A DNA stretch of 64,000 nt, taken from Eubacterium sp. (GTDB lineage: Bacteria; Bacillota; Clostridia; Oscillospirales; Acutalibacteraceae). The stretch lies in the NCBI GenBank assembly GCA_017463985.1, contig JAFUEH010000003.1:28750-92749 (forward strand). The letters are read 5' to 3'. Below the pieces are notes generated by a model. That model searched no databases. It worked only from the letters and a program-made list of their open reading frames with translations, and had not been told where the DNA came from. Shown piece after piece: positions 1 through 64,000 of the stretch (within the stretch, counting starts at the first letter, position 1; the number at the start of each line of letters is the position of its first letter). The position numbers and the translations under genes are program-made.

Positions 1-1687
1 CAGCCGTCCGGAAGGCCTCGCTTTCAAATTCGGTATAGTTCCAGTCGATAAACCGCTGGCGCATCCGGTTAAAGAAGCTGCGCGCTTCGTCCTTATCATT
101 TAAAGCATATTCACTGCCCAGCACCGTAATCAGCTTATCGGTAACATACCGTTGCCGCTCGGTGCCGCAATTCGCCTCGATGGGATCAAAGGAATTCTGC
201 TGCAAATAGACAGCGTCCAGCATTTCTTCTTTTAAATAAACGATATAGTCGGGAAGGCTGGTACCCTCCTCACCAACGACCTTCATCATAGAGCCGATCT
301 CGTCGCCATGATGAAGGATACTCTTGCAAAAGGCCGACTTTTCAGGCGGAATAACGCCTTTGTATTTTGACCAGGAAATGAGCGGATCGATCGCCGGATA
401 CTTTCTGGCGTCCGAGCGCTCACGGGATAAGCCGTGGAAGGCACCGACAACCTTTAAGGTTGCCTGCGTTACCGGCTCCTCAAAGTTACCGCCGGCCGGA
501 GAAACGGTACCGCCGATCGTAACGGAACCCGTGCTGCCGTCCGGCAAACGCACATAACCGGCTCTTTCATAGAAAGCGGCAATATAAGATTCCAAATAGG
601 CCGGGAAGGCTTCCTCGCCCGGGATCTCCTCCAGTCTGCCTGACATTTCTCTAAGCGCCTGCGCCCAGCGCGAGGTGGAATCCGCCAGCAGCAACACATT
701 TAGTCCCATCTGGCGGTAATATTCCGCCAGCGTTACCGAGGTATAGATCGATGCCTCTCGTGAAGCAACCGGCATAGAGGAGGTGTTACAGATAATGATC
801 GTCCGTTCCATCAGAGAACGGCCTGTTTTCGGGTCGGTCAGCTCCGGAAATTCGGTTAAGGTTTCCACTACCTCGCCGGCACGCTCACCGCAAGCGGCAA
901 TGATCACGATGTCCACATCGGCATATTTTGAGGTAGTATGCTGTAAAACCGTCTTGCCTGCACCGAAGGGACCGGGGGTACAGTAGGTACCGCCCTTTGC
1001 TACCGGGAAGAAGGAATCGATCAGACGAACCTTCGTTTCCATTGTCTCCACCGGTGATAATCTTTCGCTGTAGCACTTCACGGCGCGCTTCACCGGCCAC
1101 TTAAAGGACATCGTGACATCGATCTCGCGACCGCGCTCGTCCGTCACCACAGCAACCGTTTCCTTCACGGTATATTCCCCTTTTGGCACAATGGATTTTA
1201 AGGTGTAAGTACCGAGTAGATAAAAAGGGATCATGATTTTATGCGTAAACGCGCCTTCCGGCACCGTGCCGATCGCTTCGCCGGCGCGCAGCACCGTTCC
1301 GACGGCAGCCGTAGGGGTAAATTCCCATTTTTTCTCCGTATCCAGTCCCTCTGCGTAATTACCGCGTTCCAAAAACCAGCCGGCACGCTCCGCCAATAAC
1401 GGCAGCGGATTCTGTAATCCGTCATAGATCTGACCCAGTAAACCGGGGCCAAGATCGGCTGACAGCATATCGCCGGTGAACGTCACCTCATCGCCGCACC
1501 GGATACCGCCGGTCATTTCGTAGACCTGTATCTGCGCGATGTCGCCGCGAATACGAATCACCTCGCTCTTCAGCGCGGTGTTATCCACCTTCACATAACA
1601 TATTTCATTCATGGAAACATTGCCGTCGAATCTGACAGACACCATGTTTCCGTTAACGCTTACAACCCTTCCGGTATTTTCGGTCAT
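1..1687 (-). CDS. atpA: V-type ATP synthase catalytic subunit A, 3'-truncated by the window edge
   Basis: Catalytic A subunit of the rotary V-type ATPase: the V1 head couples ATP hydrolysis or synthesis to ion flow through the membrane ring. I translated it from the minus strand. It begins MTENTGRVVSVNGNMVSVRF and contains the A-type bulge region (residues about 90-200), then a P-loop GPFGAGKTV near residue 240, followed by ACGERAGEVVE and the nucleotide-binding motif DSTSRWAQALREMSGRLEEI. About 562 codons are present; the C-terminal helical part lies beyond position 1. Its ATG overlaps the stop of the upstream DUF2764 gene as ATGA (1684-1687), so translation is probably coupled. Order E, DUF2764, A on one transcript is the arrangement known from Bacteroidetes, spirochaetes and some Clostridia. 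The coupling ion (Na+ or H+) cannot be told from this subunit. Confidence 0.96.
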   Translation of the reverse strand, partial: MTENTGRVVSVNGNMVSVRFDGNVSMNEICYVKVDNTALKSEVIRIRGDIAQIQVYEMTGGIRCGDEVTFTGDMLSADLGPGLLGQIYDGLQNPLPLLAERAGWFLERGNYAEGLDTEKKWEFTPTAAVGTVLRAGEAIGTVPEGAFTHKIMIPFYLLGTYTLKSIVPKGEYTVKETVAVVTDERGREIDVTMSFKWPVKRAVKCYSERLSPVETMETKVRLIDSFFPVAKGGTYCTPGPFGAGKTVLQHTTSKYADVDIVIIAACGERAGEVVETLTEFPELTDPKTGRSLMERTIIICNTSSMPVASREASIYTSVTLAEYYRQMGLNVLLLADSTSRWAQALREMSGRLEEIPGEEAFPAYLESYIAAFYERAGYVRLPDGSTGSVTIGGTVSPAGGNFEEPVTQATLKVVGAFHGLSRERSDARKYPAIDPLISWSKYKGVIPPEKSAFCKSILHHGDEIGSMMKVVGEEGTSLPDYIVYLKEEMLDAVYLQQNSFDPIEANCGTERQRYVTDKLITVLGSEYALNDKDEARSFFNRMRQRFIDWNYTEFESEAFRTA

Positions 1688-2241
1688 TGTACAGCCTCCA
1701 AACTATCTTTATTCATAATGTCATGATAAATCTTTTTATAGGCAGCTCTTCCCTGTTCGGCGTCAAACCGCCTGAGCTGCCAAAGCAGCTTCAGCTTCAG
1801 TCCGTAGTAAAATACAAACTCCTCTGAAAAGCCGTCCATCGGCCGCAGTGCCTCCAGCGCCTCCAGCCGGTAGCGGTTCAGAAAACGCTCTGCCTCCAGC
1901 GGGCTGTCCATCGCCACCGCCTCCTGCGCCACCTGCAGCAGCGCAGCGGACAGGTCAGTGCTTTTCACCTCAAAGGCCTTGTGCATTTTTTCAGCGCGCA
2001 CCTTACCGAGCGCCGTCCGCAAGCGCCGTTCGCCCTCGTTCCAGGCCTCCACCAGTGCGGAGCCGGACTTTTCAGCCTGCCGCGGCGGCGTCAACGTGAG
2101 GCGATCGATCTCACCTTGCGCTTTCTTGCTTAAAAAGGAGTGGCACAGCTCCTCAAACCGTTCCTCTGTAATGGGCATTGGCACCGTGTCACTGATAGCA
2201 TCCAGGGACGGCAGCTGCGATATCAAATAATATTCAGCCAT
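1684..2241 (-). CDS. DUF2764 family V-ATPase-associated protein
   Basis: A 185-residue soluble protein starting MAEYYLISQLPSL, the typical opening of DUF2764 proteins. These sit between the E and A subunit genes of certain bacterial V-ATPase operons and are suspected to fill the place of subunit C or another stalk part; that role is inference from position. The chain is charged and helical with no membrane segment. It looks shorter than the Bacteroidetes members I know of. It lies 2 bp after atpE and overlaps atpA by 4 bp, so co-expression with the ATPase is near certain. I see no catalytic motif. Confidence 0.85.
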   Translation of the reverse strand: MAEYYLISQLPSLDAISDTVPMPITEERFEELCHSFLSKKAQGEIDRLTLTPPRQAEKSGSALVEAWNEGERRLRTALGKVRAEKMHKAFEVKSTDLSAALLQVAQEAVAMDSPLEAERFLNRYRLEALEALRPMDGFSEEFVFYYGLKLKLLWQLRRFDAEQGRAAYKKIYHDIMNKDSLEAVQ

Positions 2242-2243
2242 AA

Positions 2244-2852
2244 TTATTCTGCCTCTTTCAAAAGTGCCGTTACCTTCGGGCTAAGATAGGCGGACAGCAG
2301 CTCCACCACCGCCTCCGACGAGTAGTCGTAATAGACATCGCCGTTATTGACGGCAATACGAAAGCCGCCGTCAAAATTATCGCTGGCTTTCAGGGTAACG
2401 CCGTTCACCATTTTTTCTTTCAGACCGGCCAGCACGGTAGCCTCAAGCGCCGACAGGTCCTCGCTATTTAAGATAACAGACAGCTCCTCTGTTTCCGGAT
2501 TGCCTGCCCAGCACTGCACCGTATGGATAATCAGCTGTGCTAACGCGTCTGACGAATACGTGGCCGTTACCGCTTCGCTGATCACGGCGTTGAGCTCTCT
2601 TGTAACGCTTTCTCTGAATGAGATCAATACATTCCGGCCGGCCTGACGCAGCGCGTCCTCGCCGGATTTCACCGTGCGTTCATTTTCATTCTTCGCATTC
2701 TGTATTAGCTTTTCTGCGCGGGCATTGGCGTCTGCAATGATTCTTTCCGCCTGTGCCTCGGCGTCGCTGAGTATGGAAGCAGCCTCTGCTTCGGCAGCCT
2801 CAACGCCGTCCTTTTTAATCTGGTCAATCAGTTCCTGCAGCTGTATTTCCAT
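2244..2852 (-). CDS. atpE: V-type ATP synthase subunit E (peripheral stalk)
   Basis: First gene of the V-ATPase operon here, 202 residues. Subunit E forms, with G/H, the peripheral stalk that holds the V1 head against the rotor torque. The N-terminal half (about residues 1-85) is an Ala/Glu-rich, heptad-like helix (for example AEAAEAEAASILSDAEAQAE) matching the coiled-coil stalk. The C-terminal half (about 100-200) is the mixed domain that contacts V1, containing GGFRIAVNNGDVYYDYS. The start ATG follows AAGGAG by a suitable distance. A promoter lies upstream at 2920-2948. Confidence 0.93.
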   Translation of the reverse strand: MEIQLQELIDQIKKDGVEAAEAEAASILSDAEAQAERIIADANARAEKLIQNAKNENERTVKSGEDALRQAGRNVLISFRESVTRELNAVISEAVTATYSSDALAQLIIHTVQCWAGNPETEELSVILNSEDLSALEATVLAGLKEKMVNGVTLKASDNFDGGFRIAVNNGDVYYDYSSEAVVELLSAYLSPKVTALLKEAE

Positions 2853-2919
2853 TATGCCTTCTCCTTTATTGCATTATTGGCGGTCGTCAGCCTTCTGACA
2901 TCGCCCACATTATCTATAT

Positions 2920-2948
2920 ATTATACTTAATATAACAACAATCTTCAA
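2920..2948 (-). promoter_or_regulatory. Promoter of the V-ATPase operon
   Basis: On the minus strand a TTGAAG -35 (2943-2948), a 17-nt spacer and a perfect TATAAT -10 (2920-2925) lie about 65 bp upstream of atpE. The rest of the 343-bp gap between atpE and the next plus-strand start (2853-3195) is AT-rich. Apart from this promoter and the one at 3118-3146 I see no gene or structured RNA in it. Confidence 0.6.
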
Positions 2949-3117
2949 GTGTAAAAAAATAATTCTTCAAAAAACTCACTACTTCACAGCTTCGGTTTCT
3001 GCGGCAATATTAGAAATTTTTGTCAGGCAGAACTGCTTTGTCATAATACTGAGCAGAATGCTTGAAGGGAGCCCATTTCTTTTATCTGAAATCTAAAAAC
3101 ACTTTTTCATTCGGTTA

Positions 3118-3146
3118 TTTACTTTTTTGTCAATTTATATTATCAT
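3118..3146 (+). promoter_or_regulatory. Putative promoter of the zinc-ribbon/YARHG gene
   Basis: TTTACT (3118-3123), a 17-nt spacer and TATCAT (3141-3146) form a moderate sigma-A-type promoter. Transcription would begin near 3153. That lies downstream of the most upstream in-frame start (3127) and supports the ATG at 3196. Confidence 0.45.
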
Positions 3147-3195
3147 AGTAAACAATCTAACACACAAGAGACAATACAGGAGCGAGGGGATTATT

Positions 3196-3870
3196 ATGAA
3201 AATTTGTCCGAACTGTTCTCATAGAAATGTGACGGAAAGCACCTTTTGCGCGGCCTGCGGCACTTGGCTGCCGGAATCGAGCTATCGGCCGGATCCGGTG
3301 CCGGTCAACCCGGGTATTCAAAACTACCAGCCCGTTAAAAAGAGCCATGCCGGTGCGATCGTAGCAGTGATTCTTGCGGTACTACTGGTAGCAGGCGGCG
3401 CCGTCGGCGCGGTCGTATATCTTTACAACACGCAACGTATTGGCAATCATGCCGATACGGCTTCCACTGTCACCGCAGCTGTCACAGAAGCCGCTACTGA
3501 GGCAGGCACCGTACCGACAACCGAGAGCAGCGGCAGCGTCATGGTTGGAAACAGTGAAGAAACATCGGCCGCCACCGCTGCACAACTTAACACCTTTGAT
3601 GATCCGGACGCTTTTATTTTCCCAAGCGATTCGGAGCTGATTACAGAAGAATACCTCGACACACTGAGCAAGGAACAGATTGACTTGATCCGCAATGAAA
3701 TTTACGCACGTCACGGCTATATTTTCCAAAAAGAGGTCTATTACAACTACTTCTCCGGCAAGACATGGTACCGTCCGACAGAACCGGACATGGATACCGC
3801 CGCAGAAGGTTTTAATTCAACCGAGAGAAAGAACATTGACATCATCGTTATTTATCAAAGAGAACATTAA
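3196..3870 (+). CDS. Membrane-anchored zinc-ribbon protein with C-terminal YARHG domain
   Basis: 224 residues from the ATG at 3196, which follows an AGGAGCGAGGGG ribosome-binding site; the in-frame start at 3127 lacks one. An N-terminal zinc ribbon (CPNC near residue 4, CAAC near residue 19) is cytoplasmic. One membrane helix follows (about 54-76), then a Thr/Ala/Glu-rich linker outside the cell, and a YARHG domain (EIYARHGYIF, about residues 175-220) thought to bind wall or other extracellular ligands. The architecture suggests a surface sensor or wall-interacting protein; the ligand is unknown. It heads a three-gene unit with an amidase and a deacylase, ending at the terminator at 5512. Confidence 0.85.
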   Translation: MKICPNCSHRNVTESTFCAACGTWLPESSYRPDPVPVNPGIQNYQPVKKSHAGAIVAVILAVLLVAGGAVGAVVYLYNTQRIGNHADTASTVTAAVTEAATEAGTVPTTESSGSVMVGNSEETSAATAAQLNTFDDPDAFIFPSDSELITEEYLDTLSKEQIDLIRNEIYARHGYIFQKEVYYNYFSGKTWYRPTEPDMDTAAEGFNSTERKNIDIIVIYQREH

Positions 3871-3964
3871 CGGCAGCGCTGTGTCAACATTGTAAAGCCG
3901 GATACAACGACGCTGCACAGACAAAACAACCATACCTACAGCGCCTTACAGGTAAAGGATCATC

Positions 3965-4948
3965 ATGCAAATTACGAAAGCTTTTTACACCGTTATACTC
4001 ATTCTTGTCATCAGCCTCTTATGCACTGCGTGCAGCGCACAGGAGGAATTGACGACTACCGCCACTACGGCGCCTGCCACCGCAGAACAGTCAACAACAG
4101 AGGAAGAAACAGCCGCCGCCCCTACGGAAACAACCGCCGCGCCGGTTGAAACAACAACAGAAGAAACGACGACAGACGCGGCCGCTGCCGTTACCGCTAT
4201 CACGTGGGACAGCGGTTGGGAATATGCCGATTATTCCGTGATTCACACCGACAGCGCCACACTGTACCGGTCGCAGTCAGCTGACCGGCGCGGCAAGGTG
4301 ATCTGCGTCAACGCAGGACATGGCACGAAAGGCGGGTCATCGGTACGCACACAGTGCCATCCGGACGGTAGTGCAAAGGTCACAGGCGGCAGCACCGCGA
4401 AGGGATCTGTCACAGCCACCGCCATCAGCGAAGGCACGACGCTGCTGAACGGCACCACAGAGGCTGACGCCAACCTTTCCTTGGCGCTTCTCTTAAAGGA
4501 TAAGCTGCTGGAGAGCGGTTTTGACGTGCTGATGGTACGCGAAAGCAAGGATGCACAACTGGACAACATTGCCCGTACGGTCATCGCTAACAACAACGCC
4601 GACTGTCATATCGCCCTGCACTACGATTCTTCCGAGAGCGACAAGGGCCTGTTTTATCTTGCCGTACCCGACGTAAAGTCTTACCGCGCGATGGAGCCTG
4701 TGCAATCGCACTGGCAGCAGCACGAAGCCCTCGGCGAAGCGCTAGTGGACGGCGCACGGACGCAGGACGTTAAGATCTTTTCAAACGGCAGAATGGAAAT
4801 CGATTTAACCCAGACCTCCTATTCTACCATTCCCTCCGTAGACCTGGAGGTTGGCGACCGCGCCTCTGATTGCGACGCCGCGACGCAAGGACGTATTGCC
4901 GACGGTATTGTGGAGGGACTTAAACGCTATTTTAGTCAGGAGCAGTAA
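3965..4948 (+). CDS. Lipoprotein N-acetylmuramoyl-L-alanine amidase (Amidase_3 type)
   Basis: 327 residues. A signal peptide with lipobox (LLCTAC) indicates a lipid-anchored exported protein. A Thr/Glu/Ala-rich spacer (about 25-80) leads to an Amidase_3-like zinc domain, which cleaves the amide between muramic acid and the stem peptide. Likely Zn ligands are the His in CVNAGHGTKGG (about residue 119) and the His in CHIALHYDSS (about 218); the Glu in DLEVGD near the end fits the catalytic Glu of this family. An insert with GGSTAKGSVTATA after the first motif departs from the shortest family members. AAAGGAT precedes the ATG. It sits 2 bp before the deacylase gene. Confidence 0.82.
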   Translation: MQITKAFYTVILILVISLLCTACSAQEELTTTATTAPATAEQSTTEEETAAAPTETTAAPVETTTEETTTDAAAAVTAITWDSGWEYADYSVIHTDSATLYRSQSADRRGKVICVNAGHGTKGGSSVRTQCHPDGSAKVTGGSTAKGSVTATAISEGTTLLNGTTEADANLSLALLLKDKLLESGFDVLMVRESKDAQLDNIARTVIANNNADCHIALHYDSSESDKGLFYLAVPDVKSYRAMEPVQSHWQQHEALGEALVDGARTQDVKIFSNGRMEIDLTQTSYSTIPSVDLEVGDRASDCDAATQGRIADGIVEGLKRYFSQEQ

Positions 4949-4950
4949 CG

Positions 4951-5487
4951 ATGTACGTAAGTGAAGTCAAGACAACCAAGCCGTCACACTATGCCGGCGC
5001 ACTGCATCAGGAGGTGTATGAAACGCTGGAGGCGCTGCACATCCCGTTTGAGCGCGTGGAAAACGATCCGGCGCTCACGATGGAGGACTGCGCTGAGATC
5101 GACCGCCGTTTGCAAGTAAAAACAGTCAAAACGCTCTTACTCTGTAACCGGCAGCAAACAGCATTTTACCTTTTTGTGACACCGGGGGATAAGCCCTTCG
5201 TCACCAAAAACTTCAGCCATGCGCTGGGCGTTTCGCGCGTTTCGTTTGCGCCGGAGGCATACCTCAGTTCCCTGCTGGGAACAGTGCTCGGCGCTACCAC
5301 GGTACTGACCTTGATCAAGGACAGGGATATGGCGGTGCGGCTGGTGATTGATAAAGAAATCCTGTCATACACGTATTACGGCTGTACTGACAGCACCACC
5401 ACCGGCTATATGCGGCTGCAGCTAAGCGATGTGCTGGAGAAATACCTGCCCTTCACCGGCCATGAGCCGACTTATGTTGATGTATAA
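4951..5487 (+). CDS. YbaK/ProX-type aminoacyl-tRNA deacylase domain protein
   Basis: 178 residues matching the YbaK/EbsC/PrdX fold, a free-standing editing domain that hydrolyses mischarged tRNA such as Ala-tRNA(Pro) or Cys-tRNA(Pro). Visible family features are KTVKTLLLCN (about residues 49-58, where the family carries its conserved Lys), a FVTPGDKPF strand-turn, and the late GTVLGATTVL segment with the usual Gly-rich turn. No membrane or signal segment, so it acts in the cytoplasm. It is the last gene before a strong bidirectional terminator. The exact tRNA substrate cannot be read from the sequence. Confidence 0.8.
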   Translation: MYVSEVKTTKPSHYAGALHQEVYETLEALHIPFERVENDPALTMEDCAEIDRRLQVKTVKTLLLCNRQQTAFYLFVTPGDKPFVTKNFSHALGVSRVSFAPEAYLSSLLGTVLGATTVLTLIKDRDMAVRLVIDKEILSYTYYGCTDSTTTGYMRLQLSDVLEKYLPFTGHEPTYVDV

Positions 5488-5511
5488 TTACAAATAAAAG
5501 TGTATAAAAAT

Positions 5512-5545
5512 AACAGCAGGCTTCCCGTTCGGGAGGTCTGCTGTT
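5512..5545. terminator. Bidirectional rho-independent terminator
   Basis: AACAGCAG (5512-5519) pairs perfectly with CTGCTGTT (5538-5545), with extra inner pairing and a GTTC loop. T-rich runs flank it on both sides, so it can serve both the plus-strand deacylase unit and the converging lysozyme gene. Confidence 0.85.
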
Positions 5546-5560
5546 CCTTTATTGTCGGCG

Positions 5561-7819
5561 TTATGACTGCCAGACGCCGTTCGCATCGAAGGTATAGGTT
5601 TTGCCGCCGATGGTCTGTTTGCCGGTGACCATCGCGCCGCCGGCACCGTAATAATACCAATTACCGCCGATCTTCAGCCAGCCGTAATACATATCGCCAT
5701 TACCGGTGAAATAATACTGCTTTCCGTCGATCGTCTGGCGGTAGCGTACCATGACGCCGTTCTCTTTAAAATAATACCATTTTTTATTGATATATTTCCA
5801 ACCGGTCTGCAGCTGGGCACTGGTATTAAAATAATACCAACTATCGTCCACCTTGCACCAGCCGGTGGCGGCAGCGCCGCTGTCACGCAGGTAATAGCGC
5901 TTATCCTCCAGCGTGAGCCAGCCGGTTTGCATCTTTCCGTTATCGTTCAAATAATAACGCAGATTTTTGACAGTGATCCAGCCGGTCTGACGGATGCCGT
6001 CCGCGCCGAAGTAATACCATGCGCCGCCCATTTGCAGCCAGCCAGTTTTCATCACATACGCACCGGTAAAATAGTAATGCTCGCCTTGAATCAACTGGCT
6101 GTAGCGGGCCAGCTTGCCGTCCTTCGCCGCATAAAAGCGCTGATTATTCACCGTCAGCCAGCCTGTCTGCAACACGCCGTTCGCATTAAAGTAATAGCGT
6201 TCCCCGTTCACATCGCAGAAGCCGGCAGCACGCTTTCCGTCCGTGCCAAGATAATAGACACGCTTATCGGACGTGGTCATCCAGCCGGTACGCATATTGC
6301 CATTGCCGGTGAAATAATACCAGTCGTCGTCGATCTCCGTAAAATACTGCGCCATAGCGCCGCTGTCCTTCAGGTAATAGATCTTATCCCCTTGCTCCAG
6401 CCAGCCGGTGTGCATACGGTATTTATCATCAAAATAATACCAAATATCCTTGATTTGTTTCCAACAGCTCTGCGCCGGCTTACCGGCGGTGAAGTAAAAC
6501 CAGTAGCCGTCGTAATACTTCCATCCGGTGAAATTAGCAGTCACCTGCGGATAATATTTCTTTGTCTGTACATGGAGATAATCGCCGTAAATACCATAGA
6601 TTTCTCGTGTACCAGCCTTCACATAAGCCCTGACGGAAACGTCATGCGCATAATCGGCTGCAACGCCGGTAAAGGTGTATTCCGTTTCTGTCGTCAGACC
6701 AAGATTCTTCCAGCCGGTCGGCTCTTTGATCCAAACCTGATAGCCGGTTGCACCTTGATAGACGTTCCAGGTAACGCTCAGCGTGTCAGCGTGGACAGCC
6801 GTCGCCTTCAGTCCGGTGACTGCGTCCGGCATAATATCAAAAGAACGGGTAATCTTAGGACAAGCAGCATATTTTCCCTTGCCGGTAACGGTAACGCTCG
6901 CTTCACCGAGCGCAATATTATTTTGATATTCCAGCGTATAATCCGTGTTCAGGGTCAGCGTGTTGCCGCCCGAGGTCACTTTGACAGCCGGCGTCAGCGC
7001 CTTGCCGGTGTATACTTGATTATCCGGCGTCGCCACCTCAAAGCCGGCATTGTACATAAAGTTACAGTCCACATAGCCGCTGATACCGCTGACCGTGCCG
7101 CGCTCAGTGAACTGCCACAACTGGTAGTTGCCGCTGTAGGTGGTTTTCGTGGTATAATTGGCCAACCAGATGGCGTAGGATTTTTCCAGCTGGGTATGAT
7201 CCAGCTGATTGCTCAGAAAGCTTTTATTGGCATAGACCATCGCGTCATAGCCGGCCGCCTGTACCGTGTCACAGAAGGCTATGGCGTTTTTCGTCATAAC
7301 GTTTTTATTCACCGTACCGTTATTCCAAGCGGCATCCAGTCTGCCGGAGGAAACGTCGGCAAACTCATAGTCAAAAGCCACCGGCATCGTGATATAGCTC
7401 TTATAGGGCTTTAAGGCATTGATGACGAAATTCGCCTCCGCCTTAGCCTCAGTCTCGTTGAGCGCCTGTGAATAAAAATACACGCCGATGTCAAGGCCTG
7501 CCGCGTGTGCATCCTTCACATAGGTTTCAAACATGGTATCCTGCTTGATATTACCTGTCTGTGAGTAACCGCGGTAACCGACACGCAGGATCACAAACTG
7601 CACACCGGCATTTTTGACGGCTTTAAAATCAACCGTCCCGTTGTGATAAGAGACATCGATACCCTGCGTAATATCCATACCGTCCAGCTTGGTCTGATGG
7701 GTATAGGTTGACTTATTGAAAATGGTTGACGTTGTGGTGGAGGCATAAGCATAAGGCGGCAGACAAAATACTGTTACCGCCACCAGCAGCAGGGATATGA
7801 GCTTGATGATCCGTTTCAT
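5561..7819 (-). CDS. Secreted GH25 lysozyme with FN3-like domain and 16 wall-binding repeats
   Basis: 752 residues. A signal peptide (about 1-26, ending AYA) leads to a GH25 muramidase domain (about 45-265), which cuts the MurNAc-GlcNAc bond of peptidoglycan. Its first catalytic Asp is in GIDVSYHNG and the D-x-E pair is in FDYEF. A short beta region (about 265-335) and a fibronectin-III-like domain (about 340-430) follow. The C-terminal part (about 435-752) holds 16 imperfect 20-residue repeats of the GW...WYYF...G.M.TGW type, which bind glucan, choline or teichoic acid. Repeat units are diverged, unlike those in the protein at 51628. GGAGG precedes the ATG. It is 18 bp downstream of a second GH25 gene on the same transcript. 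Roles in wall turnover or lysis of competitors are both possible. Confidence 0.92.
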   Translation of the reverse strand: MKRIIKLISLLLVAVTVFCLPPYAYASTTTSTIFNKSTYTHQTKLDGMDITQGIDVSYHNGTVDFKAVKNAGVQFVILRVGYRGYSQTGNIKQDTMFETYVKDAHAAGLDIGVYFYSQALNETEAKAEANFVINALKPYKSYITMPVAFDYEFADVSSGRLDAAWNNGTVNKNVMTKNAIAFCDTVQAAGYDAMVYANKSFLSNQLDHTQLEKSYAIWLANYTTKTTYSGNYQLWQFTERGTVSGISGYVDCNFMYNAGFEVATPDNQVYTGKALTPAVKVTSGGNTLTLNTDYTLEYQNNIALGEASVTVTGKGKYAACPKITRSFDIMPDAVTGLKATAVHADTLSVTWNVYQGATGYQVWIKEPTGWKNLGLTTETEYTFTGVAADYAHDVSVRAYVKAGTREIYGIYGDYLHVQTKKYYPQVTANFTGWKYYDGYWFYFTAGKPAQSCWKQIKDIWYYFDDKYRMHTGWLEQGDKIYYLKDSGAMAQYFTEIDDDWYYFTGNGNMRTGWMTTSDKRVYYLGTDGKRAAGFCDVNGERYYFNANGVLQTGWLTVNNQRFYAAKDGKLARYSQLIQGEHYYFTGAYVMKTGWLQMGGAWYYFGADGIRQTGWITVKNLRYYLNDNGKMQTGWLTLEDKRYYLRDSGAAATGWCKVDDSWYYFNTSAQLQTGWKYINKKWYYFKENGVMVRYRQTIDGKQYYFTGNGDMYYGWLKIGGNWYYYGAGGAMVTGKQTIGGKTYTFDANGVWQS

Positions 7820-7837
7820 GTCAGTCCTCCGACTCAG

Positions 7838-8779
7838 TTATTTTCTGTTCGTAGTATACCAATAATCGGTATCAACATTGGTTGAGCTGACGCCAGCGCA
7901 GGCGCCGGATTCGCTGTACTGCCAAATATCATAAGCACCATCATAGGTAATGCTTTCGTTATAATCCGCCACCCAAATAAACACATCCGAAGGGATGTCC
8001 TTCCGGTTCAGATGAGATTCAAATATGTAGGTAGAGGCGTAAATTCCGGGTGTATAGCCGGCGTCGCGCACCGTATCGCAAAAGGCATTGATCACTGCCG
8101 TGCGTTCCTGCTTACTCAGGTCGGCATCCCACAGTCTGCCGTGATGCGCACCGTTTTTATAGGCATATTCAAAATCGATCACCACCGGCAGCGATACGCG
8201 GTAGCCCTTGATGTGCTCCAGCACGAAGGCGGCCTCCTCCTTCGCTTCCTCCTCGGTCACCGCTTGAGAATAAAAATACACACCGGCAGGCACGCCGTTT
8301 TGGTATGCCTCTTTCAAGTTAGTATGGCAGTTTTTATCAGCGTTGATCTCGCCCTCGTTATAGCCGCGATAACCGGCTCTTACAAAGGCAAAGTCCGCTT
8401 CCCCTGACACAGCGCTCCAGTCAATATCGCCGTTATGAGAGGATACGTCGATCCCCCAGGCGATATCCTTATCCGGCAGCACTACAGCGGTGCCGTTTCG
8501 CTTGGCAGCACCGGCATGAAGCGCCGTCGCCAACAGGACAAGCCCGAGCACGGTCAGTATTGCCAGTACCGCGAGCACAAGCGCTTTTCGGTTCAAGGGC
8601 TTCTTCGTTGTTGTGGCGGCCGCCTTGCGGCTGCCGGAGGTTTTGCCGGTCGTCTTTGACTGTGTCGGCCGCTTCTTAGGTGGTGTAGTTTTCTTCTTTT
8701 TGGCGGTTTGTTTTTTCGTTTTTGCAGCGGCAGAGCGCGTCGGCTTTGCCGGCTTTTTCTGATTGGTTGATGTGGCCAT
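7838..8779 (-). CDS. Membrane-anchored GH25 lysozyme with Lys/Thr-rich N-terminal tail
   Basis: 313 residues. The first 65 or so are extremely Lys/Thr/Ala/Pro-rich and should be cytoplasmic. One membrane helix (about 67-90) follows, then a GH25 domain outside the cell (about 100-313) with GIDVSSHNG and the catalytic D-x-E in VIDFEYAY. There are no wall-binding repeats, so this enzyme is tethered while its partner at 5561 binds the wall. The poly-basic tail resembles tails on some ruminococcal membrane proteins and could touch nucleic acid or acidic lipid; that is speculation. AAGGAT precedes the ATG; a promoter is at 8835-8863. Confidence 0.9.
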   Translation of the reverse strand: MATSTNQKKPAKPTRSAAAKTKKQTAKKKKTTPPKKRPTQSKTTGKTSGSRKAAATTTKKPLNRKALVLAVLAILTVLGLVLLATALHAGAAKRNGTAVVLPDKDIAWGIDVSSHNGDIDWSAVSGEADFAFVRAGYRGYNEGEINADKNCHTNLKEAYQNGVPAGVYFYSQAVTEEEAKEEAAFVLEHIKGYRVSLPVVIDFEYAYKNGAHHGRLWDADLSKQERTAVINAFCDTVRDAGYTPGIYASTYIFESHLNRKDIPSDVFIWVADYNESITYDGAYDIWQYSESGACAGVSSTNVDTDYWYTTNRK

Positions 8780-8834
8780 TGACTATCCTTACGCCCGCTG
8801 TTTGGGGCGATTCACTCATTTCATTCACTTCCTT

Positions 8835-8863
8835 ATCATAATATAACAGCCGGCAGATTGCAA
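8835..8863 (-). promoter_or_regulatory. Promoter of the GH25 gene pair
   Basis: Minus strand: TTGCAA (8858-8863), a 17-nt spacer and TATGAT (8835-8840), about 55 bp upstream of the membrane-anchored lysozyme. It is divergent from the GH51 promoter. Confidence 0.5.
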
Positions 8864-8880
8864 TAGAAAAACATCAAAAT

Positions 8881-8917
8881 TTACAAAATTGGAAAAAATA
8901 GTTACAAAAAGTTACAA
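8881..8917. repeat. Three phased TTACAA direct repeats in a divergent promoter region
   Basis: TTACAA occurs at 8881-8886, 8902-8907 and 8912-8917, offsets of 21 and 10 bp, so all lie on one face of the helix. The last two share GTTACAA. The block lies just upstream of the GH51 -35 box and also upstream of the divergent lysozyme promoter, where an activator could act on either. Confidence 0.45.
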
Positions 8918-8927
8918 TAGCTTTTCT

Positions 8928-8955
8928 TTTACTATATATTCATTTATGCTATAAT
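8928..8955 (+). promoter_or_regulatory. Extended -10 promoter of the GH51 operon
   Basis: TTTACT (8928-8933), a 16-nt spacer and a perfect TATAAT (8950-8955) preceded by TGC, an extended -10. Start of transcription would be near 8962. GAGGTGA (8990-8996) is the ribosome-binding site for the ATG at 9000. Confidence 0.65.
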
Positions 8956-8999
8956 TAATAAAAATAAGCAACTGACTGCTTGACAGTTTGAGGTGACGT

Positions 9000-11423
9000 A
9001 TGAAAAAGCTATTTTCCTGTTTACTGGCGCTGACACTGCTGCTGAGCGCGGCAACGCCTGTTTATGCCGACAGCACGTATGTGCTGGATATCAGTAGCGA
9101 TCAGATTTCGCACGCCGTGTCCGATACGCTTTACGGTATTTTTATTGAGGATATTTCCTTTGCGTGCGACGGAGGTCTGGTGTCCAATCTTGTGAACAAC
9201 GGCTCGTTTGAATATTTGGAAAATCAGGACGCCGGCTGGCTGTACAGCGACCTGACGTCGGAAATGCAAAACGAGGAGCCGATGAACGCCAGCAACACAT
9301 GGTATAACGTGCTGAGCGTGAACGGCAGCGGTATTATGGAAAACATCGGTTTTCCGGAGGTTTACCGTTACAAGACTTATGAGGTGGACGAGGAAAAGGT
9401 ATCTGCACCGGACATGGGATTTAAAGAGGGCGAAAACTACGCCTTTTCCTGCTGGGTACGCAATATTGATTTTTCCGGCACTATCAGCGTTTATCTGGAT
9501 TCTAAAAAGAACAGCGGCACGATGCTGCAGCTGAATACAGAAAGTGTCGGCACAGCCGGTTGGACCAAACTGGAGGGCAGTTTAAAATCTGCGGCAACAG
9601 AGGACGGCGGTCTGGCGATCAAGCTGGAGGGCACCGGCCGGCTCGCCATCGATTTTGTACAGCTCATTCCGGAGAGCGCTTACGGTTACGGCACAGAGAC
9701 ATGGCCGTACACCTCGCTGCGTCCGGATCTGTTCGAGGCGTTAAAAAATATGAATCCTTCGTTTGTGCGCTTTCCGGGCGGTTGTCTGGCCGAGGGAACG
9801 GAGCTCAATAACCTCTATTCCTGGAAGAACACGATCGGCGCCTTAGAGGAACGTCCGCAGGACTTTAACCTTTGGCGCGACGGCAACAACGGAAAGTACT
9901 ATAACAATACGAACGCCATGGGCTATCACGAATATTTTCAGCTCTGTGAAGAGCTGAGCGCCGAGGCAGTACCGATCGTCAATGTGGGCATGGTCTGTCA
10001 GGGACGTATCGCCTACGACGATCACGTGATCGCACACGAAAAACGGATGGTAATGACCGATGAGCAGTGGCAGGATTACATGGTGAACGAACGCGGCTGG
10101 GATCCTGAAAACCAGCAAACGATCGACGAATACACCGAGTGGATCGATTCCTTTGAGATTCATTCGGACAAGGATTTTGAAGCCTGGCTGGACACGGTGG
10201 CATACCGTCCCGGCACGGACGCCTTCACCAACTATGCGCAGGATATTCTCGACTTGATAGAATACGCCAACGGCGACGCACAGACGACCTACTGGGGGGC
10301 ACTGCGCGCTGCCAACGGTCACACCGAGCCGTTTAACCTTCACTATATCGGGCTCGGAAACGAAAACTGGGGCGCGCTGTATTTCAGAAATTTTGCAGCA
10401 CTGTACGACATCATCAAGGCAAAATATCCTGACATCACCGTAGTTTCCTCCGCCGGCACCTGGCTGGAGGGAGAAGGCTACGACCTCGCATGGGAAACGA
10501 TCAACAAAGACTATCCCGACACCGTGGTAGACGAGCATTATTACACGGAGCAGCAATATCTGTTCCAGCACAACGACCGCTACGACAGCTATGACCGCGA
10601 CGGCGCCGGTGTACTGATTGGCGAATACGCTGCCAAGGCGCAAGGCTTTGGCACACTGATCACCAAGAATAACCTTTTCTCCGCGATGGAGGAGGCCAGC
10701 TTCATGACCGGCATGGAGCGCAACGGCGATGTGGTAAAAATGGCCTCCTACGCACCGACCTTCGCGAAGGTGAATGCGCAGTGCTGGGATCATAATCTGA
10801 TCTGGTTTGATTCACAGGACGTGGCGCTGACGCCGGACTATTACAACCAGCTGCTGTTTGCTAACAACACCGGTAATCAATATATTGACGCTGCCTTTAC
10901 GAACCGGAAGGGCGAGCGTATTTCTCCAACGGTCACAGAGGAGGGCGTCAGCGAATACAGCGAAGGCATTTACCAGAGTGTGACCGTCAACGAGGAGGAA
11001 CAGGTACTGTATGTAAAACTGGTCAGCCGCGACAAGGATAAAACTGTCAGGCTGAACCTGGACGGCTTTGACAACATCAACGCCGTTTCTAACCTGAAGC
11101 TGGCGCATAAATATCAGGCTGCCTCCAATGAGATCGGCAAGCAGCGCGTAGCGCCGGAGGAGGAAACGCTGACCGCAGAGGGCAACAGCATTGAAGTAGC
11201 GCTGGATGCGAACAGTATCAACGTCATTCGTATTGCCTACGGCAGCAATAACGGCGAGGCGTTTTATCACCTGCCCGATACGATGAACCTCAAGACGAAG
11301 GCGTTTGTACCGGCTAAGAATATCGCAGCCGCCGCCATCATTGCACTAGCCTTTACCGTCGGCGCGGTCATTGGCTTCCTGCTGTACATCAAGGTTATCA
11401 AAAAGAGAAAGCGTAGAAAATAA
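9000..11423 (+). CDS. Secreted, membrane-anchored GH51 alpha-L-arabinofuranosidase
   Basis: 807 residues. Signal peptide 1-23 (ending VYA); an N-terminal CBM4/9-like beta domain (about 70-225); a GH51 (alpha/beta)8 catalytic domain with RFPGGCLAEG (about 258), the acid/base Glu in LGNENWG (about 454) and the nucleophile Glu in LIGEYAAKAQG (about 542); a C-terminal beta domain; and a membrane helix (about 775-797) followed by the basic tail KKRKRRK. The enzyme should release terminal L-arabinofuranose from arabinan or arabinoxylan at the cell surface. Many GH51 enzymes are cytoplasmic, so the signal plus C-terminal anchor is notable. The stop overlaps the next start as TAATG. It opens a four-gene operon with a dehydrogenase, a sugar symporter and a phosphatase. 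Confidence 0.93.
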   Translation: MKKLFSCLLALTLLLSAATPVYADSTYVLDISSDQISHAVSDTLYGIFIEDISFACDGGLVSNLVNNGSFEYLENQDAGWLYSDLTSEMQNEEPMNASNTWYNVLSVNGSGIMENIGFPEVYRYKTYEVDEEKVSAPDMGFKEGENYAFSCWVRNIDFSGTISVYLDSKKNSGTMLQLNTESVGTAGWTKLEGSLKSAATEDGGLAIKLEGTGRLAIDFVQLIPESAYGYGTETWPYTSLRPDLFEALKNMNPSFVRFPGGCLAEGTELNNLYSWKNTIGALEERPQDFNLWRDGNNGKYYNNTNAMGYHEYFQLCEELSAEAVPIVNVGMVCQGRIAYDDHVIAHEKRMVMTDEQWQDYMVNERGWDPENQQTIDEYTEWIDSFEIHSDKDFEAWLDTVAYRPGTDAFTNYAQDILDLIEYANGDAQTTYWGALRAANGHTEPFNLHYIGLGNENWGALYFRNFAALYDIIKAKYPDITVVSSAGTWLEGEGYDLAWETINKDYPDTVVDEHYYTEQQYLFQHNDRYDSYDRDGAGVLIGEYAAKAQGFGTLITKNNLFSAMEEASFMTGMERNGDVVKMASYAPTFAKVNAQCWDHNLIWFDSQDVALTPDYYNQLLFANNTGNQYIDAAFTNRKGERISPTVTEEGVSEYSEGIYQSVTVNEEEQVLYVKLVSRDKDKTVRLNLDGFDNINAVSNLKLAHKYQAASNEIGKQRVAPEEETLTAEGNSIEVALDANSINVIRIAYGSNNGEAFYHLPDTMNLKTKAFVPAKNIAAAAIIALAFTVGAVIGFLLYIKVIKKRKRRK

Positions 11424-12400
11424 TGCATCATATTACCTTTATCTCAAACGTTACCTCGCTGGACGGCATTCGGCAAAACATTCCCGAATTCAGCGAGCAT
11501 TCCATTCACTTTTTTTCGCTGGCAGACAGTCCCGAAGCCATTTTGGCTGCCGCGCCTGACACAGAGATCATTGTTGTGGACGCCATGGGCAGGGTCGGTG
11601 CTGACCTGATCGGCGGTCTGCCGCTGCTGCGGTTGATCCAGTCAGAGGGCGTGGGCTATCAGGGCATTGACCTGGCCGCCGCACGGGCACACGGCGTTAC
11701 TGTTTGCAACAACAAGGGCGTGAACGATACGGCTGTCGCAGAAACGGCCGTCATGCTGATGCTGGCCTGTCTCAAGGAGCTGACCGCCGGCAGCCAGGCA
11801 GTCTATGACGGGCGCCAGATTGAAGCAAAGCAGGCTGCCTTCGGCGTTGTCAGAGAGCTGAGCGAATGCACCGTCGGGCTGATTGGCTTCGGTGACATCG
11901 CCCGTGCGACGGCTAAGCTGCTGAAGGGCTTTGGCGCCACCGTGCTTTACACCAACAGAACCCGCTATGAAGCGCTGGAGGAAGAATATGGGGTGCAGTA
12001 TGCCGCGTCTGACAAGCTATTGGCGCAGGCCGATTTTGTATCGCTGCACGTCGCTGTCTGTGAGGACACACGGTTGATGGCCAACGCTGCCTTCTTCTCA
12101 AAAATGAAGGAAGACGCCTATTTTATTAACACGTCGCGCGGCGAGCTGGTAGATAACGCGGCATTATTGCAAGCGTTGCTGGCGCAAAAACTGGCCGGTG
12201 CCGGTTTGGATGTTATAGCGCCGGAGCCGGTAACAGCAGACAATATACTACTGGACGAACGCATTAAAAATAAACTGGTGCTCACGCCGCACATTGCCGG
12301 CATCACCAGCCTGACCGTCAAAAAGATTTACCGGAACATTTACCGGAACGTAACCGCCGTCCTGCAAGGACAAACGCCGCAGAACATCGTATCTGCATGA
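11423..12400 (+). CDS. NAD-dependent D-2-hydroxyacid dehydrogenase family protein
   Basis: 325 residues of the D-isomer-specific 2-hydroxyacid dehydrogenase family (phosphoglycerate, glycerate and lactate dehydrogenases). The Rossmann motif is GLIGFGDIARATAK (about residues 152-165). The catalytic triad positions are visible as Arg in NTSRGELVD, Glu in APEPV and His in TPHIAGIT. The N-terminal part carries the usual QSEGVGYQGIDL and DTAVAETAVMLMLA segments. Substrate is not readable; lying between an arabinofuranosidase and a sugar symporter, it may act on a sugar-derived acid, which is inference. Translation is probably coupled to the upstream gene through TAATG. Confidence 0.87.
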   Translation: MHHITFISNVTSLDGIRQNIPEFSEHSIHFFSLADSPEAILAAAPDTEIIVVDAMGRVGADLIGGLPLLRLIQSEGVGYQGIDLAAARAHGVTVCNNKGVNDTAVAETAVMLMLACLKELTAGSQAVYDGRQIEAKQAAFGVVRELSECTVGLIGFGDIARATAKLLKGFGATVLYTNRTRYEALEEEYGVQYAASDKLLAQADFVSLHVAVCEDTRLMANAAFFSKMKEDAYFINTSRGELVDNAALLQALLAQKLAGAGLDVIAPEPVTADNILLDERIKNKLVLTPHIAGITSLTVKKIYRNIYRNVTAVLQGQTPQNIVSA

Positions 12401-12410
12401 GGTGATAACG

Positions 12411-13886
12411 ATGAGCGAAGTCTCCTCAAAAAATGAATTAAGGTACGTCGGTGTCAAGGAAAACTTGGCTTACGGCTTTGCGAACGCCGGTCAGGTATTC
12501 GGCTATAATCTGTTTGCCGGCGGTTACCTGTCGCTGTTCTTCATCAAGGTTTTCGGCATCCCCGAGAAGGCCGTAGCCACGATGATACTGGTGCTGGGAA
12601 TTTGGGATACGGTCAACGATCCGCTGATGGGCGGCATCGTGGACAAAACGCGCACGCGCTACGGCAAGCTGCGCCCATACCTGCTGATCGTTCCCATTCC
12701 GCTGGCGATCGCCACTATTTTGGTGTTTGCAGGACCTGAAATTTTAGCAGATGTCAAATCTACTACCGTAAAAATCATTTATATGTATGTTTCCTATTTT
12801 ATATGGGAGCTGCTGTATACGCTGGGCGACGTACCTTTTTGGGGCATGAGCACTGCGATTTCACCGTTACCGAGCGACCGGACCCGTGCCATTTCCACCG
12901 CACGCTTTATTTCCGGTCTTCTTGGCGGACTGTCGATGACCTTTCTGCCGGTCATGATGGACTTCACGAACAACGGCGTATGGGAACTGACGCTGGCGCA
13001 GGACTTTTTGATCCTAGCCCTGATTGCCGCCTTCTTTTTGGTGACCCTGTTTTCACTGGCAGGCCGCAAGACGAAGGAGCGCGTCGTGCAGAGCGTCAAG
13101 GAGCCGTCCGTGCTGGAGGGCTTTAAGGTCATGTTCCGCAACAAGCCTTTGCTGCTGATTATTATAGGCAATGTGCTCGGAACGCTGACCGGACTGGCCG
13201 GCGTATTCCAAACCTATTACTATGCCGAGGTGCTCAATCTTTCCTCCGCGGTGCTATGGATCTCTCTCCCCGGTACGATCTTTGGCTTTTTAACGTATCT
13301 TTTAATTCCGAAAATCAAAAAGCGCTTTGACAACCGTCAGATCGTGATGCTGAACATCGTGGTGCGTTTTCTCACCGGCCTGATCACGTTCCTGGCAGGA
13401 TTAAAATTTTATCATACCAGCGTACTGGCCATTTCCATTATCCTGATGGTACAGAATTTTGTGTTCAGCTTTTTCAATACGATCAATATGGTTATCCCGA
13501 CGGAGATGATCGGTGACACCGTGGATTATATGGAATGGAAAACCGGCGAGCGCACCGAGGGCGTTACCTTCTCTGTGCTCACCTTTGTCGGCAAGCTGAC
13601 CGGCTCGGTTTCCACCTCGATCGGTGCAGCGCTGTTGCCGGTGATCGGGCTGTCGTTCACGCAGCTGCCTGACGGCGGTACCGTTGCCAACAAGGGCGAA
13701 AAGACAGACCTGTATATTTGGGCCTTGTTCACGCTGGTACCGTGGGCGCTCGGTCTGCTGTCGCTGATCCCGTATTGCTTCTATGATCTGACCGGCAAAA
13801 AGCTGGCACAAATCAGAGAAGAAATGGCAGTACGGCGCGACGAGCTTTCAAAAGAGGTTTCGGGAGGTGACGGTAATGAGCAGTAA
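12411..13886 (+). CDS. GPH-family (MFS) sugar:cation symporter
   Basis: 491 residues with about 12 membrane helices, of the glycoside-pentoside-hexuronide (MelB/XylP-like) group. The signature WDTVNDPLMGGIVDKTRTR lies after helix 2, and the central loop and later MVIPTEMIGDTVDYMEWKTG segment are typical. It should import a sugar or small oligosaccharide with Na+ or H+. The nearest in-frame start is a GTG at 12402, but the ATG at 12411 has GAGGTGA five bases upstream and is chosen. The neighbouring GH51 enzyme suggests arabinose or arabino-oligosaccharides as cargo (inference). Confidence 0.88.
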   Translation: MSEVSSKNELRYVGVKENLAYGFANAGQVFGYNLFAGGYLSLFFIKVFGIPEKAVATMILVLGIWDTVNDPLMGGIVDKTRTRYGKLRPYLLIVPIPLAIATILVFAGPEILADVKSTTVKIIYMYVSYFIWELLYTLGDVPFWGMSTAISPLPSDRTRAISTARFISGLLGGLSMTFLPVMMDFTNNGVWELTLAQDFLILALIAAFFLVTLFSLAGRKTKERVVQSVKEPSVLEGFKVMFRNKPLLLIIIGNVLGTLTGLAGVFQTYYYAEVLNLSSAVLWISLPGTIFGFLTYLLIPKIKKRFDNRQIVMLNIVVRFLTGLITFLAGLKFYHTSVLAISIILMVQNFVFSFFNTINMVIPTEMIGDTVDYMEWKTGERTEGVTFSVLTFVGKLTGSVSTSIGAALLPVIGLSFTQLPDGGTVANKGEKTDLYIWALFTLVPWALGLLSLIPYCFYDLTGKKLAQIREEMAVRRDELSKEVSGGDGNEQ

Positions 13887-15384
13887 ATGCCCGAAATGCG
13901 GCGGCAAGATCAAAGCCACTTATATGAAGCAGACCTGTCCTCACTGCGGCGTCAACCTGCTGTATTATAAACTGGACGAACAGCTGGAGGCGGACGCAGC
14001 GCGAGCCGCAGCCGAGGTTGCGAAAGTAGAACAGTTCAAGGACACCCTGCGGCGCAGCACGGTTGCCACGCCGTGGCATATTGTACGGTTGGTGCTGTTT
14101 TTCACGCCGCTGCTCTCGATGTGCCTCCCGATGTATACAGCCGGTCATAAAAGCGTTTCGTTGATTGGCTTCATTTTGTCGATCGTGAATCACGGACTGG
14201 ATATAGCGGCATGGAGCCGTGACTATCTGTTCGCCGTGCTCGCCATGCTGTTGGTGATCGTGCTGTCGTTGGCCGTCATCATCAGCGCGCTGTTTTCAGC
14301 CGCCAGGCGCGGCTTTCGCCGTAACGCGATAGGCAGCCTGATCAATACTGCGGTATTCGGCGTACTGTCGGTTTTGGTATGCGTTAACGGCGGCGCCGTC
14401 AGGATCGGCTTCTACATGACGATGTTGATCTATGCAGCAGAAAGCATATTACACTATATCCTTGCGAAACCCAAGACAAAAAGACGCCAAACCGTCCTGG
14501 TCATTCTCCTGATACCCTGCCTGCTGTCAGGTATCTTCTGTGCCGCATGGCCGCAAAAGGACACCGATGCGGCAGCAATACCGCCTACGTCAGCAGCGAT
14601 ACGGGTCATCAGCTATAACACGGCGGCGCCATGGGGCACCCCGTTCGACGGCACTGCCAGCCAAGACAGAGTCATCCGCTTTGCCGAGACGATCGACCGT
14701 TGTCAACCGGACCTGATCGGCACACAGGAGCTGAATGCTGACTGGCTCACGGCACTGACTGACAGCCTGACGGATTATGAAAGCTATGCCGTTAAGCGCG
14801 GCGGTGATGAGACGGAAGAACGCAGCGAGATGAACGGACTGTTTTGGAACCGAAGCCGCTTCCGCGCGCTCGAAACCGATACGTTTTGGCTGAGCGACAC
14901 GCCGAACACAGAAAGTCGCTACACCTATACCGACGCAGACGGCAAGCCGCAAGAGGCCGGCTGCAACCGGATATGCTCCTACGCCATATTAGAGCAGCAA
15001 GACAGCGGATATATCCTTGCTTTTTTCAACACACACCTGGACAACGCCAGTGAGGAGGCGCGGCAATTTGGTGCGGCGCTGATTCTTGACCGCATTGCAC
15101 AGATCCGTGAACGCTACGGCAGCTGCACGGTTGTACTGACAGGCGACTTTAATCAAACCCGTGACAGCGCCGCCTATCGGACCGTTACCTCTGTGCTGCA
15201 GGACACCACGGACTGGACGAAAGCGCAGGCAACGTGGCAGGACTGGGGCTACACCGATACCGGCAATGAGCCGATCGATTTTATCTTTACCGACGGCAAA
15301 GCAGTCGCCTACACAGTACTGGACGATCGGTCAGAGGGATATACATCAGACCACTACGGCATCATGAGCGATATTGACTACTGA
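13876..15384 (+). CDS. Zinc-ribbon membrane protein with extracytoplasmic endonuclease/exonuclease/phosphatase domain
   Basis: 502 residues from the ATG at 13876, which has GGGAGGTGA upstream; it overlaps the symporter gene by 11 bp. An N-terminal zinc ribbon (CPKCGGK and CPHCG) and charged helix precede four to five hydrophobic helices (about 70-215). A DNase I-like EEP domain follows (about 235-502): TQELNADW, NTHLDN, LTGDFNQT, DFIFTDG and SDHYGI supply the metal-binding Glu, Asn, Asp and the catalytic His. Such domains hydrolyse phosphodiesters or phosphomonoesters in nucleic acids, lipids or sugar phosphates. By topology the domain is probably outside the membrane, so scavenging of phosphate esters is plausible. 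Zinc ribbon plus helices plus EEP is an unusual combination. Confidence 0.83.
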   Translation: MSSKCPKCGGKIKATYMKQTCPHCGVNLLYYKLDEQLEADAARAAAEVAKVEQFKDTLRRSTVATPWHIVRLVLFFTPLLSMCLPMYTAGHKSVSLIGFILSIVNHGLDIAAWSRDYLFAVLAMLLVIVLSLAVIISALFSAARRGFRRNAIGSLINTAVFGVLSVLVCVNGGAVRIGFYMTMLIYAAESILHYILAKPKTKRRQTVLVILLIPCLLSGIFCAAWPQKDTDAAAIPPTSAAIRVISYNTAAPWGTPFDGTASQDRVIRFAETIDRCQPDLIGTQELNADWLTALTDSLTDYESYAVKRGGDETEERSEMNGLFWNRSRFRALETDTFWLSDTPNTESRYTYTDADGKPQEAGCNRICSYAILEQQDSGYILAFFNTHLDNASEEARQFGAALILDRIAQIRERYGSCTVVLTGDFNQTRDSAAYRTVTSVLQDTTDWTKAQATWQDWGYTDTGNEPIDFIFTDGKAVAYTVLDDRSEGYTSDHYGIMSDIDY

Positions 15385-15396
15385 TGCAACAAAAAA

Positions 15397-15427
15397 GACC
15401 GCTGTGAACACAAGGTTCACAGCGGCC
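15397..15427. terminator. Bidirectional terminator between converging genes
   Basis: CCGCTGTGAAC (15399-15409) pairs with GTTCACAGCGG (15415-15425) around a short loop. A run of T follows on the minus strand (TCTTTTTTG) and a weaker one on the plus strand, so it mainly serves the acyl-CoA synthetase and also closes the GH51 operon. Confidence 0.85.
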
Positions 15428-15447
15428 TTTATATTCATGATATAAAC

Positions 15448-17085
15448 TTAGCTTTGGTTTTCACGCGCAACAAGATTATCGACGCAGTAGATCTTACGCA
15501 GCACCGGCTTTTCAATTTTGCCGGTCGGATTACGCGGAATATCAGCAAAAATGATCTTACGCGGGCGCTTATAACGGGCGATCTTCAGGCAGAAGTCATT
15601 GACCTCCTCCTCCGTCAGCGTGAAGCCCTCCTTGACCTCGATGATCGCAGCGGAGATCTCGCCAAGGCGGTGATCCGGCATACCGATCACGGCAACGTCT
15701 TTGATTTGATTCATCTGTCGCAGGAAGTCCTCAATCTGCACAGGATAAATATTTTCACCGCCGGAGATGATTACGTCCTTCTTTCTGTCAACCAAGAAGA
15801 TGAAGCCGTCCTCATCCTGCTTTGCCATATCGCCGGTAAAGAGCCAACCGTCCTTCAGGCACTCGTTGGTCGCTTCCTCGTTACGGTAATAGCAGGTCAT
15901 CACACCGGGGCCCTTCACGCAAAGCTCACCGATGTCGCCCTGCGTTACCTCCTTGCCGCTGGGATCCACAATTTTTGTTTCCCAGCCGTAGCCGGCAACA
16001 CCGATTGCGCCGACCTTATGAATGTTTTCTACGCCTAAGTGCACACAACCGGGTCCGATCGATTCGGACAAGCCGTAATTCGTATCATAGTCATGCTGCG
16101 GAAATACTTTCTTCCAGCGCTTGATCAGGCTGGGCGGCACGGGCTGCGCGCCGATATGCATCAGCCGCCAGCAGCTCAGATCATACTGCGACAGGTCGAT
16201 TTTGCCGCTGTCGATATCATCTAAAATATCCTGTGCCCACGGCACCAGCAGCCACACAATGGTACACCGTTCGTTGTTCACAGCATCGATCACATATTTT
16301 GGCTTTGTGCCCTTTAACAGTACCGCTTTGCTGCCGGAGATCAGCGAGCCGAACCAGTGCATCTTCGCGCCCGTGTGGTACAGCGGCGGAATACAAAGGA
16401 ACACATCCCCGCGCTGCTGGCCGTGATGTGCCTGCTCGCATTTGGCCGAGTGCATCAGACTTTCGTGATTATGTAAGATCGCTTTCGGGAAGCCGGTAGT
16501 ACCGGAGGAAAAATAGATGGCAGCGTCGTCGCTGTCCTGCAGCGCCAAACCGGGATTTTGGCTGGATTCGTTGGCGGTCAGCTCTACATAATTTTCGGCA
16601 AAGCTGGGGCACGTGCCCTCGCCGCAATAGATCAGTGTACACTTTTTCGCCAGCTTGTCAGCGATCGGTTCAATTCTACCGATAAAGGCGGAGCCGAACA
16701 CCATAACGTCCACCTCTGCCAGCGCAGCGCAGTAATCGATCTCGTCCGTATCGTACCGGAAGTTAAACGGCACGGCGATCGCACCGGTTTTCAACACGCC
16801 GAAATACACCGGCAGCCACTCCAGACAGTTCATCAACAAAATCGCTACCTTATCACCTTTGCCGATACCGCGGCTCAACAGCAGATTGGCAAAGCGGTTA
16901 GCCTTTTCATTAAATACGTTCCATGTAATTTCACGGCGGTATGGCGCGGAAGGCTTGGATTCAATCAAGTCATATTCCTTCCAGGTCACATAGCGTTTTT
17001 CCTGAATTTCAGGGTTCAGCTCCACTAAACAAACCTCATTGCCGTAAAGCTGCGCATTTCTTTCTAAATAATCCGTAATAGGCAC
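15448..17085 (-). CDS. AMP-dependent acyl-CoA synthetase/ligase
   Basis: 545 residues from a GTG start at 17085. A GTG nine bases upstream is in frame, but the AGAGGTGAT site is correctly spaced only for this one. Class I adenylate-forming enzyme: the carboxylate is activated as acyl-AMP, then passed to CoA. Motifs are YFSSGTTGFPKAILHNH (A3), YGLSESIGPG (A5), GWLFTGDMAKQDEDGF (A7) and DRKKDVIISGGENIYPVQIE (A8), with the catalytic Lys in NPTGKIEKPVLR near the end. Size and motifs fit fatty-acid, aryl-acid or bile-acid CoA ligases; the substrate is not determinable. It is a single-gene unit with its own promoter and terminator. Confidence 0.88.
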   Translation of the reverse strand: MPITDYLERNAQLYGNEVCLVELNPEIQEKRYVTWKEYDLIESKPSAPYRREITWNVFNEKANRFANLLLSRGIGKGDKVAILLMNCLEWLPVYFGVLKTGAIAVPFNFRYDTDEIDYCAALAEVDVMVFGSAFIGRIEPIADKLAKKCTLIYCGEGTCPSFAENYVELTANESSQNPGLALQDSDDAAIYFSSGTTGFPKAILHNHESLMHSAKCEQAHHGQQRGDVFLCIPPLYHTGAKMHWFGSLISGSKAVLLKGTKPKYVIDAVNNERCTIVWLLVPWAQDILDDIDSGKIDLSQYDLSCWRLMHIGAQPVPPSLIKRWKKVFPQHDYDTNYGLSESIGPGCVHLGVENIHKVGAIGVAGYGWETKIVDPSGKEVTQGDIGELCVKGPGVMTCYYRNEEATNECLKDGWLFTGDMAKQDEDGFIFLVDRKKDVIISGGENIYPVQIEDFLRQMNQIKDVAVIGMPDHRLGEISAAIIEVKEGFTLTEEEVNDFCLKIARYKRPRKIIFADIPRNPTGKIEKPVLRKIYCVDNLVARENQS

Positions 17086-17150
17086 GGTTATCACCTCTTG
17101 CGTCTCGTTTTAGGGCTTAAAAGCTTTAAATTGCTAAAGCACCAACAAAT

Positions 17151-17179
17151 AGATTAACATAAATTCAAACAATAGTCAA
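17151..17179 (-). promoter_or_regulatory. Promoter of the acyl-CoA synthetase gene
   Basis: Minus strand: TTGACT (17174-17179), a 17-nt spacer and TAATCT (17151-17156) preceded by TGT, an extended -10. It is back to back with the promoter at 17194-17222. Confidence 0.5.
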
Positions 17180-17193
17180 CCATAAATTCCGGT

Positions 17194-17222
17194 TTGACAA
17201 AAGCGCCGCTGTGGTTTATAGT
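17194..17222 (+). promoter_or_regulatory. Near-consensus promoter abutting the start codon (leaderless gene)
   Basis: TTGACA (17194-17199), a 17-nt spacer and TATAGT (17217-17222). The downstream ATG starts at 17229, only seven bases past the -10 box, where transcription itself should begin. No Shine-Dalgarno site fits in between, so the mRNA is predicted to be leaderless. Confidence 0.7.
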
Positions 17223-17228
17223 ATCCTT

Positions 17229-18074
17229 ATGAGAAAAATTGACTTAACCGTGAGCGAACGGGACGGCGGCAGGCGTATACGCGACGTACTGCGTGACTTC
17301 GGCGTTTCGTCAGCCTTGCTGACCCGTCTGCGCCAAACAGAAAACGGTATCACCGTGAACGGCGTCTTTCAGCGAACGGTCGACACCGTGCAACCGGGCG
17401 ACATACTGACGATCTGCATTGCTGACAAAGGCACGATACCGCGACCGCGGCCGCTCCCCGTAACGATCTGCTATGAGGACGAGGACCTGCTGGTCCTCAA
17501 TAAGCCGCCGCAAATGCCGGTCCATGAAAGCCGCAACCATATAGGCGACACACTGTCTAACTTTGTGGCATGGCACACCGGCGGCCAAACAGCCTTTCGG
17601 GCGGTATACCGGCTGGATCGCGACACCAGCGGGCTGGTCGTTGTCGCCAAGCATGAGCTGGCGGCCGCCAAGTTGGCAGGCCGTATTGACAAGGATTATT
17701 ACGCCGTTGTCGCCGGTATGATGACCGAGGACGGCACCGTTGACCTCCCGATCGCACGCTGCGGAGACAGCATTATCAAGCGAAGGGTAGACGCTGACGG
17801 CGAACCGGCGGTAACGCACTATGAGGTGCTGTCGCACCGCGACGGTAACACGCTGCTTCGCCTGCGGCTGGCAACCGGTCGGACGCATCAGATACGCGTA
17901 CACTTATCCTATCTCGGCCATCCGCTGCTCGGTGACACACTGTACGGCAATGACGCCGCGCGTATCGCCCGTCAGGCATTGCACTGCAAGGATGTATATT
18001 TTACGCATCCCATCACGGGTAAGGCTATACACATCAGCTGCGATTTTCCGCAGGATATGAAGGAGATCATTTAA
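17229..18074 (+). CDS. RluA-family pseudouridine synthase
   Basis: 281 residues. An N-terminal S4-like RNA-binding domain (about 1-65, with LRDFGVSSALLTRLRQ) precedes the RluA catalytic domain. Its HRLDxxTSG signature is present as YRLDRDTSGLVVVAK (about residue 138), holding the catalytic Asp. RLATGRTHQIRVH and LGDTLYG follow as expected. It isomerises uridine in rRNA or tRNA; which site cannot be told (RluD-like by size). A GTG at 17211 is also in frame but lies inside the promoter, so the ATG at 17229 is used. It begins a unit with a phospholipase-like gene and luxS. Confidence 0.9.
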   Translation: MRKIDLTVSERDGGRRIRDVLRDFGVSSALLTRLRQTENGITVNGVFQRTVDTVQPGDILTICIADKGTIPRPRPLPVTICYEDEDLLVLNKPPQMPVHESRNHIGDTLSNFVAWHTGGQTAFRAVYRLDRDTSGLVVVAKHELAAAKLAGRIDKDYYAVVAGMMTEDGTVDLPIARCGDSIIKRRVDADGEPAVTHYEVLSHRDGNTLLRLRLATGRTHQIRVHLSYLGHPLLGDTLYGNDAARIARQALHCKDVYFTHPITGKAIHISCDFPQDMKEII

Positions 18075-18075
18075 T

Positions 18076-19011
18076 ATGCCTGCTTTTGCTACACATTATA
18101 TTTTTTTAGACGAAATGCAATCGGTTTTGCAGGAGAACGCCGATTTCAGCTTTGACCTGCCTACTGCCGGTATCGGCACACAGGGGCCGGATATTTTCTT
18201 CTTTCACCGGTTGATTCCGCCATTCACAATTTACAAAACACTCGCCGGCACCTCCGGCAAGCTGCATCACGCGAAGGCCGGTGAGCTGTTCGACGCCTTC
18301 GCACAGTATCTCACCTTTTCTCCTAACCGAGATATTGCAAAATCGTACATCTATGGCTTTATCTTGCACTATGCACTGGACAGGAACTGTCATCCTTATG
18401 TTTATGCTTATCAGGAAAAGGAGCTGGCCTCCGTCAAGCATCTGCATTCCTTGGCGGCGCACAACCGTGTAGAGCACGCGCTCGACACTTTCCTGTTGGA
18501 TCGTCGGATGGGCGTTTATCCGCCGAGCGATTTCGACCCGCGCAAAACGCTGAGCAGCGACCCGGCCGCGTTAGAGGAGGTAGCGCATCTGCTGTCCTTT
18601 GTCATTGAAAAATGCATTGGCAAGAGGATAGAAGAAAAAGAGATCGCCCGCGCGGTCACCGATACGGCCAAGGTACAGCATATTCTGTCGGACAGAAAAG
18701 GCAATGCCACACGGTTAGCGCATATTTTGGAAACACCCGTCGGACCGCTGACAGGCTACTTTAAGCTGTCCTGTTCTATTAAGCCGAAGGACTTGGCTTT
18801 TGCCGAAAAATATGCTAATATAAATAACGCAACATGGGTATCCCCTTTTGACGGCAGCCGTCACAACGATAGCTTTGAACAATTATTTGAGCGTTCTAAG
18901 CTTGACGCGGCGAAGCTGCTGGACGGATTTGAGGAAATCTGCAAGGGCAATACTACCGGCTATCAAGTGACTAACAATATATCTTTCCTGGACGGAACGG
19001 AGGTAAAATAA
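18076..19011 (+). CDS. Zinc-dependent phospholipase C-like protein (Zn_dep_PLPC)
   Basis: 311 residues, starting MPAFATHYIF, the typical start of the Zn_dep_PLPC domain found alone in many gut Clostridia. Candidate metal ligands are His in ATHYIF, Asp in GTQGPDIFFF, the YGFILHYALDRNCHPYV segment (two His and Asp) and HNRVEHALD. No signal peptide is visible, so unlike true secreted phospholipases C this one is probably cytoplasmic and its substrate is unknown. It starts 2 bp after the pseudouridine synthase gene and abuts luxS. Confidence 0.8.
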   Translation: MPAFATHYIFLDEMQSVLQENADFSFDLPTAGIGTQGPDIFFFHRLIPPFTIYKTLAGTSGKLHHAKAGELFDAFAQYLTFSPNRDIAKSYIYGFILHYALDRNCHPYVYAYQEKELASVKHLHSLAAHNRVEHALDTFLLDRRMGVYPPSDFDPRKTLSSDPAALEEVAHLLSFVIEKCIGKRIEEKEIARAVTDTAKVQHILSDRKGNATRLAHILETPVGPLTGYFKLSCSIKPKDLAFAEKYANINNATWVSPFDGSRHNDSFEQLFERSKLDAAKLLDGFEEICKGNTTGYQVTNNISFLDGTEVK

Positions 19012-19479
19012 ATGAAAACTATTCCCAGCGCTGAACTGGATCATAACATTCTGAAAAAGGGCATTTACATTTCCCGTATTGACGAGGACATCACGACGTA
19101 TGATATCCGCATGAGGGAGCCGAACCGCGGCGATTATCTTACAAATTCGGCGCTGCACACGATCGAGCATATTTTTACCGATTATGTCAGAAGTACCGAA
19201 TTCGGTGATAATATTATCTATTTTGGGCCGATGGGCAGCCGTACCGGCTTCTATTTCCTGACCAGAAGCTTGAGCGATAATTACTCTCTCCAGCTGATCC
19301 GCGACGCGTTTCAGCACATCGCTGATTTTTGGGGCAGAATCCCCGGAGCCTCGCCGGCGGAATGCGGCAACTGTCTGGAGCACAACCTGCCGCAGGCGAA
19401 GGAGGAGGCAAAGGAATTCCTGCAGGTAATCGAGCACTGGACGCGCGAGGATTTGGTATATCCAAAGGCGGTCGAGTAA
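19012..19479 (+). CDS. luxS: S-ribosylhomocysteine lyase LuxS with Ser replacing the catalytic Cys
   Basis: 155 residues. LuxS cleaves S-ribosylhomocysteine to homocysteine and DPD, the precursor of AI-2, within the activated methyl cycle. Zinc ligands are present: HTIEH (residues 49-53) and Cys118 in ECGN. ELDHN and YDIRM carry other active-site residues. However, the usual PMGC motif reads PMGSRTGFY, with Ser76 (codon 19237-19239, AGC) at the position of B. subtilis Cys84, the proposed general acid/base. The rest of the family features are intact and the gene is not frameshifted. The enzyme may be slow, altered or use another base (see findings). It ends at a strong terminator. Confidence 0.93.
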   Translation: MKTIPSAELDHNILKKGIYISRIDEDITTYDIRMREPNRGDYLTNSALHTIEHIFTDYVRSTEFGDNIIYFGPMGSRTGFYFLTRSLSDNYSLQLIRDAFQHIADFWGRIPGASPAECGNCLEHNLPQAKEEAKEFLQVIEHWTREDLVYPKAVE

Positions 19480-19507
19480 CCACTTATGCCATCACAAAGC
19501 AGATAAG

Positions 19508-19547
19508 AAAGCGGACCGTAGTTAGCTACTACAGTCCGCTTTTTTTG
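19508..19547. terminator. Terminator after luxS, probably bidirectional
   Basis: AAAGCGGAC...GTAGT (from 19508) pairs with ACTAC...GTCCGCTTT (to 19542) with one mismatch, and is followed by seven T on the plus strand. On the minus strand TTTCTTATCT follows, so the long converging operon may also end here. Confidence 0.85.
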
Positions 19548-19567
19548 ATGTTGCCAAACACTGAGGC

Positions 19568-20623
19568 TTATTCCTCGTTAAAGAAATCGTCGGCGTTGAT
19601 GACGCTGTTATATTTTCTAGCCGTCAGTGCGCCATCGGTCACGCCTGTGCCGGTCAAGGTCAGGGTATTGCCGTTCACGTTGATAAGCTGCGTTTCGCCG
19701 TTTAACGTCAACGTCAGCTCACCGCCGTCCTCTTTAAAGGTACCATTTTGCATGGAGGTGGTCCACTCCTCATCGCCTTCCTTAGTATAATGCGTCACCG
19801 TAAAGGCACCGCCGTCGGCAAACTGATAAGAATCGATCGCCTGACGGTCACCGTTCTCTACCGGCATGCCGTACCAAAAGCCCTGATAAATAAAGCTGAT
19901 GTCCGCCGTTGCAGCCGTCGTTGTTTCAGCCTCTGTAGTCTCCGCCACGGTCGTTTCCTCCGATACGGCAGCACCGTCGTAATTCTCATTGTCAGCACGC
20001 TCATACATACTGTGATCAAACACTATCGGCGCAGCGTTATCGGTAATTGTACCGCTGAAGGTCACAGGCTGCTCATAATCGTAACGTCTATCGGAGCCGT
20101 GAAAGCTGACGGTGATCACAAAGGTATAGTTATATTCCTGTCCCTCCGTCAAATTCAGGCCGTCTGTATAAAAGAAGATCGTGCGGAAGGTTGCGTCAAC
20201 ATTCTTCGTGTACTGATAGTCCGTCGTGAGCGGTTCGCCCTCGGCCGGTCCATCGTACAAGCTAACGCCGTGGATAAATTCCATATCCTGTGCGTTGTCA
20301 AGCTTCAGATAAACCACCGGCTCCTCCTCGTTGATCACACCGGTACCGGTGGTGAAGGTCAGCTCCGGACGGGCCTGTTGCAGCGGTAGAATATAATGGA
20401 AATAAAGATAGGAGCCGCCTGCCGCCAGCGCAACAACCAACAACAGCACAATCAGCAGTCTTAAGCCCTTATGGGGCTTTTTTTCATCGTTGGAATAGAG
20501 ATCCTCTACTCTGTCGTCCGCCGTAATGATCGTATAGCCGGAATCCGTATCCGTGATCGCACCGCAGTTCGGACAAGTCGTTTCGTCTGCGCCGAGCCGG
20601 GCGCCGCAATTTTTACACTTCAT
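19568..20623 (-). CDS. Zinc-ribbon membrane protein with extracytoplasmic beta domains, function unknown
   Basis: 351 residues. N-terminal zinc ribbon (CKNCGARL and CPNCGAI), a linker, one membrane helix (about 54-76), an extracytoplasmic domain of beta strands (about 85-205), a Thr/Glu/Ala linker (about 218-238), and a C-terminal lipocalin-like beta domain (GFWYGMP...YQFADGGAFTVTHYT...GTFKEDGGELTLTL). I recognise the layout but not a function. The zinc ribbon-helix-surface domain plan matches two other proteins in this window (3196 and 13876). It lies 16 bp after the ClC gene and is the last gene of the rimP-led operon. Confidence 0.75.
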   Translation of the reverse strand: MKCKNCGARLGADETTCPNCGAITDTDSGYTIITADDRVEDLYSNDEKKPHKGLRLLIVLLLVVALAAGGSYLYFHYILPLQQARPELTFTTGTGVINEEEPVVYLKLDNAQDMEFIHGVSLYDGPAEGEPLTTDYQYTKNVDATFRTIFFYTDGLNLTEGQEYNYTFVITVSFHGSDRRYDYEQPVTFSGTITDNAAPIVFDHSMYERADNENYDGAAVSEETTVAETTEAETTTAATADISFIYQGFWYGMPVENGDRQAIDSYQFADGGAFTVTHYTKEGDEEWTTSMQNGTFKEDGGELTLTLNGETQLINVNGNTLTLTGTGVTDGALTARKYNSVINADDFFNEE

Positions 20624-20639
20624 GGTTATTCTCCCGTTT

Positions 20640-22205
20640 TCAATCGTTAATGATCTCGTAAACTCTTCTTAAATCCTGTTGAAAGCGGCGCTGGCTGATG
20701 CTCATCACCAACGTATCGCCCTCCTTCAACACAGTATCGCCTTTCGGCGTGATCGGCATATCGTTGCGATCGATCGACACAATCAGGCAGTGCTTGCCCC
20801 AGTCGATCTCTGCGATCTGACGGCCGTTCACACAGCTGCCGACCGGAATCACAAAGGTCTGCAGCACTTTTTCGCTGTCCTTTGTATTCACCACCGGCGT
20901 ATCGGTGTTTTCCACAGCCTTTTCAAAAAGGATTGCATAGAACGGCGCGGTACCGATCACATTGGCAACAGCATAAGAGATGAGGCTCACTGTCGCCAGC
21001 GGCAGCAGGTTATTCATATCGCCGGTCAGCTCAAACACCAAAATAATGCCGGTCAGCGGCGCACGGACAATAGAGGCAAAAAGCCCTGCCATGCCGACGA
21101 TGACAAATTCCTGGCGCAAATCGCCGCTCAACCCGAACAGATCGATCGAAAGATCACCGAAAATACCGCCGAGATAAGCGCCCAAAATACACAGCGGATA
21201 CAGCGTGCCGCCCGGCGCACCGGAGGCAAAGCTGAAAGCGCCAAACACAAACTTCGCTGCAAACAGCAGCAACAGCATCTGCAGCTGCGGATTATCGTTC
21301 ATCAGTAAGGCTGTCATGCGGTGACCGCCGCAGGTGATCTGCGGCAAGAGCAGTCCCACAACGCCACTGATCACAAACACCAGCGCCATTTTCACCGGCG
21401 ACGGCAGCTTGGGTATCCGTTTAAAGAGGCGCTGTGCCTTTACCATCGCCACGTTATAAAACGCGCCGAATACGCCGAGCACCACGCCCAGCAATAACAG
21501 CAGCCAATAGTTCCTAAGCGGCAGCGATTCCGCATCATAAGCAAAAACCGTTTCTTGGCCAAAAAAGATCTTTGAGATAAAATCCGCTACGATCGCGGCA
21601 ACGATACCCATGCACATCAGCGAGCGATCCAGCCCGTGGTGCAGCTCCTCAAATATAAACATCGTTCCGGCGATCGGCGCATTAAACGCCGCTGCCATTC
21701 CGGCACCGGCACCGCAGGAGATCATCCGTTTTTCAGTGGTTTTATCCGCTTTTGTCAGTACCGCAGCGCCCTTTGCCGCCATACCGCCCAGCTGTACGGA
21801 GGGACCCTCCCTGCCGAGCGACAGGCCGCTGAACACCGACAGCGTACCGCCGACAAACTTGGCAACCGTCACCTTCCACCAGTTCAATGAAAAATAGCCG
21901 CGGATATCACCGGTGGTTTGCGGAATACCGGAGCCTGCAGCGTCCGGCTCCCACCGATTGATATAGGCAACCGCCACACCGATACCGGCCAGCAGCGCCA
22001 ACCACAGCGCAATTTTAACGGGCGAAGCGTTCACATACGTAATCACCCGCAGCAGGCCATCCTCCGCTACCTGGAGCATAAAACGGTATGCCACACACAC
22101 CAGGCCGGACACAACGCCAACCTCCACACCTCTAACAATGAGGTACAGGCTTTCCGTGCGCTTTGACCCTATTTTTCGTATCGTTGTTTTCTCTTTATTC
22201 TGCAT
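20640..22205 (-). CDS. ClC-family chloride/proton antiporter with C-terminal TrkA-C domain
   Basis: 521 residues, a multi-helix membrane protein. ClC selectivity motifs are GSGIPQ (about residue 91), GREGPSVQLG (about 130, with the gating Glu that marks antiporters) and, in place of the usual GxFxP, GAPGGTLYPL. The last 80 or so residues (VIPVGSCVNGRQIAEIDWG...GDTLVMSIS) form a TrkA-C/RCK-C domain, which in such fusions binds a cytoplasmic ligand. It probably exchanges Cl- (or F-) for H+ in acid or halide stress. It overlaps the HAD gene by 11 bp. Confidence 0.9.
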   Translation of the reverse strand: MQNKEKTTIRKIGSKRTESLYLIVRGVEVGVVSGLVCVAYRFMLQVAEDGLLRVITYVNASPVKIALWLALLAGIGVAVAYINRWEPDAAGSGIPQTTGDIRGYFSLNWWKVTVAKFVGGTLSVFSGLSLGREGPSVQLGGMAAKGAAVLTKADKTTEKRMISCGAGAGMAAAFNAPIAGTMFIFEELHHGLDRSLMCMGIVAAIVADFISKIFFGQETVFAYDAESLPLRNYWLLLLLGVVLGVFGAFYNVAMVKAQRLFKRIPKLPSPVKMALVFVISGVVGLLLPQITCGGHRMTALLMNDNPQLQMLLLLFAAKFVFGAFSFASGAPGGTLYPLCILGAYLGGIFGDLSIDLFGLSGDLRQEFVIVGMAGLFASIVRAPLTGIILVFELTGDMNNLLPLATVSLISYAVANVIGTAPFYAILFEKAVENTDTPVVNTKDSEKVLQTFVIPVGSCVNGRQIAEIDWGKHCLIVSIDRNDMPITPKGDTVLKEGDTLVMSISQRRFQQDLRRVYEIIND

Positions 22206-22878
22206 CTTCCATCTTATCCAGCACCGTCAATACATCGATAATATCGTCAATCGTCGGCACATCGTCACGCAGGCCTTGGTTATAAAACCATCCGAAGTTC
22301 ATGCGGATCGCCTGCATACCGGCACCGAGCGCACCCTGAATATCGTTCACCGGATGATCACCGACATAAACACATTCCGCCGGCGACACGCCGATTTTTT
22401 CAGCAGCGATACAAAACAGCGCCGGATCCGGCTTATGGATACCGTAATCGCCGCTGACGACCAGCATATCAATATAGGGCATCAAGCCGCTTTTTTCCAT
22501 CTTATGGTTTTGCAGATACGCCGGACCGTTTGTGATCACGCCGGTGATATAGCCGCGCTGCTTCAGCGTTTTGAGCAGCGGCAGCGAATGGGGAAAGACC
22601 ACATTATGATTGCCGAATTCATAATCATAATGGTGTGCCAGCTCCTCTGCCGGCGGCGCGTCCTGCCAGTGCCACAGGTCAATCAGTCCTTGAAACCACT
22701 TGACGCGGTCAACATAGCCGCCGTTACCGGTTACGCGCATCTCCTCGCGGCTCTTTTCCGCCTCAGCGCCATGTGCCTCCGGAAGGTACAGCGCAAAAAA
22801 GGCGTCCATATAGTGCTCAAACGCCTCGGTTCTGTCCTGCAGCGTTTCGTCAAAATCAAATAATACTGCTTTTATCAT
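22195..22878 (-). CDS. HAD-superfamily hydrolase, YjjG-like
   Basis: 227 residues. Motif I is FDFDETLQDR (nucleophile and acid Asp at residues 8 and 10), motif II is the Thr in VITNGPAY, the motif III Lys is in IHKPDPALF, and motif IV is VYVGDHPVNDI. A helical cap lies between motifs I and II (about 18-95), a C1 cap as in YjjG nucleotidase and phosphoglycolate phosphatase. A house-cleaning nucleotide or sugar phosphatase role is likely. It overlaps ribF by 23 bp and the ClC gene by 11 bp, so translation is coupled. Confidence 0.85.
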   Translation of the reverse strand: MIKAVLFDFDETLQDRTEAFEHYMDAFFALYLPEAHGAEAEKSREEMRVTGNGGYVDRVKWFQGLIDLWHWQDAPPAEELAHHYDYEFGNHNVVFPHSLPLLKTLKQRGYITGVITNGPAYLQNHKMEKSGLMPYIDMLVVSGDYGIHKPDPALFCIAAEKIGVSPAECVYVGDHPVNDIQGALGAGMQAIRMNFGWFYNQGLRDDVPTIDDIIDVLTVLDKMEDAE

Positions 22879-23659
22879 GGTTCAGCTGTTCCTTTAGCTT
22901 CTCGACAGAAGAAAAGTGCTTTTCCTCTCTGATATATTTTATCAGCTCTACTCTGACGGTCTTACCGTACAGGTCGCCGTTATAATCAAAAATATGGGTT
23001 TCACACAGCGGTTCTTCCAACCGCCAGCTGGGGCGGATACCGATATTTGTGAACGCGCGGTACAGCACGCCGTCCACCTCTGCGCGGCTTTCGTACACGC
23101 CGTAGCGCGGTACGATCAGTCCCTCCGGCAAGCGTTGGTTAGCAGTAGGATAACCGACCGTTCTGCCGCGCGCGTCTCCGTGAAGCACCGTACTCTCAAA
23201 AGTAAACGGATAGCCGAGCATACTGTTCGCCTGTTCTATTTCACCGTTTTGGAGGCACTGCCGGATGCGCGAGGAGCTGATCGGCTGCTCCTGATAATCC
23301 AGATGCTCCAGAATACGTACCCAAACGCCCTTACTTTCCAAATAACTGCGCAGATCCAGCGCGGTCCACATCGCATTTTTACCGAAGCGGAAATTAAAAC
23401 CGCACAGAATGATCCCTGCGCCAAAGCGGCGCACCAGCACCTCATCGACAAATTCAGCGGCCGTCATGCCCTTGATCGTATCAAAATCAGCAAAGACCGC
23501 GTTGGGATACCGTTTTTCAAATATGCTTTTTTGCAGTAGTGTGAAATGATTATTCACACAGTATATAATGACGTTGTCCGCACCGGTTACCACGGTTTTG
23601 TGCGCCAGGTGCATCCCGTCAAAGTCGCCTAAGGCGACTGCTGTTCTCTTACTTTCCAT
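22856..23659 (-). CDS. ribF: Bifunctional riboflavin kinase/FAD synthetase
   Basis: 267 residues. The N-terminal FMN adenylyltransferase part has GDFDGMHLAHK, GFNFRFGKNA and ISSSRIRQCL. The C-terminal flavokinase part begins at GYPFTFESTVLHGDARGRTVGYPTAN and contains GVYESRAEV. It converts riboflavin to FMN and then FAD in the cytoplasm. It is somewhat shorter than the usual 300 or more residues. The ATG has no clear Shine-Dalgarno site and starts 3 bp after the truB stop, so reinitiation is likely. truB-ribF is a classic neighbour pair. Confidence 0.93.
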   Translation of the reverse strand: MESKRTAVALGDFDGMHLAHKTVVTGADNVIIYCVNNHFTLLQKSIFEKRYPNAVFADFDTIKGMTAAEFVDEVLVRRFGAGIILCGFNFRFGKNAMWTALDLRSYLESKGVWVRILEHLDYQEQPISSSRIRQCLQNGEIEQANSMLGYPFTFESTVLHGDARGRTVGYPTANQRLPEGLIVPRYGVYESRAEVDGVLYRAFTNIGIRPSWRLEEPLCETHIFDYNGDLYGKTVRVELIKYIREEKHFSSVEKLKEQLNHDKSSII

Positions 23660-23662
23660 AAA

Positions 23663-24553
23663 CTAATTGTTGTGCGGCAGCAGTCTGACCGCCGCCAGCT
23701 CCTCGCCTGTATTTTTACCCAAGCCTAAAAATGCACCGTCCGGAGCACGGACCGTGACCGTTTCACCAAGGCATGGAGAAGCCTTTACTCTTTTCATATC
23801 TAACGCACCGCCGTTGGCAAAGCGCCGGGCCTGCGCCTCGCTGACCGTTACCTGTTGGTACGCTGCAAACAAATCCTCCAACCGGTGCAGCGCCGGCGAA
23901 AAATCGCCGCTGTCCTTCATCGCTTCCAGCGCCTCCAGCGAGACGCAGTCCGCCAAGGTAAAGCCCATCGCCTGTGTGCGCTCCAGCGCGGTCATGACCG
24001 CCCCGCAGCCAAGCGTACGGCCAATATCGTCGATCAAGCTGCGGATATAGGTGCCCTTTGAGCACAGCACCTCGACCGTGTATTCTCCGTTTGCTTCGCC
24101 TAGCAGCTTTAACTCCTTAACGGTAACGGTACAAGGCTGCCGTTCCACCGCTATGCCGCGGCGTGCCAGCTCATAAAGCCGAACGCCATCCACTGATTTG
24201 GCGCTGTACATCGGCGGCAGCTGCTGTATCGTACCGGTAAACTGCGGCAGCACTGCTGCAATATCGGCGGCATCTGCATTCACCGGGAACGTACCCGTCA
24301 CCTCACCGGTAATATCCAGCGTATCCGTCGTTTTACCCAATATAAAGCGCGCCCGATAGCCCTTATCGCTGTCCGGCAGATAATTGAGAAAGCGCGTGGC
24401 GCTGCCGAGCATGATCGGCAGAACGCCTGTCGCCATCGGATCCAACGTGCCGGTATGGCCGCACTTTTTTTCTTTTGTGATACCGCGCACCTTGGCCACC
24501 ACACCAAAGGACGTGATGCCGGCCGGCTTGTTCACACAAATAATACCCGTCAT
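23663..24553 (-). CDS. truB: tRNA pseudouridine-55 synthase
   Basis: 296 residues. TruB makes pseudouridine 55 in the T-loop of tRNAs. The opening GIICVNKPAGITSF and the catalytic motif HTGTLDPMATGVLP (Asp about residue 38) are diagnostic, followed by KGYRARFILGKTTDT and YIRSLIDDIGRTLG. A PUA-like C-terminal tail is present. It begins 1 bp after the nrnA stop in the order rbfA-nrnA-truB-ribF, conserved across Firmicutes. Confidence 0.95.
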   Translation of the reverse strand: MTGIICVNKPAGITSFGVVAKVRGITKEKKCGHTGTLDPMATGVLPIMLGSATRFLNYLPDSDKGYRARFILGKTTDTLDITGEVTGTFPVNADAADIAAVLPQFTGTIQQLPPMYSAKSVDGVRLYELARRGIAVERQPCTVTVKELKLLGEANGEYTVEVLCSKGTYIRSLIDDIGRTLGCGAVMTALERTQAMGFTLADCVSLEALEAMKDSGDFSPALHRLEDLFAAYQQVTVSEAQARRFANGGALDMKRVKASPCLGETVTVRAPDGAFLGLGKNTGEELAAVRLLPHNN

Positions 24554-24554
24554 A

Positions 24555-25505
24555 TCAGCTCAGTAATGTACGGCACTGCGCCAACAGCAAGGCCTTTGCC
24601 TCTTCCACGCCGCAGTCAAACTTGCAGGCGGCTGCCTGCTTATGTCCGCCGCCGCCAAAACACGCCGCCAACTTTGAAGCGTCCACGCTCTCGTAGGTAC
24701 GGATCGAGCACTTGCACTTTCCGTCGGCTTTTTCACGGATCGTCAAGCCGATCTCCACGCCCTCCGTCTGCCTCGTTAACGGTGCGATCGCCTCGGTTTC
24801 CACCTCGCTGGAGCCGGACAGGCGATACATTTCCTGCGTGACCGTGATAACGCATACGCGCTCCTCACAGAAAAACTGCATTCCCTCGATCGCCAGCCGT
24901 TCCAGCGCGGCGTAGGTTTTTGTTTTTGTTTCAAACATCACGCGGTTAATCGTGCCGTTAGCGGCCCCGAGGTCGATCAGCTCCGCCGCCGCCCGATACG
25001 TGTTGGAGGTCGTGCTGGCATAACGGAAGCAGCCGGTATCGGTTGACAGACCGGTATACAGGCAATCCGCGATGTGCCGGTCAATCGGCACACGCAGCGC
25101 CTTGATGACTTTAAAGACCGTCTCAGCAGCAGCTGCGGCGTCAGCATTGAGCAGCAGATACGCGGCATAGCCTGTATTCGTTGCGTGATGGTCAATGCAA
25201 AGGTCGATCCTGCCGCCGTAAACCTCCGCAAGGCTTCCCAGCAGATTTTCGGTAGCCACGTCTACTGCCACAATATACTTTTCTTCAAAATCGGGCATCT
25301 GCAGATCCGCATAGAGATAGTGATATTTTGCCGGAATTTCATCCGCACAGATCACCCTGGCGCGCTTGCCCAGCTTGAGCAGGGCACGGCACAGACCAAA
25401 GCCGCAGCCGAGCGTATCGCCGTCCGGATGCGCGTGGGTCAGGATCAGGATATCGTCCTGTTCCTTCAAAATGCCGGCACACTTTTCAACATTAATCTTC
25501 GTCAT
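24555..25505 (-). CDS. nrnA: DHH-family bifunctional oligoribonuclease/PAP phosphatase
   Basis: 316 residues from the ATG at 25505, which overlaps the end of rbfA by 14 bp and has GAGG nine bases upstream. NrnA degrades nanoRNA and dephosphorylates pAp. DHH motifs are THAHPDGDTLG, AVDVAT, the name-giving DHHATN, and DTGCFRYAST; the DHHA1 domain ends with CFGGGGHKQAAA (about residue 285). An in-frame ATG at 25586 would add 27 Arg-rich residues read from within rbfA and is rejected. Confidence 0.92.
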   Translation of the reverse strand: MTKINVEKCAGILKEQDDILILTHAHPDGDTLGCGFGLCRALLKLGKRARVICADEIPAKYHYLYADLQMPDFEEKYIVAVDVATENLLGSLAEVYGGRIDLCIDHHATNTGYAAYLLLNADAAAAAETVFKVIKALRVPIDRHIADCLYTGLSTDTGCFRYASTTSNTYRAAAELIDLGAANGTINRVMFETKTKTYAALERLAIEGMQFFCEERVCVITVTQEMYRLSGSSEVETEAIAPLTRQTEGVEIGLTIREKADGKCKCSIRTYESVDASKLAACFGGGGHKQAAACKFDCGVEEAKALLLAQCRTLLS

Positions 25506-25860
25506 CCTCTTTATCCTCGGAAAAGTTGATCGTCTTGAGCTTATCAAAGAGCGCAAAGCCCTTTTCAATCGAATCGTCCGCCACAAAGCGCAGCTCAGGC
25601 ACCTTACGCAGATGGAGCGACGCGCCGAGACGCTTTCTGATAAAGCCGGACGCCGCCTTCAGTCCTTTCACGGATTCCTTGGCAGCCTCGATACCGCCGA
25701 CCTCGCTGACATACACCTTGCAGTAGCTCAGGTCGTTGCTCACATCCACCTTGACAACCGTGAGCATATCCGATACACGCGGGTCCTTGACTTCACGCAG
25801 GATATGCACCAGCTCACGCTTGATGTCCTCGGTGATTCTGTCTATTCTGTATCCAGCCAT
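25492..25860 (-). CDS. rbfA: 30S ribosome-binding factor A
   Basis: 122 residues. RbfA is a KH-like factor for 30S maturation and cold adaptation. The N-terminal RIDRITEDIKRELVHILREV, the DPRVSDMLTVVKVDVSNDL stretch and LRKVPELRFVADDSIEKG are family hallmarks. The acidic end SEDKEDDED is a local tail. It sits between infB (41 bp upstream) and nrnA (overlapping). Confidence 0.95.
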   Translation of the reverse strand: MAGYRIDRITEDIKRELVHILREVKDPRVSDMLTVVKVDVSNDLSYCKVYVSEVGGIEAAKESVKGLKAASGFIRKRLGASLHLRKVPELRFVADDSIEKGFALFDKLKTINFSEDKEDDED

Positions 25861-25900
25861 TTTCTCTTTCCTTTTGTCAATTAGTAAAACTCATTCCGTA

Positions 25901-28261
25901 TTAGTCTCTGTATTCCTCTACGATATAGCACTCGAACACATCGCCCTGTCGGATGTCCTCAAAGTCTACAAGGGAAATACCGCATTCATAACCGGAAGAA
26001 ACCTCTTTTACATCGTCCTTGAAACGCTTGAGGTTCGCAATTGCCACGTCAGCGATCTGCTTACCGTTTCTGGTAACACGGATCTTACCCTCCTTTTTGA
26101 TCGTACCGGAGGTGACGATGGAACCGGCGATCGTACCGGCAGAAGAGATCTTGTAAACCTCGCGCACCTCCGCTGTACCGGTATCCACGTCGCGGTACTT
26201 CGGCGCTCTCATGCCTCTCATCGCGTTTTCAATATCCTCAATCGCATCATAAATGATGTTATACGTCTTGATCTCAACGCCGTCGCGCTTGGCCGTATCC
26301 TCTGCTACCGGATCCACTGCCGTCGCAAAGCCGACAATGATCGCGTTCGAAGCGTTGGCCAGCATCACATCGCTCTCGTTGATAATGCCGACGCCGCCAT
26401 GGATGATCTTGACACGCACCTCGTCGTTCTCGATCTTAAGCAGCGACTGCTTTACAGCCTCTACGGAGCCCTGTACGTCCGCCTTGACGATGATGTTCAG
26501 CTCCTTCATCTCGCCCTCCTGCAGCGTATCGAACAGGGTATCAAGCGTTACCTTCTGGAAGGCCTTGAATTCTTCCTCCTTCGCCTCAGCCTTACGCTGC
26601 TCTACGAGCTGGCGGGCCAGCTTTTCGTCCGATACAGCATTGAACAGATCGCCGCTCATCGGGGCGGAATCCAGGCCCATAATTTCTACCGGAACGGACG
26701 GGCCTGCCATATTCAGCTTTTTGCCGCGGTAGTCGGTCATCGCTCTGACTCTGCCGACGGCGGTACCGGCGATAATCACGTCGCCCGCTTTCAGCGTACC
26801 GTTTTGTACCAGCAGCGTTGCAATCGGGCCTCTGCCCTTATCGAGCTTGGCTTCAATGACCACGCCCTTGGCGCTTCTGTTCGGATTTGCCTTGAGCTCG
26901 CTCATTTCAGCCACCAGGTTAATGGTTTCCAGCAGCTTGTCGATGCCCATCTTTGTCTTAGCCGAAACCGGCACGCAGATCACGTCGCCGCCCCATTCCT
27001 CGGGTACAAGCTCGTGCTCGGTGAGCTGCTGCATCACGCGGTCAGGATTCGCGCCTTCTTTATCCATCTTATTGATTGCCACAATAATTTCAACGCCGGC
27101 TGCCTTCGCATGGTTGATCGCCTCGATCGTCTGCGGCATAATGCCGTCGTCCGCCGCAACCACCAGCACGGCAATATCGGTAGCCATAGCGCCTCTAGCA
27201 CGCATAGCGGTAAACGCAGCATGGCCGGGGGTATCGAGGAAAGTGATAACGGAACCGTCCGCCGTCTCTACCTGATAAGCACCGATTGCCTGGGTGATAC
27301 CGCCGGCCTCCGTAGAGGTAACGGATGTGTTTCTGATCGCGTCAAGGATAGAGGTTTTACCGTGGTCAACGTGGCCCATAACGCATACGACAGGACAACG
27401 GGTAACGGCGTTCTCATCGTTTTCGTCCTCTTCCTCAATGATCTGCTCCTCAATAGAAACAACGACCTCTTTTTCTACCTTAGCGCCAAGCTCCGTACCG
27501 ACAATTTCTGCGGTATCATAGTCGATCACCTCGTTAACGGTCACCATCATGCCGAGCTTCATCAGCTCTTTGATCACCTGCGTAGCGGTCACACGCAGCA
27601 GCGAAGCCAGCTCACCGACAGTGATTTCCTCCGGCACAGCGATTTGGATCTGCTGCTTCTTGCGCTGCTCGGCAATACGGGCAAGCCGCTGTGATTCCGT
27701 CTCTTTTTTACGGGAAATCGGCTTTTTCTTGCGATACTGCTTTGATTTTTGGTTCAGCTTCTGCTTTTTCTGATTATCGTTATAGTTGCTGGCCGGCGCA
27801 ATATCCTCATATTTCTGATTATACTTTTCAAGGTCAACGTTATTGACTCTCGTATCGATATGACGTGCCTCGCCCTTCGTTCTGGCCTGCGGCGTTTGGG
27901 TAGCCTTTTTCTTTGCTTTTTCCTCAGCGCGCTTGGCAGCCTGCTCCGCCATCTGCAGGATCGCAGCCTGTGACTGGTGCTTTTTGCTCTTTGCGTCGTT
28001 CTTCGGCTTAGCGTCCTTCTTTACCGGCTTATCTGTTTTTTCCGTCTTACGCGGCTTTTTCGTCGCGAAGTACGGATCAAGGCTCTTTAAGGCAGTGGTT
28101 TGCGTGATCGCGTCAAAAAGGATATTCAGCTCCTCCTCATTGAGCACACTGCTTGCTTTTTTGGCAGGACCGTCACAGTATTTAGAAAGCATTTCAATAA
28201 TTGCTTTATTGGGTGCGCCGAAATCCTTAGCAAGGTCGGACACCTTCATTTTAATCACCAT
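25901..28261 (-). CDS. infB: Translation initiation factor IF-2
   Basis: 786 residues from the ATG at 28261, with AGGAGG nine bases upstream; it overlaps the ylxQ-like gene by 11 bp. IF-2 places fMet-tRNA on the 30S subunit and promotes subunit joining. An N-terminal IF2_N helix ([19 protein letters not shown]) leads to a Lys-rich linker (about 60-200) and a second IF2_N element (about 215-265). The GTPase domain has GHVDHGKTS (G1), DTPGHAAF (G3), NKMDKEG (G4) and SAKTKMG (G5). Domains II-IV follow, ending with the fMet-tRNA-binding C2 domain. The linker is shorter than in many Firmicutes. Confidence 0.97.
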
Positions 28262-28580
28262 ACTCGTTTTCCTCCTGTTCAATTAGTTCGATTATTCTGT
28301 TGGCAAAATTGTTATCGTTCACAGCAATAACGCCTGCCCGATAGCCCAGCGCATGATGGATCTCGTCCATCGTTTCGCTAATGCGCACACACACCAGTGC
28401 GGGACAAAAGCGGTCTGACAAACGGCCAAGCTCCTCCTCAAGGCGCTGCGCACTGTCAGCGCTCAGCACCAACAGCTTCGCCTTGCGTTTGCGGATGGCG
28501 TCACACACCGTGTCATGCCCCATTGCCACCTTACCGGCGCGCCGCGCCAGCCCGAGCATCGATAAATACTTCTTATTCAT
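28251..28580 (-). CDS. YlxQ-like L7Ae/L30e family RNA-binding protein
   Basis: 109 residues from the ATG at 28580, overlapping the ylxR end by 8 bp. L7Ae/L30e/S12e fold: MLGLARRAGKVAMGHDTVCDAI and the KAKLLVLSADSAQR strand-turn are typical. YlxQ proteins are thought to bind kink-turn RNA; the function is poorly known. Its place between ylxR and infB is the standard Firmicutes order. Confidence 0.9.
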   Translation of the reverse strand: MNKKYLSMLGLARRAGKVAMGHDTVCDAIRKRKAKLLVLSADSAQRLEEELGRLSDRFCPALVCVRISETMDEIHHALGYRAGVIAVNDNNFANRIIELIEQEENEYGD

Positions 28581-28842
28581 TACTGCTGATTTCTTCTTCC
28601 ATTCTGTCATATATTTCGCCATCGATCGTTACGGAAAAGGCGCGTTCAAAGGCTTTCTTTTTCCTTGCCTTTCTGAGACATTCTGCCTTCTTACAGACAT
28701 ACGCACCCCTGCCGGGCTTTTTACCGGTCAGGTCAAGGCTGATTTCTCCCTCGGGCGACTTCACCACCCGCACCAGCGTGCGCTTATCAAACATCTCACC
28801 GCAGCCCGTACACATACGAAGCGGCACTTTTTTCGTTTTCAT
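28573..28842 (-). CDS. ylxR: YlxR/DUF448 RNA-binding protein
   Basis: 89 residues. It contains PLRMCTGCGEMFDKRTLVRVV and the signature PGRGAYVCKKAEC. The family binds RNA and has been linked to RNase P RNA and to regulation of gene expression. It lies 2 bp after nusA in the conserved rimP-nusA-ylxR-ylxQ-infB order. Confidence 0.94.
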   Translation of the reverse strand: MKTKKVPLRMCTGCGEMFDKRTLVRVVKSPEGEISLDLTGKKPGRGAYVCKKAECLRKARKKKAFERAFSVTIDGEIYDRMEEEISSNE

Positions 28843-28844
28843 GA

Positions 28845-29894
28845 TTAGCCCTCGTAGAAGCCGGATTCCGGCTTAATATCGATCTTCCAGCCCGTCAGCT
28901 TAGCGGCAAGGCGTACGTTTTGACCCTTGTTGCCAATCGCCAAGGAAAGCTGGCCGTCCGGCACGGTAGCACGGCAGGACTTAGCGCCCTCGTCGATGAT
29001 CTCCACCTCGCAGACATCTGACGGTGCCAGTGCAGCGGCAACGAATTCACACGGATCCTCGCTGTACTTAACGATGTCAATTTTTTCACCGCCAAGTGCA
29101 TCCACGATCGTGGAAACACGCTGTCCTCTCGGGCCAATGCAGGCGCCGACAGGATCGACGTCCTCATCCTTGGAGAACACTGCGATCTTCGTTCTGGAGC
29201 CGGCCTCACGGGATACGGATTTAATTTCGATAGTACCGTCAAAAATCTCCGGCACCTCGGTTTCAAACAGGCGGCGAACAAGGCCGGGATGGGTACGGGA
29301 AATCATGATCTTCGGACCCTTGGTACCTTCCTTTACGTCTACCACAAAAATTTTGATGGTGTCGCCCTCGTACAGCACCTCGCCGGGAACCTGCTCGGCA
29401 CGGGGAAGCACCGCCTCGTTCTTGCCGATCTCCAGCGTTGCATTGCCAGTATCCGGATCAACGGAGACGACCTTGGCAGAGATCAGCTCGGCCGTTTTGC
29501 TCTGGAATTCCTGGAGCATCTGGCCTCTTTCAGCCTCACGGATGCCCTGACGGATCACGTGCTTGGCGGTCTGCGCCACGATGCGGCCAAAATTTTTCGT
29601 TTTCAGCGTTATGTCGATCGTCTTGCCGACCTTGGCGGATTTCCTGATCAGCTGTGCTTGCTCAAGCGTCAACTGTGTATCGGGATCCTCCACCTCTTCT
29701 ACCACTTCTTTTCTGGCGTACACCTTAATTTTCTGCTTCTCCGGATCAATCTCGCAGAACACAACGTCCTTACCGCCGAAATCATGCTTTGCGCCCTTCA
29801 CGATCGCGTCAGCGATCTTTTCGTATAAGTATTCCGCCGGAATACCCTTCTCCTGCTCCAGAAGCTTTACCGCTTCAAAAAACTCCTTGCTCAT
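28845..29894 (-). CDS. nusA: Transcription termination/antitermination factor NusA
   Basis: 349 residues. NusA binds RNA polymerase and controls pausing, termination and antitermination. The N-terminal RNAP-binding domain (about 1-125) begins MSKEFFEAVKLLEQEKGIP; an S1 domain follows (about 135-200, ISAKVVSVDPDTGNATLEIG). Two KH domains (about 205-349) contain SRTHPGLVRRLFETEVPEI, DPVGACIGPRGQRV and LAIGNKGQNVRLAAKLTGW. It lacks the acidic repeats of the E. coli protein, as is normal in Firmicutes. Its ATG overlaps the rimP stop (ATGA). Confidence 0.97.
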   Translation of the reverse strand: MSKEFFEAVKLLEQEKGIPAEYLYEKIADAIVKGAKHDFGGKDVVFCEIDPEKQKIKVYARKEVVEEVEDPDTQLTLEQAQLIRKSAKVGKTIDITLKTKNFGRIVAQTAKHVIRQGIREAERGQMLQEFQSKTAELISAKVVSVDPDTGNATLEIGKNEAVLPRAEQVPGEVLYEGDTIKIFVVDVKEGTKGPKIMISRTHPGLVRRLFETEVPEIFDGTIEIKSVSREAGSRTKIAVFSKDEDVDPVGACIGPRGQRVSTIVDALGGEKIDIVKYSEDPCEFVAAALAPSDVCEVEIIDEGAKSCRATVPDGQLSLAIGNKGQNVRLAAKLTGWKIDIKPESGFYEG

Positions 29895-30415
29895 TTTCCA
29901 ATCATCCTTCCTTTCGTATCACGCAGTGCGTTAAATTCAAAAAAATCGTTGATATCAAAATCGTCCAGCTTTACATAAACGGCGTCTTTTTTATCCAGCG
30001 TCAACACCGTTTCATTCTGTAAAAGAACGGTTATGGTTTTGTTTTCATAGCCGGTGAGCGTTCCTTTAAAATCGCGCACGCCGTCAACCGGCCGGATCGT
30101 TCTTAAGAACACCGGCGCGCCGAGGAAGCGGGCAAAATGCGCGTCTCGCATCAGCTCCCGTTCGACGCCGGGCGAGCTGATTTCCAGCGTATAGTTTTGC
30201 GCGATCGGATCCGCTTCGTCCAGCGGCTGCGATACGGCGTGGGTCAAATCCACGCAATCGTCGATCGTCACACCCTCCTCCTTGTCAATAAAGATACGGA
30301 GATACCAGTCTGTTCCCTCTTTTTTGAAGGTCACATCCCAGATTTCCAGACCGAGCTCCTGTGCAATGGGCGCTACGATTTCCTCCACGCGCTGCACGGT
30401 ATTTTGCTTTGCCAA
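29891..30415 (-). CDS. rimP: Ribosome maturation factor RimP, TTG start
   Basis: 174 residues, needed for 30S maturation. It contains LGLEIWDVTFKKEGTDWYLR, the DDCVDLTHAVSQPLDEADPI helix and the family signature LEISSPGVERELM, then a C-terminal Sm-like domain (GTLTGYENKTITVLL). The open frame extends to an ATG at 30463, but AGAGGTGA lies five bases upstream of a TTG at 30415, which gives the N-terminus LAKQNTVQRVEEIV. TTG is therefore preferred. It is the first gene of the operon and is preceded by a strong promoter. Confidence 0.92.
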   Translation of the reverse strand: MAKQNTVQRVEEIVAPIAQELGLEIWDVTFKKEGTDWYLRIFIDKEEGVTIDDCVDLTHAVSQPLDEADPIAQNYTLEISSPGVERELMRDAHFARFLGAPVFLRTIRPVDGVRDFKGTLTGYENKTITVLLQNETVLTLDKKDAVYVKLDDFDINDFFEFNALRDTKGRMIGK

Positions 30416-30440
30416 GTCATCACCTCTTACAACAAAAGAA

Positions 30441-30458
30441 GCGGACCGCTTGGTCCAC
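30441..30458 (-). other. Leader hairpin ahead of rimP
   Basis: GCGGACC (30441-30447) and GGTCCAC (30452-30458) pair around a four-base loop in the roughly 70-nt leader. On the minus strand GCTTCTTTTGTTG follows, a weak T-rich run, so partial attenuation is possible. The call rests on the inverted repeat only. Confidence 0.35.
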
Positions 30459-30488
30459 CTCACTTTGGTTTATAATCTTACTAAGCCT

Positions 30489-30516
30489 ATTATATATAAT
30501 ATTTTTTAAAAGTCAA
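30489..30516 (-). promoter_or_regulatory. Promoter of the rimP-nusA-infB operon
   Basis: Minus strand: TTGACT (30511-30516), a 16-nt A/T-only spacer and a perfect TATAAT (30489-30494). Transcription would start near 30482. Confidence 0.7.
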
Positions 30517-30523
30517 GACTTTT

Positions 30524-31258
30524 TTACAACAGCGCAACAATTTGTCGCTTATAGGCCAAAAATTCTGTTGACAGGTTAAAATCCTGTCGGCGCGGCTTGG
30601 GCGCGTCGATCACGATCTCGCTGCTGATCATGCCGTCAGACAGGATATAGATGCGGTCGGACAGCAGGATCGCCTCGTCAATATCATGCGTAATAAACAC
30701 GGTAGAAAGCCGAATCTCCCGCATGATATCTAAATACCACTGATGCATTTTAGACTTTGTGATCGTGTCCAGCGCAGAAAACGGCTCATCCAGCAAGGCC
30801 ACGCCGTCGGAGGACAGATAGGTCCGCAGCAACGCCGCGCGCTGGCGCATACCGCCGGACAGCGCGCCGGGATAGCGCATTTCGTATCCCTCCAGCCCGA
30901 AGGTTTTAAAATGCTGCTGTGCCTCTGCGCGCGCCGCCTTCTTTGACATACCGTTCAGCAGCAACGGCAACGCCACATTATCGATTACGCGCTTATACGG
31001 GAACATCAGGTCCTTTTGGAGCATATAGCTGATATGGCCGGGCTTGCCGGTGATATCCTCATCCTTGAGCAGCACCGTACCGCTGTCCGGTCGGTAGAGG
31101 CCGGCGATCACGTTAAACAGCGTTGTTTTACCGCCGCCGCTGACGCCGAGCAGCGATACCAGCTCACCTTCGTGCAGACAGAGCGAGACATCGCGCAGCA
31201 CCTCTTTTTCGCCAAAGGACTTGCGGACATGGCTGACCGTTAATATTTCCTTGGTCAT
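30524..31258 (-). CDS. thiZ: Thiamine-precursor ABC transporter, ATP-binding protein
   Basis: 244 residues, the ATPase of a nitrate/taurine/thiamine-precursor-type importer. Walker A is GVSGGGKTT, Q-loop LQKDLMFPYKRV, ABC signature LSGGMRQRAAL, Walker B VALLDEPFSALD and the switch His is in FITHDIDEAI. It overlaps thiY by 4 bp (ATGA). The TPP riboswitch ahead of the operon makes thiamine precursors the likely cargo. It is the last gene of the unit; no clear terminator follows before the rimP promoter. Confidence 0.88.
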   Translation of the reverse strand: MTKEILTVSHVRKSFGEKEVLRDVSLCLHEGELVSLLGVSGGGKTTLFNVIAGLYRPDSGTVLLKDEDITGKPGHISYMLQKDLMFPYKRVIDNVALPLLLNGMSKKAARAEAQQHFKTFGLEGYEMRYPGALSGGMRQRAALLRTYLSSDGVALLDEPFSALDTITKSKMHQWYLDIMREIRLSTVFITHDIDEAILLSDRIYILSDGMISSEIVIDAPKPRRQDFNLSTEFLAYKRQIVALL

Positions 31259-32280
31259 GACAAATAGTCGTTGCTGAAGCCGGTTCCGGCAGGAATTTCC
31301 TTTTCAATCAGCTGCTGGTCATAGAGCCAAGCATAGAAGGCGTCCCAGCGAGCGGCGTCAATATAGCCCCATGACGGTGCGTCGGCAATATACTGGTCAG
31401 CCAAATACTGCTGGCTGGCAGTCACCAGTGCCTCAGAGCCCTCCAGCGACAGCGTTTGGTCGCCCTTGATCAGCAGTTCGGCAGCCTCCTCCGGATTTTC
31501 AATGGCAAATTCATAGCCCTTTTTGGTGGCGGCAAGGAATTTTTTGGCCGCGTCCGGATTGGTCGCCAAGAAATCGTTATTCGCAATAATCACCGGTGTG
31601 TAATAGTCAAAGGTAGCGTCAATATCTTTGAAGAAGAAGAAATCGGTATCAATATTATTCACCTGCGCATTAATACCGCCCCAGGCATAGAACACCCAAA
31701 TCGCGTGATCCGGATTATTATAGACATCCTGTGCTTCCTCCGTCACTGTATTCGGGATCAGCGTTACCTGGCTCCAGTCGCCGCCGTCGGCATTGACAAC
31801 ATTTTCCATAATGGCCTTTTCCGTCGGAGAATCCCAAGTAAGATAGGTTTTACCGGTCAGTCCTGCAGGACGGTCCATACCCTCGCCTTTTTTGGAAATA
31901 ATGCCGGAGGTGTTGTGCTGAATCAAAGCGGCTACCGCTGTCACGCCGAGCGGTGTATCCGAGGTAAACACCGGCGCCAGCGTATCCTGTGCGTCGATCG
32001 CAAACTGTGCCTGACCGGCAGCGCACGCCTGCGTAGCGCCGTTCTCCGGCGGCTGAACGATCTGTACATTTAAACCGGCTTCGTCATAATAGCCGTTTGC
32101 CAGTGCGACATACAGGCCGGTGTGATTCGTATTCGGCGTCCAATCCAGACAGAAGGTAATATCCACGGTATCCTCCGTGCGGGTTGCCTCCGTGACATTG
32201 GCGTCGTCTGTTGTTTTGCTGCAGGCAGCCAAGGCTACGAGCAATGCGAGTATCATTAGAACAGAGAGTAATTTTTTCAT
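31255..32280 (-). CDS. thiY: Thiamine-precursor (ThiY/NMT1-like) substrate-binding lipoprotein
   Basis: 341 residues with a lipobox signal (ALLVALAACS, Cys about residue 20). The NMT1/THI5-like periplasmic-binding fold opens with FCLDWTPNTNHTGLYVALANGYY, the pattern of ThiY, which binds the pyrimidine FAMP or HMP. AGQAQFAIDAQDTLAP and the Phe-rich DFFFFKDI also fit. It delivers ligand to the permease encoded just upstream. Taurine or nitrate relatives are less likely because of the TPP riboswitch. Confidence 0.88.
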   Translation of the reverse strand: MKKLLSVLMILALLVALAACSKTTDDANVTEATRTEDTVDITFCLDWTPNTNHTGLYVALANGYYDEAGLNVQIVQPPENGATQACAAGQAQFAIDAQDTLAPVFTSDTPLGVTAVAALIQHNTSGIISKKGEGMDRPAGLTGKTYLTWDSPTEKAIMENVVNADGGDWSQVTLIPNTVTEEAQDVYNNPDHAIWVFYAWGGINAQVNNIDTDFFFFKDIDATFDYYTPVIIANNDFLATNPDAAKKFLAATKKGYEFAIENPEEAAELLIKGDQTLSLEGSEALVTASQQYLADQYIADAPSWGYIDAARWDAFYAWLYDQQLIEKEIPAGTGFSNDYLS

Positions 32281-32281
32281 A

Positions 32282-33067
32282 TCATGATTCCTTTCTTGAT
32301 GTAGTTTCTTTTGTTTTCCACGGCATAGACAGCCGTTCCAGCAGTGATACCAGTCCCATCAGCAGCAGGCTGATCACTGAAATAAAAACGATAACGGCGA
32401 ACATTTTGTCAAAGGCATACGCCTTTTTGACGCGGGTCATATAAACGCCCAGTCCCTCAAAACCGCCGAGCCATTCCGAAACAACGGCACCGACGACGGC
32501 GTAAGACGCCGAGATCCGCAAGCCGGAAAAGAAGGACGGCACAGCGCTCGGCAGCTTAACATGGCGAAAAATCTGTCGGTTACCGGCGCCCATAGCGCGC
32601 AGCAGGTTAACGGCGTCGCCGTCCACCGACTGAAAGCCGTTGAGCAGACCGATGGCGATCGGAAAAAAGGTAGTGATCACCACCAGTGTGATTTTGGGCG
32701 CCATACCGAAGCCCATCCACAGCACCAAAAGCGGCGCAATCGCGATGGTAGGTATCGTCTGCGTAATCACTAAAATCGGATAAAGCGCTTTATAGAGAAA
32801 GCCGAAACGGTCCATCAGCACAGCGATCACAAAGGCACCGCCGATCCCGATCAGCAGGCCGTAACCTGCCTCCTGCAGGGTGATCTTCGCCTGACTGAGC
32901 ATCGTTGCAAAGTTATTAATAAAGGCCTTGACAACGTCGCCCGGCGATGGAAGCATATAGGCAGGGATGACCTCCCTGTCAGAGCAAAAATACCAAATCA
33001 GTATGATGACCACCAGCGCGATGACCGGCGCGGCTTTATCAGTGATGCTTTGAAACCTTTTTGTCAA
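32282..33067 (-). CDS. thiX: Thiamine-precursor ABC transporter permease, TTG start
   Basis: 261 residues with about six membrane helices. The EAA-type loop is seen as LRAMGAGNRQIFRHVKLPSAVPSFFSGLRI (about 165-195 in the protein, shown for its G..R..I..P pattern). The start is a TTG at 33067, with GAGGTG seven bases upstream, and overlaps the upstream gene by 29 bp. It forms the membrane channel for the ThiY-ThiZ system. Confidence 0.87.
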   Translation of the reverse strand: MTKRFQSITDKAAPVIALVVIILIWYFCSDREVIPAYMLPSPGDVVKAFINNFATMLSQAKITLQEAGYGLLIGIGGAFVIAVLMDRFGFLYKALYPILVITQTIPTIAIAPLLVLWMGFGMAPKITLVVITTFFPIAIGLLNGFQSVDGDAVNLLRAMGAGNRQIFRHVKLPSAVPSFFSGLRISASYAVVGAVVSEWLGGFEGLGVYMTRVKKAYAFDKMFAVIVFISVISLLLMGLVSLLERLSMPWKTKETTSRKES

Positions 33068-33335
33068 TGGTCAGCACCTCGCCTTCGGGGTTATACACCA
33101 CCTTAATATAGGCGCTGACGCTGTCGCAGCCTGCGTTGATGGCAACCTTTTGGCAATTAGTGGCAATCTCCATCAGCTGGTCATAGCTTTCGCCTTCAAT
33201 AGTGGTCTCAAACGGGCCGACATAACAGTTCAGCCCCGTGCCTTTGATATACGCGATGACCTCGTCTACGATACGGATCAGCTCGTCCTCGCTGTCTACC
33301 TTCGGCAGCACCTGAATTGCGATACTTGCTTTCAT
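33039..33335 (-). CDS. Thiamine-binding MTH1187/DUF77-type protein
   Basis: 98 residues of the MTH1187/YkoF-like ferredoxin-fold family (DUF77): MKASIAIQVLPKV, YIKGTGLNCYVGPFETTIEG and ATNCQKVAINAGCDSVSAYIKVVY are typical. Relatives bind thiamine or HMP and often lie beside thiamine transporters. It is the first gene after the TPP riboswitch; its AGGAGG (33344-33349) directly follows the terminator T-run, so the terminator fold would also affect ribosome access. It may buffer the imported ligand. Confidence 0.85.
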   Translation of the reverse strand: MKASIAIQVLPKVDSEDELIRIVDEVIAYIKGTGLNCYVGPFETTIEGESYDQLMEIATNCQKVAINAGCDSVSAYIKVVYNPEGEVLTIDKKVSKHH

Positions 33336-33349
33336 CTTTTTAACCTCCT

Positions 33350-33380
33350 AAAAAATAATCCCCGTACGGACAGTACGGGG
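33350..33380 (-). terminator. Riboswitch expression-platform terminator
   Basis: On the minus strand CCCCGTAC pairs with GTACGGGG (33360-33367 with 33373-33380) around a five-base loop, followed by ATTATTTTTT. It lies between the TPP aptamer and the first gene, where ligand binding would favour it. Confidence 0.85.
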
Positions 33381-33401
33381 TACATTACAAGAATACTATT
33401 C

Positions 33402-33475
33402 GTCTTCCTACGCTCGCATTACCGAACAGGTTAGAAGGGTATCATCTCAGCCGAGCAGCGCTCAGCACCCCTGAC
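33402..33475 (-). ncRNA. TPP riboswitch aptamer (THI element)
   Basis: Read on the minus strand it contains the conserved blocks AGGGGTGC, GGCTGAGAT, ATACCCTT, AACCTGTTCGGTAATGC and GAGCGTAGGAA, in the order and spacing of the THI-box aptamer. P3 closes as GAGCGCTGCTC. A terminator hairpin follows, so TPP should stop transcription of the ABC transporter operon. A consensus promoter lies directly upstream. Confidence 0.95.
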
Positions 33476-33490
33476 TAATGAACTGGCTGC

Positions 33491-33519
33491 ATTATAGCAT
33501 ATTGCCGAGGGCTTGTCAA
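33491..33519 (-). promoter_or_regulatory. Full-consensus promoter of the TPP-controlled operon
   Basis: Minus strand: TTGACA (33514-33519), exactly 17 nt, TATAAT (33491-33496), with TGC before the -10. The -35 hexamer contains the TGA stop codon of the upstream yfbR gene. Confidence 0.85.
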
Positions 33520-34115
33520 GCACCGGACTGACGGGTATGCTCATCCAGCGTAAGATAATAAGGCGTCAGAAAATACTCGCTGAAATACTGCACCTCCGGC
33601 AGTGCCATCTCCGCAATGATTTTCTCCTGCGATTGCAGGGCAATTTCAAATTCACGGTTGCCCATGCGTGTTTCCTCCACGCATTTGATGAGGGCGCTTA
33701 GCTTATCCGCCGCTTTGACGAGCTGCCACAGCGCTTCGTCCTGCGGCTGGCGCTCAAAAAACGGTGTGTAAACGCCCTGCAGCTCTGTCGGCAGCATCTG
33801 TAGCAGGCGCGCACCGGCCACCTGTTCAATTTCTTTATAAACGTTTTTAATATCGTCATTATAATATTTTACCGGCGTCGGCATATCGCCGGTAATGACC
33901 TCGGTAGTATCGTGATACAGCGCCAAAACCGCCGCTCTGTCGGCGTTATACGCCTTGCCGAAATACTGATTACCGATCGTGGCCAGCGCGTGCGCCAGCA
34001 CGGCAACACAGTGGCTGTGCTCCGCAATATTTTCCTTGGCAGTATTTTGCATCAGTGCCCAACGGTCAATACGCTTCATGCGGTTGACCATCGCAAAAAA
34101 ATTATAATTTTCCAT
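33516..34115 (-). CDS. yfbR: YfbR-like HD-domain 5'-nucleotidase
   Basis: 199 residues from the ATG at 34115 (GGAG upstream; the longer frame lacks a site). HD-domain metal ligands are the His in NIAEHSHCVAVLAHAL (about 33-37), the HD pair in LALYHDTTEVITGDMPTPVKY (about 68) and a late Asp in KAADKLSALIKC. YfbR removes phosphate from dNMPs. It follows the aspS terminator, and its stop codon lies inside the next promoter. Confidence 0.9.
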   Translation of the reverse strand: MENYNFFAMVNRMKRIDRWALMQNTAKENIAEHSHCVAVLAHALATIGNQYFGKAYNADRAAVLALYHDTTEVITGDMPTPVKYYNDDIKNVYKEIEQVAGARLLQMLPTELQGVYTPFFERQPQDEALWQLVKAADKLSALIKCVEETRMGNREFEIALQSQEKIIAEMALPEVQYFSEYFLTPYYLTLDEHTRQSGA

Positions 34116-34128
34116 AGCTTCTCCGTTA

Positions 34129-34158
34129 CAAAAGCAGGGCGGCAATAACCGCCCTTGC
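34129..34158 (-). terminator. Terminator after aspS
   Basis: Minus strand: GGGCGG (34149-34154) pairs with CCGCCC (34137-34142), extended by GCA/TGC around a one-base bulge, followed by CTTTTG. It lies between aspS and yfbR. Confidence 0.6.
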
Positions 34159-34160
34159 TG

Positions 34161-35945
34161 TTAGTTTTCGTGATCAACGACCGTGATACCCAGCTCCTGC
34201 AGCTGTTCGCCGTCGATAGAAGACGGTGCGCCGCTCATCAGCTCGCTGGCGTTCTGTACCTTCGGGAAGGCAACAACGTCGCGCAGCGAATCCGCTTTGC
34301 AAATCAGCATAGCCAAACGGTCAAGGCCGATACCCATGCCGCCGTGCGGCGGTGCTGCGTAATAGTAAGCGTCTACCAGGAAGCCGAATTTTGCGTCAAT
34401 CTCCTCCTGCGTCATGCCAAGCAGCTCAAACATCTTGGTCTGCAGGGCGGTATCGGTGATTCTCATCGAGCCGGAGGACAGCTCGGTACCGTTCAGCACC
34501 AGATCAAATGCCTGCGCCTTCACCTTTGATTTATCGGTATCCAGGTAAGGAATACTCTCCTCCATCGGCATGGTAAACGGATGGTGCGCGGCTACCCACT
34601 CGCCGGTTTCCTCGTCAAGCTCAAAGAACGGCATCTCCGTGATCCACAGGAAGTTCCACTTATCCTCAGGAATGATCCCCAGCTCCTTTGCCACCATCAG
34701 CCGGAGTGCGCCCATCACCGTCAGAGCTTTTCTGGTCTTGTCGCTGACGATCAGCACCACGTCGCCCTGCGCAGCGCCAAGCTGTTCGAGCAGTGCCTCC
34801 AGCTCGCCTTCCTTCAGGAATTTGTTGAACGAACAGTTGGGGGCTGCGTCCGCCCAGCGGATATAGGCCAGTCCCTTGGCACCGATGCCCTTTGCGTGCT
34901 CGGTGAGCTTATCAATTTTCTTTCTGGTATAGGCTGCTGCGGCATTTTTCGCCACGATCGCCTTAACAGCGCCGCCGTCCGCCAGCGCGTTTATAAATAC
35001 CGCGAAGTCCGTCTTTGCTGCCCAGTCGGAAATATCCTCGATCAGCATCTCAAAACGGGTGTCCGGCTTATCGGAGCCGTAGCGGTTCATCGCTTCCTCA
35101 AAGGTCATGCGCGGCAGTCTTTCCGGCACGTCAACACCGATCGTTTCCTTCATCAGGCGTTGAATAAAGCCCTCGGACATCGTCATAATATCATCGCAAT
35201 CCACAAAGCTCATTTCCAAGTCGATCTGCGTAAATTCAGGCTGACGGTCAGCTCTCAGGTCCTCATCGCGGAAGCAGCGCGCCAGCTGAATATAGCGGTC
35301 AAAGCCGGCGATCATGGTCAGCTGCTTATAGATCTGCGGCGACTGCGGCAGCGCATAGAACTTACCCTCGTGAATTCTGGACGGTACAACATAGTCGCGC
35401 GCCCCCTCCGGCGTGGACTTGATCATCATCGGCGTTTCGATCTCGATGAAGCCGTTCTCATAATAGTATTCACGGGCAAGCTGCGCAATCTTATGGCGCA
35501 TCAGTATATTCTTTGTCAGGCGCTCGTTGCGCAGGGCAAGGTAACGGTACTTCAGCGTTACATCGTCACCCACCTGATCGCACTTTTCCACCTCAAACGG
35601 CGGCGTCTGCGCTTTGGACACAATACGGAAATCGTTAACGATCACCTCAATATCGCCGGTCGGCAGCTCTTTATTTTTGCTTTCACGCTCCGCGACAACG
35701 CCCTTGGCAGCAACGACCCACTCCGTGCGGGCTGACTTGGCTTTTTCAAAAATCGCCCGATCCGTCGCCTCGTTGAAGGAAAGCTGGATAATGCCGCTTC
35801 TGTCGCGCAGATCAATAAAGATCAGGTTACCCAGGTCGCGCTGACGCTGTACCCAGCCGAACACCGTGATCTCCTGTCCGACATTCTGCAGATTAAATTC
35901 GGCGCAATACGCCGTTCTTTTCATACCATTGATTGATTCGCCCAT
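34161..35945 (-). CDS. aspS: Aspartyl-tRNA synthetase
   Basis: 594 residues from the ATG at 35945 (GGGAGAAT upstream), 4 bp after hisS. It charges tRNA with Asp. The N-terminal anticodon-binding OB fold contains GWVQRQRDLGNLIFIDLRDR. The class II catalytic core follows with FIEIETPMM (motif 1), RCFRDEDLRADRQPEFTQID (motif 2) and GIGLDRLAM (motif 3). A bacterial-type GAD insertion lies at about 290-420. Whether it is discriminating or also charges tRNA(Asn) cannot be told reliably here. The hisS-aspS pairing is common in Firmicutes. Confidence 0.97.
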   Translation of the reverse strand: MGESINGMKRTAYCAEFNLQNVGQEITVFGWVQRQRDLGNLIFIDLRDRSGIIQLSFNEATDRAIFEKAKSARTEWVVAAKGVVAERESKNKELPTGDIEVIVNDFRIVSKAQTPPFEVEKCDQVGDDVTLKYRYLALRNERLTKNILMRHKIAQLAREYYYENGFIEIETPMMIKSTPEGARDYVVPSRIHEGKFYALPQSPQIYKQLTMIAGFDRYIQLARCFRDEDLRADRQPEFTQIDLEMSFVDCDDIMTMSEGFIQRLMKETIGVDVPERLPRMTFEEAMNRYGSDKPDTRFEMLIEDISDWAAKTDFAVFINALADGGAVKAIVAKNAAAAYTRKKIDKLTEHAKGIGAKGLAYIRWADAAPNCSFNKFLKEGELEALLEQLGAAQGDVVLIVSDKTRKALTVMGALRLMVAKELGIIPEDKWNFLWITEMPFFELDEETGEWVAAHHPFTMPMEESIPYLDTDKSKVKAQAFDLVLNGTELSSGSMRITDTALQTKMFELLGMTQEEIDAKFGFLVDAYYYAAPPHGGMGIGLDRLAMLICKADSLRDVVAFPKVQNASELMSGAPSSIDGEQLQELGITVVDHEN

Positions 35946-35949
35946 CGTT

Positions 35950-37290
35950 TTATTCTCCCAAACCGAATAGTTTATTAAAGTCAAGTGCTTCGCCGTTAAT
36001 TTCAAGATCCTTCAGCTGCTCGTCCATGCTGATGGCATAGAAGGAGGAAACAAAGGTGGTCAGGCTAATATCGTTCGCCTCGCCGGTCGCCATGTTCTTG
36101 AGCTTCGCCGTACGTTCCTCCACCTCGTTATCGCCCAGCACAACATTGAATTTAGCGCCGAGCTTATCAGCATATTTCATCTGTGCGCGCAAGCCTCTAT
36201 CATTGAGATCGTATACCACACTAAAGCCTTCATCACGCATATCCTTAGCGATCTCGACCGCCTTCAGCTTCGCCTTCTCACCGAGCGCCGCAATGAACAG
36301 ATCCGGCTTGGCAGGCTCCGGGAATTCACATCCCTGCGCCTCCATGACCAGCTGCAGGCGCTCCAAGCCCATACCGAAGCCAAGCGAGGGTGTTTTCTGT
36401 CCGCCGAGCTCATCAATCAGCCCGTCATAACGGCCGCCGCCGCAAACCGTGCCCTGCGCGCCGATCGCATCAGCCACAAACTCAAACACCGTTTTTGTAT
36501 AGTAATCCAGCCCTCTGACGATCTGCGGATTGACCTGATAAGGGATCTGCATGGCGTCAAGGAACTTCTTCACCTCTTCAAAATGCGCGCGACAGTCGTC
36601 GCAAAGGTAGTCTAAGATCACCGGTGCGCCAGCAGCGAGCGCCTTATCCTCAGGGCTTTTGCAATCTAACAGGCGCATCGGGTTGCGTTCCAACCGTTCC
36701 TGACAGGAGTGGCACAGCTGATCCTTGTACTGCGTAAAATATGCCTTTAACGCCTCGTGATATTTTGCACGGCATTCCGGACAGCCGATGGAATTGATCT
36801 CCAGATGCAGGTCGTTTACGCCGAGCGTATCAAACACCTGCTTGGCGAGTGCAATAATTTCCGCGTCAGCGAGCGGTGAGGTCGCGCCGAAGCACTCCAC
36901 ACCAAACTGATGAAACTCACGCAGTCTGCCGGCCTGCGGCTTTTCGTACCGATAACAGGAGGTCAGGTAACAGATCTTTTGCGGCAGCGCCTCATTAGAC
37001 AGCCCGTTTTCAAGGAACGCACGCGCTGCGCCTGCCGTGCCCTCCGGCCGCAGGGTAATGGACCGTCCGCCTTTATCGTCAAAGGTATACATCTCCTTCT
37101 GTACGACGTCCGTGGTATCGCCCACGCCGCGCTGGAACAGCTCGGTATGCTCAAATACCGGTGTGCGCAGCTCCTTATAGCCGAAATTTTCTGCCACAGA
37201 AAGACAGGTTGCCTCGATATACTGATTTTTATGCACCTGAGACGGCAGTACGTCGTTAGTGCCTTTGATTGCTTTGGTAATTAACGCCAT
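35950..37290 (-). CDS. hisS: Histidyl-tRNA synthetase
   Basis: 446 residues. Class II synthetase: KAIKGTNDVLP at the start, motif 2 CYRYEKPQAGRLREFHQFGVE, the His-specific motifs RGLDYYTKTVFEF and VCGGGRYDGLIDELGG, motif 3 SLGFGMGLERL, and a C-terminal anticodon-binding domain. A Cys-rich insert (CPECRAKYHEALKAYF and CHSCQERLERNP, about 170-215) resembles a zinc site seen in many clostridial HisS proteins. AGGAG precedes the ATG. No T-box is present: only 69 bp separate it from mgsA and its only inverted repeat is weak. Confidence 0.97.
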   Translation of the reverse strand: MALITKAIKGTNDVLPSQVHKNQYIEATCLSVAENFGYKELRTPVFEHTELFQRGVGDTTDVVQKEMYTFDDKGGRSITLRPEGTAGAARAFLENGLSNEALPQKICYLTSCYRYEKPQAGRLREFHQFGVECFGATSPLADAEIIALAKQVFDTLGVNDLHLEINSIGCPECRAKYHEALKAYFTQYKDQLCHSCQERLERNPMRLLDCKSPEDKALAAGAPVILDYLCDDCRAHFEEVKKFLDAMQIPYQVNPQIVRGLDYYTKTVFEFVADAIGAQGTVCGGGRYDGLIDELGGQKTPSLGFGMGLERLQLVMEAQGCEFPEPAKPDLFIAALGEKAKLKAVEIAKDMRDEGFSVVYDLNDRGLRAQMKYADKLGAKFNVVLGDNEVEERTAKLKNMATGEANDISLTTFVSSFYAISMDEQLKDLEINGEALDFNKLFGLGE

Positions 37291-37359
37291 ATTTTTCTCC
37301 TATACATTGGTTATGCGGAGCGATGAAAAGACATTGCCCCGCAAACACAAAAAGTTTAT

Positions 37360-37770
37360 TTATCTGTTATAACGCGGATTCACGATCTCGCGCCATTCAA
37401 AATCGCCGCGCTCTACGCCCCTGATCAGTGCCTCCGCCGTGGCAATATTGGTTGCAAACGGGATGCTGTGAACATCGCATAACCGCAACAGGTCGCTGTC
37501 ATTCGGTTCGTGCGGCTTCGCCGTCAGCGGATCACGGAAAAAGATGAGCAGGTCGATCTCGTTACACGCGATACGGCTGGCGATTTGCTGTCCGCCGCCC
37601 TGAGCGCCGCTCAAAAAGCAGTTGATATTCAGGCCGGTCGCTTCTTTAACAAGCTTACCGGTAGTACCGGTGGCGCATACGTCGTGCCGTGAAATGATGC
37701 CGCAATAGGCGATGCAGAACTGCACCAGTAATTCTTTCTTGGCGTCATGAGCGATTAAAGCAATATTCAT
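37360..37770 (-). CDS. mgsA: Methylglyoxal synthase
   Basis: 136 residues from the ATG at 37770 (AGGAGG upstream). MgsA turns dihydroxyacetone phosphate into methylglyoxal, a bypass of lower glycolysis under phosphate limitation or sugar overload. [41 protein letters not shown] and the [15 protein letters not shown] segment with the catalytic Asp and His match the family. It has its own promoter (37823-37851). No arsenic or glyoxalase genes are nearby. Confidence 0.95.
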
Positions 37771-37822
37771 ACTGTCCCTCCTATTACAAATAATACGCTG
37801 AAATAAAAGTTTGCTAAGTATT

Positions 37823-37851
37823 ATAATAACACAAAATAAAAGCCGATACAA
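37823..37851 (-). promoter_or_regulatory. Promoter of mgsA
   Basis: Minus strand: TTGTAT (37846-37851), a 17-nt spacer, TATTAT (37823-37828). It lies in the 92-bp gap after the PBP2 gene. Confidence 0.5.
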
Positions 37852-37862
37852 GTGAAAAATTG

Positions 37863-39905
37863 TCAGTCGAGCAGTACGCCCTCCTCCTGAGCGGTTTTTA
37901 CATTGGTATTATGCGAATAGTAGTAGTCGATCACACTGGTCGTGATCTCTGCCGTAGAGGAACCGGAGCCTGCCAGCTCAATAGCGGAGGCCACGCTGAT
38001 CTCCGGATTTTCGTAAGGTGCAAAGGTAATAATAAAACCGTTATTGTGCTTGATACCGTTCACAACGACCTGTGAGGTACCGGTTTTACTGGCCACGTTG
38101 ACGTCCAACGTGCTGAACACCTTTGACGGACCGCCGTCGGTCGCCACCAGGCGCATACCCTCCCGCACGATACGCATATTGTTTTCGCTGACGGAAACGG
38201 TTTTTACCACGTTACTGCCCGTTTCGCTGACAACACCGGTAGCGTTAGAGATATGCGATTTGACAAAATGCAGCTGATAACGCGTACCGCCGTTCGCCAC
38301 CGTCGCGCAGTAATTCGCCAGCTGCAGCGGCGTAAAGAGGTTGTCCGACTGGCCGATCGCTGCCTGGATCGTATCACCAGGCCGCCAGGTCATGTTCAAT
38401 TTTTTACGGTATTCCGGACCGGCCAGCAGGCCGCTTGCCTCCGGAATTTCCACGCCCGTCTTTTCACCGAGGCCGAACATAGCGCCGTACATATTCATTT
38501 TGCTGATACCCAGCTGATTGGCGCAATTGTAAAAATAGATATTACAGGAATCGCGCAGCGCCGTTCTGACATTCTCGCCGCCGTGTGAATCCAAACAGCC
38601 GAATTCCATGTCGATATAATGATACACGCCGTCGCAGTTAAAAACGGTATCCTCCGTCACGACGCCCTCCTCCAGTGCGGCCGCCGCCATCATCGGCTTA
38701 AAGGTAGAGCCCGGCGCATAAGTACCCATCGCAAAACGGTTATACAGCGGCGTATTGTCGCGCGCCAACAGCTCAGAATAGTGGTTGTAGTATTCCTCCA
38801 GATTGTATGACGGATAGCTAGCTGCCGCCAGTACCTCGCCGTTATTACAATCCTCTACGACTACCGCGCCGGTAGAATTATAGTAGTCAACGCTTTTACA
38901 CACCTTTTCCAGCTCCTGCTGGGCAATACGCTGCAGATCCTTGTCGATCGTCAGCACTACCGTGTCGCCCTGCGACGGTTCCTTCGTTACGGTTTCCGTC
39001 ACATTGCCGTCACCGTCGATGGTAACCGTCTTTTCGCCGGGAATACCGCGCAGATACGGCTCCATTGCCGCCTCAATGCCGGATTCACCGATCTCGTCCG
39101 TAATGCCGTAGCCCTCGTCCTTGAGGCGGGCATATTCCTCGGCATTGATTTTACGGATCGTACCGATAATATGCGGCGCCAACGAAGGATCGGCATACTC
39201 GCGGTAAGCGACCACCTTCACGTCCGCACCGCGGTAATATTCATAATTTTCTTTAATTTGCGCTACCGTACTGTCACTGACATCGTCCGCAATCGTCACC
39301 GGATTAGAAACGGAAAACAGCAGTCTTGTCAGCTCATACCGCACGGCGCCGATCTCCAGCGTCAGCGCCGGACCAAGGGTTTCGAGATAGCTCTCCAGTC
39401 CGTATTTTTCCACCATCGCGTCAAAGCAGTTTTGCGCGGTAGCATAAGCCTGCAGGTTAAGCATATCGCGGCTTTTCATATTGGCAATATCGGTTTCGTA
39501 AGTATCGGAGTCCTCTTCAGTAAAAAAGGCAGCGCTGCCGTCGGCATTCAGCTTCAGCGGCAGGTTATGCACATACGCCTCCCCGTTCGCCTGAAACAGG
39601 CTGATCAGTGCATAGATAATGCCGTTGCGCTCCTCATTTTCCTCCGCAGACGGAAAATAGGCTGCGTCCAGCACAATGCTGTTGCCCTGACGGTTCGTTA
39701 CCAGCGGATTACCGTTGCGATCCACGATCTCACCGCGCGCTGCCGGCAGCGGTACGGTATAGGTTTTCACCGTGTTATTCTGCGCGGCATACAGGTCATG
39801 ATTGACGATTTGTATATCGTATAGCTGCCAGCCAAAGCCGAGGACGGTCAACACCACCAGAACGATCGCCATCGTCGTTCTGCCGCTCTTATAAATTTTT
39901 CGCAT
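37863..39905 (-). CDS. mrdA: Penicillin-binding protein 2 (elongasome transpeptidase)
   Basis: 680 residues from the ATG at 39905 (AGGAGG upstream). Class B PBP: one membrane helix (about 12-32), the PBP dimer domain (about 55-300) and the transpeptidase (about 330-665) with the active Ser in [13 protein letters not shown] in [10 protein letters not shown] and KTG in [10 protein letters not shown]. It cross-links lateral wall peptidoglycan with RodA; no rodA lies in this cluster. Directly downstream of mreBCD, so a role in the elongation machinery is firm. Confidence 0.93.
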
Positions 39906-39937
39906 TCCGTCCCCTCCTTTCACCGAGCAGTCGTTTT

Positions 39938-40468
39938 TTATTCGTGAATCGTTTCTGTTTTATTCAGCCGTTTCTCCAACGGCTTCAGCGCCAGCCGGAG
40001 CAGCGGCGCCACTAAGATCGTATACACAGCGGTCGGCAAGTAAAACCGTACCAGCGCCGTGCCGGCACCCTCGCTGCCGCCGATCAATACGAAGCACAGC
40101 CAGTACAGCGCGCAGTAACCGATCACCGCCAGCGCCGCCGCCAGCAGATCGTACACGGGCGTACTGCGAAAGATAAACGTTACCAGCACGGAGGCAAGGT
40201 AGCACGCCAGCATAAGGTAAATGCTGTTAAAGCCCTTCGTCTGCGCGCTGGTCATATCCAGCACCGCACCGCCGAGCAGGCCGAACAGCGCGGCCGTTTT
40301 TTCATCCTCGTTAATGCCGAGCAGCACCGCCGTCGGCACCACGATCAGGCAATGCGCACTGCCGATACTGAAGCGCAAGGACAGCACATTTTGCAGCAGC
40401 GCAGCCAGCAGCAGCACGGCAGCGTACACGCCATATTTAATTGTGCGTTCCTTCTTCGTCAGTTCCAT
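39938..40468 (-). CDS. mreD: Rod shape-determining protein MreD
   Basis: 176 residues with about five membrane helices. The acidic loop INEDEKTAALFGLLGGAVLDM (about residues 52-72) with Gly-rich helix is the family feature. MreD is the integral membrane partner of MreC in the elongasome. It lies 3 bp after mreC. Assignment rests on both the hydrophobic profile and position. Confidence 0.9.
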   Translation of the reverse strand: MELTKKERTIKYGVYAAVLLLAALLQNVLSLRFSIGSAHCLIVVPTAVLLGINEDEKTAALFGLLGGAVLDMTSAQTKGFNSIYLMLACYLASVLVTFIFRSTPVYDLLAAALAVIGYCALYWLCFVLIGGSEGAGTALVRFYLPTAVYTILVAPLLRLALKPLEKRLNKTETIHE

Positions 40469-40471
40469 AAG

Positions 40472-41299
40472 TTAAAAATCCGTCAATATCATACAATCTG
40501 TCAGCTCGTTGATCGCCACCTCCGGCGTGATGACTGCATAAGAGGAAATATCCGTGGCTTCTTCATCGATTTCGTATACGGTACCGATCACTAAGCCCTT
40601 CGGCACTGTACCGCCGATGCCGGCCGTACAGATAATAGAGCCGTAAGCAATGTCGGTAGCAGAGGAAAGATTCGCCATCTTACACTGTCCGTTCACTGCC
40701 AGCTTAGCGTTGCCCGTAACATATGATATTTCGCCGGAAATAATCTCGTAAGCGGACACGTTAAAGGACGGATCCAGCACCGTCTTTACCACACTGTAAT
40801 CAGGATATACCTCATCAACGATACCTACCAGACATTGACGGTACAGCACCGCGTCACCGACCGTCACACCGCTGAGCGAGCCCTTACTAACGGTAAAGGA
40901 CTGATAGATATCGGCGCTGTCGCGCGCAATCACGGTCGCCTTTTCAAACTGATATTCGGGATTCGCTTCCTTCAGCTCCAAAAATTCTTTGTATAGCTCG
41001 TTTTGGTTTTTTAAGTTTTCATAATCTGCAAGCTGCGCCTTATAATCGCTGATCTCGTCCTCCAGCTCAGCGATCTGCTGTTCATAAGCCGCGTCGCCTT
41101 CCAGTCCGCCAAACACGGTTTCCAGCCCGGAAGCCAGCTTTTCCGCCACGTAATGGCAAGGGGCAAACACCGTTCCCACCACCGCAGAGGGCAGCGTTTC
41201 ACGGTGACCGGCTGCAGAGGCGAGCAGTGCGCCGATCAACAGCAACGCCGCGATAGCGCCGACCAGCTTCAGCCTGCTACTACTCAATATCTTTTTCAT
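40472..41299 (-). CDS. mreC: Rod shape-determining protein MreC
   Basis: 275 residues. A short cytoplasmic start and one membrane helix (about 12-30) are followed by a coiled coil (about 65-115, with QQIAELEDEISDYKAQLADYENL) and two beta-barrel lobes with VIARDSADIYQSFTVSKGS and GDAVLYRQCLVGIVDEVYPD. MreC organises PBP2 and RodA outside the membrane. Its upstream partner mreB ends 17 bp earlier. Confidence 0.93.
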   Translation of the reverse strand: MKKILSSSRLKLVGAIAALLLIGALLASAAGHRETLPSAVVGTVFAPCHYVAEKLASGLETVFGGLEGDAAYEQQIAELEDEISDYKAQLADYENLKNQNELYKEFLELKEANPEYQFEKATVIARDSADIYQSFTVSKGSLSGVTVGDAVLYRQCLVGIVDEVYPDYSVVKTVLDPSFNVSAYEIISGEISYVTGNAKLAVNGQCKMANLSSATDIAYGSIICTAGIGGTVPKGLVIGTVYEIDEEATDISSYAVITPEVAINELTDCMILTDF

Positions 41300-41316
41300 G
41301 CATTACACCAATTTCT

Positions 41317-42297
41317 TTATTTCGCTCTTCTCAGCTTTGCGGCTGTTCCCTTGACCACACATTCCGACGGATCGTCCGGCAGGATCACCGGAATACGGAT
41401 CTCCTCCTCCAGCCGCTGCTTCAGCCCTCTGAGCTTTGCCGCGCCGCCGGCCAGGTAAATGCCGCGGTCCATAATATCGGCAGCCAGCTCCGGCAGGGTG
41501 ACCTCCAACGTTTCCTTCACCGCAATGATAATCGCATCCACCGGATCGTTCAGCACATAGCGAATGTCGGCCGAAGTCACCTCGGCGCTGCCGGGGAGAC
41601 CGTCCTCCAGATTCCGTCCGCGCACCTCCATGGCTGCCTCACCGTCGTAAGCGGCAGCCGAGCCGATCTTCAGCTTGATATCCTCTGCGGTCCTTTCACC
41701 GATCAACAGGCCGTGCTTGCGCTTCATATAGTTCACGATCGCCTCGTCAAAGGCGTCGCCGCCGACCTTAATACTGCGGCAGGCGGCAATACCGCCGAGC
41801 GACACGACAGCAATATCGCAGGTGCCGCCGCCGATGTCAACGATCATAGAGCCTGTTGCCTCAAAGACCGGCAAACCGGCACCGAGCGCAGCCGCCATCG
41901 GTGCTTCCATCAGCTCGACCTCCTGTGCGCCGGCAGCGCGCGCAGCGTCCTCCACCGCACGGCGTTCCACCTCGGTTACACCGCTTGGCACAGAAATCAC
42001 CACGCGGGTTTTGGTGAACATACTCCGTTTGCTGGAACGGTACATAAAATCGTGCAGCATATCGGCGGTCATGTCGAAATCAGCAATAACGCCGGCGCGG
42101 ATCGGCATAACCGGCACGATGGAACCGGGCGTTCTGCCAATCATTTTTTTCGCTTCGCCGCCCGTTGCCAGCACACGCTTTGACTTGACGTCGACTGCTA
42201 CCACGCTCGGCTCATTGATAATCACATTACCCTTGCGGTCGGCCACCAGCGTCGTAGAGGTGCCCAAATCGATACCGATATCTCTTGAAAAAATCAT
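41317..42297 (-). CDS. mreB: Rod shape-determining protein MreB/Mbl
   Basis: 326 residues, bacterial actin. Nucleotide-binding motifs are IGIDLGTSTTLV (phosphate 1), MIVDIGGGTCDIAVV (phosphate 2) and IYLAGGAAKLRGL (adenosine). An amphipathic N-terminus suits membrane contact. It guides lateral wall synthesis. It is the first gene of the mreBCD-mrdA unit. Whether it is the MreB or Mbl paralogue cannot be decided here. Confidence 0.95.
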   Translation of the reverse strand: MIFSRDIGIDLGTSTTLVADRKGNVIINEPSVVAVDVKSKRVLATGGEAKKMIGRTPGSIVPVMPIRAGVIADFDMTADMLHDFMYRSSKRSMFTKTRVVISVPSGVTEVERRAVEDAARAAGAQEVELMEAPMAAALGAGLPVFEATGSMIVDIGGGTCDIAVVSLGGIAACRSIKVGGDAFDEAIVNYMKRKHGLLIGERTAEDIKLKIGSAAAYDGEAAMEVRGRNLEDGLPGSAEVTSADIRYVLNDPVDAIIIAVKETLEVTLPELAADIMDRGIYLAGGAAKLRGLKQRLEEEIRIPVILPDDPSECVVKGTAAKLRRAK

Positions 42298-42351
42298 ATT
42301 CCCTCGCTCACTTTCGCGGTAAAATCAAAAGAGTTAAACTTTTAGGAATAT

Positions 42352-42380
42352 ATTATATAATAACCTGCCGTCAAACTCAA
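42352..42380 (-). promoter_or_regulatory. Promoter of the mreBCD-mrdA operon
   Basis: Minus strand: TTGAGT (42375-42380), a 17-nt spacer and a perfect TATAAT (42352-42357), 55 bp upstream of mreB. Confidence 0.6.
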
Positions 42381-42413
42381 CACTAAATTCAAAAATTTGT
42401 AAAATATTAAAAA

Positions 42414-42442
42414 TTGATTTATTGCTGACACTGTGCTATACT
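42414..42442 (+). promoter_or_regulatory. Extended -10 promoter of dusB
   Basis: TTGATT (42414-42419), a 17-nt spacer and TATACT (42437-42442) preceded by TGC. Transcription would start near 42449, leaving a leader of about 165 nt before the dusB ATG at 42614. Confidence 0.65.
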
Positions 42443-42452
42443 TTTCGGGAGG

Positions 42453-42611
42453 TATAGTGTGAAAATCACACTATAGATTTATATTGCCCTCAAAATTTGC
42501 CGGTGGCATAATTTTGAGATGGCTGTAATCACCATAACGTCTGTTCAGGCAACGCAGGATTTTGTGATTATAAATTAGCTATTAGAGTTGCCTGAAAGAC
42601 TATGGTGATTA
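42453..42611 (+). ncRNA. Highly structured dusB leader, candidate cis-regulatory RNA
   Basis: The leader contains three strong hairpins. H1: TATAGTGTGA (42453-42462) with TCACACTATA (42466-42475), loop AAA. H2: CTCAAAATT plus TGCC with GGCA plus AATTTTGAG (42489-42518), one bulge. H3: TAATCACCATA (42526-42536) with TATGGTGATTA (42601-42611), continued by GTCT/AGAC and TTCAGGCAAC/GTTGCCTGAA (42544-42553 with 42587-42596), about 25 pairs over a 33-nt loop. The 3' arm of H3 contains GGTGAT, the ribosome-binding site of dusB. A second GTGATTA (42564-42570) in the loop could capture the same anti-site strand. I recognise no known RNA family. Confidence 0.65.
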
Positions 42612-42613
42612 TT

Positions 42614-43579
42614 ATGAAAATCGGTAATCTGACATTCAACCATATCGCCTTTCTTGCCCCAATGGCAGGCATTGCCGACCGCGCCTTCCGCGAGCTGTGC
42701 GTGCAATACGGGGCGGCCTACACTGTTACGGAAATGGTATCCTCGAAAGGCCTGACCCTGGGCGACCGCAAAAGCGGCGCGCTGCTAACGATCGGTGACG
42801 CAGAACGTCCCTGTGCAGCACAGATCTTTGGAGACGAGCCGGAGGTGATGGCGGCAGCTGCCGTAAAATGCTTAGCCTACCAACCGGCGGCGATCGACAT
42901 CAACATGGGCTGTCCTGCACCGAAGGTGGCGATGAACGGCGGCGGTGCGAGCCTGATGAAACGGCCGGCGCTGGCCGAAGAGATCGTGCGCGCTGTATGC
43001 GACGCGGTTCCCCTTCCCGTCACCGTCAAAATGCGCAAGGGCTGGGACAGCGACAGTATCAACGCCGTTGAGCTCGCCGTCCGCTGTGAGCGCGCCGGCG
43101 CTGCCGCGATCGCTGTTCACGGCAGAACGAGGCAGGAAATGTACGCCGGTAAGGCTGACACCGCCATTATCCGCGCTGTGAAAGAGGCTGTGAGTATTCC
43201 CGTTATCGGTAACGGCGACATCACAGACGAGCAGAGCGCCGCCATTATGCTGGAACAGACCGGCTGCGACGCGTTGATGATCGGCCGCGGTGCGCTCGGC
43301 AATCCTTGGATCTTCGCAAAGATCAACGCCTATTTGGACGAATGTCGTGTACTGCCCGATCCGACCGTCACACAAAAGATGGCGACGATGCTGCGCCACA
43401 CTGAAAAAATGATCGCTTATAAAGGGGAATATACCGCTATGCGCGAGGCGCGCCATCACGCCGCCTACTACACCAAGGGCCTTCGCGGCGGCGCCGCCCT
43501 GCGGCGGGAAATCGCCACCTTTGAGCACTTTGAACAGCTTCAGGAGCTGTCTTACCGAATCGTAAAGGAAAACGAATAA
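42614..43579 (+). CDS. dusB: tRNA-dihydrouridine synthase, DusB type
   Basis: 321 residues from the ATG at 42614; an in-frame ATG at 42602 lies inside the leader stem, upstream of GGTGAT. Dus enzymes reduce uridine to dihydrouridine in the tRNA D-loop with FMN and NADPH. Motifs are LAPMAGIADRAFRELC, TEMVSSKGL, IDINMGCPAPKVAMNGGGAS (the Cys in MGCP is the catalytic acid), KMRKGWD, AVHGRTRQEMYAGKAD and MIGRGALGNPWIF. It overlaps trmL as TAATG. Confidence 0.95.
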   Translation: MKIGNLTFNHIAFLAPMAGIADRAFRELCVQYGAAYTVTEMVSSKGLTLGDRKSGALLTIGDAERPCAAQIFGDEPEVMAAAAVKCLAYQPAAIDINMGCPAPKVAMNGGGASLMKRPALAEEIVRAVCDAVPLPVTVKMRKGWDSDSINAVELAVRCERAGAAAIAVHGRTRQEMYAGKADTAIIRAVKEAVSIPVIGNGDITDEQSAAIMLEQTGCDALMIGRGALGNPWIFAKINAYLDECRVLPDPTVTQKMATMLRHTEKMIAYKGEYTAMREARHHAAYYTKGLRGGAALRREIATFEHFEQLQELSYRIVKENE

Positions 43580-44079
43580 TGGAGCACACTCTGAACATTG
43601 TATTGATCGAACCAGAAATTCCGCAGAACACCGGCAATATCGCACGTTCCTGCGCTGCTACTGGCGCACGGCTGCACTTAGTAGGACCGATGGGCTTTCA
43701 CATCACCGACAAGCAGGTAAAACGTGCCGGTCTGGATTATTGGGACAAGCTGGACATAACCTATTACGAGTCCACACTTGATTTCTTTGAGCAGCACAAG
43801 GACGGTGAATTTTTCTACTTCACCACCAAAGCAGAGCAGGCGCACAGTGACATCACTTATCCGCCCAACTGTTTTTTAGTTTTCGGCAAAGAGACGAAGG
43901 GACTGCCTGAGGAGCTGCTCAAGGCCAACCACGACCGTTGCGTACGGCTGCCGATGCGCGGCATTATCCGCTCGCTGAACCTGTCTAATGCTGTTGCCGT
44001 CGGGATGTATGAGGTGCTGCGTCAGTGGGATTATCCGGCGCTTTCCGCCAAAGGCGCACTGCACCGTCTCCACTGGTAA
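43579..44079 (+). CDS. trmL: tRNA (cytidine/uridine-34 2'-O)-methyltransferase
   Basis: 166 residues of the SPOUT class. It begins NIVLIEPEIPQNTGNIARSC, then has LHLVGPMGF, NCFLVFGKETKGLPEELL and MRGIIRSLNLSNAVAVGMYE, the trefoil-knot AdoMet-binding motifs. It methylates the wobble ribose of tRNA-Leu. Coupled to dusB, it makes a two-gene tRNA-modification unit. Confidence 0.94.
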   Translation: MEHTLNIVLIEPEIPQNTGNIARSCAATGARLHLVGPMGFHITDKQVKRAGLDYWDKLDITYYESTLDFFEQHKDGEFFYFTTKAEQAHSDITYPPNCFLVFGKETKGLPEELLKANHDRCVRLPMRGIIRSLNLSNAVAVGMYEVLRQWDYPALSAKGALHRLHW

Positions 44080-44105
44080 GAGAGTGAAAAGCAGCAAACA
44101 AAAAT

Positions 44106-44134
44106 TTGACAAGCGGATAAAATAGTATTACAAT
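44106..44134 (+). promoter_or_regulatory. Promoter of the CapD-type gene
   Basis: TTGACA (44106-44111), a 17-nt spacer and TACAAT (44129-44134). AGGGGAAA precedes the ATG at 44183. Confidence 0.7.
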
Positions 44135-44182
44135 ATAGCTTGTTTTTCTATTTTCAAATTTGTGTTATGACAGGGGAAACGT

Positions 44183-46078
44183 ATGGACACTGAACGCAAG
44201 ACAACATCATTCGATAACAAATTTATCGTGCTTCTGAAGCGCGTCATTATCATGCTGATGGATTTTATCCTGTTCAGCTTATGCAACATGGCGGTCTGTA
44301 TTTTTACCGAGGGCGGCAAGATCGTCGGCACCTCCTATCAGGATATCGCCTTTTCCTATTTTCATTTCTTTTTAGTTGGCGCCATCGCGATTTTCATCAA
44401 CTACCTGTTTGGCCTTTACCGGTCGGTTTGGACCTTTGCCGGTATTGATGAAATCGTGCGCGGCATCGGCTCTGCCGCCGTACAGACGGCTGCGCTGTTC
44501 GTCGTTGACCGTGTGATTTTCAAAGCGCTGCTGCAAAGAGGCGTCGGCGGACTGGCTTATTACGCTTACATACTGTTCTTTGTGCTGATCGGCATCGCGA
44601 TCATTCTCCCGCGACTGAGCTTTCGTTTTTTAAAGAGATTTACGTTGTCAACACTGCGCATCAGCGCACAGCACGACCGGGTAATGATCGTCGGCGCGGG
44701 TTTCATGGGCAACTTCGTGATCGATGCGCTGAACGTAGAGCAATTCCGCAACGGCGAGCCGGTCATCGCGGTGGATGATAACCCGGCGAAGCGCGGCAAA
44801 AAGATCAACGGCATCAAAGTGGTCGGCACCTGTGCGGATATCCCGACATTAAAGGAAAAATACAGAATCGATCAGATCATCGTCTGTATTCCCTCTGCTT
44901 CCAAGGCACGGCAGAGCGAGATCATCAATCTGGCAATGAGTACCGGCGCCAAGGTAAAAATCAGCCCGTCTATCGAGGAGATGTTTGACGAAAAGGCGAA
45001 GCGCCGCGTCAGAAGTGTAGAGATCACCGACCTGTTGTCCCGTCCCGAGGTAAAGCTGGACAAAAAGGTGTGCCGCTATTTGATCGTCAAAACTGTGCTG
45101 GTAACCGGCGGCGGCGGCTCCATTGGCAGCGAACTGTGCACCCAGGTGGCGCGCTATAACCCGAAAAGCATCGTTATTTTTGATATTTACGAAAACTGCG
45201 CCTTTGAGCTGCAAAACGATTTAAACGACAAATACGGCGACGAAATCGACATCAGCGTACGCATTGGTTCGGTGCGCGATATGGACAGGCTGCGCGAGGT
45301 GTTTGAGGAATTCCATCCTGACGTGGTGTTCCACGCAGCAGCGCACAAGCACGTACCGCTCATGGAGGACAGTCCCTGCGAAGCCGTTAAGAACAATGTG
45401 TTCGGCACCTATAACGTAGCGATGGTGGCCGACGAATTCAAGGTGGATAAAATGGTCATCCTCTCCACGGATAAGGCGGTAAACCCCACCAACGTCATGG
45501 GCTGCACCAAGCGTATTACGGAGATCATTGTTCAGCACGTAAACGAGACGTCGCAGCACACCGAATACGCGGCGGTGCGCTTTGGCAACGTGCTCGGCTC
45601 GCACGGCTCCGTGATCCCGATCTTCAAAAAGCAGATCGCCCAGGGCGGCCCTGTTAAGGTGACCCATCCTGACATCACACGCTACTTTATGACTATTCCC
45701 GAGGCAGCACAGCTGGTATGCCAGGCAGGCGGCTTGGCCAAGGGCGGCGAGGTCTTTGTATTGGACATGGGAGAGCCGGTTAAAATTATGGATTTGGCTA
45801 AAAATCTGATCCGTCTTTCCGGCTTCACTACTGACGAGATCCCGATCGAGATCGTCGGCCTGCGTCCGGGCGAAAAGCTCTACGAGGAACTGGCCATGGA
45901 TTCCGAACTGGAGTCACGTCAAAAAACGGCTAACGAAAAGATTTATGTCAACCAGCCGATGGAAATCGACGACGACAATTTCAACCAGATGCTGGCAGAG
46001 CTGGCGGACATTACGGAGGAAAATGTACGTACGGTACTGATGAAATATGTGCCGAACTACCATCCGGCAGAAAACTAA
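44183..46078 (+). CDS. Membrane-bound nucleotide-sugar 4,6-dehydratase (CapD/FlaA1 family)
   Basis: 631 residues. Four N-terminal membrane helices (about 15-155) precede a first Rossmann-like domain (VMIVGAGFMGNF, about 170) and an SDR domain with TGGGGSIGSELC (about 308). The catalytic segment is LSTDKAVNPTNVMGCTKRI, with Met where ordinary SDR enzymes have Tyr, as in WbpM and CapD. It should dehydrate UDP-GlcNAc or a relative at the membrane face, feeding capsule or surface-glycan synthesis. It stands alone between its promoter and a strong terminator; no glycosyltransferases lie beside it. Confidence 0.9.
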   Translation: MDTERKTTSFDNKFIVLLKRVIIMLMDFILFSLCNMAVCIFTEGGKIVGTSYQDIAFSYFHFFLVGAIAIFINYLFGLYRSVWTFAGIDEIVRGIGSAAVQTAALFVVDRVIFKALLQRGVGGLAYYAYILFFVLIGIAIILPRLSFRFLKRFTLSTLRISAQHDRVMIVGAGFMGNFVIDALNVEQFRNGEPVIAVDDNPAKRGKKINGIKVVGTCADIPTLKEKYRIDQIIVCIPSASKARQSEIINLAMSTGAKVKISPSIEEMFDEKAKRRVRSVEITDLLSRPEVKLDKKVCRYLIVKTVLVTGGGGSIGSELCTQVARYNPKSIVIFDIYENCAFELQNDLNDKYGDEIDISVRIGSVRDMDRLREVFEEFHPDVVFHAAAHKHVPLMEDSPCEAVKNNVFGTYNVAMVADEFKVDKMVILSTDKAVNPTNVMGCTKRITEIIVQHVNETSQHTEYAAVRFGNVLGSHGSVIPIFKKQIAQGGPVKVTHPDITRYFMTIPEAAQLVCQAGGLAKGGEVFVLDMGEPVKIMDLAKNLIRLSGFTTDEIPIEIVGLRPGEKLYEELAMDSELESRQKTANEKIYVNQPMEIDDDNFNQMLAELADITEENVRTVLMKYVPNYHPAEN

Positions 46079-46112
46079 AAAAAGCAGTACGTAAAAGCAA
46101 TACACCGAAAGC

Positions 46113-46150
46113 AACACCCCAAACGACTAACGCCGTTTGGGGTGTTTTTT
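46113..46150 (+). terminator. Terminator after the CapD-type gene
   Basis: AACACCCCAAACG (46113-46125) pairs perfectly with CGTTTGGGGTGTT (46134-46146), then TTTT. It lies between two converging genes. Confidence 0.9.
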
Positions 46151-46162
46151 GAGTATTTTTTG

Positions 46163-47317
46163 TTATTCAATAAAATCATCGATCGTCAGCTGCTGCGTTT
46201 CCGTCATTGCTTCGTCCGTATAGATTTCGGGATACCAGTGTCCTGCCATCCAGTAAATATTATGAATCCCCTTCGCGTCGCAATAGGACTGCGGATAGCG
46301 GATATTTTCATTCACGGTGGTCTCCGTCGTCTTTTTTACGTTGTGCTTCACCCGCACACCGACCACCACAAAACGGTAATCGGGCATCAGGTCGCTGTCT
46401 ACGCTGACGGTGAGACAGTAGTCCTCCGGCTGAATGAGATGGCCTGTGTGATAGAGGCTTCTGGTTTTGATCCGATCCTGATACTGAAACAGGCTGTCCT
46501 CCGTAAAATTGCCGTAGCAATTGTACGGGAACACATAGCCGTTGTCGTCCTCCGGTTTTGTATTCGTGTAAAAGGCGGCGACAACCTTGTATTTTTCATC
46601 GCCAAACAGCGTGCGGAAGGTGAGCGTTTGTGAGGCGTCCAGATAGCCGTCCGCCGTGGCATAAACCCGTTCCAGATCCGCCTGTTCGCTCGTCAGGGCG
46701 ATCGCGCGGAAATGCTGATCCTCATAGATGCTGCTGCCCTTTTCAAAAAGCGCTTCGCCGTTCTCAGGCTCGGAATACACCGCCTCGTCGGTATCGGTAT
46801 CGGTGATCACGAGCTTTCCGGCAAGCGACGGATTTTCGCCATAAGCCTCATAAAACTCCCTGCGAATGCCGTCCGGATATTCCACACCGTACTGCGCGGC
46901 GTATTTTTTCAGCGTGGCAGTCCTGCCGACCTGCGCCAGCTTGACGCCGCCGAATACCAGCACTATTACCAATAGTACCGCGCCAAGCGCCGTCAGCGTT
47001 TGCTTTTTCAGCAGCTTCTTTACACCGGCCTTCATTTTCGGCAGATAGTTGGCACGGAAATTCACCTTAATCTTCTTGGCAACCGACTCCTTATTTTCAC
47101 CCTCCCCGGCGGTCTCCTCTGACGGGCCGTCCAACCAAACAAGCCCGTCCGGCTCCTCCTCGGTCTCAGACAGCTTTGGCTTCGGCGGCGCCAGCGCCTC
47201 CTGCTGCTCCTGCTGCACCTCGGTCACCGGCGGTTCCTCCCCTGCCGGCTCCGACGCGCTGTCGTCCTTGTTTTTCATCGTGTAGAGAATGTCCTCTACC
47301 TCCATATCAAATTTCAT
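46163..47317 (-). CDS. Membrane-anchored class B sortase-like protein lacking catalytic His and Cys
   Basis: 384 residues. A Glu/Pro-rich cytoplasmic part (about 1-100), one membrane helix (about 107-127), then an extracytoplasmic domain (about 145-345) whose pattern follows class B sortases: SLAGKLVITDTDTDEAVYSE, then GYLDASQTLTFRTLFGDEKY with KVVAAFYTN, FPYNCYGNFTEDSLFQYQDR, TRSLYHTG, and a final YRFVVVGVRV holding the conserved Arg. The YGHN motif with catalytic His is absent, and the LSTC motif reads LTVSVD, so a transpeptidase reaction is not expected. It may be a pseudo-sortase with a binding role. It is last in an operon with thiI and a cysteine desulfurase, 11 bp after thiI. The sortase assignment is by motif order only. 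Confidence 0.6.
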   Translation of the reverse strand: MKFDMEVEDILYTMKNKDDSASEPAGEEPPVTEVQQEQQEALAPPKPKLSETEEEPDGLVWLDGPSEETAGEGENKESVAKKIKVNFRANYLPKMKAGVKKLLKKQTLTALGAVLLVIVLVFGGVKLAQVGRTATLKKYAAQYGVEYPDGIRREFYEAYGENPSLAGKLVITDTDTDEAVYSEPENGEALFEKGSSIYEDQHFRAIALTSEQADLERVYATADGYLDASQTLTFRTLFGDEKYKVVAAFYTNTKPEDDNGYVFPYNCYGNFTEDSLFQYQDRIKTRSLYHTGHLIQPEDYCLTVSVDSDLMPDYRFVVVGVRVKHNVKKTTETTVNENIRYPQSYCDAKGIHNIYWMAGHWYPEIYTDEAMTETQQLTIDDFIE

Positions 47318-47328
47318 GCTCTCACCCT

Positions 47329-48501
47329 TTATTTAATGACCGTTTTTCTGGCATTTTTCACGGCTTGCTCCATCAGCTCATCCGCGTTCACCAGCGCCGC
47401 TTCAGCTGCTGCCACCTCGTCCAGCTTGGCACGTGTTTTAGGATGCTTCGGTGTAAAAACAGTGCAGCAGTCCTCGTACGGCTGGATAGAGGTTTCAAAC
47501 GTGTCGATCTTACGGGAAATACTGATGATTTCCGCCTTGTCTAAACCGATACACGGACGGAACACCGGCAGCTCTGCTACCGCATCCGTACAGCCGAGGG
47601 CATAAATCGTCTGGCTGGCGACCTGGCCTACGCTTTCGCCGGTGATCAGCGCATGACAGTGCTGATAGCGCGCCAGCCGCTCGCTGATCCTCATCATATA
47701 TCTTCTCATGATAACGGTGAAATATTCCTCAGGGCAGCAGTCGCGGATCGCCGTCTGCAAATCGGTAAACGGTACGACATACGTGGTGATCGGGCCGCTG
47801 TAACGCGCCACCTTATGCAGCAGGGTCATCACCTTCTGCTCTGCCAGCTCGGTGGTGAACGGCGGCGAAGCAAAGTGTACTGCCACCAGCTCCACACCGC
47901 GTTTGGCCATCATATAGGCGGCTACCGGCGAATCGATACCGCCGCTGATCAGCACGGCCGCCCGTCCGTTCGTGGACACCGGCATACCGCCGGCTCCCTT
48001 GATATTATTACCGCGCACAAAGGCATAATTGTCGCGGATCTCCACCGTCACGGTCAGCTCCGGCTGATGCACATCTACCTTTAAACGCGGATAACGGGAC
48101 AGCAGGAAGCCGCCAAGCTCCTGCTGAATCTGCGGCGATTTGAGCGGAAATTTTTTATCGCTGCGCTTTGCCTCCACCTTAAACGTCTTGGCAGTTGACA
48201 GCGCCTCGTCGAGGTATTCCAGCGCCGTTGCCTTCACCGCGTCCATGTTCTTTTCACACACGGCCGCACGCGAAAAAGCAGCAATACCGAACACGCGGCT
48301 GACAGCGTCCACAGCGTCGTCAAGGTCAATCTCTCCGTCCGCAGGCTCCATCATGATCGTGGACTGCGACTTGGTATACGTAAACTCCCCGATATGCTGC
48401 AAGGATTTTTTGATGTTTTTGATCAAGATATCCTCAAAGGTGCTCCGGTTTAAGCCCTTGAGCGCCAGCTCACCGTTTTTAATTAATATTACTTCTCTCA
48501 T
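47329..48501 (-). CDS. thiI: tRNA 4-thiouridine synthase ThiI, without rhodanese domain
   Basis: 390 residues from the ATG at 48501 (AAAGGA upstream). An N-terminal ferredoxin-like and THUMP region (about 1-165) precedes a PP-loop ATPase domain with SGGIDSPVAAYMMAKRG (about 182-198). ITGESVGQVASQT and CIGLDKAEIISISRKI follow. It thiolates U8 of tRNA and, in some bacteria, supplies sulfur for the thiamine thiazole. The protein ends about residue 390 with no rhodanese domain, as in other Firmicutes, where a dedicated desulfurase hands over sulfur. That desulfurase gene lies 10 bp upstream. Confidence 0.94.
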   Translation of the reverse strand: MREVILIKNGELALKGLNRSTFEDILIKNIKKSLQHIGEFTYTKSQSTIMMEPADGEIDLDDAVDAVSRVFGIAAFSRAAVCEKNMDAVKATALEYLDEALSTAKTFKVEAKRSDKKFPLKSPQIQQELGGFLLSRYPRLKVDVHQPELTVTVEIRDNYAFVRGNNIKGAGGMPVSTNGRAAVLISGGIDSPVAAYMMAKRGVELVAVHFASPPFTTELAEQKVMTLLHKVARYSGPITTYVVPFTDLQTAIRDCCPEEYFTVIMRRYMMRISERLARYQHCHALITGESVGQVASQTIYALGCTDAVAELPVFRPCIGLDKAEIISISRKIDTFETSIQPYEDCCTVFTPKHPKTRAKLDEVAAAEAALVNADELMEQAVKNARKTVIK

Positions 48502-48511
48502 AGTTTTTCCT

Positions 48512-49642
48512 TTACAATGGATATTTTTCAACCGTTTCGCGCAGTGCGGCGACCAGTGCGTCGATCTCTGCCGTCGTGGTAAAGCGCGAAAAGCTGATTC
48601 TGACAGAATGCTCAATGACCCTGTCCGGCAGGCGCATCGCCGTGAGGACATGGCTTTTTTTACCCTTCGCACAAGCGGAACCGCTGGAGAGGCAGATACC
48701 GTATTGCGCAGACAAGTGCTGCACTACTGTCTGGCTGGTCATGAACGTGGGAACAAACAGGTTAATAATATAGTCGCTCGCCGCGTCGCCGCTATTCAGC
48801 TTTACGCCGTTGATCGCGCACAGCTGTTCCCGTGCGTAGGTGTTGAGCGCGCGCATCGCCGCCGCCGTCTCCCTTTCATCAGGCAGCAGAGCTGCGGCCT
48901 TGCCGAAGCCGGCGATCAGCGGCGCCGCCTCGGTTCCCGGTCTGATTTTTTGCTCCTGCGCGCCGCCGTACTGGCGCGGCACGAGGCGTGTGCCTTTTTT
49001 GATATACAGTGCGCCGACGCCCTTCGGTCCGTGAATTTTATGCGCCGTTACGGTCACCAGGTCGGCGCCGAGCTTTTTTGGCTTCACCGGTATTTTCCCG
49101 TAAGCCTGCACGCAGTCAAGGTGTACCAGCGCCGGTGCGCCAACGCGGTTAACCGCCTTACGGATCGCCTGCACCGGCAACACCGAGCCGACTTCATTAT
49201 TGACATACATGACGGTCACGAGCACCGTATCGGGCGTGATGGCTTCCGTCAGCTGCTGCTCCGTGATACAGCCGGTACTGTCCGGCAGCAGCCGTATCAC
49301 CTCATAGCCCTGCTGCTCCAGCACCTTCACCGCCTCCAGCACGCTTTCGTGTTCGATCGCCGTCGTCACGATCCGGTTACCGCGGCGGCGATTGGCTGCT
49401 GCGGCGCCGAAGATGGCAAGGTTATTCGCCTCGGTTCCGCCGGAGGTAAAGACAAGCTCCTCCGGCTCAGCGGACAGGCTGGCAGCGATCGCTTCACGCG
49501 CCTCACGCACCGCGGCGTTTGCGTCCAGTCCGACGCGGTGAAAGGAGGACGGATTGCCAAAATTGTCCGTCATCATTTTATAGACAGCCTCAGCCGCCTC
49601 CGTCAGGGGGCGCGTGGTGGCACTGTTATCAAGATAAATCAT
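48512..49642 (-). CDS. Cysteine desulfurase (NifS/IscS family)
   Basis: 376 residues, PLP enzyme that takes sulfur from Cys. It starts MIYLDNSATTRPL; FTSGGTEANNLAI and the PLP-Lys motif TAHKIHGPKGVGALYI (about residue 200) are clear, and the catalytic Cys is in LSSGSACAKGKKSH (about 322). The short loop around it suggests a group I enzyme. Beside thiI it is probably the dedicated sulfur donor for 4-thiouridine, like B. subtilis NifZ. It overlaps the HAD-Nudix gene by 14 bp. Confidence 0.93.
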   Translation of the reverse strand: MIYLDNSATTRPLTEAAEAVYKMMTDNFGNPSSFHRVGLDANAAVREAREAIAASLSAEPEELVFTSGGTEANNLAIFGAAAANRRRGNRIVTTAIEHESVLEAVKVLEQQGYEVIRLLPDSTGCITEQQLTEAITPDTVLVTVMYVNNEVGSVLPVQAIRKAVNRVGAPALVHLDCVQAYGKIPVKPKKLGADLVTVTAHKIHGPKGVGALYIKKGTRLVPRQYGGAQEQKIRPGTEAAPLIAGFGKAAALLPDERETAAAMRALNTYAREQLCAINGVKLNSGDAASDYIINLFVPTFMTSQTVVQHLSAQYGICLSSGSACAKGKKSHVLTAMRLPDRVIEHSVRISFSRFTTTAEIDALVAALRETVEKYPL

Positions 49643-50810
49643 GTTTTTTCAGATATTCCTTTAGTTTTAATGCGGCGGCCACGGTCTTAGCGTCCTTGAT
49701 CTCGCCGCTCATAATTTTTTCAATGATCGACTCCAGCGTCAGGAAGTACACCTCGAGGAACTCGCCCTCGTCCGGCTCCTGCTCATCAAAGCGAATACCG
49801 GTAGCGCCGTACAGGCGGATGATCTCGTTCGTGTAGCCGGGGCTGGGATAGATCTCACCGAGCGAAAAGTAGTTGTCCGCCACCGCGCCGCATTCCTCTT
49901 TGAATTCACGCTGACCGGTCAGGAACGGATCCTCGCCCGGCTCCACCTTGCCGGCAGGGATCTCGTAGATCGTTTCACGGTACGGATAACGGAACTGGCG
50001 CACCATCGGGATTTTGCCGTCGTCGGAAATACCGATCACGGCCACGCCGCCCGGATGGTCCACGCACTCTCTGCCGCTGGTTTTACCGTTACAAAGCTGC
50101 ACCGTATCGACGTGCATCCGCAGTATCCTGCCGTCCAGCAGTGTGTTTTCCGCCACGGTGCGTTCATACATACCGAGCGCGATCGCTTCCAGGTCAGCCG
50201 GTTTTTCAGCGATAAAGTCCGCGCCGCTCTCCTTCAGCTCCTCGGCAGTGCCGTAGCCCCACAGCACGCCGACTGCGGTCATACCGTTAGCGTGCGCGCC
50301 ATCCATATCATACGAACGGTCGCCCACCATCATCGCCTCCTCTGCGCTGACGTTCAGCGCATGCAGGGTGCGCGCAACAATCTGCGGCTTCGGTTCTGTA
50401 TCAGCGTTCAGCGCTACCCCGTTGACCACGTCAAACAGGGAGGTAAAATCAAAATATTCCAGTAGTCTGTTCACGAATTTCGTCGGCTTGGAGGAGGCGA
50501 TCGCCAAGCGCAAGCCGGCCTGCCGCAAGGCCTCCAGCACCGCTTTGATACCGTCATAAGGTACAGACTCCAGCACGCCGCCCTGGGCATAATCCTCGCG
50601 GTATTTTTCCACCAGCTGCCGCGCCTGCGCATCGGTCGCGCCGTGCTTCTTAAACGAATCAACCAGCGGTGGGCCGATGAAGTAATCCAGCGCCTCCGCC
50701 GGCGGACAGTCAAAGCCCATACTCAACAGCGCATAACGCGCGCTGCGTTTAATGCCGCGTCCGGTGTCGCACACCGTGCCGTCAAAATCAAAAATTACTG
50801 CCTTTATCAT
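49629..50810 (-). CDS. HAD phosphatase fused to a Nudix hydrolase
   Basis: 393 residues with two catalytic domains in one frame. Residues 1-215 are a phosphoglycolate-phosphatase-like HAD: FDFDGTVCDTG, ASSKPTKF, EPKPQI and MVGDRSYDMDGAHANG. Residues about 230-393 are an ADP-ribose-pyrophosphatase-like Nudix domain: VRQFRYPYRETIYEIPAGK, then a perfect Nudix box (G-x5-E-x7-REFKEECGA, about 286-308) and YPSPGYTNE. A Nudix product such as ribose 5-phosphate or a nucleotide could be passed to the HAD part; that is inference. No frameshift or internal start separates them. It begins an operon with a cysteine desulfurase and thiI. Confidence 0.92.
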   Translation of the reverse strand: MIKAVIFDFDGTVCDTGRGIKRSARYALLSMGFDCPPAEALDYFIGPPLVDSFKKHGATDAQARQLVEKYREDYAQGGVLESVPYDGIKAVLEALRQAGLRLAIASSKPTKFVNRLLEYFDFTSLFDVVNGVALNADTEPKPQIVARTLHALNVSAEEAMMVGDRSYDMDGAHANGMTAVGVLWGYGTAEELKESGADFIAEKPADLEAIALGMYERTVAENTLLDGRILRMHVDTVQLCNGKTSGRECVDHPGGVAVIGISDDGKIPMVRQFRYPYRETIYEIPAGKVEPGEDPFLTGQREFKEECGAVADNYFSLGEIYPSPGYTNEIIRLYGATGIRFDEQEPDEGEFLEVYFLTLESIIEKIMSGEIKDAKTVAAALKLKEYLKKHDLS

Positions 50811-50835
50811 CGTATCGCCTCACATTCAATAGGCT

Positions 50836-50864
50836 ATTATACCATACCCGACGGCATTTGACAA
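50836..50864 (-). promoter_or_regulatory. Promoter of the HAD-Nudix/desulfurase/thiI operon
   Basis: Minus strand: TTGTCA (50859-50864), a 17-nt spacer and TATAAT (50836-50841) preceded by TGG, an extended -10. Confidence 0.75.
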
Positions 50865-50880
50865 TCCGTTATTCTACTAT

Positions 50881-50960
50881 AAAAAGTTGAAAAAAATTGA
50901 AAAAAAGTGCCAAAAACTATCACTTGTGATGATGTGCAGCGCAAAATTCTTTGCTATAAT
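50881..50960 (+). promoter_or_regulatory. Extended -10 promoter with phased A-tracts upstream
   Basis: TATAAT (50955-50960) is preceded by TGC. No good -35 is seen at the right distance. Upstream, A-tracts centred near 50883, 50893, 50903 and 50914 repeat about every 10 bp, as in curved DNA or UP-elements. ATCACTTGTGAT (50919-50930) is a perfect 12-bp palindrome between them and the -10. Confidence 0.55.
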
Positions 50961-51014
50961 ACAATTGAAAAGGTAGCATAAGTAGTTAATGAGATTACGA
51001 AAGGAGATTACAAC

Positions 51015-51578
51015 ATGGGACTTTTTAGTAAGAAAAAGAAGGAAAACCCAGCGCCGGTCGCTCCGGCACCAAAACCGGCGGCGCCTGCCGCACCGGTGGC
51101 AGCACCGCCGTCCGGCGATCAGCTGACCGCCGTCTATCAGCAATATTTCACGGGTCTTCCGTTCACGGAAGACAGCTCGCCGGCTTATGCCGCCCTGCTG
51201 GCAGCAGCAGCGGCAGAGGCGAACGCCAACCGCGCTATCGCCATTCCTGCCACGGAATGTGACGACGCCACGCTGGACCGTTTGGCGGCCAAGGCAACGC
51301 CGGAGGACGCAGCGCAACAGCTGGCAGTGGCGTTCAAAACAGGTGAATTCGGTCTGATCATCGAGGACAATGTTTACAGCGTTGACTTTATCGACCGTGT
51401 ACCGCACTGCGTGGCGCTTGCCACCCTGCTGCTGGCGCAAAAGCTGCCTGCCGGCAACCGCCAGCTCGTGATTGAGCTGGAGCCGGGCACACCGCTCGGT
51501 GCGTTCGGAGACGCGCTGAACCAAATTCAGCAATGCGACGCCTCGCTGCATTTCAGCATCACAGAGGCGGCAGATTAA
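51015..51578 (+). CDS. Small protein of unknown function upstream of the Cys-rich surface protein
   Basis: 187 residues, no family recognised. It starts MGLFSKKKKENPAP, a basic patch followed by a Pro/Ala linker (about 10-35). A compact domain follows (about 38-187) with alternating Ala-rich helices (AYAALLAAAAAEANANRAI) and strands (FGLIIEDNVYSVDFID; RQLVIELEPGTPLGAF). No signal peptide or membrane helix, so cytoplasmic. AAAGGAG precedes the ATG. It is 49 bp upstream of the large secreted protein with no terminator between, so the two are probably co-transcribed. Confidence 0.75.
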   Translation: MGLFSKKKKENPAPVAPAPKPAAPAAPVAAPPSGDQLTAVYQQYFTGLPFTEDSSPAYAALLAAAAAEANANRAIAIPATECDDATLDRLAAKATPEDAAQQLAVAFKTGEFGLIIEDNVYSVDFIDRVPHCVALATLLLAQKLPAGNRQLVIELEPGTPLGAFGDALNQIQQCDASLHFSITEAAD

Positions 51579-51627
51579 ACCCTTTGAACGCTCGTACTAT
51601 CAACCATCATAATGAAAAGGAAAAGAG

Positions 51628-54600
51628 ATGACCATGAAAAAGAGTAAACGATTATTATCCCTGTTTTTGTCCCTGCTGATGGCGGTCGCCGGTCTTGGCT
51701 CCATCCAGGCAGAGGTGTACGCCGGTTTTGAGGACGGCGACGAATGCTTTGCCTGCGGCAACTATATTTGGGACAGTTACCGCTGCAGCGAATGCGGCGC
51801 TTGCTCCGACGAGGGCAATGAGAAATGTCATGCCAATACGCACTGTGAATTCTGCGACGCCTGCTTTGCCTCCGTCGGCTATTGGTGCGAGGACTCGGGC
51901 ATTTGTGCAGACTGCCTTGAGGACATGTTTATGCACTGTAAGGAGTGCGACGCCTGCTTTTGCAGCGAAGGCGGTATTTTGAACGACGAGGGCAGCGTTT
52001 GTCTAGGCTGTGAAAAGTGTATCTACTGCGTTGGCGATATCTGCGAGGAGTGCGGTTATTGTGACGAATGTCGTCACCAAGAGGGTGACGCGTTCCACTG
52101 TGTGGAATGTGACGCTTGCATTCAGACGGTTCAGTTTTGCGACCTCGCCGAAGGCAATTCCGACCACTGCGTAGACTGCCACGTGATATGCGATCAGTGC
52201 GGCCGCTGCAACATCCTTGACGACCTTGACATCTGTGATACCTGCGGCCTTTGCGAAGAATGCTGCGAGGAAAACGCACTGGACGCTGGCTGTGACTGCG
52301 GCGACTTCTGCGTGGAGGACTCTGATTTTGCAGACCATTTATGCGAAAATTGCGGCGAATGCTTTGACGTTTGCGAGCAGTGCGAATACTGCGGCTACTG
52401 CTTAGACTGCTGCGAGGGTAATTCCGATTGCAGCGACGGTATGTGCATTGAAAATCCCGATTACGAGGAGCATTTCTGCGAGGACTGCGGACAATGCTTT
52501 GACGACGTAGAGCAGTGCGACAGCTGCTATGACAGCGGTGAGCTCCGCTGCCGTGACTGCTGTGCTGCGATTTGCGACGATATGGGCTGCGACTGCGGCG
52601 ACCAGTGCTTTAACGACCCGGATTTTGAGGACCACCTTGCCGATGCGCACGGCGAAAGCCTTGAGCCTATTGCGCATAGCGCGGCTGTTCCCCGTGTGCG
52701 TTATTCTTATGACAACACCTACCACTGGAAGAACTGCTCTTACTGTGACAAAGCAAGCCATATCACATCTAAGGCAAAGCACACGCTGGACGCCAACGGC
52801 CATTGTACGGTTTGCAGTTATTATAAGGAACTGCCGGTGTATATCACCCATCAGCCTGTCAACGTGACGGGCAAAAAGGGCGTTCACCCTCAACGCGAGG
52901 AACTGTTTACTTACAAAGCCAACTTCAGCGTCAGCGCCGAGGGTGTTGGCGATTTGACCTATCAGTGGTATAACTGCAAGCCCAACGGCACTGCGAATTA
53001 TAAGGTACACAATGACGCGGCGGGCTACGGCGAAATTGGCGGCAACAGCGCCAAGATGACGATCAGTGTTCCCGAAGATATTTGCGAAACGACCTATTAT
53101 TATTTCTGCGAGATTAAGGATGCCGCAGGCAACAGCGTTAAAAGCGATATTGTCAGCCTCAGCGGCAAGCACAATTTCCTGAAGACCGTGGTTTATGCCA
53201 ATACCGATACCTCTTTTACGCTGAAAAACGGCCAAAAATGTCAGTGGCGCACCAGCAACGGCCACCAAAAGGAATGTATCTGCGGCACCACGCGCGGCAG
53301 GCTGGAAAAGCACAACTTTGATGCAGGCTCCTATGTGGGCGAGGACAAGAACAACCGCGAATGGCTCAAGCATACCTGCAAGGACTGCGGCTATGTGGAA
53401 TACGTCCAAAAGCACGACCACACGTATGAAACCTTTGAAATTGACGAGGCGCAAACGACCGAATATGCTCACGCTGTGAAGTGTACCTATCCGGATTGCG
53501 ACCATGTTACCTACGAACTGCACGATTTTTCACCAAGTGTTGTTGCTACGCCTTTTACTGACACCTACGGCGCTTACACGTTAGAATGTGTTGATTGCGG
53601 CTATTCAAAGAATGACCCGAATCCCGATCACTATTGGACAAAGAACAACTACCTCGGCTATGCGCGGTATGCGTCTTTGGATAACAGCATTTTCACGAAA
53701 AACGATACCGTTATGCTGCGTACCAATATTACAAGGCTTTGGGATAAGACAGGCAGATTTACCAACAAAAAGATTACCGGCTGGAAGGCGACCTGCTTCT
53801 ACGGCACCTATGCCAATACCAAAATGGACGCCACAAGTTACTTCACCTTTACGCCGCTTTCCGACGGCAACTGGACGGTAAAACTGACAAAGGCGCTGAA
53901 CAAGGAAGGCAGCAAGGTTTATTTTGAACCCACCTTCGGCACCTGTACCCATAAAAATTCAAAAGTGATTAACGCCAAAGCCGCCGTTTGCAATATCCCC
54001 GGTTACACGGGCGACACGGTTTGCGCCGACTGCGGCAAGCTCATTAAAACCGGTAACCCGATCGCGGCACCGAGCACGACGCACACCGGCACGTTAAAAT
54101 TGGTGACCGGCACCTCCCGTAAGGGCTCCTGCACGATGCGCGGTTACGAGGGCACCTATAAATGCTCCGCTTGCGGTGAAACGGTCAAGGGCAAGCTCTT
54201 GGGCTATGACCACGGCAAGTACACTCAAAAAACGGAAGGCTACAAGGCAGCAACCTGTACCGAGGACGGCTACACGGGCGATCAATATTGCAGCCACTGC
54301 GGCAAGCTCTCCGCACGCGGTAAAACGATCAAGGCGAACCATAGCAATACAAAGACAATCAATGCGAAGGAAGCTTCGTATACTGCTCCCGGCTATACCG
54401 GCGACACGTATTGCAACGTCTGCAAACAGATTGTGAAGTACGGCTATGCTATTCCGCAAAAGAAAACAACCACACTGTCAAGCGTTTCTATTAACTTTAT
54501 CCCGCCTACTTACGGCACTAACGCTTCCTCGGTGACGCTCCTATCCAAAACAACCGACTATCCCGCTTATGCCGTGACGCTGAACAATCACGCTTGGCAA

Positions 54601-55938
54601 GTTTACTCAGGCGGCTTTAAGGAATTTAACGGAACCTTCCAAAGCAATGTTCAGTATTATGCCACTTATGCTATAAAACAAAAGTCGGGCTATCAAATTA
54701 CCGAAAAAACAAAATTTTATATTAACTACAAGCAGATAGAGGCATCGTATGTTCCAAGTCTCGGCTGGATTGTTCAGTATCCGTTCAAGGTAAACGAACC
54801 AGTCAAGACTGTGTCCTTCGATTTTGACATCCCTGTTGAGGGCACAAGCGCCTCCGTACCACCTGTTATGAAAAACAGGAGTAGCAATATTACGGAATCA
54901 AGATTTTCTGGGACAAGGAGCAGTGCTTGGTATACCGATGACGGAACGGGTAATCTAACCAAATTCAACGGTACTTTTAAAGCAGGAGAATCCTATACAG
55001 CTGTAATCTGGTTTAGTGCTGCGGATTCTTATACTTTTTCCGGCGCTAGCGCAAGCCAACGCAAAGCAACTGTTAACGGACAAGAATATTCGTATTCTGC
55101 TGGCGCAGGAGGTCTTAATGCAGGCTATGTAACGGTTGAATTTACAGTATCCGACCATCAGTGGGACAGCGGCGTGATTTACCAAAAAGCAACGCCGACG
55201 CAGGAGGGCGAAACGGTTTACACCTGCTCCGTCTGCGGCACGACCAAAATTGAAAAAACGGCGAAGACGTCCGACGGCTGGGCACAGCAGGACGGCAAGT
55301 GGTATTACTACAAGAGCGGCACGCCCGTTACCGGCTGGCAGACGATCGGCGGCAAGCGGTACTGGTTCTACAGCAACGGCGTCATGGCTACCGGCTGGAT
55401 CACGAGCGGCAGCAAGAAATACTACTTTGACGCGAACGGCGCACTGGTCACCGGTCTGAAGCAGATCAGCGGTAAATGGTATTACTTCAACAGCGACGGA
55501 CTGATGCAGACCGGCTGGCAAAAGGTCAGCGGAAAATGGTACTACTTCAACACCAGCGGTGTCATGCAGACAGGCTGGCAGAAGATCAGCGGTAAGTGGT
55601 ATTACTTCAACACCAGCGGCGTGATGCAGACCGGCTGGCAAAAGATCAGCGGCAAGTGGTATTACTTCACCACGAGCGGCGACATGGTTACCGGCTGGCA
55701 GAAGATCAGCGGCAAGTGGTATTACTTCACCACGAGCGGCGACATGGTCACCGGCTGGCAGAAGATCAGCGGCAAGTGGTACTACTTCACCACGAGCGGC
55801 GACATGGTCACCGGCTGGCAAAAGATCAGCGGCAAGTGGTACTACTTCAACAGCGGCGGCGATATGCGTACTACCGCGCTGACGCAGGGCGGTAAGACCT
55901 ATTACTTCAACAGCTCCGGCGTTTGTACAAATCCATAA
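51628..55938 (+). CDS. Giant secreted Cys-rich (CxxC-array) protein with wall-binding repeats
   Basis: 1436 residues. Signal peptide (about 1-32). Residues about 38-345 form an array of CxxC pairs such as CSECGAC, CEFCDAC, CKECDAC and CENCGEC; I count about 64 Cys, with many Asp/Glu and few Lys. They resemble chained zinc ribbons, but outside the cell. A middle region (about 370-1190) holds a beta domain (VYITHQPVNVTGKKG) and several modules of the CTEDGYTGDQYCSHCGK type, with more CxxC pairs. Eleven 20-residue GWQKISGKWYYF-type repeats (about 1210-1436) should bind the wall. It may hold metal (Zn, Fe) or thiols at the surface; no enzyme motif is seen. AAGGA precedes the ATG at 51628. Confidence 0.85.
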   Translation: MTMKKSKRLLSLFLSLLMAVAGLGSIQAEVYAGFEDGDECFACGNYIWDSYRCSECGACSDEGNEKCHANTHCEFCDACFASVGYWCEDSGICADCLEDMFMHCKECDACFCSEGGILNDEGSVCLGCEKCIYCVGDICEECGYCDECRHQEGDAFHCVECDACIQTVQFCDLAEGNSDHCVDCHVICDQCGRCNILDDLDICDTCGLCEECCEENALDAGCDCGDFCVEDSDFADHLCENCGECFDVCEQCEYCGYCLDCCEGNSDCSDGMCIENPDYEEHFCEDCGQCFDDVEQCDSCYDSGELRCRDCCAAICDDMGCDCGDQCFNDPDFEDHLADAHGESLEPIAHSAAVPRVRYSYDNTYHWKNCSYCDKASHITSKAKHTLDANGHCTVCSYYKELPVYITHQPVNVTGKKGVHPQREELFTYKANFSVSAEGVGDLTYQWYNCKPNGTANYKVHNDAAGYGEIGGNSAKMTISVPEDICETTYYYFCEIKDAAGNSVKSDIVSLSGKHNFLKTVVYANTDTSFTLKNGQKCQWRTSNGHQKECICGTTRGRLEKHNFDAGSYVGEDKNNREWLKHTCKDCGYVEYVQKHDHTYETFEIDEAQTTEYAHAVKCTYPDCDHVTYELHDFSPSVVATPFTDTYGAYTLECVDCGYSKNDPNPDHYWTKNNYLGYARYASLDNSIFTKNDTVMLRTNITRLWDKTGRFTNKKITGWKATCFYGTYANTKMDATSYFTFTPLSDGNWTVKLTKALNKEGSKVYFEPTFGTCTHKNSKVINAKAAVCNIPGYTGDTVCADCGKLIKTGNPIAAPSTTHTGTLKLVTGTSRKGSCTMRGYEGTYKCSACGETVKGKLLGYDHGKYTQKTEGYKAATCTEDGYTGDQYCSHCGKLSARGKTIKANHSNTKTINAKEASYTAPGYTGDTYCNVCKQIVKYGYAIPQKKTTTLSSVSINFIPPTYGTNASSVTLLSKTTDYPAYAVTLNNHAWQVYSGGFKEFNGTFQSNVQYYATYAIKQKSGYQITEKTKFYINYKQIEASYVPSLGWIVQYPFKVNEPVKTVSFDFDIPVEGTSASVPPVMKNRSSNITESRFSGTRSSAWYTDDGTGNLTKFNGTFKAGESYTAVIWFSAADSYTFSGASASQRKATVNGQEYSYSAGAGGLNAGYVTVEFTVSDHQWDSGVIYQKATPTQEGETVYTCSVCGTTKIEKTAKTSDGWAQQDGKWYYYKSGTPVTGWQTIGGKRYWFYSNGVMATGWITSGSKKYYFDANGALVTGLKQISGKWYYFNSDGLMQTGWQKVSGKWYYFNTSGVMQTGWQKISGKWYYFNTSGVMQTGWQKISGKWYYFTTSGDMVTGWQKISGKWYYFTTSGDMVTGWQKISGKWYYFTTSGDMVTGWQKISGKWYYFNSGGDMRTTALTQGGKTYYFNSSGVCTNP
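55513..55872 (+). repeat. Six near-identical 60-bp tandem repeats
   Basis: Six copies of a 60-bp unit encode GWQK(I/V)SGKWYYF plus an eight-residue variable end. The three TTSGDMVT copies are almost identical at DNA level. They lie inside the 3' end of the Cys-rich protein gene and keep frame, so copy number could change by recombination or slippage without breaking the gene. Confidence 0.9.
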
Positions 55939-55953
55939 CAACAAATGAAACAG

Positions 55954-55985
55954 GCCCGACTGCCAACCGGCAGTCGGGCTTTTTC
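55954..55985 (+). terminator. Terminator after the Cys-rich protein gene
   Basis: GCCCGACTGCC (55954-55964) pairs perfectly with GGCAGTCGGGC (55969-55979) around a four-base loop, then TTTTT. Confidence 0.92.
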
Positions 55986-56011
55986 GTATTGTCCGGCTTG
56001 TCATTTGCGTA

Positions 56012-56040
56012 TTGAATTTGTAATTAATCTATGATATTAT
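56012..56040 (+). promoter_or_regulatory. Promoter of coaX and downstream genes
   Basis: TTGAAT (56012-56017), a 17-nt spacer and TATTAT (56035-56040) preceded by TGA, an extended -10. GCAGGTGAT precedes the coaX ATG. Confidence 0.6.
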
Positions 56041-56075
56041 TAAAAAGGAATAATTTAAGCGGCAGGTGATTTTCA

Positions 56076-56834
56076 ATGCTTTTAGCAATTGACGTTGGCA
56101 ATACCAACATTGTACTCGGCGTCGTGGACGGCGACACGCTGGTGACCTCCGGCAGGCTCTCCACGAACATTCTTGAAACGGATGAGGAATACGCCATGAA
56201 GCTGCAGGCCTTTTTGCGGCTGCACCGGGTAAACGGCATTGACGGCGTAATCATTTCGAGCGTCGTTCCGGCGCTCAACGCAACGCTCAAGCGCGCGGCA
56301 AAGATCGTGACCGGCCATACGGCGCTGGTCGTCGGCCCCGGCGTCAAAACCGGTCTGTCAATCAAGATCGACGATCCGGCACAGCTCGGCGCGGACATGG
56401 TCGTCGGTGCCGTAGCGGCAAAGGAAAAATATCCGCTTCCGGCGATCATCTTTGATCTCGGCACAGCCACCACCGGCTCGGTACTGGACAGGGACGGCAA
56501 CTTCCTCGGCGGCATCATTACGGCCGGCGTTAAGACCTCTCTCACTGCGCTGGCCACCGGTACAGCGTTACTGCCCCAGATCGACATCACGGCACCGAAA
56601 AACGTGATCGGCACCAACTCCATCGACTCGATGAAGTCGGGCGCTGTCATCGGCACCGCCTGTATGCTGGACGGTTTTATCGACCGCTTTGAAGCCCAGC
56701 TGGGCGAAAAGGCAACGGTTATTGTCACCGGCGGACTCGGCAAGGCCATCGCCAAAAATTGCACGCACGACATTATCATTGATAACAACCTGCTGATCGA
56801 CGGACTGGCGATCATCTACCGTAAGAACCAATAA
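56076..56834 (+). CDS. coaX: Type III pantothenate kinase
   Basis: 252 residues. CoaX catalyses the first step of coenzyme A synthesis and is not feedback-inhibited by CoA. ASKHA-fold motifs: AIDVGNTNIVLGV (phosphate 1), GVKTGLSIKIDDPAQLGADMVV, IIFDLGTATTGSVLD (phosphate 2; most homologues have DxGTATT), NVIGTNSIDSMKSGAV and VIVTGGLGK (adenosine). The next gene, a large secreted glycosidase, begins 15 bp downstream. Confidence 0.95.
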   Translation: MLLAIDVGNTNIVLGVVDGDTLVTSGRLSTNILETDEEYAMKLQAFLRLHRVNGIDGVIISSVVPALNATLKRAAKIVTGHTALVVGPGVKTGLSIKIDDPAQLGADMVVGAVAAKEKYPLPAIIFDLGTATTGSVLDRDGNFLGGIITAGVKTSLTALATGTALLPQIDITAPKNVIGTNSIDSMKSGAVIGTACMLDGFIDRFEAQLGEKATVIVTGGLGKAIAKNCTHDIIIDNNLLIDGLAIIYRKNQ

Positions 56835-56849
56835 ACGAGGAGTGACCTT

Positions 56850-59800
56850 ATGAAAAAATCACTATCCCTTCTGCTCTCCGCGATTCTGGCATTTTCCTGT
56901 CTGCTCGGCGTACCGTTTACGGCGACGGCGGCCAGCGTTGCCTCCGGCACCTGCGGCACTGACCTGAGCTGGACGCTGGACGACAGCGGCACCTTGACCG
57001 TCAGCGGCTCCGGTAACAGAATGACGGATTATTACGACAACAGTCCTGCGCCGTGGTACGACTACCGCGCACAGATCAAAAAAGCGGTGATTAGCAGCGG
57101 TATCGCCAACATCGGCTCACGCGCCTTTTTGGACTGCACCGCTCTGACCGAGGTGGATTGGGGCACGATCGATACGATCGGTGACCACGCGTTCATGAAC
57201 TGCACCGCGCTCAAGCACGCGATCCTGCCGGACAGCTGCACCTGGATATGGACAAACGTCTTTGAAAACTGCACGGCGCTGCAGAGCGCCTATATCGGCT
57301 ATGTCAATTCTTATGCCGCCACTGTGCCGCAGGAATGCTTCAAGGGCTGTACGGCGCTGGCTGTCGTCGGTCTCGGCACGGGTATCAGTACACTCGGCAC
57401 GGATTGCTTCAGCGGCTGCGCAGCACTGACGGCGATTATTTCTGACAACAGCAATATACAGAACACGGACTACAATGTCGTCGGCTGGAGCGACCGGAGC
57501 GGCGTTTGCTCAGACAACACCTATTCACAAAGCAAGCTGGAATGGCATTTCGAACTGGGCGAGGCACGTCTTTACTTCACCGGTTCGGGCGACATGAGCT
57601 TTTACGAGAACGGCTCACAGCCGTGGCAGCACTTCAGCGGCGCCGTCAATAACGTTGACTTTTCAACGACCGACGGCAAGACCTCTGTTTCTACCACCGC
57701 CTTCCAAGGCAGGGACAAAATCGAAACAGTTGATTTCACCAATATCTATGCGATCGGCTGGGGCGCCTTTGCGGAATGCGCTGCGCTGCAGGCGGCCGAT
57801 TTTAAAGCGCCGCTGACGCAGATATGGAACTACGCCTTCGCTAACTGCACGGCGTTGGATCATATCACCTTTGAAGAAGGCGCGGAGGCACTGCATATTT
57901 ATCCCTGGGCGTTCAACAACTGCACCGGTACGACCTACTGGCTGAATATCCCGTCAAATTGCAGCGCCATCGACGACCACGCCTTTTGGGGCACGAACTT
58001 TAACTACATCCACCTTTACAGCAGTACCGTGACGATTGGTGAGGACGCCTTCGGCAACGGCGAAGGAGGCTACGCGCGTTTCTTTGCACCGGGCGGCGTA
58101 CAAACAACGACCTTTGACTTCGTCACTGCCAGCCGTGATAAAAACGGTTACAACTGGTGGTACTACTGTAACGACGACGCGCACGTTTACACAACAGAAG
58201 CTGTTGCGCCGACCTGCACGGAGCAGGGCTATGACGAATATGGCTGTCACTTCTGTGACGCGGATAAACTGAAAAATAATTTTGTACCGGCGCTCGGACA
58301 CCAATACCGCTATACCGGCAACACCAACAACGTGCTGCACTATGAATGTACACGCTGTGGAGAAAAGAACCTGGAGCTGAACGCCTTTGAGGCCGGCGAG
58401 CTGTTTGCCGGTGCACTAAGCTCCACCGCCGGCGACACAAAATACAATCAATCCGATTATGACGGCAGGGCCGATTTACTGGTGGACGGCGTGATCAACG
58501 CCAAAGACTTCAAGATGCTGCAGGACCTGCTGGCAGCGCCGGACCTGACCGGCAAAGAGACCGTCGTCGACACCGCTACTACTTACCAGACGATCGAGGG
58601 CTTCGGCGCCTCTGCGGCCTGGTGGTCACAGTACGTCGGCACCTGGGATAATGCGGAGGATATTATCAGGCTGCTGTACTCCCCCACTGACGGCATCGGC
58701 CTGAACATCTACCGCTACAACCTCGGCGGCGGCAGCGAGGATCAGCAGGATTATGCGCTGTACGTAGCTGACGCCAGAACCCACTGCTTTATGCAGCAGG
58801 ACGGCACCTATAACTGGAATAACGACGCCGGCGCTATGAACGCTTTGGCGATCGCCAACCGGCTGAACCCTGATTTAAAGGTAACGCTGTTTGCCAACTC
58901 GGCACCGTATTTCATGACGAAAAACGGCAAAACCTACGGCGCGCTGACGACGGACAGCGACGGCAACGTCTCCGGCACGGAGAATCTGGACGCCGCTCAG
59001 TTCACCGCTTATGCGAATTATATCACCACCTGTGCGGAGCATTTTATCGACGAGGGCTACGACGTCACCGCCGTATCACCGATCAACGAGCCGGAATGGG
59101 ATTGGAGCGGCTGGTACAACGGCGACGGCACACAATCCTCAAACCAGGAGGGCTGCCACTTTAACGAGGATACCGCCCGTGCGTTTTACAACAACGCCAT
59201 GGTACCGGCGCTGCAAAATAACGCCAAGCTGAACGGCAAGGTATCGCTGGAGGTTTGGGAAAGCGGTCAGATCAATCACAACTGGTGGTGGGAGCGCTTT
59301 ATGAATCAGTGCTTCTCTACGAAGAATTACGATACTGCCTCCACCGGCTGCGACGGTAAAACGACCTACTCCGGCAGCGGCTATGCCGGCAATAACGCGA
59401 ACATCCGCGCTTACGTTGACGCTGTGGCCACCCACTCCTACTGGGCCTCTACGGACGACAGAACTACCGTGGCGAACCTGGCCAACAACGGCGAATTTTT
59501 CAGCTCGCTGAACCTGCGCTTCAAGCAGACAGAATACTGCCAGATGAATACAGACGCCAATACGAATGTGCTCGGTCATATTCAGGCGGAGGGCGGCAAC
59601 ACCAACGGCATGACCATTGACTACGGTTTGGCGCTGGCGGACATCATCTATCAAGACATGACGATCCTCAATGCAGTGGAATGGGACTGGTGGACAGCCT
59701 GCGGCAAGGGTGTTTATCCGGACAGCCTGGTGTACGTCAATGCCAGCAATCACGACCATATTGAACCGGCAAAGCGGCTGTGGGCGCTCGGCAATTATTC

Positions 59801-61088
59801 TAAATTCATTGACGAGGGTGCGGTGCGCGTGAAGGTCACCACCGGCGAGGCCTTCGGCAAGGAGCTGACCACCAACACCACCTATACCTGGACCTCGGGC
59901 GACAACTCCGGCGTGGATAAAAACAACTATCTCGAGGAAACAGCTTATCTGAATCCGGACGGCAGCCTTGTCATCGTTTACGTTAATAATTCCGATACTA
60001 CGGAATGTACCACGTTCACAGAGGGCAGCTATACCAAATTTGAATCTTATGTCACCTCCGCCACGAAGGATCTTGAAAAATACCAGTCCGGCGATCCGGC
60101 TGGCGCTGTTTATATTCCGGCGCGCAGCATCACGACCGTCGTCCTCAAGACGGCCGCCACGCACGCAAAAAGCACGGACGGCGCCTATCTGTTCACCTAC
60201 TTCACTGGTAACAGCCAAAGCGAGCAGCAGATCCGCTTTGCGGTATCGGAGGACGGTTATCATTTTACACCGCTGAACGGCAACAACACGGTCATCACCC
60301 AGACAAAGGGCACGCTCAACTGCCGTGATCCGTATATCTTCAAGGGACAGGATAATTACTATTATCTGATCGCTACCGATATGGACGCCTCCACGAACCA
60401 GTGGTGGGGCAACAGCAATACGATGGTGCTTTGGCGCTCAACGGACCTCCTCCACTGGACCGATGAAACCGTTATCAACATGAGCGAGATCACCGGCGCC
60501 GATGACATCCAGCGCTGCTGGGCGCCGCAGGTATTTTGGGACGAAGCGGCGCAGCAATATATGGTCTACTTCGGGCTGGCTTCCTGGAGCGTCACGCAAA
60601 ATCTGACCGAGCTGTATTACTGCTACACCGACGATCTGCTCGACCAAAGCCGCTACACCTATCCGCAGCTGTTATATAAACCTGCCGATAACGGTGCAGC
60701 GATCGACGGCGATATTATCTATGACAGCAAAACACAGACCTATTATCTGTATTACAAGGACGAATCCAACGCGACCATCTGCTATGTAACGAGCGACAGT
60801 CTGACCGGTCCTTACGGCGACGCCGCCAACCCGAAAAAGCTGATTGATACCGACGTCGGCTTAGAGGGCTGTAACGCGCACCGGATCACGGGTACGGACA
60901 CGATCGTTATGCTGGCAGACGCCTACGGCGACGGCTACTTTGTGATGTGTCAGTCAGACGATTACGAAAATTATACGCTGCTCCCGTCTAACACCTACAC
61001 CATCAATAATTGCTCACCGCGTCACGGCAGCGTTATCGCCATCAGCGACGCGCAGTATGATGCCCTTATTCAACATTACGGCTATTAA
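56850..61088 (+). CDS. Secreted multimodular GH30-GH43 glycoside hydrolase with BspA-type LRRs
   Basis: 1412 residues. Signal peptide (about 1-28). BspA-like leucine-rich repeats (about 60-420, e.g. NIGSRAFLDCTALTEVDW). A CTEQGYDEYGC module (about 450) shared with the protein at 51628. A single dockerin-like Ca loop (VDGVINAKDFKML, about 540-560). A GH30 domain (about 575-1090) with acid/base Glu in INEPEWDW (about 746) and nucleophile in KQTEYCQM (about 893). A C-terminal GH43 five-blade domain (about 1110-1412) with RDP in NCRDPYIF, Asp in AIDGDII and Glu in LEGCNAH. Likely targets are galactan, xylan or arabinan side chains. No wall anchor is seen. It is preceded by GAGGAGTGA and has no promoter of its own that I can see. 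Confidence 0.92.
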   Translation: MKKSLSLLLSAILAFSCLLGVPFTATAASVASGTCGTDLSWTLDDSGTLTVSGSGNRMTDYYDNSPAPWYDYRAQIKKAVISSGIANIGSRAFLDCTALTEVDWGTIDTIGDHAFMNCTALKHAILPDSCTWIWTNVFENCTALQSAYIGYVNSYAATVPQECFKGCTALAVVGLGTGISTLGTDCFSGCAALTAIISDNSNIQNTDYNVVGWSDRSGVCSDNTYSQSKLEWHFELGEARLYFTGSGDMSFYENGSQPWQHFSGAVNNVDFSTTDGKTSVSTTAFQGRDKIETVDFTNIYAIGWGAFAECAALQAADFKAPLTQIWNYAFANCTALDHITFEEGAEALHIYPWAFNNCTGTTYWLNIPSNCSAIDDHAFWGTNFNYIHLYSSTVTIGEDAFGNGEGGYARFFAPGGVQTTTFDFVTASRDKNGYNWWYYCNDDAHVYTTEAVAPTCTEQGYDEYGCHFCDADKLKNNFVPALGHQYRYTGNTNNVLHYECTRCGEKNLELNAFEAGELFAGALSSTAGDTKYNQSDYDGRADLLVDGVINAKDFKMLQDLLAAPDLTGKETVVDTATTYQTIEGFGASAAWWSQYVGTWDNAEDIIRLLYSPTDGIGLNIYRYNLGGGSEDQQDYALYVADARTHCFMQQDGTYNWNNDAGAMNALAIANRLNPDLKVTLFANSAPYFMTKNGKTYGALTTDSDGNVSGTENLDAAQFTAYANYITTCAEHFIDEGYDVTAVSPINEPEWDWSGWYNGDGTQSSNQEGCHFNEDTARAFYNNAMVPALQNNAKLNGKVSLEVWESGQINHNWWWERFMNQCFSTKNYDTASTGCDGKTTYSGSGYAGNNANIRAYVDAVATHSYWASTDDRTTVANLANNGEFFSSLNLRFKQTEYCQMNTDANTNVLGHIQAEGGNTNGMTIDYGLALADIIYQDMTILNAVEWDWWTACGKGVYPDSLVYVNASNHDHIEPAKRLWALGNYSKFIDEGAVRVKVTTGEAFGKELTTNTTYTWTSGDNSGVDKNNYLEETAYLNPDGSLVIVYVNNSDTTECTTFTEGSYTKFESYVTSATKDLEKYQSGDPAGAVYIPARSITTVVLKTAATHAKSTDGAYLFTYFTGNSQSEQQIRFAVSEDGYHFTPLNGNNTVITQTKGTLNCRDPYIFKGQDNYYYLIATDMDASTNQWWGNSNTMVLWRSTDLLHWTDETVINMSEITGADDIQRCWAPQVFWDEAAQQYMVYFGLASWSVTQNLTELYYCYTDDLLDQSRYTYPQLLYKPADNGAAIDGDIIYDSKTQTYYLYYKDESNATICYVTSDSLTGPYGDAANPKKLIDTDVGLEGCNAHRITGTDTIVMLADAYGDGYFVMCQSDDYENYTLLPSNTYTINNCSPRHGSVIAISDAQYDALIQHYGY

Positions 61089-61107
61089 TAAAAGAGAGGT
61101 AAACCAA

Positions 61108-62376
61108 ATGAATATTGATTCTTTATGCGTACAAGGCGCCTACCGGCCAAAGAACGGAGAGCCGCGCGTCATTCCGATCGTACAGAGCACCACTTTTAAA
61201 TATGACTCCTCCGTGGAGATGGGCGACCTGTTTGACCTGAAGGCAAACGGCTACTTCTACACCCGCCTGCAAAATCCGACGAACGATTATGCTGCGGCCA
61301 AAATCGCCCTGCTGGAGGGCGGCGCTGCCGGTATGCTGACGGCTTCCGGTCAGGCGGCCAACTTCTACGCTGTCTTTAACATCGCGCAGGCCGGCGACCA
61401 TATCGTCAGCTCCTCTGCGATCTACGGCGGCACCTATAACCTGTTCAACGTGACGATGCGCAAGCTGGGCTTTGACTTCACCTTTGTTTCACCGCATGCC
61501 ACCGAGGAGGAAATTCAGGCAGCGATCCGTCCAAACACAAAGGCCATCTTTGGTGAAACGATCTCTAACCCTAGTCTGGACATTATGGATATTGAGGTGT
61601 TTGCCAAGGTGGCGCACGCCAACGGCATACCGCTGATCATTGACAACACCTTTGCCACGCCGATCAACTGCCGCCCCTTTGAATTTGGCTGCGATATTGT
61701 CACCCACTCCACCACAAAATACATGGAGGGACACGCCTCCACCGTCGGTGGTGCGATCGTTGATTCCGGCAATTTTGACTGGGCGCAGAACGACAAGTTT
61801 CCCGGACTGACCACACCGGACGACAGCTATCACGGCGTCGTTTATATCGAAGCCTTCGGCAAGGGTGCCTACATCACCAAGGCCACGGCGCAGCTCATGC
61901 GTGACCTCGGCTCTATACCGGCACCGCAAAACGCCTTTTTGCTGAATGTCGGACTGGAAACACTGCACCTGCGTGTGAAGCGCCACTGCGAAAATGCGCT
62001 CGCCGTTGCCCGCTATCTTGAAAAGCATCCAAAGATCACTTGGGTAAAGTGCGCGATGCTCCCGAACGACGACCAGCACGCGCTGGCGGAAAAATATATG
62101 CCAAGCGGCACCTGCGGCGTGGTTTCCTTCGGCATTGCTGGCGGCAGAGAAGCCGCGACAAAATTCATGGATAGCCTGCGGCTGGCTGCGATCGTTACAC
62201 ACGTTGCCGACGCACGCACCTGCTGCCTGCACCCGGCGTCAACTACGCACCGGCAGCTCACGGACGCACAGCTGGAGGAATGCGGCGTCAGCCCCGATCT
62301 GGTTCGCTTCTCCTGCGGTATTGAGAGCGCGGAGGATATTATTGCCGACATTGAGCAGGCGCTTGCACAAATTTAA
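61108..62376 (+). CDS. metY: O-acetylhomoserine sulfhydrylase-type PLP enzyme
   Basis: 422 residues from the ATG at 61108 (AGAGAGGT upstream); the frame opens at 61057 inside the previous gene. Cys/Met-metabolism PLP family: YTRLQNPTNDYAAAKIALLEGG near the start, FGETISNPSLDIMDIE, DNTFATPINCRPFEFG, and the PLP-Lys in THSTTKYMEGHAS (about residue 205). CLHPASTTHRQL matches the sulfhydrylase group. It makes homocysteine from O-acetylhomoserine and sulfide, or cysteine from acetylserine. With LuxS in this window it links sulfur assimilation and methyl-cycle recovery. Confidence 0.9.
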   Translation: MNIDSLCVQGAYRPKNGEPRVIPIVQSTTFKYDSSVEMGDLFDLKANGYFYTRLQNPTNDYAAAKIALLEGGAAGMLTASGQAANFYAVFNIAQAGDHIVSSSAIYGGTYNLFNVTMRKLGFDFTFVSPHATEEEIQAAIRPNTKAIFGETISNPSLDIMDIEVFAKVAHANGIPLIIDNTFATPINCRPFEFGCDIVTHSTTKYMEGHASTVGGAIVDSGNFDWAQNDKFPGLTTPDDSYHGVVYIEAFGKGAYITKATAQLMRDLGSIPAPQNAFLLNVGLETLHLRVKRHCENALAVARYLEKHPKITWVKCAMLPNDDQHALAEKYMPSGTCGVVSFGIAGGREAATKFMDSLRLAAIVTHVADARTCCLHPASTTHRQLTDAQLEECGVSPDLVRFSCGIESAEDIIADIEQALAQI

Positions 62377-62391
62377 TCAAGACAGTCAAAG

Positions 62392-62431
62392 AAAATGTCA
62401 ACCGTTTACGGAAAAACGGTTGACATTTTTT
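62392..62431 (+). promoter_or_regulatory. Probable BirA (biotin) operator, also able to form a terminator
   Basis: A perfect inverted repeat: AAAATGTCAACCGTTT (62392-62407) and AAACGGTTGACATTTT (62414-62429), with T-run. As DNA it contains TGTCAACC-N14-GGTTGACA, close to the BirA operator pattern of Firmicutes (TTGTTAACC...GGTTAACAA), and the right half-site holds the -35 box of the bioY promoter. As RNA it would terminate metY transcription. Both uses may hold. Confidence 0.7.
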
Positions 62432-62448
62432 ATACCGGCGCTTACAAT
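62420..62448 (+). promoter_or_regulatory. Promoter of bioY within the operator
   Basis: TTGACA (62420-62425), a 17-nt spacer and TACAAT (62443-62448). The -35 is part of the inverted repeat, so a bound repressor would block polymerase. GGTGAT precedes the ATG at 62465. Confidence 0.7.
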
Positions 62449-62464
62449 AACCACGGTGATAAAC

Positions 62465-63025
62465 ATGAAAAAGAAAGATTTTAAAGTAATCGACCTTGTA
62501 TATATCGGCGTTGGCGCGGCGCTGATCGCTGTCTGTGCCTTTGCGACCGTGCCGATCGGTCCTGTACCGTTCACGCTGCAGACACTGGGCGTCTGTCTGA
62601 CGGCCGGTCTGCTCGGACGGCGGGGCGGTATTCCGGCGGTACTCGTATACATCCTGCTCGGTGCTGTCGGCGTTCCTGTCTTTTCCGGCTTTAAGGGCGG
62701 CATTGGCGTTCTGTTTGGCGCCACCGGCGGTTACATCATTGGCTTCCTGTTCACCGCGCTGCTGGTCGGTACTGTCGCGGATAAAACGAAGGGCAAGCTA
62801 TGGCAGCTGCTGCTCGGCATGACGGGCGGCGTGCTGCTCTGCTATGTATTTGGCACGGCATGGTTTGCCGCCGTATTTGCGCACAACGGTGATCCGCGAT
62901 CGCTCGGCGGTATTCTCTCCGTCTGCGTCGTGCCGTTCCTGCTGCCGGACGCGGTGAAGATCGTTCTTGCCGCAGTTTTGACAAACCGGCTGAAAACTGT
63001 TATAGTAAAACCGAAAAAGGGGTGA
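62465..63025 (+). CDS. bioY: Biotin ECF transporter substrate-binding protein BioY
   Basis: 186 residues from the ATG at 62465. Six membrane helices with the BioY signature: VPIGPVPFTLQTLGVCLTAGLLGRRGG (about 30-56) and VPVFSGFKGGIGVLFGATGGYIIGF (about 73-97). It binds biotin and works with a shared ECF energising module (EcfA/A'/T) that is not in this window. The operator upstream suggests repression by BirA when biotin is plentiful, so the cell probably depends on uptake. It lies 6 bp before trmB. Confidence 0.95.
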   Translation: MKKKDFKVIDLVYIGVGAALIAVCAFATVPIGPVPFTLQTLGVCLTAGLLGRRGGIPAVLVYILLGAVGVPVFSGFKGGIGVLFGATGGYIIGFLFTALLVGTVADKTKGKLWQLLLGMTGGVLLCYVFGTAWFAAVFAHNGDPRSLGGILSVCVVPFLLPDAVKIVLAAVLTNRLKTVIVKPKKG

Positions 63026-63031
63026 ACCGTC

Positions 63032-63724
63032 ATGAGAATGCGCCATAAAAAGCATCTGGAGGCCCGACTGGCACAGGTGCAGGAATATCTGATCACGCCG
63101 CGCAACGATAGCCTGAATCACAAGGATGTGCTGAAGGAACAGAAGCTGTTTGACTTCAGGCAGCTGTTCGGCAATGATCATCCGGTCTATCTGGAGATCG
63201 GCGGCGGCAAAGGACAGTTTGCCTGTCAGTTTGCCGCGCAGCACCCGGAAGCAAACCTTTTGATGGTGGAACGCGTGAACGACGTCATTGTCACTGCCTG
63301 CGAAACAGCGAAGGCCATGGCGCTGACCAACGTTAAGTTTGTCAGCTGCGCGGCGGAGTACCTTCCTTCCTATATTCCCGCGCACAGCATTGAGGGACTT
63401 TTCCTCAATTTTTCCTGTCCGTTCCCGAAGAACACTTATGCCAACCACCGTCTGACCAGTCCGCGCTTTTTAAATAGCTACAAGTCTTTCCTAAAGGACG
63501 GCGCTGTGATTTGCCAAAAAACGGACAATATGCACTTTTTTGAATTTTCGCTGGAGAGCTTTTCGCAGTGCGGCTTTGTGCTGTCTGCCATTTCGCTTGA
63601 CCTGCACAACAGCGACTTCGAAGGCAATATCGTAACGGAATATGAAGCAAAGTTCGCTGCGCAGGGTCTCCCGATCTATCGCTTGGAGGCAAGGCTGCCG
63701 CAACAAGAATCTGAAAAATGCTGA
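63032..63724 (+). CDS. trmB: tRNA (guanine-46-N7)-methyltransferase
   Basis: 230 residues. AdoMet-dependent Rossmann enzyme that methylates G46 of tRNA. DHPVYLEIGGGKGQFACQFA (motif I, about 50-69), LMVERVNDVIVTACETA (motif II) and the segment LFLNFSCPFPKNTYANHRLT are clear; relatives read FSDPWPKKRHxxRR, so the Asp is replaced by Ser-Cys here but the PxPK core is kept. GGGGTGA precedes the ATG. It probably shares the bioY transcript. Confidence 0.93.
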   Translation: MRMRHKKHLEARLAQVQEYLITPRNDSLNHKDVLKEQKLFDFRQLFGNDHPVYLEIGGGKGQFACQFAAQHPEANLLMVERVNDVIVTACETAKAMALTNVKFVSCAAEYLPSYIPAHSIEGLFLNFSCPFPKNTYANHRLTSPRFLNSYKSFLKDGAVICQKTDNMHFFEFSLESFSQCGFVLSAISLDLHNSDFEGNIVTEYEAKFAAQGLPIYRLEARLPQQESEKC

Positions 63725-63858
63725 TTTTTTATCTTTCGTTAGTTGACAGCGATCGGGATAAACGCAAGCTCGAAGCAGTCTACGATGAATACCGAGAAAG
63801 AATGTATGACACCGCTTTTGAGATACTGGAAAACCGCGAAGACGCTACACATGAAAAA
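63718..63858 (+). pseudogene. N-terminal remnant of a sigma-70-family factor
   Basis: The frame starts ATG at 63718, overlapping the end of trmB by 7 bp. It reads MLIFYLSLVDSDRDKRKLEA, then VYDEYRERMYDTAFEILENR and EDATHE, the region-2 start of small sigma factors common in Clostridia (FYLALIDTDEDK..., AEDAVHEAF). After ATHE the similarity ends and the frame runs into a foreign-looking AT-rich hairpin and stops at 63912. The other half is not in the window. Disruption by an insertion element is the simplest reading. Confidence 0.65.
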
Positions 63859-63908
63859 GGGTTCTATAATAAATGTTGGGGTAGGGATACCTCAACATTT
63901 GTTTTTTT
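63858..63908 (+). mobile_element. Possible left end of an insertion sequence, with terminator hairpin
   Basis: Right where sigma-factor similarity stops, composition drops to AT-rich and GGGTTCTATAATAAATGTTG begins. AAATGTTGGGGTA (63871-63883) pairs with TACCTCAACATTT (63888-63900) with one G-U, followed by GTTTTTTT: a strong terminator just inside the border, as many insertion sequences carry. The element's gene would start at the ATG at 63995 (GGAGTGA upstream), of which only five bases after the A are seen... its product is unknown. Confidence 0.45.
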
Positions 63909-63929
63909 GTAAAAAAGGAAACAAAAAAC

Positions 63930-63958
63930 GAGACATATTCCGAAAAAGCCATTACAAT
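63930..63958 (+). promoter_or_regulatory. Putative promoter of the gene starting at 63995
   Basis: GAGACA (63930-63935), a 17-nt spacer and TACAAT (63953-63958). GGAGTGA lies before the ATG at 63995, whose coding region leaves the window after two codons. Confidence 0.45.
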
Positions 63959-64000
63959 AGAGTCGACGAAAACCAAATAGAATGGAGTGAAGAATATGTC

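Follow-up and report, generated by a model that had tools for sequence, protein, structure and literature searches.

A conserved cysteine/histidine array as a candidate zinc-stapled surface domain in gut bacteria

Here we describe a gene in the window (the whole 64,000-nucleotide stretch of Eubacterium sp. DNA that was analysed) whose product carries 64 cysteines in residues 38-345, an array that recurs in other gut bacteria of two phyla. As a whole, the best explanation, and one we regard as probable, is a zinc-stapled surface domain that forms an outward-facing head for binding or adhesion. The N-terminal array would be a folded, exported metalloprotein domain, in which a row of zinc ions is coordinated by CxxC knuckles and conserved His; with 62 Cys and six His among the conserved ligand columns, no more than about 17 four-ligand sites could be filled. 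These ions would serve as staples replacing disulfides, the usual machinery for which was not found in this genome. Choline-binding repeats at the C-terminus would fix the protein to the wall, leaving the array to face outward and its head free to bind a target.

The open reading frame (51628-55938, + strand, 1436 aa) has exactly the boundaries first noted, and its whole product contains 96 Cys. Its features, in positions of the window, are as follows:
51628..51723 (+), residues 1-32: Sec-type signal-peptide-like N-terminus, by direct sequence reading
51739..52662 (+), residues 38-345: Cys/His array with 64 Cys, by counts, alignments and AlphaFold2
52189..52338 (+), residues 188-237: array repeat R1, 12 Cys+His
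52342..52473 (+), residues 239-282: array repeat R2, 12 Cys+His, C249 not conserved
52477..52635 (+), residues 284-336: array repeat R3, 13 Cys+His, C316 not conserved
52675..52833 (+), residues 350-402: HW-CxxC-H-H-CxxC domain, present in A2 and in the A4 consensus
52834..55137 (+): middle region with three C-x10-CxxC repeats
55276..55935 (+): 11 choline-binding (wall-binding) repeats, by Pfam PF19127 / PF01473 and count
55952..55981 (+): terminator-like hairpin 3' of the stop codon, 13 pairs of which 9 are G-C, by pattern scan only

The N-terminus reads KKSKR, then a hydrophobic run, then VYA|G. Residues 37-350 hold 32 overlapping CxxC, against 12.8 +/- 2.9 (maximum 24) in 5000 shuffles of the same stretch, together with 82 Asp+Glu and 8 Lys+Arg. 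More CxxC pairs lie outside the array, within residues 370-932 and at residue 1200; the HW-CxxC-H-H-CxxC domain is perhaps one more metal site, and the middle region matches no Pfam or NCBIfam family. At the C-terminus we counted 11 repeats of the GKWYYF kind (PF19127, E 3.6e-65; PF01473, E 2.2e-63), and by these tandem repeats the protein would count as a choline-binding surface protein as regards its anchor only. The earlier note had described just this layout, namely a signal peptide, about 64 Cys in roughly 300 residues, further Cys pairs and 11 wall-binding repeats, and each of these holds, the signal peptide as a signal-peptide-like start; its wording of acidic spacers is also right, given the excess of Asp+Glu over Lys+Arg. 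Mean Cys content in 52 other long non-overlapping ORFs of the window, picked by script rather than by a gene call, is 1.75%. One other ORF is Cys-rich (50880-51551, - strand, 6.7% Cys); it lies antisense to ORF 51015-51578, and that it is a gene is improbable. Terminator-like hairpin sites number 14 in the region versus 7.5 +/- 2.9 in shuffles.

A homologue search for the Cys array, which the earlier note had proposed, yielded a family with differing C-terminal anchors. The window's own genome gave a single match. The array is conserved at 46 loci in genome contigs, mostly of Clostridia together with one Bacteroidaceae clade. Near-copies (L014/L020 and L034/L036) are counted singly in locus and domain counts. 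By a crude home-made score, used with no control, 42 of the 46 relatives have a signal-peptide-like start (score of at least 12), and relatives with such starts carry 48 to 284 Cys apiece. The one annotated member seen, a compact protein of 518 aa from Vescimonas fastidiosa MM35 (a named strain of human source), is called a 'hypothetical protein'. Viral contigs gave 32 pattern matches and no relative, and phage records gave no match.

The alignments of this family carry most of the argument about chemistry. Two relatives were left out of all array alignments (L039, wrong frame; L038, cut 5' end), as were those with arrays above 600 aa (L025, L032, L041, L050, L055) from the 40-row alignment; L020, L027, L036, L052 and L053 were additionally omitted from the 35-row A5 alignment. 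In the 40-row alignment, Cys makes up at least 60% of 62 columns and at least 90% of 49. Conservation of 75% or more is otherwise confined to six His columns (72, 157, 180, 237, 282 and 336), eight Gly and one Glu. In A5, 28 columns are invariant, 26 of them Cys and two His. Where Cys is replaced, the commonest substitute is His (32 of 136 residues versus a 5.0% background); by parsimony, Cys-to-His accounts for 11 of 54 events, in 9 columns, versus 76 of 3421 gains elsewhere, figures that are not fully independent, the rows being related by descent. Conserved Cys and His with exchange between them are the pattern of a zinc-binding Cys/His array, and since His is conserved and also replaces Cys more often than expected, the alignment points to metal ligands rather than disulfides. 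As a guide to pairing, the joint loss of Cys columns was set aside, its top pairs appearing to reflect common descent.

The array also contains a threefold internal repeat, R1 to R3, of which R1 reads CxxCGxC...CxxCGxCxxCC...CxC...C...H. With 12-13 Cys+His apiece, each repeat comes close to three four-ligand sites, although the number varies from 11 to 14 in printed copies and reaches 17 in one L032 match. AlphaFold2 models the array (mean pLDDT 88.4, pTM only 0.59) as xCxxCGxC knuckles that recur along the chain, with bridges to either side of them and short helices starting at CxxC. For the window array, the Pfam and NCBIfam libraries searched contain no matching family, in agreement with the earlier note, which named no described system of this layout. 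It matches none of the known zinc-ribbon or zinc-finger Pfam families, the best zinc hit among 35 arrays being Zn_ribbon_3 (E 0.047). The PDB profile search returned weak matches to zinc proteins, DHHC20 (E 0.022) among them, and to polyferredoxin chains (E 0.044-2.1).

It is possible, though we think it unlikely, that the domain is instead stapled by disulfides, the exported chain forming Cys-Cys pairs in the manner of many cysteine-rich surface proteins of eukaryotes. The array does look extracellular, TNF-receptor disulfide modules are matched weakly in the PDB profile search (E 1.9-2.4), and the Bacteroidaceae relatives have outer-membrane-type neighbours and thus a periplasm, a compartment in which disulfide formation is possible. 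Against this stand the conserved His columns, the Cys-to-His exchange and the CxxCG knuckles. No EGF-like or known adhesin fold, which the earlier note had named as contrary to its reading, was found in Pfam. The enzymes are likewise missing from the searches of the window's own genome (97% complete), which covered three families: nothing exceeded the cut-off for DsbA, no VKOR was credible and DsbD was not found. One DsbA candidate (L074) scored under the cut-off in a frame without CxxC, and one VKOR candidate (L075) runs antisense to a long ORF.

Somewhat less probable still is a metal store or scavenger at the cell surface, acting in the uptake or buffering of zinc or of toxic metals. Locally, soft ligands and acidic residues are indeed very dense. 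Nevertheless, each Cys and His column is conserved in its own right through 40 proteins, as would fit a folded structural array rather than a flexible metal sponge; the metal capture or thiol buffer offered by the earlier note is for this reason not favoured, whereas its view of an array that looks exported, anchored and metal-binding is supported. Gene neighbourhoods also speak against a store, as the only neighbour families present at four or more loci are three signalling genes (a sensor-kinase/LuxR-type triad) and no metal gene is among them, though smaller clusters, at two or three loci, may include one. A LuxR-type or 7TM-LuxR regulator occurs within the fetched flank at 20 of 46 loci. 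We rejected the idea that the window gene has a regulator of its own, because the triad of this genome is unlinked to it, on a separate contig, and in some array-negative genomes triads precede other exported proteins. 

An iron-sulfur or redox array, with CxxCxxC knuckles holding clusters or acting as a thiol buffer, appears very improbable. In its favour, the best single-sequence PDB match of the array is a polyferredoxin (E 0.011), and one of 35 arrays matches Fer4_6 (E 0.025). The window array itself has no ferredoxin Pfam match and lacks CxxCxxCxxxCP, the ferredoxin motif; the protein bears a Sec-like signal peptide, and Sec signal peptides pass unfolded chains; and Cys-to-His exchange is again contrary. 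Chance or a compositional artefact, of the kind seen in a genus-level match that was dropped (G079, compositional, in frame with almost no Cys and no array), is already refuted by the conservation of the array, with its 28 invariant columns in 35 sequences and a repeat motif, albeit one written from this family, in 41 of 46 proteins, window included.

The zinc-stapled surface domain remains our preferred reading, and some of its relatives carry anchor domains: dockerin domains occur in 9 of 44, SLH in 3, CWB2 in 1 and choline-binding repeats in 1. Up to 14 of 44 carry one of these, and at least 30 of 44 show none of them in the part scanned. An adhesive role for the array we infer. More broadly, we give about even chances to an undescribed class of anaerobic gut-bacterial surface proteins whose exported zinc-finger arrays would offer at least a dozen metal sites. 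Such a module would be joined to several anchors, would apparently have passed between Bacillota and Bacteroidota and would often lie near a 7TM sensor kinase and LuxR; the class would be an independently reached counterpart of Giardia's CxxC coats, zinc standing in for disulfides in the absence of oxygen. The family is uncatalogued: the copies of Pfam and NCBIfam searched contain no model of the array. Gram-positive extracytoplasmic proteins are described as Cys-poor ('cysteine exclusion') in passages of PMC4628341, to which this conserved, Cys-laden family is a striking exception. It suggests that anaerobes may brace surface proteins with metal ions, an idea that the compact V. fastidiosa relative makes testable.

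Among known systems, zinc ribbons, DHHC zinc cores and Cys4/Cys3His fingers share the CxxCG knuckles and the weak profile similarity noted above, but the window array is without a Pfam match to them. Those domains are intracellular or cytosol-facing. Pneumococcal PspA and PspC have choline-binding repeats in common with the window protein, a likeness of anchor only; its NCBIfam scores, 298.6 bits against a curated cut-off of 850 and 250.3 bits against one of 700, fall far short. The membrane proteins Llmg_0524 and Llmg_0526 of Lactococcus lactis, a Gram-positive, have a CX2CX10CX2C motif that is shown to bind zinc, Llmg_0524 affecting cell wall integrity (passages of PMC4628341); they have four Cys apiece, in contrast to 64 in the array. 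Giardia VSPs resemble the window protein in signal peptide, dense CxxC and location at the surface of a gut organism. Passages of PMC2996952 give them a mean of 12.6 CxxC per kb and report substoichiometric zinc binding; the corresponding densities here are 34.6 per kb in the array and 9.5 per kb over the whole gene. VSPs are eukaryotic and defined by a conserved C-terminus, whereas the window protein ends in choline-binding repeats, and VSP is absent from the Pfam families that 35 arrays match at E up to 1; no sign of kinship emerged. The two may nonetheless work alike.

The 1436-aa protein encoded by the window ORF at 51628-55938 (+) carries 96 Cys, 64 of them in an array spanning residues 38-345. 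What the earlier note had described here, a signal peptide, about 64 Cys in roughly 300 residues with CxxC pairs, and 11 wall-binding repeats, was borne out: 32 overlapping CxxC lie in residues 37-350, where 5000 shufflings of those residues averaged 12.8 ± 2.9 and never exceeded 24, the N-terminus is signal-peptide-like, and the C-terminal end consists of eleven choline-binding repeats. A terminator-like hairpin lies 3′ of the stop codon. Neither Pfam nor NCBIfam has a match for the middle region, which is alignable in three same-genus relatives:

Window 52834-55137: middle region, three C-x10-CxxC repeats plus conserved His/Trp

Downstream, window 56850-61088 encodes a large protein with a signal-peptide-like start, BspA-type LRR and GH30; its GH130-like match is weak and below cut-off.

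The homologue search that the earlier note had proposed for the Cys array yielded a family, with 46 loci found by scanning genome contigs with two short patterns (one genome per species, 84,980 species). The array module is real, conserved and unannotated. In an alignment of 40 rows, 62 columns have Cys in at least 60% of rows (49 in at least 90%), and 60 window Cys fall in these 62; the non-Cys columns conserved at 75% or more comprise six His, eight Gly and one Glu. Where Cys columns are replaced, the substitute is His in 32/136 cases, against 5.0% His elsewhere (Fisher 4e-13, kinship ignored). Mapped on a FastTree tree, Cys losses went to His in 11/54 events, across nine columns, compared with 76/3421 gains elsewhere (p 5e-8). 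Such exchange would be expected of metal ligands and not of disulfides. Three repeats (residues 188-237, 239-282 and 284-336) make up the second half of the array, with 12, 12 and 13 Cys plus His, respectively, the second and third copies each including one non-conserved Cys; arithmetically, 12 ligands per repeat would suit three four-ligand sites. At least one copy occurs in 41/46 proteins, window included (by a pattern written from the repeat itself), with 11 to 14 Cys plus His in the copies printed and 17 in one match at locus L032.

AlphaFold2 modelled residues 34-401 from 40 sequences with a mean pLDDT of 88.4 and a pTM of 0.59. The predicted secondary structure has xCxxCGxC knuckles between bridge residues and short helices starting at CxxC, which we take to resemble zinc knuckles and treble clefs. 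Against the PDB, the array profile gave weak matches only: zinc-finger proteins (E 1.2e-4 to 2.5e-3, values that mean little with a composition like this), DHHC zinc cores (0.022), polyferredoxins (0.044-2.1) and TNF-receptor chains (1.9-2.4). Disulfides appear less likely given the search for DsbA, VKOR and DsbD in the own genome (97% complete): the single DsbA match was below cut-off and its frame lacks CxxC, the single VKOR match was below cut-off and antisense to a long ORF, and DsbD had no match. Metal ligation by the array is the inference we hold most firmly, and we consider it probable.

The module is probably exported, a signal-peptide-like start being present in 42/46 relatives (by a crude home-made score without control). 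The C-terminal parts of 44 relatives (last 1100 aa at most, some ended by contig ends) contained Dockerin_1 in nine, SLH in three, and CWB2 and choline-binding repeats in one each, while at least 30 of the 44 had none of these four anchors; Big_2 and divergent InlB repeats occurred in five each and fn3 in four. The same head on different anchors is fair evidence that it would function outside the cell. Two very Cys-rich relatives with signal-peptide-like starts, one protein each, lie at L032 6123-10727 (284 Cys) and L055 6675-10682 (238 Cys). A compact relative was the only one found in plasmid records:

L148 6890-8446: compact array protein of Vescimonas fastidiosa MM35, sortase-like tail

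Annotated "hypothetical protein", it has 518 aa, with 39 Cys within residues 35-215, and shows 34% identity across 215 aligned positions; its tail resembles a sortase signal (score 13.4, below the cut-off of 15.9), and the threefold C-terminal repeat is, judged by eye, absent. No array relatives came from viral contigs or phage records.

The own genome (2.58 Mb searched) has a single array match. In the genus sample 5/80 genomes matched: the own genome, three true relatives (G012, G013 and G018; 46-47% identity) and one spurious match (G079). The three share the array with the window protein, lack choline-binding repeats and have a different C-terminal sequence, fibronectin-like by eye. The family sample gave 16/398 genomes at E 0.001 or better (ten at 1e-6 or better); at 1e-10, the class sample gave 4/391 and the phylum sample 1/398, own genome included in both. 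The array is therefore patchy, and rare beyond certain Clostridia. A ruminant animal is named in the title of 22/46 loci, a raw count without baseline for ruminant samples.

Six loci from four MAGs, one supplying three, carry a Bacteroidaceae label; neighbours were scanned at four:

L029: outer-membrane efflux protein
L046: PorZ of the type IX secretion system
L044: CotH
L043: peptidase M64

The first two fit Bacteroidota. All six loci fall on one side of a branch (99/96) in an unrooted tree, nearest to two Lachnospiraceae rows (L049, L053), which fits one transfer. TPR-AraC regulators lie immediately upstream of two of these array genes (L029 5903-7618; L046 5705-7438).

In relatives, the genes most often found within five ORFs of the array gene encoded a LuxR-type response regulator (14 loci), a HisKA_7TM protein (13) and a HATPase protein (11), with families assigned from three triads; all remaining clusters occurred in at most three loci each and were mostly unannotated. 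By tblastn, the regulator lay in the fetched flank of 17/46 loci, flanks being unequal in length, some regulators non-adjacent or on the opposite strand, and L014 and L020 near-copies; three more had a 7TM-LuxR or GerE protein. The window holds no triad gene.

L084 7516-11116 (own genome, contig C10): a complete triad (7TM sensor, HATPase kinase, LuxR response regulator) that is not linked to the array gene
L019 6570-7589 (-): 7TM sensor region and LuxR DNA-binding domain fused in one protein (Pfam), adjoining the array gene
L032 4654-5727 (-): the same type of fusion (52% identity), adjoining the array gene
L141 6260-9793 (-), genome G367: 1178-aa protein, 153 Cys and 93 CxxC in a highly regular tandem array, close to a 7TM-kinase/LuxR triad

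Of the genus genomes, 20/80 have the 7TM gene, among them all four array carriers (p 0.003, kinship ignored); it shares a contig with the array in G012 only. Among family genomes it occurs in 53/398, in 6/10 of those matching the array at 1e-6 or better (p 6e-4, limit chosen post hoc, kinship ignored) and in 8/16 at 0.001 (kinship ignored). The triad thus occurs more often than the array. Nor is it array-specific, since in 4/12 array-negative genomes whose triad neighbourhood was fetched (G019, G034, G147, G176) the regulator is followed by an ORF of 458-1010 aa with a signal-peptide-like start. Another of these 12 genomes is G367, which encodes the L141 protein, so the diversity of arrays exceeds what the profile detects.

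The window protein is most likely a wall-anchored protein with a zinc-stapled head; for a binding or adhesive role of that head, a weaker claim than metal ligation, we would give about even chances. No bacterial family of this kind was among the matches listed, in literature limited to open-licence PubMed Central. CdeC of the Clostridioides difficile exosporium is another cysteine-rich protein. Closest in way of working among the matches listed are the VSPs of Giardia (PMC2996952) and zinc-binding proteins of L. lactis (PMC4628341).
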